64,000 nucleotides of DNA from Paenibacillaceae bacterium (GTDB taxonomy: Bacteria; Bacillota; Clostridia; Lachnospirales; Lachnospiraceae): assembly GCA_015057705.1 (NCBI GenBank), contig SVDU01000011.1, positions 1 through 64,000 on the forward strand, read 5' to 3'. Below the pieces are notes generated by a model that did no database searches, was not told the DNA's origin, and was given only the letters and a program-made list of their open reading frames with translations. The translations under genes and the position numbers were made by a program. Shown in pieces: positions 1 to 64,000 of the stretch (positions are counted from its first letter, which is position 1; the number at the start of each line of letters is the position of its first letter).

Positions 1-1251
<1,251 letters not shown>

Positions 1252-1262
1252 TGATAATGGGA

Positions 1263-1479
1263 ATTAAAACGACCAGTTTTGCTATTGGAGGTAACTCCTC
1301 AGCTTTAGCTTCAGGAGAAACATCTTAGAATTAGCGCAACTAATTAGCGGAAGTAATTTTGCCCATTTACGGTCGGTGATGCTGATAATGTAAAAGATAA
1401 TACAGAAATACCTTTTATTTTTCAATTTATAGATCATACTGTTACCATCAGGCAGTGGGATCTCAAGTTGGGGCAATGA
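1263..1479 (+). pseudogene. Possible decayed C-terminal coding remnant
   Basis: Just after the collagen-like gene, a 21-codon stretch at 1263-1325 reads as a Gly/Ser/Ala-rich peptide in one frame. A second frame, from about 1324 to the TGA at 1477-1479, reads as protein-like text ending in QWDLKLGQ, but stops at 1345-1347 and 1354-1356 interrupt it. A frameshift plus stops in protein-like sequence suggests a degraded gene tail, perhaps a former collagen-like or surface protein. It could also be chance. No start or ribosome site is seen. Confidence 0.3.
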
Positions 1480-1530
1480 AAAAAGTTACGGAAAAATGCT
1501 CTAAGAATCAGCATAAAACACTTTGTAATT

Positions 1531-1589
1531 AAAAATGGAAATATCCGCAATCCTGTATGAATGCAGTGGTTGAGGTTATTTCCATTTTT
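1531..1589 (+). terminator. Inverted repeat, possible terminator before the dcw cluster
   Basis: A 13-bp perfect inverted repeat (1531-1543 with 1577-1589) ends in TTTTT on the plus strand. The loop is long (33 nt), so this is weaker than a classic terminator. The rest of 1480-1672 is AT-rich and shows nothing else I can name. Confidence 0.4.
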
Positions 1590-1672
1590 GTCTGTTTATG
1601 GGAATTCTTGGAAAAAGTCCGAAAACCCCAGTAAATAAGCCAAATTAAATTAAAAATTATTCGAAATTATCC

Positions 1673-1701
1673 TTGCGTTTTTGAATCAAATGTACTAGAA
1701 T
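1673..1701 (+). promoter_or_regulatory. Sigma-A-type promoter of the mraZ operon
   Basis: The -35 TTGCGT (1673-1678) and -10 TAGAAT (1696-1701) are 17 bp apart. They lie just upstream of the MraZ boxes, so transcription would start inside or next to the operator. Confidence 0.7.
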
Positions 1702-1710
1702 TAGAGTACA

Positions 1711-1760
1711 AGTGGTGGAAAGTGGTACGAAGTGGTAGGAAATGGGGGGAAAGTGGTCTG
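1711..1760 (+). promoter_or_regulatory. MraZ operator: five 10-bp direct repeats
   Basis: Five consecutive 10-bp units begin at 1711, 1721, 1731, 1741 and 1751. Each carries AGTGG or AATGG followed by a purine-rich segment. Known MraZ operators are short G-rich direct repeats spaced one helical turn apart downstream of the mraZ promoter, and this fits. The repeat array overlaps an in-frame upstream ATG at 1742, which argues that this ATG is not the true start of mraZ. Confidence 0.8.
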
Positions 1761-1795
1761 ATTTTCCCAAACCGAAGTACAAGCAGGTGATTAGT

Positions 1796-2221
1796 ATGTT
1801 CATGGGCGAATACAATCATACGGTCGATGCGAAGGGACGTCTTATTGTCCCATCCAAATTCAGAGAGCAGCTAGGAGAAGAATTCGTCGTGACGAAGGGC
1901 TTGGACGGCTGTTTATTTGTGTATGACAATAATGAGTGGAGAGCCCTGGAAGAAAAATTAAAAAGCCTGCCGCTAACTAACACCAATGCTAGAAAGTTTT
2001 CCAGATTTTTTCTGGCAGGAGCCAGTTCCTGTGAAGTGGACAAGCAGGGAAGAATTCTGCTTCCGGCGGTATTAAGAGAACACGCCGGAATTGATAAAGA
2101 CGCAGTATTAGTAGGAGTTGGAAGCAGAATTGAGATCTGGAGCAAGGATGCATGGATGGCAGCCAATACCTATGATGATATGGAAGAAATCGCGGAAGCT
2201 ATGGAAGGACTAGGTATATGA
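1796..2221 (+). CDS. mraZ: MraZ, transcriptional regulator of the dcw cluster
   Basis: This is a 141-residue protein, the usual MraZ length, beginning [15 protein letters not shown]. It has the two SpoVT/AbrB-like repeats with DAKGR near the N-terminus and DKQGRILLP in the second half. MraZ binds direct repeats ahead of its own operon and represses division and cell-wall genes. I chose ATG 1796 because AGGTGA (1785-1790) sits 5 nt upstream; the longer frame from 1742 adds residues unlike the family and runs through the operator. It overlaps rsmH by 4 nt (ATGA), so the two are translationally coupled. Confidence 0.95.
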
Positions 2222-3156
2222 TGTTTGAACACAAATCGGTGCTGCTTTATGAAACCATCGACAGCCTGAATATAAAACCAGATGGGATTTATGTTGATGG
2301 AACCTTAGGAGGCGGAGGACATGCTTTAGAAGTATGCAGACGCCTGGGGGAACACGGAAGATTAATCGGAATTGACCAGGATGCGGATGCCATTGCTGCA
2401 GCTACTGAGCGGCTGAAAGAATATAAAGACAAGGTAACCGTGGTCAGAAGCAATTACGAAAATATACATGAGGTATTAACGGAACTAGGAATTGATAAAG
2501 TGGATGGGATTTATCTGGATCTTGGAGTTTCCTCTTATCAGCTGGATATGCCGGAGAGAGGATTTACCTACCGGGAAGAGGACGCTCCTCTTGATATGAG
2601 AATGGATCAGAGAAATCCACAGACAGCCGCCGATATTATCAATCAGTACAGCGAATTTGATTTATATCGGATTATACGGGATTACGGAGAAGATAAATTT
2701 GCAAAGAATATTGCAAAACACATAGTAAGAGCCAGGGCTGTAAAGCCAATTGAAACAACGGGAGAATTGTCAGAGATCATTAAAAACGCAATTCCTGCCA
2801 AGATAAGAGCAGTAGGGGGCCACCCTTCTAAGCGAACCTTTCAGGCAATCAGAATTGAACTCAATCATGAGCTGGATGTGTTAAAAAACTCTCTTGATAC
2901 CATGATCGGGCTTTTAAATCCTGGAGGAAGGCTTTCCATCATTACCTTCCACTCACTGGAAGACCGAATTGTAAAGACCAGATTCAAGGATAATGAAGAT
3001 CCATGTATCTGCCCGCGTAACTTTCCGGTCTGCGTATGCGGAAGAAAAAGTATGGGTAAAGTCATTACAAGAAAGCCCATTTTACCATCAGAAGAAGAAT
3101 TATCAGAAAACAAACGCTCAAAGAGTTCAAAGCTTCGTGTGTTTGAACGAATCTAA
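2218..3156 (+). CDS. rsmH: 16S rRNA (cytosine1402-N4)-methyltransferase RsmH
   Basis: This 312-residue protein matches RsmH (MraW), which uses SAM to methylate N4 of C1402 in 16S rRNA. The SAM-binding motif [10 protein letters not shown] lies near residue 28. Downstream are the family motifs [19 protein letters not shown], and [18 protein letters not shown], followed by a Cys-containing segment ([13 protein letters not shown]). Starts at 2218 and 2221 are both possible (tandem ATG); 2218 overlaps the mraZ stop. It is the second gene of the dcw operon, as in most Firmicutes. Confidence 0.96.
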
Positions 3157-3174
3157 AAAGGGAGGAAAAAAAGA

Positions 3175-3654
3175 GTGGCTGCAAGAAGAAATGTGCATTC
3201 CTATCGGAACTCTGCCTATGTGCAGGGGAATACGGTACGTAAAACCATGCCGGTCAGCAGACCGGTTTCTACACCGGATGAAATTCGCCGTCCCGTACCC
3301 CATCATGTAAGACGGAACCGCGAGAAAGCATTACAGATGGATTTACCTTATGTAATTATGCTGACGATTGCTGCAGTCATTACCCTTTGTTTGTGTGTGA
3401 ATTATTTGCATTTACAGTCCTCAATTACAACCAGCATTCATGAAATTGAAACCCAGGAAGCACAGCTGGAGAAACTGAAAACCGAAAACGATGCATTGGA
3501 AATGAGCATTAACACTTCCGTTGATCTTGATCATGTGTATAAAGTTGCCACTGAGGAACTGGGTATGGTCTATGCTAACAAAGATCAGATCCTTCACTAT
3601 GATAAAACGGAAAGTGAGTATGTAAGGCAGAATGAGGACATTCCGAAACAATAA
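3175..3654 (+). CDS. ftsL: FtsL-like division protein
   Basis: This 159-residue protein starts at GTG with GGAGG 10 nt upstream. It has a basic cytoplasmic N-terminus of about 58 residues, one membrane span (about 60-80), and then an extracellular coiled coil with heptad Leu/Ile residues to about 120. That is the FtsL bitopic architecture. Sequence is poorly conserved in this family, so the call rests on topology and on position between rsmH and the PBP gene. FtsL works with DivIB and DivIC in the septal complex. The 3' end overlaps the next gene by 23 nt. Confidence 0.75.
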   Translation: MAARRNVHSYRNSAYVQGNTVRKTMPVSRPVSTPDEIRRPVPHHVRRNREKALQMDLPYVIMLTIAAVITLCLCVNYLHLQSSITTSIHEIETQEAQLEKLKTENDALEMSINTSVDLDHVYKVATEELGMVYANKDQILHYDKTESEYVRQNEDIPKQ

Positions 3655-5887
3655 TAAAAACAGGAGCAAAAGAAATAAAGCATTTCCTCGTTATATGCAG
3701 GAAAAGCTGGCGATTATGGTTTTGGTGATAACGCTGGCTTTATTTGCATTGGTCATGGTTCTTTATAATATGATGACGAAGAAAAAAGAAAATTATAACC
3801 AGATTGTACTGTCCCAGCAGGAGTATGACAGCAGAGTGATTCCTTTTAAAAGGGGGGACGTACTGGATCGAAACGGCACCTATCTGGCCACCAGTGAGAA
3901 AGTATACAATTTAATCCTTGATCCAAAGCAGATCATGAGTGATCCGGAGGCCTATCTGGAACCAACCATCAATGCACTGACGGAATGCTTTGGATATGAC
4001 AAGACTGAAATCACCAATCTCATTCAGGAGAAAAAGGACAAGCATTATGTCCGCTATGCGAAGCAGCTGACTTATGATGACAAGGATAAATATGAGAAGT
4101 ACAAAAAGGAAAAAGCAGAGGAATTGAAAAAAACCAGAAATGCCATAAAAGGAATCTGGTTTGAAGATGAATATAAGCGTGTATACCCTTATAATTCCCT
4201 TGCAAGCAAGCTGGTCGGTTTCGCCAACGGGGATGGTATGGCTGGAACCGGAGGAATTGAACAGTTTTACAATACCACTCTTATGGGGGTCAACGGAAGA
4301 GAATACGGCTATTTAAATGATGATTCCAATTTGGAGAGGGTAATAAAACCAGCTTCAAACGGTAATACGGTTGTATCCACCGTAGATGTCAATGTACAAA
4401 AGATAGTGGAAAAATACATAGCTGAGTGGGAAGCCCAGACTGGAAGCAAGCGGGTAGGCGTGGTTGTAATGGATCCCAATAACGGGGAAGTTCTTGCCAT
4501 GGCAGATGACAAGAACTTTGATTTAAATAACCCCCGTGATCTGCGACCTGAATTTACCACAGATGTACTCAGACAGCTGGGGATAAAAGAAGCCATGGAT
4601 GATTATAAAAGGAAGAACAAGGATGCCCAGCCTCTAACACCGGAGACAGTATCCCAGCACTATTCCGATGAACAGATCATATCTCTTGGCACTCAGGTAG
4701 CGTGGAATCAGACCTGGCGTAATTTCTGCATCAGTGACGGCTATGAGCCAGGATCTACAGAAAAAATATTTACGGTTTCTGCAGCATTAGAGGAAGGCGC
4801 CATAACAGGAAAAGAAACCTATGAATGCAATAAGTTTCTGGAAGTAGGCGGACATAAGATCAACTGTGTCAGCAGATACGGACACGGACTCATCACTGTA
4901 GAAGAAGGTCTTATGAAGTCCTGCAACGTAGTTATGATGCGAATTGCCCAGCAGATGGGAAAAGAGAAATTCTATAAATACCAGCAGATCTTTGGATTCG
5001 GTTCAAAGACCGGTATCGATCTGCCAGGAGAAGCGGATAATAAAACCGTTATGTATACGGCAGATAACGCAGGACCTACGGATCTTGCAACCAACTCCTT
5101 CGGACAGAACTTTAACTGTACCATGATTCAGATGGCAGCAGCTTACTGTTCCGTTATAAACGGGGGATCCTATTACGAACCCCATGTGGTAAAACAGATC
5201 TTAAATGAACAGGGATCTGTCATGAAAAAAGTCGACCCCGTACTGGTGCGTGAGACTGTTTCTGAGTCTACCACCAAGTATATCAATGAGGCATTATTTA
5301 AGACTGTAAATGCTGAGGGCGGAACAGGCGGCGCAGCCAGAATTGCCGGATATAAGGTTGCTGGAAAAACTGGTACAGCAGAGAAGATTCCAAGAGATAA
5401 AACCAACTATGTAGTATCCTTCTGCGGATACGCGCCATCGGATAATCCACAGGTACTGGTTTATGTAGTTGTTGATGAACCTCATGTTGAGGATCAGCCT
5501 CATAGCACATACGCCAGCCAGATTTTTCAAAAAATTATGACGGAGATTCTTCCTTATTTAAATGTATTCCCGGATACAGATACACAAGGGTCACTTTCAA
5601 CTGAGGATGCAGCTACCCTTCCACAGCAGGAGGGCATTACCACTGAGACACAGCCGTCTTCTGAAAGTGGAGAGACTGGAGCAGAGACGACGGAACAACA
5701 GCCTTCCAAAGAAGCACCAACCATGGAAAATGGAGAGAAGGTTCCGGATGAATTACTAAATCCCATTGAAGAATACGTAAACCGGCAGGAAGGTGAGGGC
5801 ACGGATTTACCGGCAGCCCTTCCGGGAGATAATGGTGGAGGTTCTCAGGATACCGAGGCAGGGGACGAAACCCAGGCTTCAGAATAA
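3632..5887 (+). CDS. Class B penicillin-binding protein (FtsI/PbpB type), STEK active site
   Basis: This 751-residue bitopic transpeptidase has a membrane span at about 25-47, a PBP dimer domain (RGDVLDRNGTYLATS near 70) and a transpeptidase domain. The nucleophile motif reads S375-T-E-K rather than the common STFK, but still satisfies SxxK. SxN is SCN (KSCNVVMM) and KTG is at K579 (GKTGTAEK). After the catalytic domain, about residues 650-751 form an acidic Ser/Thr/Glu/Pro-rich tail that most PBP2/3 proteins lack. The position after ftsL matches pbpB of Bacillus, so septal cross-linking is the likely role. The start overlaps ftsL; AAGG lies upstream. Confidence 0.9.
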   Translation: MRTFRNNNKNRSKRNKAFPRYMQEKLAIMVLVITLALFALVMVLYNMMTKKKENYNQIVLSQQEYDSRVIPFKRGDVLDRNGTYLATSEKVYNLILDPKQIMSDPEAYLEPTINALTECFGYDKTEITNLIQEKKDKHYVRYAKQLTYDDKDKYEKYKKEKAEELKKTRNAIKGIWFEDEYKRVYPYNSLASKLVGFANGDGMAGTGGIEQFYNTTLMGVNGREYGYLNDDSNLERVIKPASNGNTVVSTVDVNVQKIVEKYIAEWEAQTGSKRVGVVVMDPNNGEVLAMADDKNFDLNNPRDLRPEFTTDVLRQLGIKEAMDDYKRKNKDAQPLTPETVSQHYSDEQIISLGTQVAWNQTWRNFCISDGYEPGSTEKIFTVSAALEEGAITGKETYECNKFLEVGGHKINCVSRYGHGLITVEEGLMKSCNVVMMRIAQQMGKEKFYKYQQIFGFGSKTGIDLPGEADNKTVMYTADNAGPTDLATNSFGQNFNCTMIQMAAAYCSVINGGSYYEPHVVKQILNEQGSVMKKVDPVLVRETVSESTTKYINEALFKTVNAEGGTGGAARIAGYKVAGKTGTAEKIPRDKTNYVVSFCGYAPSDNPQVLVYVVVDEPHVEDQPHSTYASQIFQKIMTEILPYLNVFPDTDTQGSLSTEDAATLPQQEGITTETQPSSESGETGAETTEQQPSKEAPTMENGEKVPDELLNPIEEYVNRQEGEGTDLPAALPGDNGGGSQDTEAGDETQASE

Positions 5888-5960
5888 ACTTTAAGGCAAA
5901 CTGACTCATAAAAAAAGCCGAATTTCATATACTGTAACAATGATGACGATGGAGCAGCTT

Positions 5961-7721
5961 ATGAATTCCAATAAAACACATCACAGAGAGAAAATAGCCC
6001 TCCTGTTTTTCCTGTTGTTTCTTGCCATGACAGGATTAATGGGACGGCTTATTTTTCTAATGATCTTTCGCTCTGAGCACTACAGCGCCATGGCCTCCGA
6101 TCTTCATGAGAGAGAGAGAACCATTAAAGCTGCAAGAGGCAATATTATTGACGCCAGTGGGACTGTCATTGCTACAAACCGCACCGTCTGCACCATATCG
6201 GTCATCCACAATCAGGTAAAAAAGCCGGATGAGGTAGTTGCGGTTCTGTCTAAGGAGTTAGGGCTGAATGAAGCAGAGATCCGCAAGAAAGTGGAAAAGT
6301 ACAGTTCCAGGGAAATTATTAAAACAAATGTAGACAAGGCTATGGGTGACCAGATAAGGTCCTATCATCTGGCAGGTGTCAAGGTGGATGAAGATTACAA
6401 ACGGTATTATCCATACGATACCCTTGCCTCCACTGTACTTGGCTTCACAGGAGGAGATAACCAGGGAATCATTGGCCTGGAGGTAAAATACGAGCAGTAC
6501 TTAAAAGGACTGAACGGGAAGATTTTAACCATGTCAGACGCAGCAGGGATTGAAATTGAAAATGCGGCAGAAGACCGGATAGAACCAATTGCAGGACAGG
6601 ATCTGCACATCAGTCTGGATGTTAATATTCAGCGTTACTGTGAGCAGGCAGCCTATCAGGTAATGGAGAAGAAAGGTGCAAAGCGGGTGTCCATTATTAT
6701 TATGAATCCTCAAAACGGGGAGATCATGGCAATGGTAAATGCACCGGAATTTAATTTAAATGATCCGTTTACATTAAATACCACAACACAAGTTCCCACA
6801 AATGAGAAAGAAAAACAGGATCTGTTAAATAAGATGTGGAGAAATCCATGTATCAACGACACTTACGAGCCAGGATCGACCTTCAAAATTGTAACAGCTG
6901 CAGCCGGCCTGGAGGCCGGAGTTGTGAAACTGACCGATCAGTTTTCCTGTCCCGGCTTTCGGGTGGTAGAGGACAGAAAAATCAGATGCCACAAAGTTGG
7001 CGGTCACGGATCAGAAACCTTCCTTCAGGGCATGATGAATTCCTGCAATCCTGTACTCATCGATGTGGGGCAGAGACTTGGAGTGGATAATTACTACAAA
7101 TATTTTGAACAGTTCGGCCTGAAAGGAAAAACCGGAATTGATCTGCCTGGCGAGGCCTCCACAATCATGCATAAAAAAGAAGATATGGGACTGGTGGAGC
7201 TGGCAACCGTATCCTTTGGACAGTCATTTCAGATCACCCCCATGCAGTTAATTACAACGGCTTCCTCTCTTGTAAATGGAGGAAACCGCATTACTCCTCA
7301 TTTTGGCGTGAGTACAGTAAGTTCGGACAAAAAATCCGTGCATACGTTTACCTACCCGGTAAAGGAGGGGATTGTATCAAAAGAAACCAGTGAAACCATG
7401 CGTTATATTTTAGAGCAGGTTGTTTCCGAGGGAAGCGGGAAAAAAGCAAAGATTGAAGGATACCGGATCGGAGGAAAAACAGCAACCTCTGAAAAACTTC
7501 CACGAAGTTTAAAAAAGTATATTTCATCCTTTATCGGATTTGCTCCCGCCGATAATCCAAAAGTAATTGCCCTAATTACCATTGATGAACCACAGGGCAT
7601 TTACTATGGCGGAACCATTGCCGCACCAGTGATTGCTGATATTTTTAAGAACATTTTTCCTTATCTGGGAATAGAGCCAGAAGAGGAAAAAACTGTTTCT
7701 GCGTTTCGAATCAGTGGTTGA
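5961..7721 (+). CDS. Second class B penicillin-binding protein (SpoVD-like, no PASTA domain)
   Basis: This is a 586-residue bitopic PBP: membrane span about 14-35, dimerisation domain with RGNIIDASG, then the transpeptidase domain with S306-T-F-K, SCN (MNSCNPVL) and K506-T-A-T where KTG is usual. It ends right after the transpeptidase domain; Bacillus SpoVD carries a C-terminal PASTA domain, absent here. Two adjacent class B PBPs between ftsL and mraY match the pbpB-spoVD order of Bacillus, where the second is sporulation-specific. I chose ATG 5961 because GGAG at 5951-5954 is well spaced; an in-frame ATG at 5940 lacks a ribosome site. Confidence 0.88.
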   Translation: MNSNKTHHREKIALLFFLLFLAMTGLMGRLIFLMIFRSEHYSAMASDLHERERTIKAARGNIIDASGTVIATNRTVCTISVIHNQVKKPDEVVAVLSKELGLNEAEIRKKVEKYSSREIIKTNVDKAMGDQIRSYHLAGVKVDEDYKRYYPYDTLASTVLGFTGGDNQGIIGLEVKYEQYLKGLNGKILTMSDAAGIEIENAAEDRIEPIAGQDLHISLDVNIQRYCEQAAYQVMEKKGAKRVSIIIMNPQNGEIMAMVNAPEFNLNDPFTLNTTTQVPTNEKEKQDLLNKMWRNPCINDTYEPGSTFKIVTAAAGLEAGVVKLTDQFSCPGFRVVEDRKIRCHKVGGHGSETFLQGMMNSCNPVLIDVGQRLGVDNYYKYFEQFGLKGKTGIDLPGEASTIMHKKEDMGLVELATVSFGQSFQITPMQLITTASSLVNGGNRITPHFGVSTVSSDKKSVHTFTYPVKEGIVSKETSETMRYILEQVVSEGSGKKAKIEGYRIGGKTATSEKLPRSLKKYISSFIGFAPADNPKVIALITIDEPQGIYYGGTIAAPVIADIFKNIFPYLGIEPEEEKTVSAFRISG

Positions 7722-7796
7722 TTATTCAGGCAAAAAGACGTATACTACTAACTGTGTACTTTTGATATACAAATACATAAATGATTGAGGTGTGAC

Positions 7797-8765
7797 ATGA
7801 TTAACGAAACGATTTTGGCAATCATCATAGCTTTTGCCATCAGCGCAATGCTGTGTCCTATAGTAATTCCGTTTCTGCACAAATTAAAATTTGGTCAGGA
7901 GGTCCGCAGGGAAGGGCCGGAAAGCCATTTGAAAAAACAGGGAACTCCCACCATGGGCGGACTGATTATTCTTACCAGTATTATCATTACGTCTCTGTTT
8001 TACGTAAAAGATTATCCGAAGATTATCCCGGTGCTGTTTGTGACGGTGGGATTTGGTATCGTGGGCTTTCTTGATGATTACATTAAAATCGTAATGAAAC
8101 GATCAGAAGGATTAACCCCTGTACAGAAGATGGCAGGTCAGCTTCTCATCACAGGAATTTTTGCTTTCTATCTGCTTCATTCCAAGGATGTGGGAACTGA
8201 AATGCTGGTTCCTTTTACAGGCGGATTTAAAAATGGAATCTATTTGAATTTTGGTATTTTATTTGTACCGGCAGTCTTTTTCATTGTAATTGGAACAGAC
8301 AATGGTGTTAATTTTACAGATGGTCTTGACGGTTTGTGTACCAGTGTCACCATACTGGTTGCAACTTTTTTAACAGTAGTAGCAATAGGGGAAAGAACAG
8401 GAATCAGTCCCATTACCGGTGCGGTAGTGGGAAGTCTTTTAGGATTTCTCCTTTTTAATGTTTACCCTGCCCGGGTGTTTATGGGGGATACTGGTTCACT
8501 GGGGTTGGGAGGCTTTGTGGCCTCCAGTGCTTTTATGATGCAGATGCCGATTTTTATTGCTATCATCGGATTTATCTATCTGCTTGAGGTATTATCGGTC
8601 ATTATTCAGGTGACATATTTTAAAAGAACAGGCGGGAAGCGATTTTTCAAAATGGCTCCCATCCACCATCATTTTGAGCTTTGCGGATGGTCTGAAACAA
8701 GGGTGGTTGCTGTATTTGCCATAATTACAGCAGTTCTTTGCCTGCTGGCATATCTTGGATTATAG
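7797..8765 (+). CDS. mraY: Phospho-N-acetylmuramoyl-pentapeptide transferase MraY
   Basis: MraY transfers phospho-MurNAc-pentapeptide to undecaprenyl phosphate, forming lipid I at the membrane. The 322-residue protein has about ten membrane spans and the family motifs GFLDDYIK (first Asp pair), NFTDGLDGL, MGDTGSLGLGG and the HHHFE loop. ATG 7797 was chosen because GAGGTG lies 5-10 nt upstream; a TTG at 7785 is in frame but overlaps that ribosome site. It lies 75 bp after the second PBP gene and 12 bp before murD. Confidence 0.97.
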   Translation: MINETILAIIIAFAISAMLCPIVIPFLHKLKFGQEVRREGPESHLKKQGTPTMGGLIILTSIIITSLFYVKDYPKIIPVLFVTVGFGIVGFLDDYIKIVMKRSEGLTPVQKMAGQLLITGIFAFYLLHSKDVGTEMLVPFTGGFKNGIYLNFGILFVPAVFFIVIGTDNGVNFTDGLDGLCTSVTILVATFLTVVAIGERTGISPITGAVVGSLLGFLLFNVYPARVFMGDTGSLGLGGFVASSAFMMQMPIFIAIIGFIYLLEVLSVIIQVTYFKRTGGKRFFKMAPIHHHFELCGWSETRVVAVFAIITAVLCLLAYLGL

Positions 8766-8777
8766 GAGAGAAACCAT

Positions 8778-10124
8778 ATGAGTCAGAAAATTTTAGTTGC
8801 AGGAAGTGGAAAAAGTGGGATCGCCGCCTCCAGGATGATTTTAAAAACCGGCGATGAAGCTGTTTTATATGACAGCAATGATGCTTTAAAAAAGGATGAG
8901 CTGTTAAGCCAGTTTGGTGAAACAGATAAAATCTCCGTGATTCTTGGAGAACTGAAAAAAGAAGATTTAAAAGATATTTCGATTTGTGTGATCAGTCCGG
9001 GCATCGGGCTTGATGCACCTTTTGTATCTGTTTTAAAAGAAGAGAATATTTCTGTCTGGAGTGAAATACAGCTGGCATATCATCATGCAAAAGGGAAGCT
9101 GGCTGCTATTACGGGGACCAACGGAAAGACCACTACTACAGCACTGACAGGCGAGATCATGAAAGCATTTTATGAACATGTCTATGTGGTGGGAAATATT
9201 GGAATTCCTTATACCCAGGAGGCACTGAATACTACGGAAGATTCTGTTACGGTAGCGGAGGTCAGCAGCTTTCAGTTAGAAACCATCACTGATTTTCACC
9301 CGAATGTCAGCGCGATTTTAAACATTACGCCAGATCATTTAAATCGTCATAAAACCATGGAATGCTACATAAAAGTGAAAGAAAGCATCACCGTTAACCA
9401 GACAGAGAATGATTGCTGTGTTTTAAACTATGATGATCTTGTGTTACGGGAGTTCGGAGAGTCGATGAAACCCCGCGCCATCTATTTCAGCAGCAGGAAT
9501 TCTCTTGATGAGGGCTATTGTATCGACGGAGATGTCATTATACGCAATCACGGCAAAAATCGGGAAGAAATTGTAAACATTAACGAATTAAATCTTCTGG
9601 GGCGCCATAACCATGAGAATGTGATGGCCGCCATTGCCATAGCTTCAGAACTGAACGTTCCGATGGAAGTAATTAAAAAGGCTGTCTGTGAGTTTCAGGC
9701 AGTGGAACACAGAATTGAGTTTGTTGCTGAAAAAGCAGGAGTGAAGTATTACAATGATTCCAAGGGAACCAATCCCGATGCGGCTATCCAGGCGGTGAAA
9801 GCCATGCCCGGACCCACCATTTTAATAGCAGGCGGATACGACAAAAATTCCGAATACGATGAGTGGATTGAATCCTTTGACGGAAAAGTGAAACATATGG
9901 TGCTTCTTGGCCAGACCAGGGAGAAAATCGCGGAATGTGCGGCAAGACATGGCTTTACCAATGTAATGTATGCGGAGGATATGCAGGAAGCAGTAAAAGT
10001 CTGTGCCTCCTATGCAAACAAAGGAGATTACGTACTGCTCTCACCGGCATGTGCAAGCTGGGGAATGTTTCGATGTTACGAAGAGCGGGGAGAGATTTTT
10101 AAAGAATGTGTCCGAAGCCTTTAA
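8778..10124 (+). CDS. murD: UDP-N-acetylmuramoylalanine--D-glutamate ligase MurD
   Basis: MurD adds D-Glu to UDP-MurNAc-L-Ala using ATP. The 448-residue protein has the three Mur ligase domains: an N-terminal Rossmann domain beginning KILVAGSGKSGIAA, the ATP P-loop ITGTNGKTTTT near residue 112, and the C-terminal domain with YNDSKGTNPDA and LLSPACASWGMF, the latter typical of MurD. AGGAGAG lies upstream of the ATG. Note that murE and murF are not in this cluster. Confidence 0.96.
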   Translation: MSQKILVAGSGKSGIAASRMILKTGDEAVLYDSNDALKKDELLSQFGETDKISVILGELKKEDLKDISICVISPGIGLDAPFVSVLKEENISVWSEIQLAYHHAKGKLAAITGTNGKTTTTALTGEIMKAFYEHVYVVGNIGIPYTQEALNTTEDSVTVAEVSSFQLETITDFHPNVSAILNITPDHLNRHKTMECYIKVKESITVNQTENDCCVLNYDDLVLREFGESMKPRAIYFSSRNSLDEGYCIDGDVIIRNHGKNREEIVNINELNLLGRHNHENVMAAIAIASELNVPMEVIKKAVCEFQAVEHRIEFVAEKAGVKYYNDSKGTNPDAAIQAVKAMPGPTILIAGGYDKNSEYDEWIESFDGKVKHMVLLGQTREKIAECAARHGFTNVMYAEDMQEAVKVCASYANKGDYVLLSPACASWGMFRCYEERGEIFKECVRSL

Positions 10125-10165
10125 GCTGAACGGGCATTGTAATTTGAATGGCGAGGAGGAATGGT

Positions 10166-11317
10166 ATGGCGGAAAAAAGGCCAGTAGTGAAAAAAAACAG
10201 GCCGCGCCGTTTTTATGACTACAGTCTGCTGTTCACGGTTATATTTCTGTCTGTTTTCGGTTTGATTATGATATACAGCTCCAGCTCTTATGCCGCCCAG
10301 TTAAAGTTTGGCAATGCTTCATTTTTTATGATGAAGCAGGCAAAGATCGCTTTGGGTGGATTTATCCTGATGATCATTATTTCGAAGATGGATTACCACT
10401 GGTATGGGAAATTTGCGGTGTTTGCCTACGTGCTTTCTTATATTTTGATGATCGCCGTCTCTCTGTTTGGTAAAAAATTTAACGGAAAGCGAAGATGGCT
10501 GGGAGTAGGAAGCCTGACGTTTCAGCCTACGGAGTTTGTAAAAATAGCTCTCATTGTTATGCTGGCTGTTATGATTGTACAGATGGGCAAAAACATCAAC
10601 ACGAAAAATGGTGTAGCGCTGATCATTGTAACAACCATTCCTATTGCGGGAATTGTTGCTGCAAACAACTTAAGCTCCGGTATCATCATTGTGGGAATTG
10701 CGTTTGTCATGCTGTTTGTGGCGTGTAAAAAGAAATGGCCGTTTTTTGCCTGCGGATTTGCAGGAGTAGGGCTTTTGGCATTTGCCGGTCCCATTGCCAC
10801 GGTTCTTGAGAAGTTAAACATTCTTCATGATTATCAGCTGGGAAGAATTCTTGTCTGGCTGGAGCCGGAGGCTTATCCTTCTACTGGAGGGTATCAGGTG
10901 CTGCAGGGACTTTATGCCATTGGCTCCGGGGGCCTGGTAGGAAGAGGCCTGGGAGAGAGCATACAGAAGATGGGATTTGTGCCTGAGGCACAAAATGATA
11001 TGATTTTTTCCATAATCTGTGAGGAACTTGGACTATTTGGGGCGGTATCCGTGATTCTTATTTTTCTTTTCATGATATACCGTTTCATGCTGATTGCAGA
11101 CAATGCACCGGATCTGTTCGGCGCACTTTTAGTGGTAGGCGTTATGGGACACATAGCCATACAGGTTATCCTAAACATCGCTGTTGTAACCAATACCATA
11201 CCTAATACCGGAATAACACTGCCCTTTATCAGTTACGGGGGAACCTCGGTCCTGTTTCTTATGGCTGAAATGGGCATGGTTCTAAGTGTTTCCAATCAGA
11301 TTAAACTGGAAAAATAG
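10166..11317 (+). CDS. FtsW/SpoVE-type SEDS peptidoglycan glycosyltransferase
   Basis: This 383-residue SEDS protein has about ten membrane spans. It carries the family signatures QPTEFVKIALI, PSTGGYQVLQGLYAIGSGG, and GITLPFISYGGTSVL near the C-terminus. SEDS proteins polymerise glycan strands together with a partner class B PBP; two such PBPs are encoded upstream. The gene order is that of spoVE in Bacillus, but sequence alone does not decide between FtsW and SpoVE. ATG 10166 was chosen because GAGGAGG (10153-10159) sits 6 nt upstream. murG, normally next in Bacillus, is missing here. Confidence 0.93.
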   Translation: MAEKRPVVKKNRPRRFYDYSLLFTVIFLSVFGLIMIYSSSSYAAQLKFGNASFFMMKQAKIALGGFILMIIISKMDYHWYGKFAVFAYVLSYILMIAVSLFGKKFNGKRRWLGVGSLTFQPTEFVKIALIVMLAVMIVQMGKNINTKNGVALIIVTTIPIAGIVAANNLSSGIIIVGIAFVMLFVACKKKWPFFACGFAGVGLLAFAGPIATVLEKLNILHDYQLGRILVWLEPEAYPSTGGYQVLQGLYAIGSGGLVGRGLGESIQKMGFVPEAQNDMIFSIICEELGLFGAVSVILIFLFMIYRFMLIADNAPDLFGALLVVGVMGHIAIQVILNIAVVTNTIPNTGITLPFISYGGTSVLFLMAEMGMVLSVSNQIKLEK

Positions 11318-11385
11318 CTGGATATGAAACCATTCTCTCACTTATAACATAGGATAGTATATAAGAAACCATGGGAGGTACCGGT

Positions 11386-12636
11386 TTGTCAGTCATACAG
11401 GTCCAGGGGTTACGATCCTTAAAAGGTGAGATAAAAATTCAGGGTTCCAAAAATGCTGTTCTGCCGATTATGGCAGCGGCGGTTCTCCATAAAGGTACTA
11501 CAGTGATTCATAATGTCCCCAGGATACAGGATGTGTTCTGTATGCTGGGGATACTTGAGCGTATCGGGTGTATTTACAGTCTTGACGGACATACGCTGAC
11601 TATTGATGCTTCTGACATCAAATGTGCAGAGATTCCGGAAGAGTATATAAAGAGCATGCGTTCTTCTATTATATTATCAGGTCCTCTGTTAGGGAGGCTG
11701 GGTGATGCTGTTACCAGCTTTCCCGGGGGCTGCTCCATCGGGCAGAGACCCATTGACCTGCATCTGGCTGCATTCCGCACTCTTGGAGCAGTGATAGAGG
11801 AAAAGGATGAGAAACTGTGTGCATCTGCTAAGAAACTTGTGGGCGCTGATATTTACTTTCCGTTTCCTAGTGTGGGAGCTACGGAGAATGCCCTGATGGC
11901 AGCTGTCTATGCAAAAGGAATCACTGTCATACATGGAGCAGCAAAAGAACCGGAGATCACTTCTCTCTGTGAATTCCTGAACAACATGGGAGCAATTATT
12001 CACGGGGCTGGAACGTCCAGACTTGCTGTGACCGGAGTGACAGGTTTACACGATTCTGAATTTATCGTGGCAGGAGACCGGATTGTGGCAGGTACTTATT
12101 TAACCGCAGTGATGGCAGCGGAAGGAAATGTGCTGCTGGATGGAATCCGTCCGGGTCATCTGACTGCAGCTCTCTCTCTGGCAGAACGGATGGGAGCCGA
12201 GTTAAAGCTATATAAAAATCAGCTGGAGGTTTCCATGAGAGGCCGTCCTGACTGTGTGAATGTTGTAACCGAACCTTACCCGGGTTTTCCAACCGATCTT
12301 CAATCCCAGGTGATGGCAGTGATGGCATCGGGATCCGGCTGTGGAAGAGTGGAGGAGACGATTTTTGAAGGCAGGTTCGGAGCAGCAAATGAGCTTAAGA
12401 AACTGGGGGCAGATATCGTTATAGAGGGCAAACGGGCCATTGTACACGGACTGTATCCTCTGAAAGGAAACTGTGTAACTGCCCCTGATCTAAGAGGCGG
12501 AGCTGCCCTTGTGGTAGCCGGGCTTGCAGGCGAAGGCGTGACGGAGATTTCTGAATGCCACCATATCGAACGGGGGTATGAGGACATTTGCCGGGATTTA
12601 AGCAGTCTTGGAGCTGCAATCAGAGGTAAGGAATGA
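11386..12636 (+). CDS. murA: UDP-N-acetylglucosamine 1-carboxyvinyltransferase MurA
   Basis: MurA transfers enolpyruvate from PEP to UDP-GlcNAc, the first committed step of wall synthesis, and is the fosfomycin target. The 416-residue protein starts SVIQVQGLRSLKGEIKIQGSKNA. The fosfomycin-sensitive Cys is present in GGCSIGQRP (Cys116, matching E. coli Cys115). The chosen start is TTG 11386 because GGGAGG (11373-11378) is 7 nt upstream; the in-frame ATG at 11371 overlaps that ribosome site. The 3' end overlaps divIB by 4 nt. Confidence 0.94.
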   Translation: MSVIQVQGLRSLKGEIKIQGSKNAVLPIMAAAVLHKGTTVIHNVPRIQDVFCMLGILERIGCIYSLDGHTLTIDASDIKCAEIPEEYIKSMRSSIILSGPLLGRLGDAVTSFPGGCSIGQRPIDLHLAAFRTLGAVIEEKDEKLCASAKKLVGADIYFPFPSVGATENALMAAVYAKGITVIHGAAKEPEITSLCEFLNNMGAIIHGAGTSRLAVTGVTGLHDSEFIVAGDRIVAGTYLTAVMAAEGNVLLDGIRPGHLTAALSLAERMGAELKLYKNQLEVSMRGRPDCVNVVTEPYPGFPTDLQSQVMAVMASGSGCGRVEETIFEGRFGAANELKKLGADIVIEGKRAIVHGLYPLKGNCVTAPDLRGGAALVVAGLAGEGVTEISECHHIERGYEDICRDLSSLGAAIRGKE

Positions 12637-13361
12637 GAAACTTCAAAAAAAGCAGAAGAAAAATGATCGTTGCAATCATAGCAGTATTCCTTCTGGCCGG
12701 GTCGGCAGCTTTTTTGTCACTGCAGATCAGAAACATTACTGTAACCGGCAACAAGAAATATACTTCAGAACAGATCATAGACTTATTATTTAAAGATGGC
12801 TGGGGTCGGAATGCGATTACCTGTTTTTATAAGGATCGTTTTCAGGAACACGAACAGATCCCTTTTGTGGAAGATTACAAAATCGTATTCCTAAGCCCAG
12901 TCAGCATAGAAGTGATTGTATATGAAAAATCCGTGGTTGGTTATGTTTCCTATATGGGCAGCTATATGTATTTTGATAAAGACGGGATTATTGTGGAAAG
13001 TTCCAGCGGAAAACTGACAGGAATTCCATGGATTACGGGGCTTCAGTATGGGCATATCGCTCTGCACCAGCCCCTCCCCGTGGAGGATTCCAAAGTATTT
13101 GGCCAGATCTTAACACTAACCCAGCTTTTATCAACCCATAAAATCCCGGTGGATGAGATCCGTTATGATTCCAGCGGGAATGCAACTCTTGTTATGGGGA
13201 CTATTAAAGTGTACCTTGGAAGCAATGACCAGATGAACGGAAAAATCTCAGAACTGAATGATCAGCTTCCGGTTTTAGGCGGTCTGGCTGGCACTCTGTA
13301 TCTGGATACATATGACGAGGCGGAAACTGTCACTTCTTATCGGTTTGTGAAGGATAAGTGA
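12633..13361 (+). CDS. divIB: Cell division protein DivIB/FtsQ
   Basis: This is a 242-residue bitopic protein with a basic N-terminus, a membrane span at about 11-30 and a POTRA domain starting RNITVTGNKKYTSEQI, followed by the FtsQ/DivIB beta domain. It joins FtsL and DivIC in the divisome complex that activates septal synthesis. It is translationally coupled to murA through an ATGA overlap, and is the last gene before the ftsZ promoter. Confidence 0.88.
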   Translation: MRNFKKSRRKMIVAIIAVFLLAGSAAFLSLQIRNITVTGNKKYTSEQIIDLLFKDGWGRNAITCFYKDRFQEHEQIPFVEDYKIVFLSPVSIEVIVYEKSVVGYVSYMGSYMYFDKDGIIVESSSGKLTGIPWITGLQYGHIALHQPLPVEDSKVFGQILTLTQLLSTHKIPVDEIRYDSSGNATLVMGTIKVYLGSNDQMNGKISELNDQLPVLGGLAGTLYLDTYDEAETVTSYRFVKDK

Positions 13362-13399
13362 ATTTACATAATTTGTCTGGAATTTTGTTAAAAAAATGG

Positions 13400-13428
13400 T
13401 TGATATTTTTTACAAAATAAAATATTAT
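13400..13428 (+). promoter_or_regulatory. Sigma-A-type promoter of ftsZ
   Basis: TTGATA (13400-13405) and TATTAT (13423-13428) are 17 bp apart in a very AT-rich gap. ftsZ can therefore be expressed apart from the wall-synthesis operon. Confidence 0.75.
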
Positions 13429-13440
13429 ATTAAATAGGTT

Positions 13441-13458
13441 TATACAGTAAGCTGTATA
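13441..13458 (+). promoter_or_regulatory. 7-bp inverted repeat in the ftsZ leader
   Basis: TATACAG, a 4-nt loop, then CTGTATA: a perfect palindrome between the ftsZ promoter and its ribosome site (AAAGGAGG at about 13464-13471). It could be an operator or an mRNA hairpin near the start; no T-run follows, so it is not a terminator. Confidence 0.5.
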
Positions 13459-13479
13459 TGGTTAAAGGAGGATATAATC

Positions 13480-14796
13480 TTGTTAGAGATTAAAATAAAT
13501 GAGGCGGATAACGCTGCTAGAATTCTGGTAATCGGTGTAGGCGGTGCCGGAAACAATGCAGTGAACCGCATGATTGATGAGAATATAGCTGGCGTGGAAT
13601 TTTTTGGAATCAATACGGACAAGCAGGCATTGCAGTTTTGCAAGGCTCCTACAGCTATGCAGATCGGTGAGAAACTGACCAAGGGACTTGGTGCAGGTGC
13701 GAAACCTGAAATTGGCGAAAAGGCAGCACAAGAGAATGCGGACGAGCTGGCTCAGGTCATGAAGGGTGCCGATATGGTATTCGTTACATGCGGTATGGGA
13801 GGCGGAACAGGAACTGGTGCAGCTCCTGTTGTGGCTAAGATTGCGAAAGATATGGGAATCTTAACTGTTGGTGTTGTAACAAAGCCATTCCGTTTTGAAG
13901 CCAAAACACGTATGTCCAATGCAGTGAACGGTATTGAACGTTTAAAAGAAAGTGTTGATACACTGATTGTAATCCCTAACGACCGTCTTCTTGAAATTGT
14001 GGACAGGCGTACCACCATGCCTGATGCTTTAAAGAAAGCAGATGAAGTACTTCAGCAGGCAGTTCAGGGTATTACGGATTTAATTAATGTACCAGGACTG
14101 ATTAACCTGGATTTTGCTGATGTTCAGACCGTTATGACTGACAAAGGAATTGCTCATATTGGTATCGGTCACGCAAAGGGCGATGAGAAGGCTTTAGAAG
14201 CAGTGAAACAGGCTGTATCCAGTCCGCTTCTTGAGACAACCATTGAAGGAGCAACTCATGTAATCATTAATATTTCCGGAGATATCAGCCTGATTGAAGC
14301 CAATGAGGCAGCAAGCTATGTTCAGGAGATGGCAGGAGATGATGCCAATATTATCTTTGGTGCCATGTATGATGAGAATGCTCAGGATGAAGCAAGCATT
14401 ACAGTGATTGCAACCGGACTTGATATGCAGCATGAAACACCGGTAGCCAAGGTTATGACTAACTTTTCCAATCCAAACTATAAGCAGCCAAAAGCAGCAC
14501 CACAGGCAGCAAGTCAGGAAGCAGCAGCTACGACTGCAGCAAATCCTGCATACAATCAGAACTTTAACCAGAATTACAGCAATGCCAACAACTATTCCGG
14601 ACAGCCTTATCCCAATAACCAGAATGCCGGAAATTACAGCAATCCCAATTATAACAATCCAAATTATAATAAACAGCCTAATTACGGACAGGGAACTCCT
14701 CAGACTGCACCACAGGGGAATGGCCAGCCTTACCGTCCGACTGTGAACAAAGAAGTACAGATCAATATTCCTGACTTTTTAAGAAATAAAAGATAA
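13480..14796 (+). CDS. ftsZ: Cell division protein FtsZ
   Basis: FtsZ is the tubulin-like GTPase that forms the division ring. The 438-residue protein has the GTP motif [10 protein letters not shown] at about 107-116 and the T7 loop [11 protein letters not shown]. Next come an unusually Asn/Tyr/Gln-rich linker of roughly 90 residues with repeats of the NPNYNN type, and the C-terminal membrane-anchor-binding peptide NIPDFLRNK. The start is TTG at 13480 with a strong AAAGGAGG. No ftsA is present nearby, so another anchor such as SepF must serve; that is inference. Confidence 0.98.
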
Positions 14797-14808
14797 TAGA
14801 TACATAGC

Positions 14809-14838
14809 AGGCAGGTTCTCATGAACCTGCCTCTTTTT
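14809..14838 (+). terminator. Rho-independent terminator after ftsZ
   Basis: A 10-bp perfect stem (14809-14818 with 14823-14832), loop TCAT, followed by CTTTTT. It lies 12 bp after the ftsZ stop. Confidence 0.9.
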
Positions 14839-14852
14839 GAAAGGAGCGCCTT

Positions 14853-15179
14853 ATGTTAAAAGAGGATAAAGACTGGGAATTATCAGAAGATTATTATACG
14901 GGGCAGGACAGTGAGAAAAAGCTTTCTTTGGAGGATTTCATTACGGAGCAGGATTTAGATGGTAATTCACTTAATATTTCTCCCAAGTCTGACGAACTAC
15001 TTAAAAAGACCATTGAAGACGTACATCAGGTTCTGGCACTTGCAAAAGATGGAATGAGCATCGAAAAAATTGCTGAATTAACAGGTTTGGATGAAAAATA
15101 CATTTATGACATCCAGGTTTGCGCACAGGGCTTCAGGGAGGATGACGAGATCGCAGTGGCTCATTTGGTTCTGGGTTAA
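14853..15179 (+). CDS. Hypothetical acidic protein with C-terminal HTH-like segment
   Basis: This is a 108-residue cytosolic, acidic protein with no signal peptide or membrane span. The N-terminal half is polar and probably disordered. Residues about 62-95 (DGMSIEKIAELTGLDEKYI) resemble the helix-turn-helix of resolvase-like or transposase-like proteins, as in many short Firmicute proteins whose C-terminus looks like a sigma-70 region 4 or HTH_23 motif. I do not recognise the family. AAGGAG precedes the ATG. It follows the ftsZ terminator and is 18 bp before the next gene, so the two are probably co-transcribed. Confidence 0.6.
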   Translation: MLKEDKDWELSEDYYTGQDSEKKLSLEDFITEQDLDGNSLNISPKSDELLKKTIEDVHQVLALAKDGMSIEKIAELTGLDEKYIYDIQVCAQGFREDDEIAVAHLVLG

Positions 15180-15197
15180 GTTAGGGGGAAACAAAAG

Positions 15198-16136
15198 ATG
15201 ATGAGAAAGATTTGTCCGGTTTGTGATCTGCCGGTGAATGAGATCAATTACTGTCCCAGATGCAGGCGTGTTGTTAAAAAGCCTGTTTACTGGAATGCAG
15301 ACTATTTATTAAATGAGAAGAGAAGCCAGACAGTTATGCCGGCAAGTCAGCCGTCTGCCGCCACAACAACCGTAAATCAACCGACTGTCCATACTCCATT
15401 GCCTGGAAAGGGACGATCCAATGTATTGCTGTTTGTTGTGATTCTGTTTATTGTGATCATGACTCTGGCCAGTGTGATTATCAGCTGTGCTGTGAATGCC
15501 ACCTTTTTGGAAAGCAAGTATGACACAGCAGTGGGATATGATGACTATGGATATCGGGATTTAAATGAAGCGGAGGTAATAGCCGCAGGAGAGCATTGCA
15601 GCGGATTCGATCACTTTGATACGGACGGAAGAGAAATTTCCAGGTCTGTGATCCAGTTTATGGAAAAAGAGGAGTATGGCTACACCATCATTTCCCAGGA
15701 GACATATGGGGATAACTATGAGTTTAAAAAGGATGGCGATCCGCTGACTTTTTATGAGACTGTGGAAAGCGTTTATCTGACTCCCAAAGTAACGGAAGAA
15801 GCTGGTTCTGATGTGGAATCGTATGAGTACGTGGATATTAACTATGATACGGCTACGGGGGAACTCCACCGGTATGTTTCCTATCTGGAGGATCAGGAAG
15901 CGACTCTGGCATTTCTGAAACAGTTTTTACTGGATACAGAAGCAGGGTGTATGGTTGAGGCAGACCAGAGCAGCGTTGACTCGATTATAGAACAGGCAAA
16001 GGCAAGGATTAACCAGCGGGAAGGAGCCTACATCCTGGAAGGTATCTTTGATGTAAACATCTATATCTATGAAGACCGGATACAGGTTTATGTATCCTAT
16101 AACAATCCTGAGACTGTAATAAATCAGGAAACTTAA
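15198..16136 (+). CDS. Zinc-ribbon, single-span membrane protein of unknown function
   Basis: This 312-residue protein begins with a four-Cys zinc ribbon (CPVC at about 6-9 and CPRC at about 19-22). A Thr/Pro/Gln-rich linker follows, then one membrane span (about 75-97) and an extracellular C-terminal domain of about 210 residues with many acidic and aromatic residues. The zinc-ribbon/membrane-span layout is common among Firmicute membrane sensors. I do not recognise the extracellular domain. The gene shares the short operon with the preceding hypothetical gene. Confidence 0.65.
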   Translation: MMRKICPVCDLPVNEINYCPRCRRVVKKPVYWNADYLLNEKRSQTVMPASQPSAATTTVNQPTVHTPLPGKGRSNVLLFVVILFIVIMTLASVIISCAVNATFLESKYDTAVGYDDYGYRDLNEAEVIAAGEHCSGFDHFDTDGREISRSVIQFMEKEEYGYTIISQETYGDNYEFKKDGDPLTFYETVESVYLTPKVTEEAGSDVESYEYVDINYDTATGELHRYVSYLEDQEATLAFLKQFLLDTEAGCMVEADQSSVDSIIEQAKARINQREGAYILEGIFDVNIYIYEDRIQVYVSYNNPETVINQET

Positions 16137-16152
16137 CCGCTAAAACCTGCTA

Positions 16153-16181
16153 TTGACATAAAATAATCATTCTGATATAAT
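16153..16181 (+). promoter_or_regulatory. Consensus sigma-A promoter ahead of the hflKC riboswitch
   Basis: TTGACA (16153-16158) and TATAAT (16176-16181) are both perfect consensus with a 17-bp spacer. Transcription would begin at about 16188, right at the start of the riboswitch-like RNA. Confidence 0.92.
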
Positions 16182-16189
16182 AGTTCCAA

Positions 16190-16321
16190 TCGCAAAAGGG
16201 AGTAGCTTCCACCGAAAGGCTGGATAAGCGTGCGTCAGAACGATAAAGAGATTTATCCGCATTCTTATGAAATGTCAAGACTTTTACTGATACCGTCAGG
16301 TACCGGCAAAGGTCTTTTTTT
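16190..16321 (+). promoter_or_regulatory. Probable yybP-ykoY (Mn2+) riboswitch with terminator, upstream of hflKC
   Basis: The leader opens with AAAAGGGAGTAGC (from 16194), like the conserved GGGGAGUAG of yybP-ykoY RNAs. It contains GTGCGTCA with a nearby ACG like the conserved internal loop, a GGATAA/TTATCC helix, and GTCAAGACTTTT where the family closes helix P1. CTTTT (16281-16285) can pair with AAAAG (16194-16198) to close P1. Alternatively, GACTTTT (16279-16285) pairs with AAAGGTC (16308-16314), making a hairpin followed by seven or more Ts. The two pairings exclude each other, the layout expected of an ON switch in which Mn2+ prevents termination. The motif match is from memory of the family, not from a covariance search. 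Confidence 0.7.
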
Positions 16322-16371
16322 ATATCCTTTTTTGCGAGAGACCCCCCCATAAGAAAGAGAGGAAATAAAGG

Positions 16372-17349
16372 ATGGAAACAGTTAACCCAAAAGGAACGGA
16401 GCAATTAAGAAAAATCCGGAAAGTGATAAAGAAATCCGGAATAGCAGTTTTACTTGCTGTTGCGGTTCCTGTAATTGCATTTGGCTCTGTCTATAATGTG
16501 CAGGAGCAGGAACAGGCGGTAGTGACCACATTAGGGATTCCAAGAACGGTTGCAGAACCGGGACTGCATTTTAAGATCCCCTTTGTTCAGAATGTAAATA
16601 AGGTGAATACCACCATTCAGGGATTTGCCGTCGGCTACGATCCCAGTGACAATGAGAGCAAGGAAGAAGATTCCCTAATGATTACAAAAGATTATAATTT
16701 TGTAAACGTGGATTTTTTTGTGGAGTATAAAGTCACAGATCCGGTAAAGGCAATCTATGCTTCCAGGGATCCCCTGATTATTTTGCAGAATGTATCAAGA
16801 AGCAGTATCCGAACAGTCATCGGCAGTTACGATGTGGATTCTGTGCTGACCAATGGAAAAAATGAGATTCAGTCAAAAGTTAAGGAAATGATCACGTCAA
16901 AACTGGCAGAACACAATGTAGGGCTTACGGTGATCAATGTCACCATACAGGATTCAGAACCGCCGACAAAGGAGGTAATGGAAGCCTTTAAGGCAGTGGA
17001 AACAGCCAAACAGGGAAAAGAGACAGCGATCAATAATGCAAATAAGTACCGCAATGAAAAGCTTCCGGAGGCAACTGCCCAGACAGATCAGATTCTTCAG
17101 GAAGCGGAGTCTGCCAAGGCAAAAAGGATTAATGAGGCCAGTGCAGAGGTAGCGAAATTTAATGCCATGTACGAGGAATATGTGAAAAACCCGGAAGTGA
17201 CCAAAAAAAGAATGTTCTATGAAACAATGGAAGATGTTCTTCCAAACATGAAAGTGATTATTGACGGTACGGACCAGACCAGTACTATCCTCCCCCTTGA
17301 CAGCTTTACCGGAGGAACGGCCAGTGAAAAGAAGGAGAATCAGGAATGA
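16372..17349 (+). CDS. hflK: SPFH-domain protein, HflK-like
   Basis: This 325-residue protein has an N-terminal membrane span (about 22-43) and then an SPFH/band-7 domain (VQEQEQAVVTTLGIPRTVAEPGLHFKIPF). An Ala/Glu/Lys-rich coiled coil lies at about 205-270. In E. coli, HflK and HflC form a membrane cage around the FtsH protease and modulate it. The pairing with a second SPFH gene starting 4 nt before this stop supports HflK. GAGAGGAAATAAAGG precedes the ATG. The gene lies behind a probable Mn2+ riboswitch. Confidence 0.87.
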   Translation: METVNPKGTEQLRKIRKVIKKSGIAVLLAVAVPVIAFGSVYNVQEQEQAVVTTLGIPRTVAEPGLHFKIPFVQNVNKVNTTIQGFAVGYDPSDNESKEEDSLMITKDYNFVNVDFFVEYKVTDPVKAIYASRDPLIILQNVSRSSIRTVIGSYDVDSVLTNGKNEIQSKVKEMITSKLAEHNVGLTVINVTIQDSEPPTKEVMEAFKAVETAKQGKETAINNANKYRNEKLPEATAQTDQILQEAESAKAKRINEASAEVAKFNAMYEEYVKNPEVTKKRMFYETMEDVLPNMKVIIDGTDQTSTILPLDSFTGGTASEKKENQE

Positions 17350-18215
17350 AAAAGATAAAAACAGCCATAGGAATTGTGATTGCGGCAGTTGCCGTAACGG
17401 TGCTTTCCGGAGGGGTAGTGGTAACAAAGGAAAATGAATTTAAACTGATCAGACAGTTTGGAAGAGTGGAGAGGGTCATTGATTCCCCAGGCATTTCTTA
17501 CAAGATACCATTGATCCAGACAGCAGATACCCTGCCAAAGCAGATCTTAATTTATGATCTTGCGGCTTCCGATGTAATTACAATGGATAAAAAAACCATG
17601 CTCAGTGACAGCTACGTGCTCTGGCGGATTGAAGATCCGCTTAAATTTGCCCAGTCACTGAACTCTTCCCTTTCTGGTGCAGAAAGCAGAATTGATACAG
17701 TGGTTTATAACTCAGTCAAGAATGTAATCAGCAGTATGGCACAGAATGAAGTCATAAGCAGCCGTGATGGGGAACTTTCTCAGGCGATCATGAATAATGT
17801 AGGAGAAAACATGAGCCAGTATGGGATCCGCCTTCTGGCAGTGGAAACAAAGCGCCTGGATCTTCCTGCAGATAATAAAACAGCCGTGTATGAAAGAATG
17901 ATTTCAGAGCGTGCCAAAATAGCTGCCACATTTACAGCAGAAGGCCAGGCAGAGGCAAAAAAGATACAAAATACAACAGACCGTGAAATAGCAATCAGTA
18001 TTTCTGATGCTCAGGCAAAGGCGGCATCAATCACATCAGAGGGAGAAGGAGAATATATGAGAATTATGGCGGAAGCTTATCATGATCCTCAAAGATCAGA
18101 TTTCTATTCCTTTGTGAGGTCACTGGAAGCAGCTAAAAAGTCACTTACAGGAAATGGGAATACCTTAATCCTTCCGGGAGGCTCTCCGCTTGCCAGGATT
18201 TTTACCGGACAGTAA
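17346..18215 (+). CDS. hflC: SPFH-domain protein, HflC-like
   Basis: This 289-residue partner of the preceding gene has one N-terminal membrane span (about 5-25), then the SPFH domain starting VVVTKENEFKLIRQFGRVERV, and the HflC-type segment RDGELSQAIMNNV. An Ala/Glu-rich helix (SERAKIAATFTAEGQAEA) follows. It overlaps hflK by 4 nt, so the two subunits are probably made in fixed ratio. The HflKC complex would face the outside with its SPFH ring. Confidence 0.87.
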   Translation: MKKIKTAIGIVIAAVAVTVLSGGVVVTKENEFKLIRQFGRVERVIDSPGISYKIPLIQTADTLPKQILIYDLAASDVITMDKKTMLSDSYVLWRIEDPLKFAQSLNSSLSGAESRIDTVVYNSVKNVISSMAQNEVISSRDGELSQAIMNNVGENMSQYGIRLLAVETKRLDLPADNKTAVYERMISERAKIAATFTAEGQAEAKKIQNTTDREIAISISDAQAKAASITSEGEGEYMRIMAEAYHDPQRSDFYSFVRSLEAAKKSLTGNGNTLILPGGSPLARIFTGQ

Positions 18216-18301
18216 AATTTGGAGTACTACCTGTTGCGGGAAAAAGTTTTTTATGGTAAAGTGTTAAAATAAAAAGAAGCAGAGGATAGGAGATTGACAG
18301 A

Positions 18302-19159
18302 ATGAAGATTACAGATATATTGAGCCAGGGAAAGCCGACCTTATCTTTTGAAGTATTTCCGCCTAAGACAGAGGATAAGTATGATTCTGTTGAGAAGGCG
18401 GCTGCTGAGATAGCAAAACTGAAACCTGCCTTTATGAGCGTCACATACGGCGCCGGCGGAGGAACCAGTAAGTATACCGTAGACATCGCTTCTGCCCTCC
18501 ATCATGAATATCATGTTACGGCCTTGGCCCATTTGACCTGTGTATCTTCAACGAAAGAAAAGGTGCGTCAGGTGTTAGGTGAGCTAAAGGAAGCAGGGAT
18601 AGAGAACGTGCTGGCATTAAGAGGTGATATCCCGGCAGATGCCCCGGATAAGCGGGAATACAACTATGCATCAGAACTGATCAGAGAAATTAAGGAAACC
18701 GGTGATTTCTGCATCGGAGCTGCCTGTTATCCGGAAGGCCATGTGGAATCAGCAAACAAAACCATTGATATGGATTACTTAAAGCAGAAGGTGGAAGCAG
18801 GATGCGATTTTGTAACCACCCAGATGTTTTTCGATAATAACATCTTATATAATTACTTATACCGGATACGGGAAAAGGGAATTACAGTCCCGGTTGTTGC
18901 AGGAATTATGCCTGTAACCAATGTAAGGCAGATCATACGCAGCTGCCAGCTGTCCGGAACCTATCTGCCCACCCGGTTTAAGGCGATCGTTGACCGGTTT
19001 GGGGAAGATCCGGCAGCCATGAAGCAGGCAGGAATAGCCTATGCAACGGAGCAGATCATTGATTTAATTGCAAACGGTGTCAATGCCATTCATGTTTATT
19101 CTATGAATAAGCCTGATGTGGCCTTAAAGATCAAGGAAAATCTTTCTCAGATACTGTAA
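18302..19159 (+). CDS. metF: 5,10-methylenetetrahydrofolate reductase MetF
   Basis: MetF reduces 5,10-methylene-THF to 5-methyl-THF, the methyl donor for methionine synthase. The 285-residue TIM-barrel protein has the usual SFEVFPPKTEDKYD start, FMSVTYGAGGG and ALRGDIP motifs, FVTTQMFFDN, and VVAGIMPVTN. Its length is that of the FAD-dependent bacterial enzyme; some acetogen MetF proteins need a partner MetV, and no metV gene is visible here. It is followed by the MetH activation-domain gene and metH, making a clear pathway operon. Confidence 0.94.
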   Translation: MKITDILSQGKPTLSFEVFPPKTEDKYDSVEKAAAEIAKLKPAFMSVTYGAGGGTSKYTVDIASALHHEYHVTALAHLTCVSSTKEKVRQVLGELKEAGIENVLALRGDIPADAPDKREYNYASELIREIKETGDFCIGAACYPEGHVESANKTIDMDYLKQKVEAGCDFVTTQMFFDNNILYNYLYRIREKGITVPVVAGIMPVTNVRQIIRSCQLSGTYLPTRFKAIVDRFGEDPAAMKQAGIAYATEQIIDLIANGVNAIHVYSMNKPDVALKIKENLSQIL

Positions 19160-19171
19160 TCCGTAAAGCAG

Positions 19172-19205
19172 CAGGTCCGTTTCTGTAAAAGAGCGGACCT
19201 GTTTT
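19172..19205 (+). terminator. Hairpin between metF and the activation-domain gene
   Basis: An 8-bp perfect stem (CAGGTCCG 19172-19179 with CGGACCTG 19194-19201) is followed by TTTTA. It lies 12 bp after metF and about 25 bp before the next start. It may reduce rather than stop read-through, lowering expression of the downstream genes relative to metF. Confidence 0.65.
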
Positions 19206-19230
19206 ATCAGGAAAAAACGGAGGGATAAGG

Positions 19231-19872
19231 ATGGAGATCAGCCGGAAGGAGATTCTCAGGTATTTAGGATATGGAAATAAGGAAAGCGATGAACAGATCA
19301 GTGCTTTGGTCGAGGAAGTATTGGAAGAACTTCTGGCTGCTGCATCACCCAAATGTATATACAGGGCATTCCCGTTAACACTGCTTCCTGAGAATGAGAT
19401 TGATTTTACTGTCTTTCGTACAAAAAGCCGGAATTTAAGTAAAAATCTGGCGGATTGTGAGGAAGTTATATTATTTGCGGCCACACTGGGAACCGGAGTG
19501 GATGTGCTGCTTCACAAATACACCAGACTGCAGATGAGCAGGGCTGTCATTATGCAGGCAGCTGCCGCTGCAGTGATTGAAGAATACTGTGACGAAGAAA
19601 ACCGCAAACTGAAACAGGAATATGAGACCAGGTGCTTTTATTTAAGACCCAGATTCAGTCCTGGCTATGGTGATTTTTCGCTGGAATGTCAAAAAGATAT
19701 AACAACAGTTTTGGAAACACCCAAGCGGATTGGCATTATGCTTACGGAAAGCCTGCTCATGACTCCATCCAAATCCGTGACGGCAGTGATGGGAGTTAGT
19801 AAGAAGCCTTACCGGTGTGAGATAAAAGGTTGTGAATCCTGTGGGAAAAAGGACTGTGCATACCGGAGATAA
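19231..19872 (+). CDS. Stand-alone cobalamin-dependent methionine synthase activation-domain protein
   Basis: This 213-residue protein resembles the C-terminal activation domain of MetH, which binds SAM and a flavoprotein reductant and re-methylates cobalamin when it becomes oxidised. The signature RPRFSPGYGD near residue 138 corresponds to the SAM-binding RxxxGYG motif. The C-terminus has CEIKGCESCGKKDC, four Cys that could hold a metal or take part in redox. The metH gene 31 bp downstream lacks this domain, so the two proteins together replace a full-length MetH. GGAGGGATAAGG precedes the ATG. Confidence 0.85.
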   Translation: MEISRKEILRYLGYGNKESDEQISALVEEVLEELLAAASPKCIYRAFPLTLLPENEIDFTVFRTKSRNLSKNLADCEEVILFAATLGTGVDVLLHKYTRLQMSRAVIMQAAAAAVIEEYCDEENRKLKQEYETRCFYLRPRFSPGYGDFSLECQKDITTVLETPKRIGIMLTESLLMTPSKSVTAVMGVSKKPYRCEIKGCESCGKKDCAYRR

Positions 19873-19902
19873 GATAGAAACTGAGTGAAGATGGAGGAAA
19901 GT

Positions 19903-22341
19903 ATGACAGCGATTTTAGAGAAATTGAAAGAAAGAATCCTTTTTTTTGACGGCGGCATGGGCAGCCTTTTACAGGCCAATGGCTTAAAACCCGGTGAACT
20001 GCCGGAAACCTGGAATGTAACCCATTCTGATTTAATCGTAAAGCTGCACAGAGATTATCTGGAAGCAGGTGCAGATATGATTAAAACCAATACCTTTGGT
20101 GCGAATGGTTTAAAATATAATAAGGACAAGAAATTTGATTTAGAGCAGATTGTGACAGCTGCCATGAAAAATGCCAGGGAGGCGGTGGATACTGCCGCTT
20201 ATCCCCCGGGAAGGTCAAAAGGAGCAATAGCCCTTGATATCGGTCCTACCGGCAAACTTTTAAAGCCTCTGGGAGATCTTGATTTTGAAGATGCCTATGA
20301 GCTGTTTTCCCAGGTGGTAAGAATTGGTGAACGGGAAGGGGCAGACCTTATTCTCATTGAAACCATGAGTGACAGCTATGAAGCAAAAGCAGCGGTTCTG
20401 GCTGCAAAAGAAAACAGCAGCCTGCCTGTTTTTGTGACAATGATTTTTGATGACAAGGGAAAGCTTTTAACCGGCGGAAATGTGGAGTCTACAGTAGCCC
20501 TTTTAGAAGGGCTGGGAGTGGACGCCCTGGGTATTAACTGCGGTCTTGGCCCTGTTCAGATGAAAGGCATTCTGGAAGACATCATGAAGGTGGTTTCTCT
20601 TCCTGTCATTGTAAACCCCAATGCAGGACTTCCAAGAAGTGAAGGCGGAAAGACGGTTTATGACATTGATGCCGATGAATTTGCCAGAGTCATGAAGGAG
20701 ATTGTGGAGGCGGGAGCCTGTATCATCGGTGGCTGCTGCGGAACCACGCCGGAGCATATTGAAAAAATGGCAGCCCTTTGTAAGGAGTTGCCGGTCAGAC
20801 TTCCGGAAAGAAAGAACCGGACGGTCATTTCCTCCTATGCCCAGGCGGTTGTGATAGATCGGGATCCGGTTATTATTGGAGAACGGATTAACCCAACGGG
20901 AAAAGCTAAATTTAAGCAGGCGTTAAAGGATCACAATCTGGAGTATATCTTAAAAGAAGGTGTTCTCCAGCAGGATAACGGAGCTCATGTGCTTGACGTG
21001 AATGTGGGACTTCCTGAGATTGATGAACCAGCCATGATGGTTGAGGTGGTGAAAGAACTGCAAAGTATCATTGACCTGCCTTTACAGATAGATACCTCCA
21101 ATATGACTGCCATGGAACGTGCCATGAGAATCTATAATGGTAAGCCGCTTATAAATTCAGTTAACGGAAAGAAAGAAGTGATGGAGGCCATTTTCCCTCT
21201 TGTAAAACGGTACGGAGGAGTGGTGGTGGCTCTTGCTCTTGACGAAGACGGTATTCCGGAAACGGCTGAGGGAAGAATTGCAGTATCGAAAAAGATTTAT
21301 GATACCGCAGCCGGATATGGGATCGGAAAAGAAGATATCATCATTGACGCTTTGTGTATGACAGTGAGCTCTGACAACAAAGGTGCCATTACAACTCTTG
21401 AGACCGTAAGACGGGTAAGGGATGAATTACAGGGAAAAACCATACTTGGAGTATCGAATATTTCCTTTGGTCTTCCTCAGAGAGAGATTGTCAATGCAGC
21501 ATTCTTTACAATGGCTTTGCAAAACGGGTTAAGCGCCGCCATTATAAATCCAAACTCAGAGGCCATGATGCGCTCCTACTACAGCTTCCGTGTGCTTGCA
21601 GACTTAGATCCCCAGTGCAGCAATTATATCAACATCTACAGCGGTAATGTGGCAGTTCTTGGTGAGGTGAAAAGACAGGTAGGGGATCAGAAAACAGCTG
21701 GGATAAGCGGAACAGATTTATCCTTAGGGGAGAGCATAAAAAAAGGATTAAAGGACAGAGCGTATGCTGCAGTTTCTGAACTTCTGGAAAACAGGGAACC
21801 CCTTACCATAATTAATGAGGAAATGATTCCTGCTCTCAATGAGGTTGGAAAAGGGTTTGAGAAGGGAACGGTATTTCTTCCCCAACTCCTGATGAGCGCA
21901 GAAGCGGCAAAGGCAGCTTTTGAGGTTATTAAGGAGAAGCTGGCACAAAGCGGTGCAGAGGAAAAGAAAAAGGGAACCGTAATACTTGCAACCGTAAAGG
22001 GAGACATTCACGACATCGGCAAAAACATTGTAAAGGTGCTTTTGGAAAATTACAGCTATGAAGTACTGGATCTTGGAAAAGATGTTCCGCCTGAAACCAT
22101 TGTAAAAACGGCCATCGAACGGAATGTGAAGCTGGTGGGGTTAAGCGCTCTTATGACAACCACGGTTCCAAGCATGGAAGAGACCATACGCCAGCTTCGG
22201 ACTCAAGCGCCTTTTGCAAAGGTTATGGTCGGCGGGGCAGTTCTCACAAAAGAGTACGCAATGACAATCGGTGCAGACCAGTATTGCCGGGACGCCATGG
22301 CATCTGTAAATTATGCCGAGGATATATTTGAAGTAAAATAA
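19903..22341 (+). CDS. metH: Cobalamin-dependent methionine synthase MetH (without activation domain)
   Basis: This 812-residue enzyme moves a methyl group from 5-methyl-THF to homocysteine through cobalamin. Domain order: homocysteine-binding barrel (DGGMGSLLQ; zinc Cys in GINCG and GGCCGT), pterin-binding domain (IGERINPTGK), cobalamin cap, and cobalamin-binding Rossmann domain with DIHDIGK (His703 is the lower cobalt ligand). The SAM/activation domain of the ~1,200-residue E. coli enzyme is absent and supplied by the preceding gene. ATG 19903 was chosen for its GGAGG 5 nt upstream; GTG 19885 is in frame but has no ribosome site. Confidence 0.95.
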   Translation: MTAILEKLKERILFFDGGMGSLLQANGLKPGELPETWNVTHSDLIVKLHRDYLEAGADMIKTNTFGANGLKYNKDKKFDLEQIVTAAMKNAREAVDTAAYPPGRSKGAIALDIGPTGKLLKPLGDLDFEDAYELFSQVVRIGEREGADLILIETMSDSYEAKAAVLAAKENSSLPVFVTMIFDDKGKLLTGGNVESTVALLEGLGVDALGINCGLGPVQMKGILEDIMKVVSLPVIVNPNAGLPRSEGGKTVYDIDADEFARVMKEIVEAGACIIGGCCGTTPEHIEKMAALCKELPVRLPERKNRTVISSYAQAVVIDRDPVIIGERINPTGKAKFKQALKDHNLEYILKEGVLQQDNGAHVLDVNVGLPEIDEPAMMVEVVKELQSIIDLPLQIDTSNMTAMERAMRIYNGKPLINSVNGKKEVMEAIFPLVKRYGGVVVALALDEDGIPETAEGRIAVSKKIYDTAAGYGIGKEDIIIDALCMTVSSDNKGAITTLETVRRVRDELQGKTILGVSNISFGLPQREIVNAAFFTMALQNGLSAAIINPNSEAMMRSYYSFRVLADLDPQCSNYINIYSGNVAVLGEVKRQVGDQKTAGISGTDLSLGESIKKGLKDRAYAAVSELLENREPLTIINEEMIPALNEVGKGFEKGTVFLPQLLMSAEAAKAAFEVIKEKLAQSGAEEKKKGTVILATVKGDIHDIGKNIVKVLLENYSYEVLDLGKDVPPETIVKTAIERNVKLVGLSALMTTTVPSMEETIRQLRTQAPFAKVMVGGAVLTKEYAMTIGADQYCRDAMASVNYAEDIFEVK

Positions 22342-22350
22342 GGTGCCTCA

Positions 22351-22378
22351 TTGACAAATAACGAATGAATGGTACAAT
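22351..22378 (+). promoter_or_regulatory. Promoter of trpS
   Basis: TTGACA (22351-22356) and TACAAT (22373-22378) with a 16-bp spacer. The leader to the ATG is only about 25 nt, so no T-box fits. Confidence 0.75.
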
Positions 22379-22408
22379 AAAACTTGATAATATATCTGGA
22401 GGTACAAA

Positions 22409-23500
22409 ATGGGAAAGATAATTTTAACTGGGGACAGACCCACTGGAAAGCTTCACATCGGACATTACGTGGGTTCGCTGAGGCGCAGGGTGGAATTGCA
22501 GAAATCCGGCGAATTTGACGAGATTTTTATTATGATAGCGGATGCCCAGGCATTAACGGATAATGCGGACAATCCGGAAAAGGTTCGTCAGAACATTATT
22601 GAGGTAGCGCTGGATTATCTCGCATGCGGACTGGATCCCAGTAAGAGTACGTTGTTCATCCAGTCTCAGATACCACAGCTTACAGAGCTTAGCTTCTATT
22701 ATATGAATCTGGTTACCGTTTCCAGGCTGCAGCGCAATCCTACTGTAAAATCAGAGATTGCCATGAGAAACTTCGAAACCAGCATACCCGTGGGCTTCTT
22801 TACCTATCCAATCAGCCAGGCAGCTGATATTACGGCATTTAAGGCCACCACTGTCCCTGTGGGAGAAGATCAGGAGCCGATGATTGAACAGACCAGGGAG
22901 ATCGTACGGAAGTTCAATTCCGTTTACGGAGAGGCGTTAGTAGAGCCGGATATCCTGCTTCCGGATAATCAGGCGTGCTTACGTCTTCCGGGAACAGACG
23001 GCAAGGCAAAGATGAGCAAATCCCTTGGCAACTGCATCTACTTATCTGATTCAGAAGATGAGGTTAAGAAAAAGGTAATGAGCATGTACACAGATCCCAA
23101 TCACCTGATGGTTTCCGATCCCGGACAGGTGGAAGGCAATACTGTATTTACCTATCTGGATGCATTTTGCAAAGAAGAGGATTTTAAAGAATATTTACCG
23201 GATTACAAGAGCCTTGATGAGTTAAAAGAGCACTATCAGAGAGGCGGACTTGGAGACGTTAAGGTAAAGAGATTTTTAAACAGTGTGCTCCAGGCAGAGT
23301 TAGAGCCCATCAGAAAGAGAAGAAAAGAATACGAAGCAGATATCCCTTACGTATATCAGATCTTAAAAGAGGGAAGCCAGAAAGCAGAAGCAGCAGCTGC
23401 CGCTACCTTAAAAGAGGTTAAGGAAGCAATGAAGATCAACTATTTTGACGATGTGGAACTGATCGGAGAACAGGCAAAGCGGTTTAAAGGTCAGGAATAG
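22409..23500 (+). CDS. trpS: Tryptophanyl-tRNA synthetase
   Basis: This class I synthetase charges tRNA-Trp. The 363-residue protein has [16 protein letters not shown] (HIGH motif at about 17-20) and [10 protein letters not shown] (KMSKS at about 200). The sequence just after HIGH carries a basic insert (RRRVELQ), as in the TrpRS subgroup that includes the Clostridia. It has its own promoter, with no leader long enough for tRNA-sensing control. TGGAGG precedes the ATG. Confidence 0.95.
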
Positions 23501-23508
23501 GGGTTGTC

Positions 23509-23751
23509 ATGAAGATCGTATCCATTCATGAGATACTGGAATGCAATCAGCTTTTAAAGGACAGCGGATTGGAATTTAAGATTCATTTAAGAGATGCCTG
23601 CGGGAAACAATCCTGCTTTGTGGAATCCCTTAGTGAAAGCAATGGAACAGCAGAATATCAGGCGCTTTATGAGACACTGGAAGCGTACTTTAAGAAACTG
23701 CGTTTTCAGCTGGAGTATAATGAAGATAAGACAAATTTCTGGATGATTTAA
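23509..23751 (+). CDS. Small conserved protein with RDACGKQS motif
   Basis: This 80-residue soluble protein has no signal peptide or membrane span. It carries a central [12 protein letters not shown] segment with two Cys and an acidic C-terminal half ending in KTNFWMI. It resembles the short clostridial proteins known as the RDAC family, named for that motif; the function is unknown. It lies 8 bp after trpS and is probably co-transcribed. A strong hairpin (23751-23775) and a terminator follow. Confidence 0.75.
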
Positions 23752-23816
23752 CTCCGGAAACTGGAATGCCGGAGTGGCTGCAAAGGAGAAAAACCGTTGC
23801 GCTTCTCCGGTTTTTT
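23751..23816 (+). terminator. Two hairpins after the RDAC-type gene; second is a terminator
   Basis: The first hairpin is ACTCCGG (23751-23757) with CCGGAGT (23769-23775), overlapping the stop codon. The second is GGAGAA (23785-23790) with TTCTCC (23803-23808), followed by GG and six Ts. Confidence 0.75.
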
Positions 23817-23831
23817 AACTTAATAATAAAA

Positions 23832-23846
23832 TAATAATTATTATCA
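23832..23846 (+). promoter_or_regulatory. Fur/PerR-type box upstream of ahpC
   Basis: These 15 bases match the Fur-family 7-1-7 consensus TGATAATNATTATCA at 14 of 15 positions and the PerR consensus at all but two. The box lies just upstream of the ahpC -35. Since ahpC is a peroxide-defence gene, PerR is the more likely regulator. Confidence 0.6.
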
Positions 23847-23856
23847 ATATTATTTA

Positions 23857-23885
23857 TTGAATTTTCTGGTAAACTATGCTATGAT
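23857..23885 (+). promoter_or_regulatory. Promoter of ahpC
   Basis: TTGAAT (23857-23862) and TATGAT (23880-23885) with a 17-bp spacer, 91 bp before the ahpC start. The remaining leader shows only a short TTAGT/ACTAA inverted repeat. Confidence 0.65.
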
Positions 23886-23976
23886 TATACCATGAATTAG
23901 TAACAACTAACTCATAAATTTAATCGAAACAAGCCATATTAATTGAGTATAGCCATCAGGAAAGGAGATAGATTGT

Positions 23977-24540
23977 ATGTCATTCATTGGAAAAGAGATT
24001 AGTGATTTTAAAGTACAGAGTTTTATAAATGGAGAATTTAAGGAAGTGGTTAAAAAGGATGTTCTGGGTAAGTGGTCCGTATTCTTTTTTTATCCGGCGG
24101 ATTTTACTTTTGTCTGCCCCACGGAACTGGAAGATCTTGCAGATAAATATGAGGATTTTAAAAAGGCGGGCTGTGAAATTTACAGCGTATCCTGTGATAC
24201 CCATTTTGTACACAAGGCCTGGCATGATGCTTCAAAGACAATAAAAAAGATTCAGTATCCCATGCTTGCGGATCCTACAGGCGCACTGGCAAGAAGCTTT
24301 GATGTTCTGATTGAGGAATCAGGTATGGCAGAGAGGGCAACCTTTGTTGTGAATCCGGAAGGAGTCATTGTAGCTTATGAAGTGATTGCCGGAAACGTGG
24401 GAAGAAATGCAGAAGAACTGTTTCGAAGAGTGGAGGCTTCCCAGTTTGTTGCCAAACACGGAGATGAGGTTTGTCCTGCAAAATGGAAACCAGGTGAAAA
24501 GACATTAAAGCCCAGTCTGGATTTAGTAGGGCTTCTGTAA
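23977..24540 (+). CDS. ahpC: Peroxiredoxin AhpC
   Basis: AhpC is a typical 2-Cys peroxiredoxin that reduces H2O2, organic peroxides and peroxynitrite. The 187-residue protein has the peroxidatic Cys47 in DFTFVCPTELEDL and the resolving Cys166 in DEVCPAKWKPGE, both standard positions. It is followed after 12 bp by a disulfide reductase gene that carries an AhpF-like domain, so the two form a complete peroxide-reducing system for an anaerobe exposed to air. Confidence 0.97.
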   Translation: MSFIGKEISDFKVQSFINGEFKEVVKKDVLGKWSVFFFYPADFTFVCPTELEDLADKYEDFKKAGCEIYSVSCDTHFVHKAWHDASKTIKKIQYPMLADPTGALARSFDVLIEESGMAERATFVVNPEGVIVAYEVIAGNVGRNAEELFRRVEASQFVAKHGDEVCPAKWKPGEKTLKPSLDLVGLL

Positions 24541-24552
24541 AGGCGGGATCCT

Positions 24553-27511
<2,959 letters not shown>

Positions 27512-27523
27512 TTAAGAGTGAGT

Positions 27524-27564
27524 AAGACCTGCAGGCCGAAGAAAAGACTTGCAGGTCTTTTTTT
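27524..27564 (+). terminator. Rho-independent terminator after eno
   Basis: A 10-bp perfect stem (27524-27533 with 27550-27559) runs into seven Ts. The following 150 bp before the next gene show nothing else I can name. Confidence 0.92.
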
Positions 27565-27717
27565 GCATTTTGCGAAAAGGGTTTGATGTAGGGAGAAATA
27601 AATGATATGCTTAATAAATTGGTGGAATATCCGAGATACTTTCTCAATAGAATAAACAGTGATACCGTTATAAAAGAGCAGTAAGTGGGAATGTATGAGA
27701 AAGTAGGAGAAGGATAG

Positions 27718-28365
27718 ATGGCGGAAATAAAGAGGATCAGGTGCGGAAGTGAAAACTGTTATCTGATAGAAAAAAAAGAGAGAGCCATTCTGATTGACAC
27801 CGGTAGAAAAGGCTTTGAAGAAAAGATTCTTAATCATTGTAAAAAGAGCAGGGTAGAACTCATTATCCTGACTCATGGTCATATAGAACAGGTACAGAAT
27901 GCGGCCCATTTATCCAAAGAGTTAAAAGCCCCTCTGGCAATCCACAGAGATGATCTGGAGATTCTTAAGGATAATTTTAAAGAACCTGTCTCTTATCAGG
28001 GCCTTTTAGGGATGGTAGTGGCCGATGTTGCTGCAAAAAACTTTGAAGAATCTGTTATTTTTGATTTTACACCTGATATTTTTTTGAAAGAGGGAGACAG
28101 GTTGGATGAATACGGCATTGACGGGACGATACTTGAACTGCCTGGTCATACCAGAGGTTCTATCGGGCTGGAGCTGGAGAAACGGGCAGTCTTTGTAGGA
28201 GATGCCCTGATGAACTTATTTTATCCAGGACTTCCCATGATTTACTGTGACCGGGAAGCCATGATCAGAAGTGGGGAAAAAATCAGTGCTCTTGGAGCAA
28301 GAAAAATATATTTCTGTCACGGAAATCCGGCAGAGAACAGAACGTGGAGCCGGATAGAAAAATAA
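27718..28365 (+). CDS. Metallo-beta-lactamase-fold hydrolase with altered metal motif
   Basis: This 215-residue protein has the MBL fold: LIDTGRKG, then LTHGHIEQVQNA, GHTRGS, VGDALM and CHGNP. The canonical HxHxDH motif reads HGHIEQ here, so Asp is Glu and the last His is Gln. This may change metal occupancy at the second site. The other metal ligands (GHT His, GDA Asp, CHG His) are in place. The substrate is unknown; similar proteins include glyoxalase II-like enzymes. GGAGAAGG precedes the ATG, and the PPTase gene follows 17 bp later. Confidence 0.82.
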   Translation: MAEIKRIRCGSENCYLIEKKERAILIDTGRKGFEEKILNHCKKSRVELIILTHGHIEQVQNAAHLSKELKAPLAIHRDDLEILKDNFKEPVSYQGLLGMVVADVAAKNFEESVIFDFTPDIFLKEGDRLDEYGIDGTILELPGHTRGSIGLELEKRAVFVGDALMNLFYPGLPMIYCDREAMIRSGEKISALGARKIYFCHGNPAENRTWSRIEK

Positions 28366-28382
28366 ACAGAGGAAATTTTAGT

Positions 28383-28967
28383 ATGATAAAAATTTACGCG
28401 GAAGAATTTAATTTAGCAGCGGGAGAGAATAAACGGGAAAAAGAACATCTTACGGGTGAGTTGCTCCTTCGAAAGGGACTAAAGAAAGATTATGGAATCG
28501 ATTATGGTGAGAACAATCCTGTTCCGGTTATAAAGGGAGAACATGGCAAACCTCAATTAAAGGAATATCCCCATATCTTTCATAACATCAGCCATACGGC
28601 AGGACTGGCTGCGTGTGCAATTGGATATGCACCCGTGGGGATTGATGTGGAAGAGATCCGCCCTTTTTCTGAGAATATCATCAGAAAAGTGATGTCAGAA
28701 CAGGAAAAAGAGCAGTTTTATAAGCTTAAGGGAGAGGAACAGACTGCCTTCTTTTTTAAGATCTGGACGCTGAAGGAGAGTTATGTGAAAGCCGGGGGGT
28801 GGGGGATCACCATTCCTCTTACGGAGTTTTCCTTTGAACTGGGTCCGGTTGGTATTACATGCTCGGTACCCGGAGTGGAGATAGTCCAGTATTGTCTGAA
28901 GGAAAGATATATTTTATCTTTGTGCACGTTTGAAAAAACAGAGATCTGCTTTGATGAAAGATTATAA
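28383..28967 (+). CDS. 4'-phosphopantetheinyl transferase, Sfp type
   Basis: This 194-residue enzyme moves phosphopantetheine from CoA onto a Ser of a carrier protein. It shows the Sfp signatures HNISHTAGLAACAI, GIDVEEIRP (Mg-binding Asp) and FFKIWTLKESYVKAGG. Sfp-type enzymes usually serve polyketide or peptide synthases, or fatty acid synthesis if AcpS is missing. No carrier protein or synthase lies in this window, so its client is unknown. ATG 28383 was chosen because GAGGAAA lies upstream; a longer frame from 28344 would overlap the MBL gene. Confidence 0.88.
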   Translation: MIKIYAEEFNLAAGENKREKEHLTGELLLRKGLKKDYGIDYGENNPVPVIKGEHGKPQLKEYPHIFHNISHTAGLAACAIGYAPVGIDVEEIRPFSENIIRKVMSEQEKEQFYKLKGEEQTAFFFKIWTLKESYVKAGGWGITIPLTEFSFELGPVGITCSVPGVEIVQYCLKERYILSLCTFEKTEICFDERL

Positions 28968-29027
28968 GATGGAAATAAATGGGCAAGAATCTATGTAAGT
29001 GGTTATCACTGAAATGGAGGAAGGCCC

Positions 29028-30197
29028 ATGAAACTTGTATCGGATCAATATTTAATCACGTATCTTCAAAGATTTGACCAATATCCGTTTGAGGTAAAAC
29101 TTCACGGAAAAACCCATTTAATCGGTGAAGGGAATCCAGTATTTACAGTCAGTATGAAAGATGAGATTGACAGCAGTAAGCTGCTGTCCAGTACTTCCCT
29201 TGCACTGGGAGAAGCCTATATGAAGGGAAATCTGGATATCGAGGGAGATTTATTCCAGGCACTGGATCATTTTATGGGACAAATGGCTGCTTTTACGGCA
29301 GATCAGAAAAAACTAAAAACCCTTTTTTTTACTTCTCTTTCCAAAAAGAATCAGGAAAAGGAAGTTGCTTCTCATTATGACATCGGAAATGATTTCTACA
29401 GTCTCTGGCTCGATGATACCATGAGCTATTCCTGTGGTTATTTTAAGACAGATAATGATACCCTTTATGAGGCTCAGTGCAATAAAGTGGAACGCATTTT
29501 AAAGAAGCTTTGGTTAAAGGAGGACATGACCCTTTTGGACATTGGCTGCGGCTGGGGTTATTTATTAATAAGGGCGGCAGAGGAATACGGTGTAAAGGGG
29601 CTGGGGATTACCTTAAGCGCAGAGCAGAAAAAGGAATTTGAAAGGCGGATTGAGGTTCTGGGTTTGTCTGATCGTATTACAGTAGAATTAATGGATTACA
29701 GGGATCTGCCTCAAAGCGGAAGGACCTTTGACCGGGTAGTCAGTGTGGGAATGGTGGAGCACGTTGGGAGAGAAAATTATGATCTCTTTATTAAAAGTGC
29801 AGAGTCGGTTTTAAAGCAGGGAGGGCTGTCCCTGTTACATTTTATCAGCGCACTGAGGGAGTATAAGGGAGATCCCTGGATGAAAAAATATATTTTCCCG
29901 GGAGGCATGGTACCCAGTCTCAGAGAAATGATAAATCTCTTAAGTGATCATAAATTTTATGTTTTGGATGTGGAAAGTCTCAGACGCCATTATTATAAAA
30001 CACTGCGTCACTGGGATCAGAATTTTAATGAAAACAGGAATCAGATCGAAAAAAAGATGGGAACTGAATTTGTGAGAATGTGGGACTTATATTTAAATGC
30101 CTGCGCAGCAACATTTCATAACGGAATCATCGATCTGCACCAGATTCTTATATCAAAGGGAATTAATAATCAGCTCCCCCTAACAAGGTGGTACTAA
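29028..30197 (+). CDS. cfa: Cyclopropane-fatty-acyl-phospholipid synthase family protein
   Basis: This is a 389-residue SAM-dependent methyltransferase of the CFA synthase family, which adds a methylene to unsaturated acyl chains in membrane lipids. The N-terminal domain (about 1-110) is followed by VASHYDIGNDFYSLWLDD, TMSYSCGYF, the SAM motif LDIGCGWGYL near residue 172, VSVGMVEHVG, YIFPGGMVPSLREM, and a C-terminal LRHWDQNFNEN segment, all typical of the family. ATGGAGGAAGGCCC precedes the ATG. It stands alone between the PPTase gene and the phosphoesterase gene. Confidence 0.92.
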   Translation: MKLVSDQYLITYLQRFDQYPFEVKLHGKTHLIGEGNPVFTVSMKDEIDSSKLLSSTSLALGEAYMKGNLDIEGDLFQALDHFMGQMAAFTADQKKLKTLFFTSLSKKNQEKEVASHYDIGNDFYSLWLDDTMSYSCGYFKTDNDTLYEAQCNKVERILKKLWLKEDMTLLDIGCGWGYLLIRAAEEYGVKGLGITLSAEQKKEFERRIEVLGLSDRITVELMDYRDLPQSGRTFDRVVSVGMVEHVGRENYDLFIKSAESVLKQGGLSLLHFISALREYKGDPWMKKYIFPGGMVPSLREMINLLSDHKFYVLDVESLRRHYYKTLRHWDQNFNENRNQIEKKMGTEFVRMWDLYLNACAATFHNGIIDLHQILISKGINNQLPLTRWY

Positions 30198-30279
30198 CGT
30201 TAAACACCAGGGTTGCTCCTGCATAAAAAACATGGTATGATTCCATGGGAAGAACCAGAAAGGATCTTTATGGAATCAG

Positions 30280-31854
30280 ATGAATAAACGAAAGAAGAAC
30301 ATATTTCTGGTTTGTATCTATGCAGTTATGCTTCTGCTGTGCTTTCTCATTGTCCTGTTGTTACAGAAAGTTCATTCTCCTCATACTAAGGACGGAGACG
30401 ATAACAAGGCGACGGAAAGCACAGCAGTACCTTATACAGAGGAAGAACCGGAGACGAAAGACAACAGGGAAACGTTTTCTGCAGCTGAGAAGGAACAATG
30501 TACGAAAGAGGCCATACGCCCTTCTCTTCCCCGCCGCACTGAAATGGCAGCGGAAGAAACGAAAGAAGAGGAAAAACCGTACCAGCCTCCGGTTATTGTA
30601 ATTGCATCGGACGTCCATTATTTTTCACCGGAGCTGACGGATTACGGGGAAGCTTTCGATGAGTTGGAGAAGCTGGACGATGGCAAGGTAGTCCGCTATA
30701 TTCCACAGATTATGGATGCATTCACAGACCAGATGGAAAAAAAGAAGCCTGCCGCGGTGATTTTAAGCGGTGATTTAACTTTAAATGGAGAGAAAAAAGG
30801 ACATGAGGCGCTGGCTGAAAAATTAGCGGTTCTGGAAGAAAAGGGAGTAAAGGTCCTTGTGATACCTGGGAACCACGATATTAATAATCATGCGGCAGCA
30901 TCTTATTTTGGTAAGGAAAAGGAACCCATACAGGAAGCAAACCAAAAGGATTTCTATGATATATACCGCAGATTCGGATACGATCAGGCCAGAAGTCTGG
31001 ATCAGAACTCTCTTAGTTACGTCTATGAACTGGACGAAAAAAACTGGCTTCTTATGGTGGATTCTGCCCAGTATGAACCTTATAACAAAGTGGGGGGGAG
31101 AATTAAAGAGAAAACCCTTGACTGGATGAAAACACAGCTGGAAGAAGCGAAAAAGCTGGGTGTAACGGTTGTGGTAATTGCCCACCATAACCTTTTGAAA
31201 GAGAGTATTCTGTATCCGGAGGACTGTACCCTGGAAAACAGCCAGGATGTGGTCCGTTTATTGGAGAGCTACCGGATTCCTCTTTACATAAGCGGTCATC
31301 TGCATTTGCAGAAAACCAAGACTTACAAACAGGAACCAGGTGAAAAGGGGGCAGATTACCACATCAGTGAAGTGGTTGCAAACTCCTTTGCCATCAGTCC
31401 CAATCAGTACGGTGTCCTGACCTGGACCGGCGACAACCGGCTTATTTATACCACGGAACGAACTGATGTGGAGGACTGGGGTAAGAAAACCGGAACAACG
31501 GATGAAAACCTTTTAAGCTTTAGCGGATATGCGGAAAAAAGCTTAAAAGAAGTGGTGTATGAGCAGGTGAGCAGCCAGATTAAGAATCTTCCAAAAGAAC
31601 AGATTGAGGAGATGGCAAAGCTGTATGGGGATTTAAACAGTGATTATTGCGCCGGAAGACCCATCGATGCCAGAGAGATTAAATCCACCACAGCATTTCG
31701 CTTATGGCAGAGGAATCTGCCGGACAGCCGGCTATTTGCCCAGATTGACGAGATATTAAGAGATACGGCTTCAGACCATAATACATGGGAGGGCAGGACA
31801 GAAGAAACGAAAGAGGAAGACAGCGATGAAGATGACAGAGAACAAACGCCTTAA
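30280..31854 (+). CDS. Membrane-anchored metallophosphoesterase
   Basis: This 524-residue protein has an N-terminal signal anchor (about 9-29), a charged Glu/Lys/Thr-rich linker to about 105, and then a calcineurin-like phosphoesterase domain. Metal motifs are in order: SDVHYFSPEL, LSGDLTLNG, PGNHDINN, IAHHNLLKE and SGHLHLQK. It probably acts outside the membrane on an unknown phosphoester. Its 3' end overlaps the next start by 29 nt. The ribosome site of ATG 30280 is weak (AAAGGATC about 16 nt upstream). Confidence 0.85.
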   Translation: MNKRKKNIFLVCIYAVMLLLCFLIVLLLQKVHSPHTKDGDDNKATESTAVPYTEEEPETKDNRETFSAAEKEQCTKEAIRPSLPRRTEMAAEETKEEEKPYQPPVIVIASDVHYFSPELTDYGEAFDELEKLDDGKVVRYIPQIMDAFTDQMEKKKPAAVILSGDLTLNGEKKGHEALAEKLAVLEEKGVKVLVIPGNHDINNHAAASYFGKEKEPIQEANQKDFYDIYRRFGYDQARSLDQNSLSYVYELDEKNWLLMVDSAQYEPYNKVGGRIKEKTLDWMKTQLEEAKKLGVTVVVIAHHNLLKESILYPEDCTLENSQDVVRLLESYRIPLYISGHLHLQKTKTYKQEPGEKGADYHISEVVANSFAISPNQYGVLTWTGDNRLIYTTERTDVEDWGKKTGTTDENLLSFSGYAEKSLKEVVYEQVSSQIKNLPKEQIEEMAKLYGDLNSDYCAGRPIDAREIKSTTAFRLWQRNLPDSRLFAQIDEILRDTASDHNTWEGRTEETKEEDSDEDDREQTP

Positions 31855-32728
31855 GCGGGGAAGTGTTCTGACCATAACTGGCGGAATATTATGGGGAATA
31901 TCGGGAACCTGCGGGCAGTATCTATTGCAGGTGAAAGGAATGGCTTCCGACTGGCTGGTTCCAGTGCGATTACTTTGTGCAGGAATTTTGCTGCTGGTTA
32001 TCTGCTTTATGAAACAGGGGAAGCAGATATTTGCACCGTTTAAAAACGGTAAGGATATGAGAGATTTATTCATCTTTGGAATGGTTGGCATGTCCATGTG
32101 CCAGTATACCTATTTCACCGCCATTGGTTATTCCAATGCAGGAACTGCGACGGTGCTTCAGTACATAGGTCCTGTTCTGATTATGCTTTATGTTTCCGCA
32201 CGGGCGGGAAAGATTCCTGAGAAACACGAATTACTTGCGGCAGCCCTTGCCATGGCAGGAACTATTTTACTGGCAACCCATGGAAAACCGGGAAGTCTTG
32301 CGATTTCAGACCGTGCACTGTTTTGGGGACTGTGCTCTGCGGGAGCCCTTGCAGTTTACACCACTCAGCCGGGAAGACTTTTAAGTAAGTATGGCTCTAT
32401 GGTAATAACGGCATGGGGAATGCTTATTGGCGGAGTTTTACTTGGTCTGATTTTCCGACCCTGGGAGAAGACAGTTCTCCTTGATGGGGCGGCTGTTACG
32501 GCAATGGCACTTATTATTGTGTTTGGCACAATCATTGCATTTGCCTGCTATATGGAAGGCGTCAACTGTGTGGGACCTAAGAAAGGGAGTCTTCTGGCAT
32601 CGGTAGAGCCAGTGTCAGCCACTGTGTTTTCTGTGATTTTTATGGGAGTTAACTTTGGTCTTATGGACTTTGTGGGATTTGTGTGCATTCTCTCCACGGT
32701 ATTTCTTCTGACATCGGGGAAAGAATAG
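31826..32728 (+). CDS. EamA/DMT-superfamily transporter
   Basis: This 300-residue membrane protein has about ten spans arranged as two EamA repeats, starting GILWGISGTCGQYLL and with a second repeat after GKPGSLAISDRALFWG. Family members export amino acids, purines or other metabolites; the substrate cannot be told from sequence. The start lies inside the 3' end of the phosphoesterase gene (29-nt overlap) with GAGGA upstream, so the two are translationally linked. Confidence 0.85.
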   Translation: MKMTENKRLKRGSVLTITGGILWGISGTCGQYLLQVKGMASDWLVPVRLLCAGILLLVICFMKQGKQIFAPFKNGKDMRDLFIFGMVGMSMCQYTYFTAIGYSNAGTATVLQYIGPVLIMLYVSARAGKIPEKHELLAAALAMAGTILLATHGKPGSLAISDRALFWGLCSAGALAVYTTQPGRLLSKYGSMVITAWGMLIGGVLLGLIFRPWEKTVLLDGAAVTAMALIIVFGTIIAFACYMEGVNCVGPKKGSLLASVEPVSATVFSVIFMGVNFGLMDFVGFVCILSTVFLLTSGKE

Positions 32729-32735
32729 TCCATGC

Positions 32736-32778
32736 TTTACAATTTATTTCATATCATATATAATGATGAAATAAAATT
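32736..32778 (+). promoter_or_regulatory. rpiR promoter with overlapping inverted repeat
   Basis: TTTACA (32736-32741) and TATAAT (32759-32764) are 17 bp apart. A perfect 9-bp inverted repeat, TTATTTCAT (32744-32752) with ATGAAATAA (32766-32774), straddles the -10. The 14 bases at 32765-32778 recur exactly before fruK at 33876-33889. Autoregulation by the RpiR protein is a reasonable inference. Confidence 0.7.
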
Positions 32779-32802
32779 ACATGAATTAGAGGTAAACCAT
32801 AT

Positions 32803-33657
32803 ATGCAGGAAAGTATAAGTGTGTCCGGAGTTCTCTGCTCATCCTATGATTCTTTTTTTGAAGCAGAGAAAAAGATTGCGGATTTCATTCTCTCAAATAA
32901 AAGTGATATCATAGACATGACAGTAGCAGAGCTGGCTCTGGCAAGCGGAACAAGCGATGCCACAGTTTCCAGATTCTGCAGAAGATGTGGATTTAATGGC
33001 TTTCATCATCTAAAGATTAATCTGGCGAAAGAGGTGGCGGAGGAACGGGGTAATTCCATTGAAGTTTCCAATGACATCAGCCGTGATAATATCGGTCAGT
33101 CTCTTCAGAATATCCTGGCCAATAAGGTGGCGGAACTGACCCAGACCATTTCCATGATGGAACCGGCAGAGCTGGATCAGATCTTATCCATGATAGAAAA
33201 AGCCAGAACAGTCCAGCTGGTGGCAGTAGGCAATACCATCCCCGTAGCACTTGACGGCGCCTTTAAATTCAATCAACTGGGAATTGCCGCTGTATCTGGA
33301 ACCATTTGGGAGACCCAGATGGCATATACCTGCAATATGGGGCCGGAGGATGCGGTCATTATCATATCCAATTCCGGTTTTTCCAAACGGCTTATGACTC
33401 TGGTGGCAGTAGCTAAGGAAAACCATGTTCCTACCATTGCAATCACCAATAATCCGTCATCGCCTCTGGGACAGGCCTGCGATCTTCACATCACTACGGC
33501 AACCAGGGAGAAGCTTCTTTTGGGTGAATTTTGTTTTTCCAGAGTATCGGCCACAACCGTAATGGAGATCTTATATCTCTTTTTATCGGTCAGCAGGAAG
33601 AATTCACATGATCATATCAGACGTCACGAAATTGCAATATCCGATGATAAAAAATAA
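32803..33657 (+). CDS. RpiR/MurR-family transcriptional regulator
   Basis: This 284-residue regulator has an N-terminal HTH_6 domain (MTVAELALASGTSDATVSRFCRRCGFNGFHHLKI) and a C-terminal SIS sugar-phosphate-binding domain (VAVGNTIPVALDGAFKFNQLG; VIIISNSGFSKRLM). SIS regulators sense phosphosugars. It lies directly upstream of fruK-fruA and shares a 14-bp element with that promoter, so it probably controls fructose uptake with fructose 1-phosphate or a related ester as signal; that is inference. It has its own terminator. Confidence 0.9.
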   Translation: MQESISVSGVLCSSYDSFFEAEKKIADFILSNKSDIIDMTVAELALASGTSDATVSRFCRRCGFNGFHHLKINLAKEVAEERGNSIEVSNDISRDNIGQSLQNILANKVAELTQTISMMEPAELDQILSMIEKARTVQLVAVGNTIPVALDGAFKFNQLGIAAVSGTIWETQMAYTCNMGPEDAVIIISNSGFSKRLMTLVAVAKENHVPTIAITNNPSSPLGQACDLHITTATREKLLLGEFCFSRVSATTVMEILYLFLSVSRKNSHDHIRRHEIAISDDKK

Positions 33658-33658
33658 G

Positions 33659-33683
33659 GAGAGCCGTAAGGTTCTCTTTTTTT
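33659..33683 (+). terminator. Rho-independent terminator after rpiR
   Basis: GAGAGCC (33659-33665), loop GTAA, GGTTCTC (33670-33676) with one G-U pair, then seven Ts. Confidence 0.9.
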
Positions 33684-33809
33684 AATTCAAAGGGATGAAT
33701 CTTAGCAGTTTCTTTGGGGAACAATGGTATTTGGGGAAATAGCACAAAAAACAGGGGCGCCATAAGGGTTGTTTTATCACTAATTGTGCAAAGCGACGAA
33801 ATGTTTTGA

Positions 33810-33822
33810 GAAATAATATTTC
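33810..33822 (+). promoter_or_regulatory. Palindromic box upstream of the fruK promoter
   Basis: GAAATA, A, TATTTC is a perfect 13-bp palindrome 14 bp upstream of the fruK -35. GAAAT...ATTTC half-sites also occur in the rpiR promoter, so this may be an RpiR site. Confidence 0.5.
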
Positions 33823-33835
33823 TTGCATAAATTTA

Positions 33836-33889
33836 TTGACGAAATAAAACAATCGTATTATAGTATAGACAAGGGGATGAAATAAAATT
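33836..33889 (+). promoter_or_regulatory. fruK promoter and downstream shared box
   Basis: TTGACG (33836-33841) and TATAGT (33859-33864) with a 17-bp spacer. Just downstream, GATGAAATAAAATT (33876-33889) is identical to the element at 32765-32778 in the rpiR promoter. Confidence 0.75.
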
Positions 33890-33914
33890 TTATATATAGA
33901 AGGAGCAGTGATAT

Positions 33915-34832
33915 ATGATTTACACAGTAACATTTAATCCGGCTCTCGATTATGTCGTAAAAGTAGATCACTTCACACTTGGAACCGTTAACAGAACCGA
34001 GCAGGAAGACATTTACTGCGGAGGGAAGGGGCTGAACGTATCAACCGTTCTGGCTACTCTGGGATACGGGAATACTGCGTTAGGCTTTGTCGCTGGATTT
34101 ACCGGAGATGAGATTGAACGCAGAGTGAAAAATCTGGGATTTCGAAGTGATTTTATTCATGTTGAACAAGGAATGTCCAGAATCAATGTAAAGCTCAAAT
34201 CCGGTGAAGAGACAGAAATTAACGGAAGCGGACCAAAGATCACAAAAAAAGATGTGGAAAAGCTATATGAAAAGCTTGACTGTATTACAAAAGGGGACAT
34301 CCTGATTTTATCTGGAAGTATTCCTGCATCACTGAATGATGATATTTATGAACGGATCATGGAGTATCTGGATAAAAGGGGGATCCGCATTGTGGTTGAT
34401 GCGACCCGGGATTTACTTTCAAACGTGCTTTATTATCATCCGTTTTTGATAAAGCCCAACAATCATGAACTAGGGGAGATGTTCGGTGTAACGCTTAAAA
34501 GCGTAGATGAGATTATCCATTACGGAAAACTACTTCAGGAAAAAGGTGCTGAAAATGTACTGGTTTCCATGGCAGGAGACGGTGCAGTTCTGATTACGGA
34601 AAAAGGAGAGGTCTTCACAATGGGAGTGCCCTCCGGAACTGTGAAAAACTCTGTTGGAGCCGGAGATTCTATGGTAGCAGGCTTTGTTGCAGGATACTTA
34701 GAAAACGGCAGTTATGAACATGCTCTGCGTCTTGGAAGCGCCGCTGGAAGTGCCACCGCATTTTCGGAAGGCCTTGCAGGGAAAGAAGATATCAGGAAGC
34801 TTTACAATGAATTATTAAAGGAGGGGTTTTGA
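33915..34832 (+). CDS. fruK: 1-phosphofructokinase FruK
   Basis: FruK phosphorylates fructose 1-phosphate to fructose 1,6-bisphosphate. The 305-residue PfkB-family kinase has TFNPALDYVV, the substrate motif GGKGLNVS, and the C-terminal catalytic motif VGAGDSMVAGFVAGY with the catalytic Asp. Tagatose-6-phosphate kinases are similar, but the fused fructose PTS gene that follows, overlapping by 1 nt, settles the assignment. AGAAGGAG precedes the ATG. Confidence 0.95.
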   Translation: MIYTVTFNPALDYVVKVDHFTLGTVNRTEQEDIYCGGKGLNVSTVLATLGYGNTALGFVAGFTGDEIERRVKNLGFRSDFIHVEQGMSRINVKLKSGEETEINGSGPKITKKDVEKLYEKLDCITKGDILILSGSIPASLNDDIYERIMEYLDKRGIRIVVDATRDLLSNVLYYHPFLIKPNNHELGEMFGVTLKSVDEIIHYGKLLQEKGAENVLVSMAGDGAVLITEKGEVFTMGVPSGTVKNSVGAGDSMVAGFVAGYLENGSYEHALRLGSAAGSATAFSEGLAGKEDIRKLYNELLKEGF

Positions 34833-36733
34833 TGAAGATTACAGACTTACTGAAAAAAGAAAGTGTGGAGCTTGGGGTTCGTGTTTCCAGTAAGGAAGGG
34901 GCCATCAATCGTTTGGTGGATTTGATGGATGCTGCCGGAAGACTGGGGGACAAAGCAGCCTATAAGGAAGGAATTCTGGCAAGAGAAGCACTTGGCAGTA
35001 CAGCAGTGGGAGACGGAATTGCCATTCCCCATGCGAAGGTAGGGGCAGTAAAAGAGCCTGGTCTTGCAGCAATTGTAGTACCGGACGGAGTGGATTATGA
35101 CGCGTATGACGGTTCGCTGTCCACGATCATTTTTATGATTGCTGCACCAGATGGAGAAGCAGATGTTCATCTGGAGGCACTGTCTAAATTATCGACTCTG
35201 TTAATGGATCCTGATTTTAAGGAATCTTTGATACATGCAGGTTCAAAGGAAGAGTTTCTGCGTCTGATTGATGAAAAAGAAGCTGGCAAAACAGCAAAAC
35301 CAAAAGAAGTTAAGAGTGGCTACCGTGTTCTGGCAGTAACAGCCTGCCCCACCGGAATTGCTCATACCTTTATGGCAGCTGAAAACCTGGAACAGAAGGG
35401 TAAAAAGTTAGGGATTCCTCTTAAAGCAGAAACAAACGGCGCAGAGGGGATTGGAAATGCACTGACAAAGGACGAAATCGCTGCAGCTGACGGTATTATT
35501 ATTGCAGCAGATAAGAATGTGGATATGTCCCGTTTTGACGGGAAACGTGTTGTTGTAGCCACCGTTTCTGAAGGAATTCAAAAGGGAGAGGAACTGATCA
35601 AACGTGCAGTGAGCAGTGAAACTCCGGTTTACCACTATAGTGGTTCTGCATCTTCCGGAGAAGATACAAGACAAGAGGGTGTCGGTCGTTCAATCTACAA
35701 GCATTTAATGAACGGTGTTTCTCATATGCTTCCCTTTGTTATAGGCGGCGGTATCTTAATTGCACTTGCATTCCTGTTTGATGATTATTCCATTGACCCT
35801 TCCAATTTCGGTAAAAATACACCGCTTGCGGCTTATTTAAAAACTATCGGAGAACAGGCATTTGGAATGATGCTCCCGGTTCTGGCAGGATATATTGCCA
35901 TGAGTATTGCTGACCGTCCTGGTCTGGCTGTTGGTTTTGTGGGCGGTTTGATTGCTAAAATGGGAGCCACCTTTGCAAATCCTGGCGGCGGAAGCGTAAA
36001 CTCCGGATTCCTTGGAGCATTGCTTGCTGGTTTTATCGGTGGATATATTGTTCTGTTTTTAAAGGGTGCATTTAAAAAACTTCCAAAATCCTTAGAGGGA
36101 ATTAAACCGGTTCTTCTTTATCCGTTAATTGGTATCCTCCTTGTTTCCGTTGTGACCACATTTATCAATCCGTTTGTGGGAGCGATTAATGACGGACTGA
36201 CCAGTCTGTTAAACGGTATGGGCGGAACAAGTAAAATTATACTTGGAGCAGTTGTTGGCGGCATGATGTCAGTGGATATGGGCGGTCCGGTTAATAAGGC
36301 AGCTTACGTCTTTGGTACGGCACAGCTGGCTGAAGGAAACTTCGATATTATGGCAGCAGTTATGGCAGGCGGTATGGTTCCACCTATCGCGATCGCACTG
36401 TGCACCACATTCTTTAAAAAGAAATTTACAGATAAAGAGCGTCAGTCCGGTCTTGTAAACTATATCATGGGACTGTCCTTTATCTCTGAGGGTGCAATTC
36501 CCTTTGCAGCAGCGGATCCTCTTCGTGTGATTCCCTCCTGTATGATCGGCTCTGCAGTAGCAGGCGGACTTTCCATGGCACTTGGATGCACCTTAAGAGC
36601 ACCTCACGGAGGAATCTTTGTTCTTCCTACAATCGGTAATCCATTTGGTTATCTGATTGCAATTATTGTCGGCTCTTTTGCTGGTTGCCTGGTTCTTGCA
36701 GCATTAAAGAAAAATCTTCAGTCTGAATTATAA
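34832..36733 (+). CDS. fruA: PTS fructose transporter, fused IIA-IIB-IIC
   Basis: This 633-residue protein imports fructose and delivers it as fructose 1-phosphate. The order is IIA (phosphorylated His67 in AIPHAKVGA), a Glu/Lys linker, IIB (phosphorylated Cys172 in VTACPTGIAHTFMAA), and IIC (about 290-630) with eight or more membrane spans and the MGGPVNKAAYVFG motif. The true start is ATG 34832, sharing one base with the fruK stop; a TTG just before it is in frame. AAGGAGGGG is the ribosome site. Confidence 0.96.
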   Translation: MKITDLLKKESVELGVRVSSKEGAINRLVDLMDAAGRLGDKAAYKEGILAREALGSTAVGDGIAIPHAKVGAVKEPGLAAIVVPDGVDYDAYDGSLSTIIFMIAAPDGEADVHLEALSKLSTLLMDPDFKESLIHAGSKEEFLRLIDEKEAGKTAKPKEVKSGYRVLAVTACPTGIAHTFMAAENLEQKGKKLGIPLKAETNGAEGIGNALTKDEIAAADGIIIAADKNVDMSRFDGKRVVVATVSEGIQKGEELIKRAVSSETPVYHYSGSASSGEDTRQEGVGRSIYKHLMNGVSHMLPFVIGGGILIALAFLFDDYSIDPSNFGKNTPLAAYLKTIGEQAFGMMLPVLAGYIAMSIADRPGLAVGFVGGLIAKMGATFANPGGGSVNSGFLGALLAGFIGGYIVLFLKGAFKKLPKSLEGIKPVLLYPLIGILLVSVVTTFINPFVGAINDGLTSLLNGMGGTSKIILGAVVGGMMSVDMGGPVNKAAYVFGTAQLAEGNFDIMAAVMAGGMVPPIAIALCTTFFKKKFTDKERQSGLVNYIMGLSFISEGAIPFAAADPLRVIPSCMIGSAVAGGLSMALGCTLRAPHGGIFVLPTIGNPFGYLIAIIVGSFAGCLVLAALKKNLQSEL

Positions 36734-36741
36734 TAATGTTT

Positions 36742-36772
36742 AAATGCCCCTGTCAGTACGACGGGGGCATTT
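36742..36772. terminator. Hairpin between convergent fruA and the small minus-strand gene
   Basis: A 9-bp stem AAATGCCCC (36742-36750) with GGGGCATTT (36764-36772), followed by GATTTTC on the plus strand. It overlaps the last codons of the minus-strand gene. The T-run is weak. Confidence 0.6.
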
Positions 36773-36941
36773 GATTTTCTGCCATAACGTTATCTAAATT
36801 CCGGTTAACTTGAACGGCAGGAAGGCTTTCCGGAGCTGCTTTTCTGATCTTGTACCAGTTTACGGTTGTAAAGACGGCAATCATCAGAAAAGCAAATGCC
36901 AGGATTAACCCGATTGCCAAGTATCTGTAATGTTTATTCAT
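36753..36941 (-). CDS. Small single-span membrane protein
   Basis: A 62-residue protein on the minus strand: short basic N-terminus (MNKHYRY), one membrane span (about 8-29), then a polar tail. AGGAG lies 6 nt upstream of its ATG, which supports a real gene. It has no family I recognise. It is divergent from the HAD phosphatase gene and convergent with fruA. Confidence 0.65.
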   Translation of the reverse strand: MNKHYRYLAIGLILAFAFLMIAVFTTVNWYKIRKAAPESLPAVQVNRNLDNVMAENQMPPSY

Positions 36942-37022
36942 AATAGACTCCTGTTTAATTTGTATAGGATAATGAAAGTATGGACGGATAAAGGCCTGAT
37001 ATACGATAAAGTGCGAAAACTA

Positions 37023-37051
37023 TTGATTAAAAGCCGGACAGGAAGTACAAT
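37023..37051 (+). promoter_or_regulatory. Promoter of the HAD phosphatase gene
   Basis: TTGATT (37023-37028) and TACAAT (37046-37051) with a 17-bp spacer, 55 bp before the start. Confidence 0.7.
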
Positions 37052-37106
37052 TTTTATATAGAAGAATGGAAAAGACAAACGAAGCACTGCAGCCAGGAGG
37101 TATAGC

Positions 37107-37760
37107 ATGTATAAAAGCTGTATATTTGATTTAGACGGAACCATCATTGACACAATCCAGTCCATGACTCACAGCATCAGTCTGACTATGGGAGAATTTG
37201 GCTATGCTCCCATTGACGAAGCCCATACCAAAAAATTTGTGGGAGATGGATACCGCAAACTGGTGGAACGGGCGCTTTTATATTCAGGAGATAACGAACT
37301 GATTCATTATGAGGAGGCACTGGTGATCTATGAAAAGACCTTCCAGGAAAACTGCCTTTATAAAGTGAAAGCATATGACGGTATGCCAGAGTTATTAAAG
37401 GATTTAAAAGCAAAGGGGATTAAATTAGGCGTGCTGACCAATAAAGGACACGACCGGGCAGTTGAATGTGTGGAGAGTGTTTATGGGAAAAACTTTTTTG
37501 ACCAGATTATTGGGGAAGGAAATGGAATAAAGGTAAAACCAGATCCGGCCGGAGCACTTTTAATGGCAGAACGTTTTTCGCTGCAGCCATCGTCCTGTCT
37601 GTATTTTGGTGATACCAATACGGATATGAAGACAGGCAGAAATGCAGGAATGGATACGGTAGGTGTTACATGGGGATTTCGGGACAGGCAGGAGCTGGAA
37701 GCATTTGAACCCCAATATATCATCAGCCATCCCAGAGAGATTCAACATGTTTTTGAATAA
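37107..37760 (+). CDS. HAD-superfamily phosphatase, phosphoglycolate phosphatase-like
   Basis: This 217-residue HAD enzyme has the nucleophile motif IFDLDGTIIDT, a helical cap domain (about 15-85), the motif II Thr in LGVLTNKGHD, the Lys in KVKPDPAG, and the acidic motif YFGDTNTDMKTG. The cap type resembles Gph/PpaX-like phosphatases acting on small phosphate esters or pyrophosphate. The exact substrate is unknown. CAGGAGG precedes the ATG. Confidence 0.88.
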   Translation: MYKSCIFDLDGTIIDTIQSMTHSISLTMGEFGYAPIDEAHTKKFVGDGYRKLVERALLYSGDNELIHYEEALVIYEKTFQENCLYKVKAYDGMPELLKDLKAKGIKLGVLTNKGHDRAVECVESVYGKNFFDQIIGEGNGIKVKPDPAGALLMAERFSLQPSSCLYFGDTNTDMKTGRNAGMDTVGVTWGFRDRQELEAFEPQYIISHPREIQHVFE

Positions 37761-37782
37761 AAATCCGAAATGATGGAAAATT

Positions 37783-37817
37783 AAGGGGAGATACGTAAAT
37801 GGATCTCTTCTTTTTTT
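37783..37817 (+). terminator. Terminator between the HAD and LCP genes
   Basis: A 10-bp stem (37783-37792 with 37803-37812, two G-U pairs) running into seven Ts. It lies 21 bp before the LCP start. Confidence 0.85.
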
Positions 37818-37837
37818 GTGAAGAGGATGGAGGAAAC

Positions 37838-38869
37838 ATGGCAAATTCAAAATATTTAAAGTGGGGATTGGTTATCATAGCTTCGGTCTGGGCTTCTTTA
37901 ATCGGAACAATGATTGGATATGCATGGAACATCACTCATATGCCTCAAAAACTGCCGGAAGTGGAAATGCCTAAAATTCAAAATACCAATATCAGCATTG
38001 AGACCCAGGAAAAGATGGAAGGATATTGGACAGTTGCCGTATTTGGATTAGATTCCAGAGACGGAACATTGGGAAAAGGAACCAGATCTGATATGCAGAT
38101 GCTGTTTAATATAAACCTGGGAACAGGGGAAATAAGAGCGGTTTCCGTTTACCGGGATACTTATTTAAAAGTAAATGATAAGGGGCGGTTTGATAAGATT
38201 AATGAAGCCTACTTCAGCGGAGGTCCCGAACAGGCCCTGGAAGCACTGACGGATAATCTGGATATAAATATTGATGATTATGCATCTTTTACCTGGAAAG
38301 CAGTTGCTGATGCCATTAATATTCTAGGTGGAATCGATGTGGATATCAGCCACGATGAATTCCGGTTAATCAATGGATTTATCACAGAGACTGTAGAATC
38401 AACAGGTGTGGGATCCCATCATTTAAAGAAGGAAGGTCCCAACCATTTAGACGGAGTTCAGGCGGTTGCTTATGCCAGACTTAGAAAAATGGATACGGAT
38501 TTTAAACGGACAGAGAGGCAGAGAGAGGTTGCCAATCTGGCATTGAAAAAAGCCAGGGAGGCTGATTTGCCAACCTTAAACCGGCTGGCCAATGCCGTAT
38601 TGCCCCAGATTTCCACAAGTATTGGAATGAAAGATATAATTCCTATTATGAAAAATATTAAAAGATTTCATTTGACGGAAAATCAGGGATTTCCCACTAA
38701 AATGATTGATGCTAAAATTAATAAGAGGGATTGTGTCATACCTGTTACTCTGGAGGAGAACGTGAAACGCCTTCATCAGTTTTTATTTGATGAGGACCAG
38801 TATGAGCCTTCGGAGCTTGTAAAAAAGACCAGTCAGCAGATTCAGACAAATGTTAAAAATAAGAAGTGA
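37838..38869 (+). CDS. LytR-CpsA-Psr family wall-polymer ligase
   Basis: This 343-residue protein has an N-terminal signal anchor (about 7-28) and an extracellular LCP domain, with FGLDSRDGTLGKGTRSDMQMLF, VSVYRDTYLKV, and the Arg motif YARLRKMDTDFKRTERQREV. LCP proteins join wall teichoic acids, capsules or other polymers to peptidoglycan. ATG 37838 was chosen for the GGAGG 4 nt upstream; a longer frame from 37799 runs through the terminator hairpin. Three Arg of the conserved set are visible. Confidence 0.92.
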   Translation: MANSKYLKWGLVIIASVWASLIGTMIGYAWNITHMPQKLPEVEMPKIQNTNISIETQEKMEGYWTVAVFGLDSRDGTLGKGTRSDMQMLFNINLGTGEIRAVSVYRDTYLKVNDKGRFDKINEAYFSGGPEQALEALTDNLDINIDDYASFTWKAVADAINILGGIDVDISHDEFRLINGFITETVESTGVGSHHLKKEGPNHLDGVQAVAYARLRKMDTDFKRTERQREVANLALKKAREADLPTLNRLANAVLPQISTSIGMKDIIPIMKNIKRFHLTENQGFPTKMIDAKINKRDCVIPVTLEENVKRLHQFLFDEDQYEPSELVKKTSQQIQTNVKNKK

Positions 38870-38918
38870 TTTTACTAAAAGGATGTTAAAAACTTACCTT
38901 TTCCTTTAGAAAGAAATG

Positions 38919-38927
38919 TGATATACT
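38919..38927 (+). promoter_or_regulatory. Extended -10 promoter of ktrBA
   Basis: TGATATACT gives a TG-N-TATACT extended -10 (hexamer 38922-38927). No strong -35 is seen. The leader is about 40 nt, too short for a c-di-AMP riboswitch. Confidence 0.5.
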
Positions 38928-38972
38928 ATGCTGATGAATCAGCCGTAAGAAAGGAAAGGCAGCAACACAATC

Positions 38973-40328
38973 ATGGATAAAAAACGAAAAAAACGTTTTA
39001 AGTGGAATATAAGCCAGACCCAGTATCTGGCTTACGGTTTCTTGTGTATTATTTTAGCAGGAGCACTTCTTTTAATGCTCCCTTTTTCCAGTAAGGATGG
39101 GCAGTCAGAGAATTTTATCAATTGCCTGTTTACGGCCACCAGTGCTACCTGTGTAACAGGGTTGGTTGTCAGGGATACATGGACCCAGTGGACACTGTTT
39201 GGTCAGATTGTGATCATGACCCTGATACAGATCGGCGGACTTGGTTTTGTTACGGTGGGAGTTTTTATTTCCATCGTACTGAGACGCAAAATCGGCCTGA
39301 AAGAACGGGGACTTTTACAGGAAAGTGTGAATACTCTTCAGATTGGAGGAGTGGTAAGGCTTGCAAAAAGGATTATAAAAGGAACCTTTTTGTTTGAGAG
39401 TGCAGGAGCGATTTTATTATCACTCCGGTTTGTTCCCCAGTATGGAATTTTAAGAGGCGTATTTTATGGTATTTTTCATTCCGTATCTGCGTTCTGCAAT
39501 GCGGGATTTGACTTAATGGGACATATAGAGCCTTATAATTCATTTGTATCATACTACGATGACTGGCTGGTTAATCTGGTTATTATGTCCCTCATTATTA
39601 TCGGAGGTATTGGATTTATCGTATGGGACGATATTTATAAGAACCGGTTACATTTCAATAAATATATGCTTCATACCAAAATCGTACTGGTTACCACCTT
39701 TACCCTTGTATTTGGTGGAGGACTCCTGTTCTATTTGCTTGAGAGAAACAATCTCTTAGTAGGAATGAACGCAAGTGGTCAGATACTGACTTCCTTGTTC
39801 AGCTCTGTAACAGCCAGAACGGCAGGCTTTAATACCACGGATACCCATGCTTTGACTGATGGCAGTAAGCTTCTTACCATCATACTTATGTTTATTGGAG
39901 GAAGCCCAGGTTCTACAGCCGGAGGTATTAAGACCACAACCCTGTTTGTACTTCTTATGTGTGTTCATTCCAATATCAAACAGTCTTATGGAGTCAACGT
40001 ATTTGGAAGGCGTCTGCAGGAGGAGGCCATAAAGAGGGCAGGAACCATTTTAACAATCAATCTGTTTCTTGCTCTTGCCGCATCGCTGGTGATTATGGCT
40101 AATCAGTCTCTGGGCTTTTCTGATATCCTGTTTGAGACGTTTTCGGCTATAGGAACGGTCGGCATGACCACCGGAATTACCAGAGATTTAAGTACATTTT
40201 CCAGAGTTGTTATCATTTTACTGATGTACTGCGGAAGAATCGGCAGTCTTTCGTTTGCACTTGCATTTGTACAAAATCATAAAATAGCTCATGTGGAACA
40301 ACCCGCAGAAGCGATTAACGTAGGATAA
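38973..40328 (+). CDS. ktrB: Potassium uptake protein KtrB (TrkH family)
   Basis: This 451-residue channel-like K+ transporter has four pore loops with filter glycines: ATCVTGL, CNAGFDL, RTAGFNT and GTVGMTT. There are about eight membrane spans plus pore helices. KtrB forms a dimer gated by an octameric KtrA ring, encoded next. In Firmicutes the Ktr system is Na+-dependent and helps in osmotic adjustment. AAAGGAAAGG precedes the ATG. Confidence 0.94.
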   Translation: MDKKRKKRFKWNISQTQYLAYGFLCIILAGALLLMLPFSSKDGQSENFINCLFTATSATCVTGLVVRDTWTQWTLFGQIVIMTLIQIGGLGFVTVGVFISIVLRRKIGLKERGLLQESVNTLQIGGVVRLAKRIIKGTFLFESAGAILLSLRFVPQYGILRGVFYGIFHSVSAFCNAGFDLMGHIEPYNSFVSYYDDWLVNLVIMSLIIIGGIGFIVWDDIYKNRLHFNKYMLHTKIVLVTTFTLVFGGGLLFYLLERNNLLVGMNASGQILTSLFSSVTARTAGFNTTDTHALTDGSKLLTIILMFIGGSPGSTAGGIKTTTLFVLLMCVHSNIKQSYGVNVFGRRLQEEAIKRAGTILTINLFLALAASLVIMANQSLGFSDILFETFSAIGTVGMTTGITRDLSTFSRVVIILLMYCGRIGSLSFALAFVQNHKIAHVEQPAEAINVG

Positions 40329-40345
40329 AGAAAAGGAGTATATTC

Positions 40346-40999
40346 ATGAAATCAATTTTAATTATTGGCCTTGGCAGGTTTGGGCATCATCTTTGCATCA
40401 ATATGGCAAGTCTGGGCAATGATGTTATGATCGTAGATCAGAAGGAAGAATGCTTAGAGGATTTACTCCCCTATGTGACAAGTGCAAAGATTGGTGACTG
40501 TACCAACGAAGCCGTGTTAAAAAGTCTTGGTATTTCCAACTTTGATATCTGCTTTGTGTGTATCGGAACCAACTTCCAAAGCAGTCTTGAAATCACCAGT
40601 CTGGTGAAGGAACTGGGTGGCAGACGGGTAATCAGTAAGGCAAACAGGGATATTCATGCTAAGTTCCTTTTAAGAAACGGTGCGGATGAAGTAATCTATC
40701 CTGACCGCGATATTGCTGAGAAGACGGCTGTTCGTTACAGCACTGATCATGTTTTTGATTACATTGAGCTGACTCCTGAGTACTCCATTTATGAGATCCC
40801 GCCTCTTCCGGAATGGGTGCATAAATCCATCAGGGAAGTGGACATCAGAAACCTGTATCATATCAGTGTTCTTGGTATTAAGCGGGAAGGAAGGGCACAG
40901 CTTATGCCGCCAGCAGACTATATCATTCAGGCGCAGGAGCATTTGATGGTAATTGGCAGGAGAGAACATATTGACAGTATTTTAAAAGAGATGAAATAG
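40346..40999 (+). CDS. ktrA: Potassium uptake regulatory subunit KtrA
   Basis: This 217-residue cytosolic gating ring subunit has an RCK_N Rossmann domain (IIGLGRFGHHLC; acidic VDQKEE) that binds ATP/ADP or NAD(H), and an RCK_C domain from about 135 that in many KtrA proteins binds c-di-AMP. It is 17 bp after ktrB, as in other Firmicutes. Confidence 0.94.
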   Translation: MKSILIIGLGRFGHHLCINMASLGNDVMIVDQKEECLEDLLPYVTSAKIGDCTNEAVLKSLGISNFDICFVCIGTNFQSSLEITSLVKELGGRRVISKANRDIHAKFLLRNGADEVIYPDRDIAEKTAVRYSTDHVFDYIELTPEYSIYEIPPLPEWVHKSIREVDIRNLYHISVLGIKREGRAQLMPPADYIIQAQEHLMVIGRREHIDSILKEMK

Positions 41000-41012
41000 G
41001 ATTTTCGGAGGT

Positions 41013-41195
41013 ATGATGTCTGTTTGGCTGGCTGAGAACTGGGTAACTATTATCATATTCATCATAATTATGGTGCTGGTATTTTTTGCTGTCCGCAGCT
41101 TACGAAACAACAAAGGCGGCTGCGGATCCGGCGGCTGTGAAAACTGTATGGGTTGTAACACGGTCAGGAATAAGGATAAAAAGAGCAGGAAATAA
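41013..41195 (+). CDS. FeoB-associated-type Cys-rich membrane protein
   Basis: This 60-residue protein has one membrane span (about 9-27) and a short cytoplasmic tail with four Cys in CGSGGCENCMGC. This matches the FeoB-associated Cys-rich membrane protein family, which usually sits beside feoB. No feoB or feoA is in this window; it follows ktrA after 13 bp with its own CGGAGG. Its role is unknown; metal handling is a guess. Confidence 0.82.
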   Translation: MMSVWLAENWVTIIIFIIIMVLVFFAVRSLRNNKGGCGSGGCENCMGCNTVRNKDKKSRK

Positions 41196-41205
41196 GGCTG
41201 AATAG

Positions 41206-41252
41206 AAAAAAGGAAACGGGAAGAATAATTAGTTCCTGCCGTTTCCTTTTTT
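41206..41252. terminator. Bidirectional terminator
   Basis: A 14-bp perfect stem (41206-41219 with 41239-41252), with A-run on one arm and T-run on the other. It serves both the ktr operon and the convergent PTS gene. Confidence 0.92.
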
Positions 41253-41260
41253 GTATGTTC

Positions 41261-42286
41261 TTATTTTAAGTCCAGTTTTAAGTCTCCAAATTGAATCCAG
41301 CCTGCTTTTCTAAGCAGTTCTCCAAGCACCAGTGTGATGATAGCTGGCAGAAGAAAGCAGACAAATAAAATACCCAGCCACATGCTTTTTCCACCGCCCA
41401 TGGCTGTATAAACACCAATGGGGCCAACCAGTCCGCAGGTTCCCATTCCCGAGCCTGCTGGTATATTTTTTAAGTGGAATACCATGGTTGCAACAGGACC
41501 AGTGATCATGGATGCCACAGTAGGGGGTATCCAGATCTTGGGATTTTTCACTATATTTCCCATCTGCAACATGCTGGTACCAAGTCCCTGAGCCATAAGA
41601 CCGCCCACTCCGTTTTCCCGGAAGGAGAGAACGGCGAATCCCACCATCTGGGCACAGCATCCGGCTGTTGCGGCTCCGCCTGCCAACCCGTCCAGGGAGA
41701 GGGCAATACAGATGGCCGCACTGCTGATGGGAAGGGTAAGAGCGATTCCGATGAGAGCGGATACCAGTATACCCATGTAGAATGGCTGTAGCTCGGTTGC
41801 TGTTTTTACAATGCTGCCGAACCAGTTCATAAATCCGGCTACACCGGGTCCTACAAACTGAGCCACTAAAACACCGGAAATAATCGTAACGCCCGGTGTT
41901 ACAAGGATATCCAGCCGTGTTTCCTTTGAAACTATTTTCCCCAGCTCCGTTGCAATCACTGTTGCTGCCAGCGCGCCCACTGGTCCGCCAAGCCCATTGC
42001 CAGCAATCCCTACAGTAGCTGCAGAGAATAGTACCAGAGCCGGGGCGTGAAGGGCATAGGCGATGGCAACGCCCAAAGCTGCGCCTGTGGCACTTTTTGC
42101 AAATTCTGAAATCACGTTAAACAGTTCTAAGTTGAACTGTTTGCCCAGGGTCCCGAAGATGGTTCCGATCAACAGAGACGCAAAAAGGCCAAATGCCATA
42201 GCACCCAATGCGTCAATGAGATAGGTCTGGACTGTGATAGTGACGTTCTTCCTTTTCAGGAATTCTTTTACGCCGCGTTTTTCCAT
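41261..42286 (-). CDS. PTS transporter subunit IIC, PfoR-like
   Basis: This 341-residue membrane protein has about nine or ten spans rich in Gly and Ala. It resembles the PTS_EIIC_2 family (COG3641), which includes PfoR of Clostridium perfringens. Motifs seen include GNGLGGPVGALAA, GVTIISGVLVA and GSGMGTCGLVGPIG. No IIA or IIB gene is nearby, and the substrate is unknown. The start on the minus strand is ATG at 42284-42286, with AGGAG 10 nt upstream; the longer open frame to 42376 covers its promoter. Confidence 0.82.
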   Translation of the reverse strand: MEKRGVKEFLKRKNVTITVQTYLIDALGAMAFGLFASLLIGTIFGTLGKQFNLELFNVISEFAKSATGAALGVAIAYALHAPALVLFSAATVGIAGNGLGGPVGALAATVIATELGKIVSKETRLDILVTPGVTIISGVLVAQFVGPGVAGFMNWFGSIVKTATELQPFYMGILVSALIGIALTLPISSAAICIALSLDGLAGGAATAGCCAQMVGFAVLSFRENGVGGLMAQGLGTSMLQMGNIVKNPKIWIPPTVASMITGPVATMVFHLKNIPAGSGMGTCGLVGPIGVYTAMGGGKSMWLGILFVCFLLPAIITLVLGELLRKAGWIQFGDLKLDLK

Positions 42287-42348
42287 GGTTAAAAATCTCC
42301 TTTTTGTCTGGTGCACACATTTGACCTTAAGCCAAAGCAGTTGCATGT

Positions 42349-42376
42349 ATTTTACCATAGTATAACCAAAATTCAA
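42349..42376 (-). promoter_or_regulatory. Promoter of the PTS IIC gene
   Basis: On the minus strand, TTGAAT (42371-42376) and TAAAAT (42349-42354) are 16 bp apart. Confidence 0.6.
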
Positions 42377-42448
42377 GTTTTTTTTATGATTATATATAAA
42401 ATTGATAAAACGTTGACAATATGCAGAGAAAAACCATGGGGCCTCTGC

Positions 42449-42477
42449 TTGACTTTGTCCTTTGTTTGTGACACAAT
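42449..42477 (+). promoter_or_regulatory. Promoter of the G3E GTPase gene pair
   Basis: TTGACT (42449-42454) and CACAAT (42472-42477) with a 17-bp spacer, 52 bp before the ATG. It is divergent from the PTS IIC promoter. Confidence 0.55.
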
Positions 42478-42529
42478 AAGTAGTTGTAGTTCCTGTTAAA
42501 CTCTGGAAAGAAAAGAGGTATTGATTCGT

Positions 42530-43762
42530 ATGACAAAGATTGATATTATATCCGGTTTTCTTGGAGCCGGAAAAACGACTTTTATTAAGAAACTTCTGCA
42601 GGAGGCTGTATCTGGTGAGCAGGTTATCCTGATTGAAAATGAATTTGGTGAGATCGGAATTGATGGTGGATTTTTAAAGGATTCCGGCGTGGAAATCAGG
42701 GAAATGAACTCCGGCTGTATCTGCTGTTCACTGGTTGGTGATTTTGGACAATCCTTAAAAGAGGTACTTACAACCTATCATCCAGACCGTATTATCATTG
42801 AACCTTCCGGCGTGGGTAAATTATCCGATGTAATGAAAGCGGTTAAGGATGTGGCAGCTGAGATCCAGGTAACGCTTAACAGTGCAGTTACCATTGTAGA
42901 TGCCCAGAAGTGTAAGATGTACCGGAAGAATTTTGGCGAATTTTTTAACAATCAGATTGAAAATGCCGGAACAGTGGTATTAAGCCGTACCGATATTGCG
43001 CCCACTGAAAAAGTGGATCTTGCAGTTGAAATAATCAGAGAGCTGAATCCAAAAGCAGCAGTTATTACAACTCCCTGTGATGTGTTAACTGGAAAACAGC
43101 TCCTTGAAATTATTGAAAAACCGGATACCATGGAAGAAGACCTGTTAAAGGAACTGAAAGAGCATCATCATCATGATGATGACGGTTGTGGCTGCGGAGG
43201 CCACCATCACGACCACGATCATGACCACGAAGAGGGAAGCTGTGGCTGCGGAGGTCATCACCACGACCACGATCACGACCATGAAGAGGGAAGCTGTGGC
43301 TGCGGAGGCCATCACCATGATCACGACCATGATCATGAAGAGGGAAGCTGTGGCTGCGGAGGCCATCACCATGACCACGATCATGACCATGAAGAGGGAA
43401 GCTGTGGCTGCGGAGGCCACGACCACGATCATGATCACGGAGAAGGCTGCAGCTGCGGCCATGACCACGACCACCATCATGCTGACGAAGTGTTCACCAG
43501 CTGGGGACTTGAGAATGTGTCTGCTATGAGCAAGGAGACACTTGACCGAATTCTTGACGAACTTGCTTACGGCGATGGTTTTGGAGACGTACTTCGTGCC
43601 AAAGGCATGATTCCGGGCATAGAAAAGGGAACATGGCTTTATTTTGATCTGGTTCCGGAACAATATGAGATCAGAGATGGTAACCCGGAGTACACCGGTA
43701 AAGTTTGTGTAATTGGGGCTAATTTAAAAGAAGAAGAATTAAAACTTGCCTTTGGCAAATAA
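42530..43762 (+). CDS. G3E/CobW-family GTPase with long His/Cys repeat
   Basis: This 410-residue protein has Walker A ISGFLGAGKTTF (about 9-17), the zinc-binding CxCC motif C63-I-C-C66, the G3E Glu motif IIEPSGVG, and SRTD in the NKxD position. After residue 215 it carries an 18-residue repeat of HHHDHDHDHEEGSCGCGG, four full copies plus a diverged fifth. A short CobW C-terminal domain follows (GTWLYFDLVPEQYEI). Such proteins are metallochaperones for zinc (ZNG1/YeiR-like), cobalt or nickel. The repeat could store many metal ions. ATG 42530 was chosen; TTG 42521 lies too close to the AGAGG. Confidence 0.9.
   Translation: MTKIDIISGFLGAGKTTFIKKLLQEAVSGEQVILIENEFGEIGIDGGFLKDSGVEIREMNSGCICCSLVGDFGQSLKEVLTTYHPDRIIIEPSGVGKLSDVMKAVKDVAAEIQVTLNSAVTIVDAQKCKMYRKNFGEFFNNQIENAGTVVLSRTDIAPTEKVDLAVEIIRELNPKAAVITTPCDVLTGKQLLEIIEKPDTMEEDLLKELKEHHHHDDDGCGCGGHHHDHDHDHEEGSCGCGGHHHDHDHDHEEGSCGCGGHHHDHDHDHEEGSCGCGGHHHDHDHDHEEGSCGCGGHDHDHDHGEGCSCGHDHDHHHADEVFTSWGLENVSAMSKETLDRILDELAYGDGFGDVLRAKGMIPGIEKGTWLYFDLVPEQYEIRDGNPEYTGKVCVIGANLKEEELKLAFGK
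43190..43459 (+). repeat. 54-bp tandem repeat encoding the His/Cys-rich array
   Basis: Four 54-bp units start at 43190, 43244, 43298 and 43352, and a diverged, partly degenerate fifth starts at 43406. Third-position changes (CAC/CAT, GAC/GAT) distinguish the copies while the protein repeat is kept, so selection on the protein rather than very recent duplication is suggested. Confidence 0.93.
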
Positions 43763-43779
43763 TTGGACTGGAGGAAATC

Positions 43780-44733
43780 ATGAGTAATATCGACGAAATG
43801 GAAGATGATTTTATGCCGGTTTTCCTGATCGATGGATTTTTGGAGTCAGGAAAGACCCAATTCCTTCAATTCACTATGGAACAGGATTATTTTAAGGCAG
43901 AAGGGAAGACACTTCTCATTGTCTGCGAAGAAGGAGAAACAGAGTACAGTGATGAGCTGCTGAAACGAACAAAGACAGCAGCTGTATACATTAATAGTCT
44001 GGAGGAATTAAGCCAGGAGAGACTTTTGGAACTGGAACTTTTGTACAATCCGGAGAGAGTTTTAATTGAATGGAATGGCATGTGGAATTTAGATGATTTA
44101 AAGCTTCCGGCTGACTGGAACGTTTATCAGCAGATAACGCTGATAGATATGTCTACCTTTGATCTGTATGCTGCCAATATGAAGTCACTTTTATATGCGA
44201 TGGTACGCAATTCCGAGATGATCATCTGCAACCGCTGTGATGGAATCGAAGATCTGTCTGGCTACAGGCGTACATTAAAGTCCATGTGCCCACGAGGAGA
44301 AATCGTATTTGAGGATTCAGAAGGGGAAGTGAATGAAATTGCAGAAGAGGACTTACCTTATGACATCAGTGCTGATTTAGTAGAGATATCACCGGAAGCT
44401 TATGGGATCTGGTACCTGGACTGTATGGAGCGGCGGGATCGCTATGAAGGAAAGACGGTGGAATTTACTGCAATGGTTTTAAAAACCCCCGAATTTCCCA
44501 AGAATTACTTTGTCCCGGGGCGTATGGCCATGACCTGCTGCGAAGATGATATGACATTTCTGGGCTTTATCACCAAGTCCAGAGAGGCCAAAGATCTTGA
44601 GACAAAGCAGTGGGTTCGGGTGAAGGCTAGGATTGCATATGAATACTGGAAAGATTATGAAGGGGAAGGACCGGTTCTTTATGCCGAGTCTGTAGAACCT
44701 GCAAAGCCAGTGAAAGGGTTTGTACAATTTTAA
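43780..44733 (+). CDS. G3E-like P-loop protein with YcgQ/TIGR03943-like C-terminal domain
   Basis: This 317-residue protein has an N-terminal P-loop (GFLESGKTQFL, about 19-29) but lacks the CxCC motif of CobW proteins; ICNRCDG stands in the NKxD position. The last ~110 residues (from TVEFTAMVLKTPEF; FVPGRMAMTCCEDDMTFLGF) resemble the C-terminal domain of YcgQ/TIGR03943 proteins, which are associated with zinc and with a partner permease YcgR. No permease gene is here. It follows the first G3E gene by 17 bp, so the two probably work together. Confidence 0.75.
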   Translation: MSNIDEMEDDFMPVFLIDGFLESGKTQFLQFTMEQDYFKAEGKTLLIVCEEGETEYSDELLKRTKTAAVYINSLEELSQERLLELELLYNPERVLIEWNGMWNLDDLKLPADWNVYQQITLIDMSTFDLYAANMKSLLYAMVRNSEMIICNRCDGIEDLSGYRRTLKSMCPRGEIVFEDSEGEVNEIAEEDLPYDISADLVEISPEAYGIWYLDCMERRDRYEGKTVEFTAMVLKTPEFPKNYFVPGRMAMTCCEDDMTFLGFITKSREAKDLETKQWVRVKARIAYEYWKDYEGEGPVLYAESVEPAKPVKGFVQF

Positions 44734-44761
44734 AAGAACTATATTGTTATTGTAATAGATT

Positions 44762-44802
44762 GCAGTTGGAAGAAAGGTTTTCTTTTTCCAACTGCTTTTT
44801 TT
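44762..44802 (+). terminator. Rho-independent terminator after the G3E pair
   Basis: A 10-bp perfect stem (44762-44771 with 44786-44795) followed by seven Ts. Confidence 0.93.
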
Positions 44803-44869
44803 GAATAATAATTGATAACTGGGTGATAATAATTCGAAAAGTAATTTGTAAACAGAAAGTAGAGAAGAA

Positions 44870-46126
44870 ATGGAAGTTAAAGAGCGAATTGTGCAAGAGA
44901 AAGGTTTAGATCATACTTTTAAATTATTGGAAGAAGGATATCCTTTTATCAAAAATAGAATGGATCTTTATAAATGTAATATGTTTGAAACCCATATAAT
45001 GGGAAAAAAAACAATTTGTATAAGCGGCGAAGAGGCTTGTAAAATCTTTTACGATGAAGACTTGTTTCAACGAAAGGGGGCAATGCCAAAGAGAATTCAA
45101 AAAACCCTGTTAGGAGTTAATGCTATTCAGGGGATGGATAAAAAAGCACATAGTCAGCGAAAACTTTTTTTTATGTCGTTAATGACTGAGGATCATCAAA
45201 AGAAACTTGGGGAGCTTTTTGAGAAAGAAATGGAAGCTTCTGTTGATAAATGGGTAAATACGAAAAAGGTTGTACTTTTTCGTGAAGCCAAGAATAACCT
45301 ATGTAAAGCAGCATGTTTTTGGACTGGAGTTCCATTGCTGGAATCTGATGTAGAAAGCAGGGCAGATGATTTTTGCGCAATGATTGATGGATTTGGTGGA
45401 GTCGGGCCCAGGTACTGGAACGGAAAGGCTGCACGAAATAGAACCGAGGCATGGATAGAAGCAATAATAGAGGATGTGAGACAAGGGAAGCTGACCGTAA
45501 AAGATGATTCGCCACTTAATCAAATGGCTTTTCACAGGGAGCCTGATGGTAATCAGATGGAGTTGCAGATGGCTGCAAAAGAGCTCATAAACGTAATTAG
45601 ACCAATTGTCGCTATTTCAACATATATTACATTTATAGCTTTAGCAATATACGAACATCCTGAATGTCATGAAGAACTGATGGGTGGCAATAACAGATAT
45701 TTTGAAATGTTTGTGCAGGAAGTTCGCCGATACTATCCGTTTACTCCGTTTTTAGGAGCGGAGGTACACAAAGACTTTAATTGGAATCAGTATGAGTTTA
45801 AAAAAGGAGTACTTGTATTACTTGATGTTTATGGTATGAATCATGATTCTAAAATATGGAATAATCCTGATGAATTTCAGCCAAAGCGTTTTGAGGAGCA
45901 AAAAAACAGGACATTTAGTTTTATTCCTCAAGGCGGTGGTGATCCTGGAAAGGGACATCGCTGTCCTGGTGAAGGTATTACGATTGAAATCATGAAAGCA
46001 AGTTTAAATTTTCTTGTTAACAAAGTTGATTTTGAAGTTCCGGAACAAGATTTAAGATACAGCCTTTCAAGAATTCCCACTTTGCCTGAAAGTGGGTTTA
46101 TTATGAAAAACATTAGAAAGAAATGA
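44870..46126 (+). CDS. Cytochrome P450, CYP152-like fatty-acid peroxygenase
   Basis: This 418-residue P450 has the heme-ligand Cys365 in GHRCPGEG, preceded by FIPQGGGDPGKGHRC. The I-helix has the Arg244-Pro245 pair in NVIRPIVAIS in place of the usual acid-Thr pair. That Arg-Pro pair and the heme region are marks of CYP152 peroxygenases, which use H2O2 to hydroxylate or decarboxylate fatty acids without redox partners; Bacillus P450-BSbeta has the equivalents Arg242, Pro243 and Cys363. Base composition looks more AT-rich than the neighbours, suggesting transfer. It stands alone between two terminators. P450s are unusual in strict anaerobes. Confidence 0.92.
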   Translation: MEVKERIVQEKGLDHTFKLLEEGYPFIKNRMDLYKCNMFETHIMGKKTICISGEEACKIFYDEDLFQRKGAMPKRIQKTLLGVNAIQGMDKKAHSQRKLFFMSLMTEDHQKKLGELFEKEMEASVDKWVNTKKVVLFREAKNNLCKAACFWTGVPLLESDVESRADDFCAMIDGFGGVGPRYWNGKAARNRTEAWIEAIIEDVRQGKLTVKDDSPLNQMAFHREPDGNQMELQMAAKELINVIRPIVAISTYITFIALAIYEHPECHEELMGGNNRYFEMFVQEVRRYYPFTPFLGAEVHKDFNWNQYEFKKGVLVLLDVYGMNHDSKIWNNPDEFQPKRFEEQKNRTFSFIPQGGGDPGKGHRCPGEGITIEIMKASLNFLVNKVDFEVPEQDLRYSLSRIPTLPESGFIMKNIRKK

Positions 46127-46146
46127 AGCCGTAGAATTACCAAAAG

Positions 46147-46195
46147 AAAGACTGACATACGCTGTTTTTTAACTTAACAGCGTGTGTCAGTCTTT
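46147..46195. terminator. Long bidirectional terminator hairpin
   Basis: A 20-bp stem (46147-46166 with 46176-46195) with one G-U pair. It lies between the convergent P450 and deacetylase genes. Confidence 0.9.
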
Positions 46196-46207
46196 GCATA
46201 TCGACGA

Positions 46208-47611
46208 TTATTTCATCGGCGGAACCGGTGTAGGTCTTGCCGGATCAAATATATCAGGTACATTAAATAAATCATTCAGGCTGTCAGGATAGTAAAACAT
46301 CCGGTAACCATCTAAATTTCTTCTGGCCTGCCTGAAGTAATCAGGTCCAAGCTGCATCCACACAGGCTTGCTTGCGTCAACGTTACAGAAATAGCGAAAG
46401 CCCTTGGATTTTAAATATGTAAAACGTTCGTTGCTGTCTGTGTAAGGAGTCCAGCTTCCAATATCACTTCCAAATGGAAACAGGATGATATCAGTAGGAC
46501 CGATAATGGATTCCACATTGCGCTCCCATTTATCCGTATCTGTCTTAAAATGATTCATGGAGATCGAACCCATATTCCGGTGTCCCCAACTGTGGGAAGA
46601 CAGCTCCCAGCCGTGATCCTTTAATGCCTGTGCAACCTTTGCAGCCTCCTGACGGTCTGCTTCATAGTTTGGATTGGTATCTTTATAAGCTTCGTCAGTG
46701 CGATAGCCTAAAATTCCGTTGTATCCGGTAAAAGCAAGAATTCCCCTTGCCCCCTTATAAGAAAAACCTGGATGGGTTTTTATAAAATTCTCAAGGATTG
46801 GTACTAAATCATAATCGCCTACAGAAACACTTCCGTCATCCATCTGCATCTCACAGGTGGGATAACCGTCCTCTCCAATTATGATTCGGGTGGCAAAGCC
46901 ATCGCCTTTCATATATTCATAATAACATACATCATCCTGTGACAGTACAAAAGCCTTTTTTCCAGGAGGCAGCATAATGTCTCCATATACAAACTTTGGA
47001 TTACCGTTCTCATCCTTCTTTTCATACGCCAGATCATGAATTTTTACAAGTACATAACCTTTGTCATACATGGATTGCATCATTTTAATGAATTCATCTT
47101 TAGTTGTCATCATCTGGTTATAGCCATCCTGCTTGGAATCACCGTCAAACGCTTTCGAGGTATCCATAATCAGTGAATGGAAAAATATATGGGTGACTTC
47201 CTGTGGATTAATACGGACAAGGGCAGCTTTGGATGTCTCGTAATCGGAAACAGCTTTCGTTACCTCTTCCTTTTCCACAAATCTGGTGTCTGATTTTAAA
47301 AGATTAATGGCTCCGTCATAATCGTATTGGGAAGCAAGCTGTTCCGCATTTGATAAAATAGCCTTTAAATCTGCTTCCGATGTATCAGCTGGGGTAGTTT
47401 CCTCAGTAGAAGGCTGTGCCTCGCTTTCAGAAGAAATAGCAGCCGATGAGCCAGCAGGTATCAGCTTATGATGCAGCTTCTTATTGATAACAATTCCACA
47501 GAGTACCATAACCATTACAATCAGCAGACCAGTCAGGATAATTGCAATCATGTTTTTTGAGTGTTTTGGCCCTTTTCCAACATTCCATTTACGATAATCA
47601 TTTTGATTCAT
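46208..47611 (-). CDS. Membrane-anchored polysaccharide deacetylase-family protein
   Basis: This 467-residue protein has an N-terminal membrane anchor (about 21-43), a Ser/Thr/Glu-rich linker and a helical segment (about 80-130). A NodB-like deacetylase domain follows: LSQDDVCYYEYM carries the Asp pair, SSHSWGHRNMGS the metal-binding His pair, and FPFGSDIG resembles the motif 3 region. Such enzymes remove acetyl groups from peptidoglycan or other glycans outside the cell. The C-terminus is Pro-rich (DPARPTPVPPMK). ATGAGG lies upstream of the ATG on the minus strand. Confidence 0.83.
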   Translation of the reverse strand: MNQNDYRKWNVGKGPKHSKNMIAIILTGLLIVMVMVLCGIVINKKLHHKLIPAGSSAAISSESEAQPSTEETTPADTSEADLKAILSNAEQLASQYDYDGAINLLKSDTRFVEKEEVTKAVSDYETSKAALVRINPQEVTHIFFHSLIMDTSKAFDGDSKQDGYNQMMTTKDEFIKMMQSMYDKGYVLVKIHDLAYEKKDENGNPKFVYGDIMLPPGKKAFVLSQDDVCYYEYMKGDGFATRIIIGEDGYPTCEMQMDDGSVSVGDYDLVPILENFIKTHPGFSYKGARGILAFTGYNGILGYRTDEAYKDTNPNYEADRQEAAKVAQALKDHGWELSSHSWGHRNMGSISMNHFKTDTDKWERNVESIIGPTDIILFPFGSDIGSWTPYTDSNERFTYLKSKGFRYFCNVDASKPVWMQLGPDYFRQARRNLDGYRMFYYPDSLNDLFNVPDIFDPARPTPVPPMK

Positions 47612-47743
47612 AACGAAACCTCATAATTCTGTTATATTTTTGGTTGAATCTATTACTAAAATAACATTCCCTGTCCAAGTATAGCATACTTTGTAGAAAG
47701 ATGAAATGAAAATGGGGTAATTTTTTTTGGGAAAAGTGGCATA

Positions 47744-47766
47744 TGTATGGGAAGAAGTCCCATACA
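47744..47766 (+). promoter_or_regulatory. 9-bp inverted repeat upstream of the carboxypeptidase gene
   Basis: TGTATGGGA (47744-47752), 5-nt loop, TCCCATACA (47758-47766) is a perfect palindrome 37 bp before the ATG. No T-run follows. It could be an operator or a leader hairpin. The rest of 47612-47743 is AT-rich with nothing else clear. Confidence 0.5.
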
Positions 47767-47803
47767 ATGATAGAAAGATATAGATCAGAGGAACGTGTAT
47801 AAC

Positions 47804-49039
47804 ATGAAAAGAGTTACAGCATTTATATTAAGCTTTTTTCTGCTATTTTCCTGTTTGTGCCAGACAGTGGCAGGGCAGGAGCCGGATATAGCGGTTGCCT
47901 CGGACATGATTGTAAAAGCAGAAGAGGCCCAGGCGGTTAATACAGAAGGCGGCCCGGCCCTGCAGTCTCCAAGTGCGATTTTAATGGAAGCATCTACCGG
48001 GCAGGTCATTTACGAAAAAGATGCGGATGTAAAAAGAAGTCCTGCCAGCATCACAAAAATTATGACGCTGATCCTTATTTTTGATGCTCTGGAATCAGGA
48101 AAGATAAAGCTGACCGATGAGGTTGTGACCAGTGCCCACGCAAAATCCATGGGAGGATCCCAGGTATTTCTGGAAGAAGGGGAAGTACAGACGGTTGAAA
48201 CCCTGATCAAATGTATTGTTGTTGCGTCAGGCAATGATGCATCTGTAGCCATGGCGGAGTACATAGCAGGAACAGAGGATGAATTTGTAAAGATGATGAA
48301 TGAGCGGGCGGCAGCACTTGGGATGACCAATACCCATTTTGAAGACTGCTGCGGTCTTACAGAATCCCCTACCCATGTGACAACTGCCAGAGATATTGCA
48401 ACCATGTCCAGGGAACTGATTAATAAGTATCCACAGATTCATAACTATTCAACCATCTGGATGGAAAACATCACTCACGTGACGAAACAGGGAACGAAAG
48501 AATTTGGACTGTCAAATACCAATAAGCTTTTAAAAATGGCAACAAACTTTAATGTAACGGGTTTAAAGACCGGATCTACTTCTATTGCAAAGTATTGTCT
48601 CTCTGCAACTGCAGAAAAAGATGGTGTCCGTCTCATTGCTTCCATTATGGCAGCGCCGGATTATAAGGTGAGGTTTGCAGATGCCCAGACGCTCTTAAAC
48701 TATGGTTATGCAAACTGTAAGCTATATGAAGATAAAGAGATGCTGCCCCTTCCGGATATGATTGTAGATAACGGTGTAGACGAGATAGTTCCTTTAAAAT
48801 ACGGTGGTTCCTTTTCCTATTTAAGCTTAAAGGGAGAGGACTTTACTGCAATAGAAAGGAAACTGGAGCTTGTTCCGTCAGTGTCTGCTCCTATTGAAGA
48901 AGGCCAGCCTGCAGGAAACCTTGTATATAGTCTTGGCGGGAAAAAGATTGGCGAGGTTCCGGTTCTGACAGCAGGAGCTGTACGGGAAGCAAAATTTGGA
49001 GATTATTTAAAACGGCTTCTCCATGCGTTTAGTTTGTAG
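47804..49039 (+). CDS. D-alanyl-D-alanine carboxypeptidase (PBP5/DacA type)
   Basis: This 411-residue secreted enzyme has a signal peptide (about 1-23), a Peptidase_S11 domain with S82-I-T-K85, VASGNDASVAMAEYI (SxN) and GLKTGSTSIA (KTG), and a C-terminal PBP5-like beta domain from about 300. It ends in a short amphipathic segment (FGDYLKRLLHAFSL) typical of membrane anchoring. It trims terminal D-Ala from peptidoglycan stem peptides; in spore formers related proteins (DacB, DacF) work in the cortex. ATG 47804 was chosen; GTG 47795 is in frame but too close to GAGGA. Confidence 0.93.
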   Translation: MKRVTAFILSFFLLFSCLCQTVAGQEPDIAVASDMIVKAEEAQAVNTEGGPALQSPSAILMEASTGQVIYEKDADVKRSPASITKIMTLILIFDALESGKIKLTDEVVTSAHAKSMGGSQVFLEEGEVQTVETLIKCIVVASGNDASVAMAEYIAGTEDEFVKMMNERAAALGMTNTHFEDCCGLTESPTHVTTARDIATMSRELINKYPQIHNYSTIWMENITHVTKQGTKEFGLSNTNKLLKMATNFNVTGLKTGSTSIAKYCLSATAEKDGVRLIASIMAAPDYKVRFADAQTLLNYGYANCKLYEDKEMLPLPDMIVDNGVDEIVPLKYGGSFSYLSLKGEDFTAIERKLELVPSVSAPIEEGQPAGNLVYSLGGKKIGEVPVLTAGAVREAKFGDYLKRLLHAFSL

Positions 49040-49061
49040 GTGAATTGGTTAAAAAAAGAGT

Positions 49062-49086
49062 AAGGGGCAGAATTTTTCTGCTCCTT
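49062..49086 (-). terminator. Terminator reading leftward from the AraC fragment
   Basis: AAGGGGCAG (49062-49070) and CTGCTCCTT (49078-49086) form a 9-bp stem; on the minus strand it is followed by a T-run (ACTCTTTTTTT). Confidence 0.6.
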
Positions 49087-49139
49087 TCCTGACTTTGTAT
49101 GCATGGGCGTCCAGCAGAGAGCCTTGTGTTCCAGGACAC

Positions 49140-49385
49140 TCATTTATTTTTTCGATACTCTCCGGGAGTCATATGAAAGGTCTCCTTAAAAATCCGGTTA
49201 AAGTGCTCTGGATTTGTATAACCAATAATTTCGCAGATGGAAGAGATACTTAAATTTGTAGTCTTAAGTGCCCGGCAGGCTTTATCCAGTATATCCCGGA
49301 TAAGCTTAGTGAAGTTCTGGCCTGTATGTTCCTTGACCAGCTTGCTGAAATGGGGTACAGAAAAGCCAAAATGTTCTGCGCGGAA
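49140..49385 (-). pseudogene. Truncated AraC-family regulator (C-terminal HTH only)
   Basis: On the minus strand about 80 codons encode the C-terminal double HTH of an AraC-family regulator: FSVPHFSKLVKEHTGQNF, LSISSICEIIGYTNPEHFNRIFK, and the classic ending MTPGEYRKNK then TGA. Upstream of the junction near 49382 the frame meets a stop at once and no sensor domain is present. The gene has lost everything before the first HTH, and no start or ribosome site remains. Confidence 0.85.
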
Positions 49386-49582
49386 TCAGCAAACAGCCTC
49401 TTCTGATTGAGTATATCAGAAAACATGTGGAAAAATTCTGCAATGAAAATCCTCTGCGCAAACTGTCTCCTTATTTACCAAGACCGGAGGTAGTTGCCTG
49501 CCGCTATTTTAATGATTCGAATCTGATTGGAGCCCTGTATCATTATAGGAAGAAAAAAAACATTGATTTTATATTACACTGA
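49382..49582 (+). pseudogene. Truncated ROK-family kinase (C-terminus only)
   Basis: On the plus strand 66 codons from 49382 to the TGA at 49580-49582 read GISKQPLLIEYIRKHVEKF, then PEVVACRYFNDSNLIGALYHY. That resembles the C-terminal end of ROK sugar kinases, which have a GG-I-S motif and a final LGN-D-A-GLIGA segment. There is no start codon or upstream domain. It abuts the AraC fragment on the other strand, so a deletion probably removed the 5' parts of two divergent genes. Confidence 0.75.
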
Positions 49583-49595
49583 CCGGTTTTTAAGA

Positions 49596-49632
49596 GACAC
49601 CTTTCACGCGATTTGCGTCAAAGGTGTCTTTT
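49596..49632 (+). terminator. Terminator after the ROK fragment
   Basis: GACACCTTT (49596-49604) with AAAGGTGTC (49620-49628), plus an inner ACGC/GCGT helix, then TTTT. Confidence 0.88.
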
Positions 49633-49659
49633 AGATTTAAAATATTTTTCTAATGGGTG

Positions 49660-49688
49660 TTGACAACTAATATTATATAGCATATAAT
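49660..49688 (+). promoter_or_regulatory. Consensus promoter of the PspC-PadR operon
   Basis: TTGACA (49660-49665) and TATAAT (49683-49688), both perfect, 17 bp apart. The -10 lies inside the first operator dyad. Confidence 0.92.
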
Positions 49689-49714
49689 AACACTATATTA
49701 TACAACATATAATA
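49670..49714 (+). promoter_or_regulatory. Twin 20-bp dyad operator, probable PadR site
   Basis: Two near-identical dyads: 49670-49689 and 49695-49714. Each is ATATTAT, 4 variable bases, CATATAATA, and their centres are 25 bp apart. The first covers the spacer and -10; the second covers the start region. The second gene of the operon is a PadR regulator, and PadR proteins bind such AT-rich dyads in their own promoters, so autoregulation is the likely reading. Confidence 0.75.
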
Positions 49715-49772
49715 TAAAAACATAAATAATATTATAGATGAAAATTAAAAGTCAGAGGAAAGGTGGTCAATC

Positions 49773-50021
49773 GTGGGAGCAAAGCGTTTGTACCGTTCAG
49801 TGAAGAACAGAGTTTTATGTGGAGTTTGTGGAGGAATTGGTGAGTATCTGGCTGTGGATCCGGTTATGATAAGGCTGATATGGATTCTGCTTATGCTGTT
49901 TCAGACATGGAGGCATTTGTTTCACCTGATAACCGGGGCATCCTTAATCGGCGGAAGTATTGCCATTTATATACTTGCAGCAGTGATCATACCAAAGGAT
50001 CCTTCGGGAGGCAGAGAGTAA
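49773..50021 (+). CDS. PspC-domain protein (first of two)
   Basis: This 82-residue protein has a PspC domain: [34 protein letters not shown], then a second membrane segment (about 58-73) ending AAVIIPKD. PspC proteins are small envelope-stress membrane factors. The start is GTG 49773 with AAAGGTGG upstream. It heads a five-gene operon whose last gene is another PspC protein. Confidence 0.92.
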   Translation: MGAKRLYRSVKNRVLCGVCGGIGEYLAVDPVMIRLIWILLMLFQTWRHLFHLITGASLIGGSIAIYILAAVIIPKDPSGGRE

Positions 50022-50056
50022 AGGAATACCCAGGCAGAAAAGATAGGAGTGGACGT

Positions 50057-50377
50057 ATGGTTTTTAACACAGGAGCAGCATTATTGGACGCCATTGTCCT
50101 GGCGGTCGTATCAAAAGACCAGGAGGGAACTTACGGCTACAAGATCACCCAGGACGTAAGAAATGTTATTGAGATTTCAGAATCAACGCTTTATCCTGTT
50201 CTTCGAAGACTTCAGAAGGAAGAATGTCTGGAAGTATATGATCTTGCATACGATGGAAGGAACCGCAGGTATTATAAGATTACGGAGAAAGGGCGGATAC
50301 AGTTAAATCTCTATAAAAGCGAATGGGCAGGTTATTCGCAGAAGATATCCCGAATTTTTGAGGAGGCACATATATGA
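50057..50377 (+). CDS. PadR-family transcriptional regulator
   Basis: This 106-residue winged-helix regulator of the PadR type has ATLLD-like start (GAALLDAIVLAVV), TYGYKITQDV, SESTLYPVLRRLQKEECLEV and a wing segment GRNRRYYKITEKG. PadR proteins repress linked membrane or stress genes until a ligand binds. The twin dyads in the promoter are its probable binding sites. ATG 50057 with AGGAGTGG was chosen. It overlaps the next gene by 4 nt. Confidence 0.93.
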   Translation: MVFNTGAALLDAIVLAVVSKDQEGTYGYKITQDVRNVIEISESTLYPVLRRLQKEECLEVYDLAYDGRNRRYYKITEKGRIQLNLYKSEWAGYSQKISRIFEEAHI

Positions 50378-51120
50378 ACAGGGATGAGTTTATGAGAGAG
50401 CTGGAATATCTGCTGGCGGATATTCCTGATGAAGAAAAAGAAGATGCAATTGAATATTACAGAGATTATCTGGAAGAAGCAGGACCGGAGAATGAGGATT
50501 CTGTAATACGGGAGTTTGGAAGCCCGGAACGGATTGCAGCCATGATCCGGGCGGATATGAACGGACATTTAAAAGAAGGCGGAGAGTTCACGGAAAGTGG
50601 TTATCAGGATGAGCGCTTCCGGGATCCCAATTACCAGATGGCAAAGCGCTACGATCTCCCGGAGGTTACCGTTCAGCCGGAAAAAGACAGCGGGTTTTAT
50701 GAACAGGGAAGTGAACCTGTCCGAAAAAAACGGGGGGATAACAGGCGTACGATTAAAATTATTTTATGGATTGTTCTGATCATTGCAGCTTCTCCCATGC
50801 TTTTTGGCATTGGAGGCGGAATACTGGGCATATTGGCAGGTCTGATAGGAGTGCTGTTTGCAGCGGTGGTTGCAATAGGAGCAGTCACGTTTGCCTTCCT
50901 GGCAGCAGGATTTGCTCTGGCGGTAGCTGGTTTTACTACCATGATCATTCACCCTCTGGACGGAATATTGCTGCTGGGTCTGGGGATACTGATTCTTGGT
51001 CTTGGTCTTGTTTCACTGGCCGTTTGCGGTGTGTTTTATGGAAAGTTTCTACCGTTTCTGTTTCGAAGCTGTATCGATCTGTTTAACCGGTTGTTACACG
51101 GAAGGAGGGCGCGGACATGA
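50374..51120 (+). CDS. HAAS/DUF1700-domain membrane protein
   Basis: This 248-residue protein has an N-terminal HAAS domain (FMRELEYLLADIPDEEKEDAIEYY), which in Firmicutes usually goes with a PadR regulator. A polar linker follows, then four or more Gly/Ala-rich membrane spans from about 125 to 230. HAAS proteins are thought to pass a signal to or from the PadR protein or adjoining membrane proteins. It overlaps padR and the DUF4097 gene by 4 nt on each side. Confidence 0.88.
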   Translation: MNRDEFMRELEYLLADIPDEEKEDAIEYYRDYLEEAGPENEDSVIREFGSPERIAAMIRADMNGHLKEGGEFTESGYQDERFRDPNYQMAKRYDLPEVTVQPEKDSGFYEQGSEPVRKKRGDNRRTIKIILWIVLIIAASPMLFGIGGGILGILAGLIGVLFAAVVAIGAVTFAFLAAGFALAVAGFTTMIIHPLDGILLLGLGILILGLGLVSLAVCGVFYGKFLPFLFRSCIDLFNRLLHGRRART

Positions 51121-52010
51121 ACAAATTTATGAAAAAATGTGTGATTGCAGGAATAATCCTTGTAGTTGCGGGCGGTATTATGGCTGCGACAGCGGTAACC
51201 TATGGAGCTGATCTTCGGGACATTGTTCCAAGGGGAAGCGGCTTCTGGAAAGATACATTTTCTGATTTCTCATTTGAGGATCTGGATTATGAAAACCAGC
51301 CAAAAGGTTGGGTAGATTATACTGATTTTAATATTGAAGTACCGGAAGAAAAAGGCCAGCAGATTTATACCACCGGTACAGCAAAAAGCCTGAGTGTAGA
51401 TATCAGAGCAGGAAGGGTTTTTATAGTAGAGGATCCAGCTGTAAGTGAGTTAACCATATATTGCAACAAAAAGGATGGTAACTGGAATCTGAAAGATGAG
51501 AATGATGAGTTGGATCTGACAACCGGGAGCGGGTTCATGTCAGATGACACGGATCTTGTGATGACGATCAGCGTGCCCCAGGGGTATCGTTTTTCAGATG
51601 TGGATTTAGCGGTTTCCAAGAAGAGAGGGATGCATGGTCTGGATCCAATTATAGCCTGCCGGTCCATATCTGCTGATGACATGAGTCTTAATGTAAAGGC
51701 GGGTGCACTTTCCGTGAGTAAGGGTAATGTAGGCGATTTAGACATTAAATGCAGCGTTGGTGCAGTGGAATATACCGGTACAACCACCGGTGATATTAAC
51801 GGAGATTGCAAAGTAGGTGCCGTCCTGCTGCTTCTTTCAGGCAAAAAGGAAGATTACAATTACAAGATTCAGTCAAAGGTTGGAGGAATAAAAATCGCAG
51901 ATGAGCAGATGGCAGCCATTGCCGGCAAAGATAGCTGGGATTATTCCGCCAGTAAGGACATGAATTTAGATTGCAGCACAGGTGGGATAGAAGTAAAATT
52001 TTATGAATAA
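51117..52010 (+). CDS. DUF4097-family adhesin-like protein with N-terminal membrane span
   Basis: This 297-residue protein has a membrane span (about 8-29) and then an extracellular domain with repeating short beta strands (LSVDIRAGRVFIVED; MSLNVKAGALSVSKGNVGDLDIKCSVGAVEY), typical of the DUF4097/DUF4098 beta-helix-like family. The family is often found in HAAS/PadR/PspC operons. Its function is unknown. It overlaps the HAAS gene by 4 nt. Confidence 0.87.
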   Translation: MNKFMKKCVIAGIILVVAGGIMAATAVTYGADLRDIVPRGSGFWKDTFSDFSFEDLDYENQPKGWVDYTDFNIEVPEEKGQQIYTTGTAKSLSVDIRAGRVFIVEDPAVSELTIYCNKKDGNWNLKDENDELDLTTGSGFMSDDTDLVMTISVPQGYRFSDVDLAVSKKRGMHGLDPIIACRSISADDMSLNVKAGALSVSKGNVGDLDIKCSVGAVEYTGTTTGDINGDCKVGAVLLLLSGKKEDYNYKIQSKVGGIKIADEQMAAIAGKDSWDYSASKDMNLDCSTGGIEVKFYE

Positions 52011-52048
52011 TAGATTAGCATGGTGACAACAAGAGAGGAGATTAAGAC

Positions 52049-52228
52049 ATGGAGAAAAAATTATACCGTTCTGATACGGACAAAATGCTGTGTGGTGTAT
52101 GTGGTGGAATTGCAGAATATTTTGATGTAGACCCTACGATAATCCGCCTTTTATGGGCAATTCTTGCCTGTACGGGTTCCGGAATTGTAGCCTATATCAT
52201 TGCAGCCGTGATTATACCAAAAAGATAA
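52049..52228 (+). CDS. PspC-domain protein (second, 59 residues)
   Basis: A short gene of 59 codons: [20 protein letters not shown], then [21 protein letters not shown] and a last segment ending AAVIIPKR. It is a close paralogue of the PspC protein that heads the operon, but lacks the ~20-residue loop between the two hydrophobic segments. AGAGAGGAG lies upstream of the ATG. It ends the operon; a terminator follows. Confidence 0.9.
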
Positions 52229-52241
52229 CGTAAAACGAAGA

Positions 52242-52272
52242 AGAGAGAAGCTTTTTTGCTTCTTTCTTTTTT
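52242..52272 (+). terminator. Terminator after the PspC-PadR operon
   Basis: AGAGAGAAGC (52242-52251), loop of six Ts, GCTTCTTTCT (52258-52267) with one G-U pair, then a T-run. Confidence 0.82.
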
Positions 52273-52346
52273 GTTTTAAAAAATGGAGTTTACTTCCATT
52301 TGAAACGGGCATACTCTTTTTAGATTTATGAAAGGAGAACGACAGT

Positions 52347-52568
52347 ATGCCAAAAGGAAAAAAATCAGAACCCTTCGATCCCCGCAATTTAAAACCGGAG
52401 GAGGTACTTAAATTTGAAATAGCCACAGAGCTTGGCCTTGATGAGAAAGTAATAAAAGGAGGCTGGCGCTGTTTAAGTGCAAAGGAGAGCGGTCGCATCG
52501 GCGGTCTGATTACCAAGAGAAAAAGAGAAATGAAGAACGATGCAATTGAGAAAAAAGAGGAAGTATAG
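52347..52568 (+). CDS. Alpha/beta-type small acid-soluble spore protein
   Basis: This 73-residue protein has the two SASP regions: LKFEIATELGLDEKV near residue 21 and SAKESGRIGGLITKRK near 46. Alpha/beta SASPs coat spore DNA, protect it from UV and chemicals, and are degraded by Gpr at germination. The charged N-terminus and C-terminus fit clostridial members. GGAG precedes the ATG. A forespore sigma-G promoter would be expected, but I could not define one with confidence. The gene shows the organism forms spores. Confidence 0.83.
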   Translation: MPKGKKSEPFDPRNLKPEEVLKFEIATELGLDEKVIKGGWRCLSAKESGRIGGLITKRKREMKNDAIEKKEEV

Positions 52569-52587
52569 GTAAAAAGCAGGAAATTCC

Positions 52588-52616
52588 TTGCACCGGAAGC
52601 AAAAATCTTTTATAAT
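52588..52616 (+). promoter_or_regulatory. Promoter of the cobalamin operon
   Basis: TTGCAC (52588-52593) and a perfect TATAAT (52611-52616), 17 bp apart. Transcription would start at about 52623, only ~17 nt before the cbiD start, so there is no room for a cobalamin riboswitch. Confidence 0.8.
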
Positions 52617-52639
52617 ATTTTTCGAAGAGGAAGAGAAAT

Positions 52640-53797
52640 ATGGATAAAAGAGAATTGCGATGCGGATTTACCACTGGTACCTGTGCGGCTGTTGCTGCCA
52701 AAGCGGCGGCAGCAATGCTGCTTATGGGAAACCAGTTACAACATATGAAGCTAATGACGCCAAAAGGGACGGAAGCTGATCTGCCCCTTTTTCATGTTGT
52801 CATGAAGCCGGACAAGGTGTCATGTGCGGTGAAAAAAGATGCAGGTGACGACCCGGATGTAACAGACCAGGCGCTAATCTATGCGTCTGTGGAATTATTA
52901 GATGAAACCGGAGATGGAGCATCTCCGACCGGCTGTTCTTTTGTCAGAGAAAAGACCGGAGAATTCGGGCAGCTGATTTTAACAGCGTCGGAAGGTGTGG
53001 GCCGGGTAACCAAACCCGGCCTTTCTTCACCTGTGGGATATCCGGCTATTAATCCAGTACCCAGAAGCATGATTTTTGATGAAGTGGATGAAGTTAGAAG
53101 AACAGCAGATTATAAAGGTGCCCTGCTAATCTGTATCTGGATTCCAGAAGGCAGGGCACTTGCAGAAAAGACCTTTAATTCTAAACTTGGAATTATAGGC
53201 GGATTGTCTATTCTTGGAACAACCGGAATTGTAAAACCCATGAGTGAAGAGGCTCTGACTGCCACCATTTCCCTGGAGCTTCATATGAAAGCGGTGGCTG
53301 GCCTGAAACGTGTGATACTGACACCTGGCAATTATGGGGAATCTTTTATAAAAGATCAGTTAAATCTTCCAGACGGGGAAGGTGTTACCATCAGTAATTT
53401 TATCCGCCAATCCTGTACTATGGTGAAGGAGGAAGGGTTTGAACAGATCCTTTTTGTGGGACACATCGGGAAACTGATAAAGGTTGCGGGAGGGGTGGAA
53501 AACACCCATTCCAGATACGGGGACCGTCGTATGGAGGTGCTCTGGGATTGTGCCAGAGAGTTTTTAAGCAGCGATAAAAAAGAAGTGATTCTACAATCTA
53601 ACACCATGGAGACGGCAGCTGGGATATTAGAAGAGATGGGAGTCTTAAAACCGGTGATGTCTGAGGTGGTAAACAGAATAAAGGCATATATGACAGAGTG
53701 GACAGGAGGAATTACAGTGGAAGTAATTACATTTTCTAATACACTTGGTATTCTTTCCATGACGCCGGATGTTCTTAATATGATAAAAAATAGATAA
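52640..53797 (+). CDS. cbiD: Cobalt-precorrin-5B (C1)-methyltransferase CbiD
   Basis: CbiD methylates C1 of cobalt-precorrin-5B in the anaerobic cobalamin pathway. The 385-residue protein starts with the CbiD signature RCGFTTGTCAAVAAKAA, has DDPDVTDQ, INPVPRSM and LTPGNYGE, and ends in the usual SNTLGILS region. It is the first gene of the cbi/cob operon, which is tightly packed to 62584. GAAGAGG precedes the ATG. Confidence 0.95.
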   Translation: MDKRELRCGFTTGTCAAVAAKAAAAMLLMGNQLQHMKLMTPKGTEADLPLFHVVMKPDKVSCAVKKDAGDDPDVTDQALIYASVELLDETGDGASPTGCSFVREKTGEFGQLILTASEGVGRVTKPGLSSPVGYPAINPVPRSMIFDEVDEVRRTADYKGALLICIWIPEGRALAEKTFNSKLGIIGGLSILGTTGIVKPMSEEALTATISLELHMKAVAGLKRVILTPGNYGESFIKDQLNLPDGEGVTISNFIRQSCTMVKEEGFEQILFVGHIGKLIKVAGGVENTHSRYGDRRMEVLWDCAREFLSSDKKEVILQSNTMETAAGILEEMGVLKPVMSEVVNRIKAYMTEWTGGITVEVITFSNTLGILSMTPDVLNMIKNR

Positions 53798-53822
53798 GTA
53801 ATTGGACACAGGAGGATAACAA

Positions 53823-54500
53823 ATGGCTGGAATCATGTATGGTATTGGGGTAGGGCCGGGAGATCCGGAACTGATGACTTTAAAAGCGGTTCGGAGAATC
53901 CGGGAAATGGATGTAATTGCCATCCCTCACAGCGATAAAAATATTTGTACGGCATACCAGATTGCAAAAGCGGCAGTTCCTGAGATTGAGGAAAAGGAAT
54001 GCCTTTATCTGCCCATGCCCATGACAAAAGATAAAAAAGTATTAAAAGACAGCCATGAATCTGCTGCAAAAGCAGTGATGGAACGGCTGGACAGAGGCGA
54101 GAACGTGGGATTTATTACCCTTGGAGATGTTACGATTTATTCCACCTGCAGTTATCTTTTAGAAAGGCTGTGGAAGGAAGGCTATGCGACCCGGCTGGAA
54201 AGCGGTATTACATCATTTTGTGCCGTTGCGGCCAGGCTAGGTATTCCTCTGGTAACAGGAGCGGAAGAGCTTCACGTAATCCCTGCCTCTTATCAGATAA
54301 AAGATGCATTAAAGCTTCCTGGTGTTAAGGTTCTTATGAAAGCAGGAAGACAGATGAAAGCAGTTAAGGAAGAGATCAGTGCCGGGGGGGTTGAGGCTGT
54401 TATGGTGGAGAACTGCGGCATGTCAGATGAGAGGGTCTATCATTCCCTTGTGGAGATACCCGACGAGGTAGGTTATTATTCATTGATCATAGTGAGGTAA
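53823..54500 (+). CDS. cbiL: Precorrin-2 C20-methyltransferase CbiL
   Basis: This 225-residue tetrapyrrole methylase adds the C20 methyl group to cobalt-precorrin-2. It has YGIGVGPGDPELMTLKA near the N-terminus, the FITLGDVTIYSTCSYL motif, and an ESGITSFCAVAARLG segment, all typical of CbiL/CobI. It is 25 bp after cbiD and 2 bp before cbiF. AGGAGG precedes the ATG. Confidence 0.94.
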   Translation: MAGIMYGIGVGPGDPELMTLKAVRRIREMDVIAIPHSDKNICTAYQIAKAAVPEIEEKECLYLPMPMTKDKKVLKDSHESAAKAVMERLDRGENVGFITLGDVTIYSTCSYLLERLWKEGYATRLESGITSFCAVAARLGIPLVTGAEELHVIPASYQIKDALKLPGVKVLMKAGRQMKAVKEEISAGGVEAVMVENCGMSDERVYHSLVEIPDEVGYYSLIIVR

Positions 54501-54502
54501 AT

Positions 54503-55270
54503 ATGGTACATATAGTTGGAGCAGGTCCGGGAGCACCGGATTTAATAACAGTTAGAGGAAAAGAACTTTTAGAAAAAGCGGATGTCATTATCTATGCAGG
54601 TTCCCTGGTAAATCCCGCTCTTCTGGATTATAAAAAGCCAGACTGCGCTGTTTATGACAGTGCAAAGATGACCCTGGAAGAGGTGATTGAAGTGGTGGTA
54701 CAGGCAGAGTCAGATGGGAAAATGACGGTACGCCTCCATACAGGAGATCCATGCATTTACGGTGCCATCAGAGAGCAGATGGACGAGCTTGATAACAGGG
54801 GGATTTCCTATGAAATCTGCCCGGGTGTCAGCTCCTTTTGCGGCGCAGCTTCTGCAATGAAGATGGAATATACACTTCCTGAGGTAACACAGAGTGTGAT
54901 TATTACCAGAATGGCAGGGCGTACTCCGGTGCCGGAACGGGAATCCATCGCGTCTTTTGCGGCCCATGGTGCAACCATGGTGATTTTTTTAAGTACAGGA
55001 ATGTTAAAGGAACTGTCAAATGAGCTGATCCGCGGCGGATACTCACCGGAAACTCCGGCAGCCATTTGCTATAAGGCAACATGGCCCGAGGAAAAGACCG
55101 TTGTTTGTACCGTTTCCACATTGGAAGAACGCGCCCAGAGGGAGCAGATAAGAAAAACAGCTCTGATTCTGGTGGGAGATGCGGTGTCACAAAGTAATTA
55201 CAGCCGTTCACTTCTTTATGATCCATCGTTTACCACTGAATTTCGGAAAGGAACCGGGGAGACGGTATGA
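54503..55270 (+). CDS. cbiF: Cobalt-precorrin-4 C11-methyltransferase CbiF
   Basis: This 255-residue tetrapyrrole methylase adds the C11 methyl. Motifs: VHIVGAGPGAPDLITVRG, YAGSLVNPALL, RLHTGDPCIYGAIREQMD, and CPGVSSFCGAAS. The RLHTGDPCIYGA segment is the mark of CbiF/CobM. It overlaps cbiG by 4 nt. The ribosome site (GAGGTAAAT) is short and lies over the cbiL stop. Confidence 0.95.
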   Translation: MVHIVGAGPGAPDLITVRGKELLEKADVIIYAGSLVNPALLDYKKPDCAVYDSAKMTLEEVIEVVVQAESDGKMTVRLHTGDPCIYGAIREQMDELDNRGISYEICPGVSSFCGAASAMKMEYTLPEVTQSVIITRMAGRTPVPERESIASFAAHGATMVIFLSTGMLKELSNELIRGGYSPETPAAICYKATWPEEKTVVCTVSTLEERAQREQIRKTALILVGDAVSQSNYSRSLLYDPSFTTEFRKGTGETV

Positions 55271-56304
55271 GAATTGCAGTCATTTGCTTTACGGAGGCAG
55301 GAGCCAGTACAGCTATTACGTTGATGGAGGGACTTCTAAAAGAGGGAGAGCTTTGTGAGGGATTTGGAAAAGGATCGGGATTAAAGCCTCTGACTTCGTC
55401 TTTGGGAGAGTGGACAAAAGAGCAATTTATTGATAAAGACGGGATTGTGTTTATTGGAGCCATGGGGATTGCAGTCCGTTCCATTGCTCCCCATATAAAA
55501 AGTAAAGCGGTTGACCCTGCAGTGGTGGTATTAGATGATCAGGGGAGATTTAGTATTTCCGTGCTTTCCGGGCATTTAGGGGGAGCCAATGAACTGGCAG
55601 AACGTAGTGCCAATATTACGGGAGGTCAGGCGGTGATTACCACTGCTACCGATATACATGGAAAATTCGCGGCTGATTTATTTGCCAAAAGGCTGGGACT
55701 AGTCATTTCAGAACTTAATAAGGTTAAAAAAGTATCAGCAGCAGTTTTAAGGGGAGAAACGGTTGGATTTCACAGTGATTTTCCCTTAGATGGAAGGCTG
55801 CCGGAAGAATTAAGCTTAGAAGCAAAAGCGGATACCGGCCTGTATATCACAATTGCAGATTCTGGGGAGAAGGGAAAAACGGATCATTACCTCAGGCTTA
55901 TTCCAAAGATTCTCATACTGGGAATCGGATGCAGGAAAAACACCTCTGTTACTGCCATAAAAGAAGGGGTAACCCGTGTGTTAAAGGAGCATAATATATC
56001 CTCTCTTGCCATTGCGGGGTGTGCAAGCATTGACTTAAAGAAAGAAGAAGAAGGACTCTGTGAATTTGCCAGAGACACAGGAATTCCCTTTTATACATAT
56101 CCGGCAGAGATTCTTGCAGGAATCCAGGGGGAATTTACCTCATCTTCCTTTGTAAAGCAGATTACAGGGGTGGACAATGTATGCGAGCGGGCAGCACTTT
56201 GCTGTGTAAAGGAACTGGGGGGCGGAAAACTGATCATTAAAAAAGAAGTGGCTGCCGGCGTGACAGTTGCTGCTGCAGTCTTAGATTGGAAGGTAATGAT
56301 ATGA
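55267..56304 (+). CDS. cbiG: Cobalt-precorrin-5A hydrolase CbiG
   Basis: CbiG opens the lactone ring of cobalt-precorrin-5A and releases acetaldehyde. The 345-residue protein has the N-terminal domain with FIGAMGIAVRSIAPHI and VLSGHLGGANELA, and the C-terminal domain with ILGIGCRKNTS and AGCASIDLKKEEEGL. CbiG is specific to the anaerobic route. Four-base overlaps link it to cbiF before and cbiH after. Confidence 0.95.
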   Translation: MRIAVICFTEAGASTAITLMEGLLKEGELCEGFGKGSGLKPLTSSLGEWTKEQFIDKDGIVFIGAMGIAVRSIAPHIKSKAVDPAVVVLDDQGRFSISVLSGHLGGANELAERSANITGGQAVITTATDIHGKFAADLFAKRLGLVISELNKVKKVSAAVLRGETVGFHSDFPLDGRLPEELSLEAKADTGLYITIADSGEKGKTDHYLRLIPKILILGIGCRKNTSVTAIKEGVTRVLKEHNISSLAIAGCASIDLKKEEEGLCEFARDTGIPFYTYPAEILAGIQGEFTSSSFVKQITGVDNVCERAALCCVKELGGGKLIIKKEVAAGVTVAAAVLDWKVMI

Positions 56305-57041
56305 AAACAACAGGTAAATTATATGTGGTAGGAATCGGCCCGGGTTCCTATGAGGATATGACAATCAGGGCGGTGAATGCCTTAATAGACAGTGAGATCA
56401 TTGTGGGATATACGGTTTATGTAGATCTTTTGCGGGAACATTTTCCGGAAAAAGAGATGCTTACTACCCCTATGCGCCAGGAGCAGGAACGGTGCCAGAT
56501 GGCTATTTTAAAAGCCCAGGAAGGAAAACGGGTTGCCATGGTATGCAGCGGTGATTCTGGTGTTTTTGGAATGAGTGGCCTTATCCTTCAGCTGGCAAAA
56601 GAGTCACCAGACTTAGAAATTGAAGTGATTCCCGGTGTTACAGCAGCATTAAGTGGCGGAGCTGTACTTGGCGCTCCTCTTGGCCATGACTTTGCAGTGA
56701 TCAGTTTAAGCGATCTTCTTACGCCTATGGAGCTGATTGAAGACAGACTGAAGAATTCTGCCAGTTCTGATATGGTGATCTGTTTATACAATCCGTCAAG
56801 TAAAAAACGGACGGATTATCTGAAAAATGCCTGCGAAATTGTGCTGCAGCACCAGAAACCGGAGACGGTTTGCGGGCTTGTAAGAAACATTGGCAGAGAC
56901 GGGGAAGAGATGGAGGTATTAACTCTTGCCCAGTTAAAAGATACCAATGTGGATATGTTTACCACCGTTTACATAGGAAATTCCATGACCAGAGAGATCA
57001 ATGGACGGATGGTCACACCGAGAGGATATAGAAATGTGTAA
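56301..57041 (+). CDS. cbiH: Cobalt-precorrin-3B C17-methyltransferase CbiH
   Basis: This 246-residue tetrapyrrole methylase contracts the ring and methylates C17. It has YVVGIGPGSYEDMTIRA, YTVYVDLL, VCSGDSGVFGMSGLI and IPGVTAALSGGAVLGAPLGHDF, the last being the CbiH/CobJ signature. ATG 56301 was chosen because it overlaps the cbiG stop as ATGA; a TTG at 56286 is in frame. It overlaps the next gene by 8 nt. Confidence 0.94.
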   Translation: MKTTGKLYVVGIGPGSYEDMTIRAVNALIDSEIIVGYTVYVDLLREHFPEKEMLTTPMRQEQERCQMAILKAQEGKRVAMVCSGDSGVFGMSGLILQLAKESPDLEIEVIPGVTAALSGGAVLGAPLGHDFAVISLSDLLTPMELIEDRLKNSASSDMVICLYNPSSKKRTDYLKNACEIVLQHQKPETVCGLVRNIGRDGEEMEVLTLAQLKDTNVDMFTTVYIGNSMTREINGRMVTPRGYRNV

Positions 57042-58452
57042 AATACTGATTTTTGGAGGAACAACAGAGGGGCGGCTTCTGGCCGAGTTCTGCCATGAAA
57101 ACCAGCTTGAAGCATGGGTCAGTGTTGCTACAGGATATGGGAAGATGCTTCTTTTGGAAAGCCGGTTTCTCCATATTCACAACACTCCCATGGATGCAGA
57201 AGAGATGGGAGCATTTATCAGGGAAAAGGGAATTACCCTTGTATTAGATGCCACCCACCCCTATGCAGCGGAGGTAAGCCGGAATATTTTTCTTGCTTGT
57301 AATGAGACAGGAACGAAACGCTTAAGGATACTGCGGGAATCGTTAAAAGACAACGGGGGTGGAGATCATGTGGTCTGGGTGGATTCCATGGAGGAGGCCA
57401 TCCGGTTTTTAAACCAGAATACAGGTAATTTGCTGGCAACTACAGGAAGCAAGGAACTGGACTGGTATACAAAGGTTGAGAACTGGGATGAACGGGTCTA
57501 TGCAAGAGTGCTTTCTTCTTCCTCCGTTCTGGCTGCCTGTGAACAGCTGGGGTTTAAGGGAAACCGGATCATTGGGATGCAGGGACCATTTTCTCTGGAG
57601 CTGAATCAGGCTATGATCCGGCAGTTCAATATCCATTTTCTCGTCACAAAGGAGGCTGGTCATGCAGGCGGCTTTTTAGAAAAGCTGCAGGCAGCTTCTT
57701 TATGCAACATTACAGCCGTTGTAATCGGACGCCCCATTGACGAAGAGGGTGTGGGATTAGATGAAGTAAAGGATATTTTAATAATGAGGAAGACCTCAGA
57801 GACCTCTTTTTGTAAAGGAGCCATTTATTTAATAGGAACAGGAATGGGCGGGCCGGAGCAGATGACGGTAAAAGCATTAAATACTCTTAAAAGCTGCCAG
57901 GTTGTATTTGGGGCTAAACGGATACTCCATGATATTGGAGACTTAAACCCTGAGATATTAAAGCTTCCCTATTATTTAAGCAAGGATATCCTGCCCTGGT
58001 TGAATGAACATGGAGAATATCAGCGGATTGCCGTTCTTTTCTCTGGTGATGCCGGTTTTTACAGCGGTGCGGAGAAAATGGCAGCAGCCCTTTTAGAAAA
58101 ACCCTATTCCCAGCTATATGAGACGGAGATTCTTCCTGGAATTTCTTCCGTATCCTATTTATGCTCAAGACTGAAAACCGGCTGGGAGAACGTACGGCTG
58201 ATCAGCCTTCATGGAAGAGACTGGGATCTTCTGGAAGAACTGAAACATAATCAGAGAATATTCGCCCTGTTGGATAAGCGTAATTCCGTAAATGCTTTGT
58301 GCAGTCTTTTGGAGGAGAATGGATATGAGCATACACGCTTATCCGTAGGTGAGCGGTTATCCTACGAAGATGAGAGGATTACAACAGGTACACCTGTAAC
58401 GCTTAAGAATCAGACGTTTGATATCTTATCGGCAGTATTGATTGAGAGGTAA
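57034..58452 (+). CDS. CbiJ-CbiE fusion: precorrin-6A reductase / precorrin-7 C5-methyltransferase
   Basis: This 472-residue protein joins two enzymes. Residues 1 to about 250 are CbiJ (CobK), the NAD(P)H-dependent reductase: ILIFGGTTEGRLLAEF, LDATHPYAAEVSRN, ATTGSKEL and MQGPFS. After a short linker (RKTSETSFCKG), residues about 264-472 are CbiE: IYLIGTGMGGPEQMTVKA, FSGDAGFYSGAEKM and LPGISSVSYL. CbiE works with CbiT, which is the next gene, so methylation at C5 and C15 is linked. ATG 57034 overlaps cbiH by 8 nt. Confidence 0.93.
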   Translation: MCKILIFGGTTEGRLLAEFCHENQLEAWVSVATGYGKMLLLESRFLHIHNTPMDAEEMGAFIREKGITLVLDATHPYAAEVSRNIFLACNETGTKRLRILRESLKDNGGGDHVVWVDSMEEAIRFLNQNTGNLLATTGSKELDWYTKVENWDERVYARVLSSSSVLAACEQLGFKGNRIIGMQGPFSLELNQAMIRQFNIHFLVTKEAGHAGGFLEKLQAASLCNITAVVIGRPIDEEGVGLDEVKDILIMRKTSETSFCKGAIYLIGTGMGGPEQMTVKALNTLKSCQVVFGAKRILHDIGDLNPEILKLPYYLSKDILPWLNEHGEYQRIAVLFSGDAGFYSGAEKMAAALLEKPYSQLYETEILPGISSVSYLCSRLKTGWENVRLISLHGRDWDLLEELKHNQRIFALLDKRNSVNALCSLLEENGYEHTRLSVGERLSYEDERITTGTPVTLKNQTFDILSAVLIER

Positions 58453-58454
58453 AA

Positions 58455-59036
58455 ATGAGAGATGAATTGTTTATCCGGGGTGATGTCCCTATGACCAAAA
58501 GTGAGGTCCGGACAGTCTGTGTATCCAAGCTGGAACTGTATCCGGATTCCATTCTTTATGATATCGGAGCAGGTACTGGCTCCGTATCCATAGAAGCATC
58601 GGGGTATTTAACCAGTGGGAAGGTTTATGCTGTGGAAAAAAAGCCGGAAGCACAGGCTCTCATAGAGGCAAATAAAGAGAAATTCGGGGCGGACTGCGTT
58701 ACTGTCGTAAAGGGGACTGCTCCAGAAGCATTATCCGGACTGGAAGCAGCTACTCATATATTCCTGGGAGGCACATCAGGAAATTTAGAAGATGTTTTAG
58801 ATCTTGTTTTGAAAAAGAATCCCAAGGTCCGGGTAGTTGCTAATTTTATTGCTTTGGAATCCTTATCTGAAATGTTAGTATGGCTGAAAAAACACTCAAT
58901 AGAAGCAGAGATAGTTCAGATGCAGGTTTCAAAAGCAAAAACAGCAGGCAGCTATCATATGATGATGGGGCAGAACCCGGTTTACATTATTTCCTTCGGA
59001 GGGGAGGGAGGAATGTCTTTTGAGTCAGGAAAATAA
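58455..59036 (+). CDS. cbiT: Cobalt-precorrin-6B C15-methyltransferase (decarboxylating) CbiT
   Basis: CbiT methylates C15 and decarboxylates the C12 acetate. The 193-residue class I SAM methyltransferase starts RDELFIRGDVPMTKSEVR, the CbiT signature, and has DIGAGTGSVSIEA for SAM binding and FLGGTSGNLEDVL. In many bacteria it is fused to CbiE as CobL; here CbiE is fused to CbiJ instead. Its 3' end overlaps the cbiA start by 17 nt. Confidence 0.95.
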   Translation: MRDELFIRGDVPMTKSEVRTVCVSKLELYPDSILYDIGAGTGSVSIEASGYLTSGKVYAVEKKPEAQALIEANKEKFGADCVTVVKGTAPEALSGLEAATHIFLGGTSGNLEDVLDLVLKKNPKVRVVANFIALESLSEMLVWLKKHSIEAEIVQMQVSKAKTAGSYHMMMGQNPVYIISFGGEGGMSFESGK

Positions 59037-60414
59037 GAGAATCATGCTTGCTGCACCTAAAAGCGGCAGCGGAAAAACCATGATCACCTGTGGACTTTTA
59101 CAGGCGTTACTTTTAAGAGGCATTGCCTGCCGTTCCTTTAAGTGTGGACCAGATTATATTGATCCCATGTTTCATAAGGCGGTTCTTGGCATAGACGGAG
59201 GAAATCTGGATACATATTTCCTGGATCAGGAATCGGTGAGAGAACTTTTTCTCAGGGAATCAAAAGAAGCTGAAATATCTGTAATCGAAGGAGTCATGGG
59301 ATATTACGACGGAATGGGAGGAGACAGTACGTGGGCAAGCTCCTATGAAGTAGCCTGCGCAGTGAAAACACCGGTGGTACTGATTCTTGACTGCAGGGGT
59401 GCCAGTCTGTCTCTGGCTGCTGTATTAAAAGGTTTTTTGGAATACAGAAATGACAGCCGCATTGAGGGTGTGATCTTAAATCGGATCTCACCTGTTATGG
59501 CACAACGGCTGACTCCACAAATAGAGGCGCTGGGAATCCGGGTCTTCGGATATCTTCCCCAATGCGACGAGGCGGATTTTTCCAGCCGCCACTTGGGGCT
59601 GGTTCTTCCGAATGAAGTGGAAGGACTGAAAGACAAACTAATAAAACTGGCGTGTAAGATGGAAGAAACGGTTGATATAGACGGACTACTTCAGTTATCA
59701 GGAACTGCCCCGGAATTATCCTTGGAATCTGGAAAAGAAGAAAGGGAAGAACCAATCACATACGGTGAGAAGATACCGGTGGGAATTGCTGTTGATGAGG
59801 CCTTTTGCTTTTATTATCAGGAAAACAGAAAGATTTTAGAGGATATGGGGGCACAACTCATTCCTTTCAGTCCCCTTCGGGACAGCCATCTTCCAGATGG
59901 AATCTGCGGGCTGATACTGGGTGGAGGTTATCCGGAGTTATATTTAAAACAGCTGTCCGAAAATCAGAATATACTTAAGGAAATCCGGGAGGCCAGCGAA
60001 AATCATATTCCCATACTGGCAGAATGCGGCGGTTTCCTCTATCTCCACGAGGAACTGGAATCACAGGAGCATGATGTCTTTTTGATGGCAGGGATTATTC
60101 CGGGCAGAGCATTTCCTGTAGGAAAATTAAAACGGTTTGGATACATAGAAGCAGCGGCGAAAGAAGATATGCCATTTTTAAAAAAGGGTGAATCTGTCAG
60201 GGGACATGAATTTCATTACTGGGACAGTACAAACAATGGAGAACAGATGCAGGCACGAAAGCCTGGCAGGGATGTGAGCTGGGATTGTGTTCTCACCAGA
60301 GATAATGTAATGGCAGGCTTCCCACATTTTTATTACCCATCCAATCCCAGTCTTCCCAAACGGTTTTTAGAAGCTTGCAGACAGGTCATGACACAGCAGA
60401 GAAAGAAATCATGA
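59020..60414 (+). CDS. cbiA: Cobyrinate a,c-diamide synthase CbiA
   Basis: CbiA amidates the a and c carboxylates of cobyrinic acid, using glutamine and ATP. The 464-residue protein has an N-terminal dethiobiotin-synthase-like ATP domain (LAAPKSGSGKTMITCG, KCGPDYIDPMFH, EGVMGYYDG) and a C-terminal class I glutamine amidotransferase domain. The latter has the nucleophile Cys in AECGGFLYL and the GHEFHYW His. The start is TTG 59020, with a GGAGG run about 8 nt upstream, inside cbiT. Confidence 0.94.
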   Translation: MSQENKRIMLAAPKSGSGKTMITCGLLQALLLRGIACRSFKCGPDYIDPMFHKAVLGIDGGNLDTYFLDQESVRELFLRESKEAEISVIEGVMGYYDGMGGDSTWASSYEVACAVKTPVVLILDCRGASLSLAAVLKGFLEYRNDSRIEGVILNRISPVMAQRLTPQIEALGIRVFGYLPQCDEADFSSRHLGLVLPNEVEGLKDKLIKLACKMEETVDIDGLLQLSGTAPELSLESGKEEREEPITYGEKIPVGIAVDEAFCFYYQENRKILEDMGAQLIPFSPLRDSHLPDGICGLILGGGYPELYLKQLSENQNILKEIREASENHIPILAECGGFLYLHEELESQEHDVFLMAGIIPGRAFPVGKLKRFGYIEAAAKEDMPFLKKGESVRGHEFHYWDSTNNGEQMQARKPGRDVSWDCVLTRDNVMAGFPHFYYPSNPSLPKRFLEACRQVMTQQRKKS

Positions 60415-60953
60415 TGGAATTTACAATAGTACAGGGAAGTTCAGAGGATATAGCGCAGGTTGCAGATCTTTATGATGCAGTAAATGACTACCTGGAAAGT
60501 CATATCAATTATCCAGGCTGGAGAAAAGGAATTTATCCTACAAAAGAAGATGCACAGGCAGGTGTGAAAGAGGGAACTCTTTATGTGCTTTGGGCAGAAG
60601 ATAAAATAGCCGGTTCCGTTATCGTTAACCAGTTACAGGAAAAGGGATATGAAACTGTATCCTGGAGTCAGGAGACAAAACCAGAGAATGTTGCGGTTAT
60701 CCATACCTTTTTAGTCCATCCGGACTTCCTTGGAAGAGGGTTTGGAAAAATATTACTGGAATTTGCAGAAGAAAAAGCCAGAGAGAAGAAAAGAACCGTA
60801 ATCCGCCTTGATGTAAATGAAAGGAACGCGCCTGCCATTCAGCTTTACAGGAAGCTTGGTTACTGTTTTGCCGGAAAGGCGGATTTGGGTTATGGAGCTT
60901 ATGGAATCCCATGGTTTGAACTCTATGAAAAGATCTTAACCGGAGAGGCATAA
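60411..60953 (+). CDS. GNAT-family N-acetyltransferase inside the cobalamin operon
   Basis: This 180-residue GNAT protein has the acetyl-CoA-binding motif in HTFLVHPDFLGRGFGKILL (GRGFGK) and a C-terminal NERNAPAIQLYRKLGY segment typical of the family. The substrate cannot be told. It lies between cbiA and cobT with a 4-nt overlap on one side and 3 bp on the other, so it is co-transcribed, but no cobalamin step needing an acetyltransferase is known to me. The ribosome site is weak. Confidence 0.85.
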   Translation: MMEFTIVQGSSEDIAQVADLYDAVNDYLESHINYPGWRKGIYPTKEDAQAGVKEGTLYVLWAEDKIAGSVIVNQLQEKGYETVSWSQETKPENVAVIHTFLVHPDFLGRGFGKILLEFAEEKAREKKRTVIRLDVNERNAPAIQLYRKLGYCFAGKADLGYGAYGIPWFELYEKILTGEA

Positions 60954-60956
60954 AGA

Positions 60957-62039
60957 ATGAATGAGGAACTAAAGGATTATTTATCGGCGATACAGCCGCC
61001 TGATAAGAAAGCAATGGAGACAGCACGTTTGCGCTGGGCTCATGTAGCCAAGCCCTTAAACAGCCTTGGCGTGTTGGAAGATGATATTGTAAAAATCGCG
61101 GGAATCAGGGGAAACTCACTGGTAACGTTAAAAAAACGGGGACTTCTGATTCTGTGTGCAGATAACGGAATTGTGGAAGAGGGTGTTACCCAGACGGGTA
61201 TGGAAGTTACTGCAGTGGTGGCAGAAAATATGACACGAGGCAACAGCAGTGTGTGTATTATGGCAAAACGGGCAGTAGTGGATGTATTTCCGGTTGATAT
61301 GGGGGTTGCAAGAGATCTGGTGTCCGGTTCCACCTATCCGTTAATAAACAGAAAAATTGCATATGGAACCCAAAACTTTAGTAAGACCAATGCAATGACC
61401 AGAAATGAAGCTGTGCAGGCAATTATAACAGGAATCGAACTAATGGGCGAACTCTCTGAAAAAGGATATGATCTGGCGGCAACTGGTGAGATGGGAATTG
61501 GAAATACAACAACCAGCAGTGCGGTTGCAGCACTTCTGCTAAAGCAGGATCCAAAGCGTCTGACCGGAAGGGGTGCCGGGTTAAATGATGCTGGCCTGAT
61601 AAAGAAACGAAAGGTAATTCAGGAGGCAGTAGCCAGATATAGCCCCAATTGCCAGGATGAAATTGATATCCTGGCAGCAGTGGGCGGTTTTGATCTGGCT
61701 GGTATGACGGGAATCTTTTTAGGAGGAGCCATTTACCGCATTCCTGTACTTTTAGACGGTTTCATATCAGCAGTTGCAGCACTTTTGGCAGAACGGATTT
61801 ATCCAGGGTGCCGGGATTTTATGATTGCATCTCATGTATCTGCAGAACCTGCAGGACGCATTCTTCTGGAAGAACTGGAATTGTCTCCTCTTATTCAGGC
61901 AGGTATGTGTCTGGGAGAAGGGACGGGAGCGATTGCGGCAGTTCCGCTGCTTCAAATGGCGACCGATGTATATGGAACCATGAGCTCTTTTGAAGATATC
62001 GAGATCGAGGCTTATAAGCCCATGGAGGATCCGGTATGA
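60957..62039 (+). CDS. cobT: Nicotinate-nucleotide--dimethylbenzimidazole phosphoribosyltransferase CobT
   Basis: CobT makes alpha-ribazole phosphate from dimethylbenzimidazole or another base and nicotinate mononucleotide, for the lower ligand of cobalamin. The 360-residue protein has ICADNGIVEEGVTQT-like, GEMGIGNTTTSSAVAALLL, GAGLNDAGL, and the C-terminal catalytic Glu motif CLGEGTGAIAAVPLL. It overlaps cobU by 4 nt. Confidence 0.95.
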   Translation: MNEELKDYLSAIQPPDKKAMETARLRWAHVAKPLNSLGVLEDDIVKIAGIRGNSLVTLKKRGLLILCADNGIVEEGVTQTGMEVTAVVAENMTRGNSSVCIMAKRAVVDVFPVDMGVARDLVSGSTYPLINRKIAYGTQNFSKTNAMTRNEAVQAIITGIELMGELSEKGYDLAATGEMGIGNTTTSSAVAALLLKQDPKRLTGRGAGLNDAGLIKKRKVIQEAVARYSPNCQDEIDILAAVGGFDLAGMTGIFLGGAIYRIPVLLDGFISAVAALLAERIYPGCRDFMIASHVSAEPAGRILLEELELSPLIQAGMCLGEGTGAIAAVPLLQMATDVYGTMSSFEDIEIEAYKPMEDPV

Positions 62040-62584
62040 CTGACCTGATTATCGGTGGAAGCGGGAGCGGAAAATCAGAATATGCAGAAAACCTGGCGGT
62101 TTCTCTGGGGGGAGACAGAAAGTTCTATATTGCCACCATGAAACCGTGGGATGAGGAGTGCAGAAACAGAATCCTGAGACACAGGAAAATGCGGGAAAAA
62201 AAGCAGTTTGAGACGGTAGAATGTTACCGCAGTTTAAAAAATCTGGTTTTTAAATCAAGACCTTCCGTTGTTCTTCTGGAATGCATGTCCAATCTGGTTT
62301 CCAATGAGCTGTTTGGCCTGTGGGAAGAAGGAGACTTACCGGTTCTTGATAAAAAAACAGCTGCAGCAGAGATTGCAGAAGGAATCCTTAATTTAGAGCG
62401 TCAGACCGATCATCTGGTTATCGTGACAAATGAAGTTTTTTCTGATGGAGATCATTACAGCCCCGAAACCAATGAATACCGCAAGGTTCTTGGAAGCATC
62501 AATCAGCTTGCAGCAAACAGGGCTCATATGGTGGTGGAAGTAGTGGCAGGGATCCCCATAAAAATCAAAGAAGGAATTAATTGA
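62036..62584 (+). CDS. cobU: Adenosylcobinamide kinase / adenosylcobinamide-phosphate guanylyltransferase CobU
   Basis: CobU phosphorylates adenosylcobinamide and then adds GMP. The 182-residue protein has the P-loop LIIGGSGSGKSEYAE, the His that takes GMP within LRHRKMREKK, LECMSNLVSNELF, and VTNEVFSDG. It is the last gene of the operon. The steps by CbiB, CobS, CbiP, CbiC and the cobalt chelatase are not encoded here and must lie elsewhere. Confidence 0.95.
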   Translation: MTDLIIGGSGSGKSEYAENLAVSLGGDRKFYIATMKPWDEECRNRILRHRKMREKKQFETVECYRSLKNLVFKSRPSVVLLECMSNLVSNELFGLWEEGDLPVLDKKTAAAEIAEGILNLERQTDHLVIVTNEVFSDGDHYSPETNEYRKVLGSINQLAANRAHMVVEVVAGIPIKIKEGIN

Positions 62585-62609
62585 AAAAAATCCTCAAGTA
62601 TGTTATATT
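62581..62609 (+). promoter_or_regulatory. Promoter of the hydrogenase-maturation genes
   Basis: TTGAAA (62581-62586) and TATATT (62604-62609), 17 bp apart. The -35 overlaps the cobU stop codon. Confidence 0.6.
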
Positions 62610-62684
62610 TATCACATAGTAGCATCCTGATACCAAAAACCAGTTTTGAGGTAGAAGGTTCGGCAATTGAGGAATTGTTTGTTT

Positions 62685-62712
62685 GCCGCGCCTGATTGGC
62701 GCGGCTTTTCTT
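62685..62712 (+). terminator. Strong GC hairpin with T-run in the leader of the TM1266-type gene
   Basis: GCCGCGCC (62685-62692), loop TGATT, GGCGCGGC (62698-62705), then TTTTCTT. It ends the cobU transcript, but also lies about 75 nt downstream of the promoter at 62581-62609. It may therefore act as an attenuator for the hydrogenase-maturation genes. No riboswitch class was recognised in 62615-62684. Confidence 0.85.
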
Positions 62713-62753
62713 GTTCAAATGAGAAAAGGAAGACGGAAAGAAGGGGGATAAGC

Positions 62754-63005
62754 ATGGAAACAAGAATTGCTGTGATCGGTATTGTTGTGGAGGAGGAAGA
62801 TTCTGTAGAAATTTTAAACGAAATTCTACATGAATACCGGCATTACATCATCGGACGTATGGGAATTCCATATCCCAAAAAAGGAGTGAGTGTCATCAGC
62901 ATTGCGGTAGATGCTCCTCAAAGTACTATCTCCGCGCTTACCGGAAAGATCGGGAAGTTAAGTGGAATCAGTTCCAAAACAGCCTATCAGAATGTGAATG
63001 CTTAG
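62754..63005 (+). CDS. TM1266-family iron-only hydrogenase system regulator
   Basis: An 83-residue ACT-like-fold protein: METRIAVIGIVVEEEDSVEILNEI, then YRHYIIGRMGIPYPKKGVSVISIAVDAP, then GKIGKLSGISSKTAY. It matches the TM1266 family, named a putative regulator of the [FeFe]-hydrogenase system because its gene sits next to hydG/hydE/hydF. ATG 62754 with AGGGGG was chosen; the longer frame from 62667 runs through the hairpin. hydG starts 60 bp downstream. Confidence 0.9.
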   Translation: METRIAVIGIVVEEEDSVEILNEILHEYRHYIIGRMGIPYPKKGVSVISIAVDAPQSTISALTGKIGKLSGISSKTAYQNVNA

Positions 63006-63065
63006 AAGTACAAAAAAACACTGACGGGAAAGCAGATGCTGCCCCAAAAGAAAGGGTGAATTACT

Positions 63066-64000
63066 ATGTATGATCCAAAATCGCTGAAAGCGGAAGAATT
63101 CATTTCTCATGAAGAAATTCTGGAAACTCTTGATTATGCGGAACAGAACAAAAACAATGTGGAACTGATTGATCAGATTATTGCAAAGGCCAGAGAATTA
63201 AAGGGGCTGACCCACAGGGAGGCTTCCGTTCTTTTAGCCTGCGATATCCCGGAAAAGATCAAAGTACTTTATGATCTTGCAGAGGAGATCAAAAAGAAGT
63301 TTTACGGTACCCGGATTGTTATGTTTGCACCTCTCTATCTGTCCAATTACTGTGTAAATGGCTGTACCTATTGCCCCTATCATTTAAAGAACAAACACAT
63401 TGCAAGAAAGAAACTGACACAGGAAGAACTTGCCAGAGAAGTTGTTGCCCTTCAGGACATGGGGCATAAACGGCTTGCCCTTGAAGCTGGAGAAGATCCT
63501 GTTAATAACCCCATTGAATACATTCTGGAATGCATTAATACCATATACTCCATCAAGCATAAAAATGGTGCCATCCGCAGAGTGAATGTAAACATAGCAG
63601 CTACGACTGTGGAAAATTACCAAAAGTTAAAAGATGCAGGAATCGGAACCTATATTTTATTCCAGGAAACATATCACAAGGAAAGCTATGAAAGCCTTCA
63701 CCCAACAGGACCAAAGCATAATTACGCTTACCACACAGAGGCCATGGATCGGGCTATGGAGGGCGGTATTGACGACGTTGGAATTGGAGTTTTATTTGGA
63801 CTGGAACGGTACAAATATGAATTTGCAGGCCTGTTAATGCATGCGGAGCACTTAGAAGCAGTTCATGGAGTGGGTCCACATACCATCAGTGTCCCACGTA
63901 TTAAGAGCGCTGATGATATTGATCCCAATGCTTTTTCTAACGGAATCAGCGACGATATTTTTGCAAAGCTGTGCGCACTGATCCGTGTTTGTGTTCCATA
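63066..64000 (+). CDS. hydG: [FeFe]-hydrogenase maturase HydG, 3' end outside window
   Basis: HydG is a radical SAM tyrosine lyase that makes the CO and CN ligands of the hydrogenase H-cluster. The visible 311 residues (full length is usually ~470) include the radical SAM cluster motif C96-V-N-G-C100-T-Y-C103, the preceding FAPLYLSNY, and AGEDPVNNPIEYI, ETYHKESYESLHPTGP and GVGPHTISVPR, all typical of HydG/ThiH. The C-terminal second-cluster domain is beyond the window. AAGGGTGA precedes the ATG. Confidence 0.96.
   Translation, partial: MYDPKSLKAEEFISHEEILETLDYAEQNKNNVELIDQIIAKARELKGLTHREASVLLACDIPEKIKVLYDLAEEIKKKFYGTRIVMFAPLYLSNYCVNGCTYCPYHLKNKHIARKKLTQEELAREVVALQDMGHKRLALEAGEDPVNNPIEYILECINTIYSIKHKNGAIRRVNVNIAATTVENYQKLKDAGIGTYILFQETYHKESYESLHPTGPKHNYAYHTEAMDRAMEGGIDDVGIGVLFGLERYKYEFAGLLMHAEHLEAVHGVGPHTISVPRIKSADDIDPNAFSNGISDDIFAKLCALIRVCVP

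Follow-up and report, generated by a model that had tools for sequence, protein, structure and literature searches.

What reads the two palindromes in the promoter of a five-gene operon that begins and ends with a PspC gene, and what kind of system does this operon encode? The operon lies within the window, by which we mean the whole stretch of 64,000 nucleotides analysed here. From comparison with relatives, which supports the reading well, PadR-HAAS-Toastrack-PspC is probably an autorepressed membrane-stress module with a putative operator over the -10 box and start region. The features of the locus are as follows.

49660..49665, + strand: -35 box TTGACA, consensus match
49671..49689, no strand: dyad 1, likely primary operator, TATTATA-N5-TATAATA, TATTATATAGCATATAATA, exact match and conserved
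49683..49688, + strand: -10 box TATAAT, the right arm of dyad 1, consensus match
49696..49714, no strand: dyad 2, likely secondary operator, TATTATACAACATATAATA, over the expected start region
49773..50021, + strand: PspC-1 (front PspC), 82 aa, GTG start, Pfam match, 16-residue insert relative to PspC-2
50057..50377, + strand: PadR, small winged-helix regulator, 106 aa, Pfam match, helix SESTLYPVL
50374..51120, + strand: HAAS-TM protein, 248 aa, HAAS domain at residues 5-56, hydrophobic helices from about residue 123
51117..52010, + strand: Toastrack/DUF4097-like beta protein, 297 aa, membrane-anchored by a hydrophobic stretch, DUF4097 under the cut-off
52049..52228, + strand: PspC-2 (rear PspC), 59 aa, Pfam match
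52234..52275, + strand: terminator-like hairpin with T run after PspC-2, -23.3 kcal/mol, z -5.8

The initial annotation had described five genes, three of them joined by 4-nt overlaps, the first and last encoding paralogous PspC proteins, and this description was borne out. ATGA overlaps join PadR to HAAS (50374-50377) and HAAS to the Toastrack-like gene (51117-51120), the intergenic gaps at the two ends of the operon are 35 nt and 38 nt, and an alignment of the two PspC proteins, 72 columns long with 16 gap columns, shows 47% identity. Pfam scores were above the cut-off for both PspC proteins (69.8 and 93.7 bits), PadR (PF03551, 60.1 bits) and HAAS (PF22564, 46.7 bits). No other PspC match was found in the whole genome, and PspA (PF04012), on which the classical PSP system is based, gave no match at E 0.001 in this 98%-complete genome. 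In the window, the Rfam search at gathering scores and the tRNA scan were both empty.

The PadR protein has the size (about 100 residues) and the signature tyrosines of the small PadR group (PadR-s2), and the solved structures nearest to it in sequence are likewise of PadR proteins of about this size. The tyrosines of TYGY and TLYP were invariant in 11 sequences and correspond, by eye, to residues named in PMC6457526. The HAAS domain is tied to a long hydrophobic part of the same protein. Its predicted helices are at residues 3-13, 19-48, and 51-62, taken from a model that was poor overall (pTM 0.31) and was used solely for these three N-terminal helices; at E 0.1, no sequence relative was found among solved structures. 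In the GSP (GxP) motif, S50 and P51 were invariant in 17 sequences, and G49 is the consensus residue without being invariant. The locus thus contains what is expected of a HAAS-PadR module, namely a stand-alone PadR-like wHTH, a three-helix HAAS with GxP, and PspC alongside, with pspA absent.

For the Toastrack-like protein, DUF4097 was the only Pfam family found, below the cut-off (19.6 versus 22.9 bits, E 0.00063). Its predicted beta structure resembles solved putative adhesins (best E 7.5e-8), with low TM-scores of 0.25-0.58 among the 15 best. Taken together, these observations lean towards a Toastrack domain. The protein has a single N-terminal hydrophobic stretch. Because lysines precede this stretch, the positive-inside rule, applied to the flanking lysines, suggests that the Toastrack-like domain lies outside the cell. 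Identity to the window protein was 75-98% for PadR (10 relatives), 29-97% for HAAS (16 relatives), and 18-94% for the Toastrack-like protein (21 relatives); PadR is the least variable of the three in these samples, which differ. The window HAAS is 96-98% identical to that of loci named Lacrimispora, Hungatella sp., and Paenibacillaceae (two MAGs), all of one genus code, and by this identity the host is Lacrimispora-like.

Upstream of these genes, the consensus promoter with two near-identical dyads, 25 bp apart over the -10 and start region, was confirmed as first described. The promoter agrees with the sigma-70 consensus at 12/12 letters, with a spacer of 17 bp between TTGACA and TATAAT, and both dyads, centred at 49680 and 49705, are exact to TATTATA-N5-TATAATA. 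They are the only exact matches in the window; when up to 2 mismatches are allowed, the count in the window rises to 3, as against a mean of 0.58 in 100 shuffles, 1 of which reached 3. The 4.53-Mb genome contains 3 exact sites, including the two of the window. At up to 1 mismatch, the dyad was not above the reversed-pattern control genome-wide (14 versus 15); thus, the signal is the exact pair and its placement rather than loose copies.

To follow the dyad in relatives, loci were collected by their HAAS protein (61 of 116 genomes matched), and the dyad played no part in the choice. PadR, HAAS, Toastrack, and PspC were detected with purpose-built profiles, and the 600 nt preceding the PadR domain were searched for TATTATA-N5-TATARTA, with up to 1 mismatch allowed. 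Seven of the 129 HAAS records had no adjoining PadR (L108, L114, L118, L120, L122, L123, and L124) and are outside the dyad counts; 212 PadR records became 189 after removal of repeats, and the window's own operon was counted apart. The dyad was found upstream in 55 of the 60 non-redundant PadR-HAAS records of the family, where 2 records with less than 100 nt upstream are counted as examined, and in 4/4 further records from the named collection. It occurred in 8/1200 letter-shuffled upstream regions of the same 60 records and in 0/33 control PadRs; these controls come from six of the genomes and have no HAAS detected in the roughly 500 nt retrieved downstream of them. The last group was made from 54 matches by subtracting 11 that are HAAS-linked and 9 under the family cut-off, leaving 34, and then L231, which is also HAAS-linked.

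Sorted by the recognition helix of PadR, the dyad was present in 58/58 non-redundant records with STLYPV(L/M) and in 1/6 with other helices; 54 of these 58, those of the genome-search set, span 30 genus codes. A TTGACA-like box lies exactly 11 nt before the dyad in 46/58, and is shifted by one base in some others. From 43 aligned sites we obtained the consensus ATATTATAY-N3-RTATAATAT. The left arm was invariant (43/43), the right arm had one A/G position and a single change besides, and variation was concentrated in the centre; the limit of 1 mismatch in choosing the sites biases this result towards fixed arms. The -35 box was fixed but for one letter in these sites, which were chosen partly by that box. 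The left arm of the dyad is no promoter element. The combined promoter and dyad pattern, at up to 1 mismatch, was found in 178/397 family genomes, and the reversed control gave 16 matches (table sum). A putative operator in the promoter is kept in nearly all examined family relatives of the operon.

Outside the family, HAAS was found in 112/291 genomes of a class-wide draw, from which 59 loci were taken, giving 50 non-redundant PadR-HAAS records. The window's dyad was present in 8/50, and many of the other records have a different palindrome in the position of the dyad, which likewise extends into a -10-like box. SESTLYPIL PadRs have TACTAT-N7-ATAGTA in 11/11 cases (11/16 with the KEST, NEST, and KDST variants included), STLYTIL PadRs have TACTTC-N7-GATGTA in 9/9, and GTIYPLL PadRs have TACCTT-N7-AAGGTA in 4/11 only; these three patterns were derived from the same loci as were counted. 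In a separate held-out test on another order (23/31 genomes, 25 loci), the expected operator was found for STLYTIL in 14/14 (12 genomes), STLYPIL in 2/2, and STLYPVL in 2/2, and no other operator pattern was within 1 mismatch for these classified PadRs. One of the 25 loci (L258) had no recognisable helix, and HAAS neighbours were unchecked in this set.

The SESTLYPIL palindrome differs little from the window's dyad: with up to 1 mismatch allowed, its pattern also fits 33/93 STLYPVL records, and the window's pattern fits 1/16 STLYPIL records. One genome (G039) has three modules, each of which follows the rule: two carry the window's operator, and the third, of the SESTLYPIL class, carries the palindrome of that class. 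On the PadR tree, from which PadRs with less than 50 nt upstream were excluded, the operator class changed 4 times among classified rows (12 times when unclassified is counted as a class), and the helix changed from P to T once. Because class switches are few on this tree, the covariation is at the level of clades and is not assignable to residues; independent-pair tests of helix versus operator yielded 1 and 2 pairs, too few to be informative. These comparisons give good evidence that operator and PadR belong together, and weak evidence on specific residues that might decide the operator class.

The best explanation of the locus, and one we hold to be likely, is a self-contained autorepressed HAAS-PadR membrane-stress operon. 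The promoter, the dyads, the gene order, their conservation and the pairing of operator class with helix class are read directly from sequence; the mechanism built on them is proposed. PadR very probably binds the dyads, and we expect with good confidence that it represses the operon. Without stress, a PadR dimer would occupy dyad 1, and a second dimer would occupy dyad 2 over the start region, so that RNA polymerase would be kept off the promoter. As the right arm of dyad 1 is the -10 box, repression in the proposed model would therefore work by blocking the promoter. A disturbance of the membrane would be sensed by the HAAS-TM, Toastrack-like, and PspC proteins; envelope damage is, by a small preference, the signal we favour. 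The HAAS domain would then bind or reshape PadR and take it off the operator, although our belief that HAAS relieves repression is tentative and falls a little short of even. More of the membrane proteins would be made, the membrane would be stabilised, and new PadR would reset the switch by negative feedback.

The alternative that survives best leaves autorepression at the dyads intact and moves the sensing, in that PadR would respond to a small molecule in its dimer pocket, as in LmrR or LftR, and HAAS, the Toastrack-like protein, and PspC would be output only. The available parts of two papers give precedents, in that LftR, which has a cavity for ligands, binds ethidium bromide (PMC6457526) and LmrR is described as drug-responsive (PMC6624303), and the solved PadR proteins closest to that of the window, being of similar size, are in line with this idea. 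However, a pump gene is absent from this operon, and a Toastrack-type gene follows in 60/60 HAAS-found records of the family and in 36/50 class-wide. We consider sensing by PadR itself unlikely, and we retain the module in which the membrane proteins take part in sensing.

The twin dyad had been taken, together with the double PspC frame, to suggest a complete envelope-stress circuit. It turned out to be neither unique nor required; a second dyad (up to 1 mismatch, 15-75 nt downstream) was found in 40/83 STLYPV-type operons with a promoter-embedded dyad, a set that takes in dyad-chosen loci and the window's own operon, and in 0/79 control windows of equal span on the upstream side. The spacings were mostly 20-21 bp (12 operons), 25 bp (13), 28 bp (3), and 32-33 bp (9), and overall 17-33 bp; because they vary, no single helical phase is kept. 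This variation, and the 43/83 operons without a second dyad at up to 1 mismatch, would suit the view that dyad 2 is a second start site or a remnant of a duplicated leader rather than an operator. Such an origin is nevertheless rather improbable, since no -35 box stands at the corresponding distance from dyad 2 in the window, and 40 operons have a second dyad as against none of the 79 control windows. We thus continue to read dyad 2 as a likely secondary operator.

A second dyad was present in 23/25 operons with a front PspC and in 17/58 without, the operons with a front PspC being close relatives of each other. Twenty-five of the front PspC rows, all with the insert, fall into one supported group, and one further call (L117) lies elsewhere. 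Of the records that have a front PspC, 22 are from the window's genus; the others are from two further genus codes and one named Hungatella record, which may itself belong to one of those two codes. The double PspC frame noted at first is real, but it is an addition of the window's genus and a few neighbours.

We also searched for the site beyond the operon. In the window's own genome, the extended site at up to 2 mismatches gave 11 forward and 12 reverse matches, as against 6 and 7 for the reversed control, and no convincing target was among them. With a correctly placed promoter box and up to 1 mismatch, two sites were found, namely dyad 1 and C35:9321, the centre of which is asymmetric. We read the putative regulon in this genome, provisionally, as the operon alone. 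In other genomes, an exact symmetric site precedes a family-2 glycosyltransferase, a gene without assignment, and a lysylphosphatidylglycerol-synthase-type membrane protein (G060, L125), and another precedes a C_GCAxxG_C_C putative redox protein and a DUF975 protein (G377, L138). These two sites away from PadR are a lead and not a result. The site of L141 is exact to the pattern with an asymmetric centre and that of L263 is inside a reading frame; both were read as chance. In L261 and L262, the contig ends just past the site.

Sites of this kind bear on the possibility that an unlinked regulator other than PadR binds the dyad and that PadR acts at other places. Among 42 listed exact promoter-dyad sites, 2 were away from any PadR match and 2 more were at contig ends; but 38 precede a same-strand PadR match, as matched by eye in 40 chosen genomes, nearly all of which were picked for having such a site. 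Moreover, the operator class tracks the PadR helix class even inside one genome. We therefore regard an unlinked regulator as very unlikely and PadR as the probable binder. The half-sites are pure A/T and contain the -10 box, and there is no genome-wide excess over the reversed control at 1 mismatch, but that the dyads are merely A+T-rich promoter sequence, palindromic by chance, is hardly credible given the 8/1200 shuffles, the 0/33 control PadRs, the left arm that is invariant outside any promoter element, and the 0/79 windows upstream of promoters.

Much of the gene set has been described. According to the available passages of an mSystems paper of 2024 (PMC11237479), HAAS-PadR pairs with PspC and Toastrack have a proposed signalling role; from gene neighbourhoods, such pairs were proposed as an alternative to two-component systems, and relief of repression via HAAS is likewise a proposal of that paper. 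Like this operon, with its Toastrack-like protein, those systems bring the domain types together in one neighbourhood, with HAAS fused to a multi-helix membrane part, stand-alone PspC, the GxP motif, and no pspA. In contrast, these passages contain no operator and no PspC at each end, and Toastrack is intracellular according to them, which is the opposite of what the lysines suggest here. In Listeria, as described in the part available of PMC6624303, the PadR, DUF1700, and DUF4097 genes of LltR-lmo0600-lmo0601 form an autorepressed operon, the expression of which rises about 100-150 fold in a repressor mutant; no inducer of LltR is known there. The operon of the window probably shares this arrangement, for which LltR is the precedent of autorepression, but the operon as listed in that paper is without PspC, and no operator sequence is given in the part available.

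Other PadR systems, again as far as the cited papers were available, are more distant. For Elizabethkingia vsr1-ORF551 there is evidence for self-repression, as we propose for the window, but that operon has two genes and is from a Gram-negative organism, and its authors found no PadR site upstream (PMC10812688). The pneumococcal ptvRABC operon, with its PtvR repressor, is linked to vancomycin tolerance (PMC8359209, PMC12029793, PMC11034029), and it has also been assigned to the VraSR regulon (PMC11034029). bcPadR1 (BC4206-BC4207) and LftR, both small PadR repressors, bind in their own promoter regions and have the TLYP helix motif, which the PadR of the window has too (PMC3506622, PMC6457526). 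BC4207 is an unspecified membrane protein, and LftR controls the LieAB transporter (PMC3506622, PMC6457526). The in vitro binding of bcPadR1 was unaffected by AS-48 (PMC3506622). Their motif is ATGT-N8-10-ACAT or a degenerate form, unlike ATATTATAY-N3-RTATAATAT, and by eye the window's dyad does not match this operator pattern for small PadR proteins (PMC3506622).

In the literature searched, mostly without subscription papers, we found neither this operator nor a helix-operator rule for HAAS-linked PadRs described. The initial annotation regarded the signal and output of the circuit as undescribed; as a claim of an undescribed circuit this is wrong in part, for such gene sets and a signalling role are published (PMC11237479, PMC6624303), and the operator and the helix rule are apparently new. 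In short, the gene set is already known, and the operator appears new within that literature.

A wider reading, on which we are evenly divided, is that clostridial HAAS-PadR modules share one design, in which the right arm of a palindrome would be the -10 box and the arms would change with the PadR helix. The Lacrimispora/Hungatella lineage would have gained a front, insert-bearing PspC and a second operator, and a few species would have put the same site before other genes, one of these targets, the glycosyltransferase with the lysylphosphatidylglycerol-synthase-type protein, exposing an envelope-modifying output. If true, this would provide a readable protein-DNA code for many uncharacterised operons of the HAAS-PadR kind. 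With a conserved operator that includes the -10 box and goes with the helix class, one can say where to expect the repressor on the DNA, what to build into a reporter, and which genes might be part of the circuit. The palindrome in the promoter is probably where the operon's own PadR docks, and it makes the switch directly testable; with the operator rule, what HAAS-PadR membrane modules sense and do would become a matter of a plain reporter experiment.

A gene and a gene remnant were assigned to the region of the window ahead of the five-gene operon:

47795-49039, gene for a D-alanyl-D-alanine carboxypeptidase (Peptidase_S11, 241 bits)
49145-49400, minus strand, degraded helix-turn-helix gene of the AraC type (assigned by eye)

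In the AraC-type remnant, the C-terminal piece is still readable, and an in-frame stop lies ahead of it.

Exact copies of the promoter-operator site were also observed away from PadR genes in other species. In genome G060, the site (locus L125, from 3001; contig C83) lies apart from any PadR match, and the genes that follow it include one for a glycosyltransferase and one for a membrane protein of the LPG-synthase type. In genome G377, the site (locus L138, around 5000, minus strand; contig C57) precedes C_GCAxxG_C_C and DUF975 genes, and partial copies of it were recognized by eye further downstream.

For three PadR proteins with the helix KESTLYPIL or NESTLYPIL (loci L104, L163, and L191), no match to any of the four operator patterns was found; by eye, the regions upstream of these genes contain different AT-rich repeats of the TATATA type.

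In two genomes of the window's genus (loci L027 and L028), the HAAS match was split into two pieces, and one of the pieces contains an in-frame stop.

HAAS has been reported to adjoin PadR invariably. The window's own genome (G000) encodes a second HAAS protein:

L201, 2704-3192 (G000:C35, about 90433), minus strand, HAAS protein of 162 amino acid residues

Two cell-wall-hydrolase-like genes (NlpC/P60-type, by eye) adjoin this HAAS gene, and no PadR was seen in the adjoining frames. A PadR neighbor was likewise not found at the comparable HAAS loci of genomes G006, G008, and G014. HAAS loci of this type, alongside which PadR was not seen, deviate from the published claim that HAAS always lies beside PadR.
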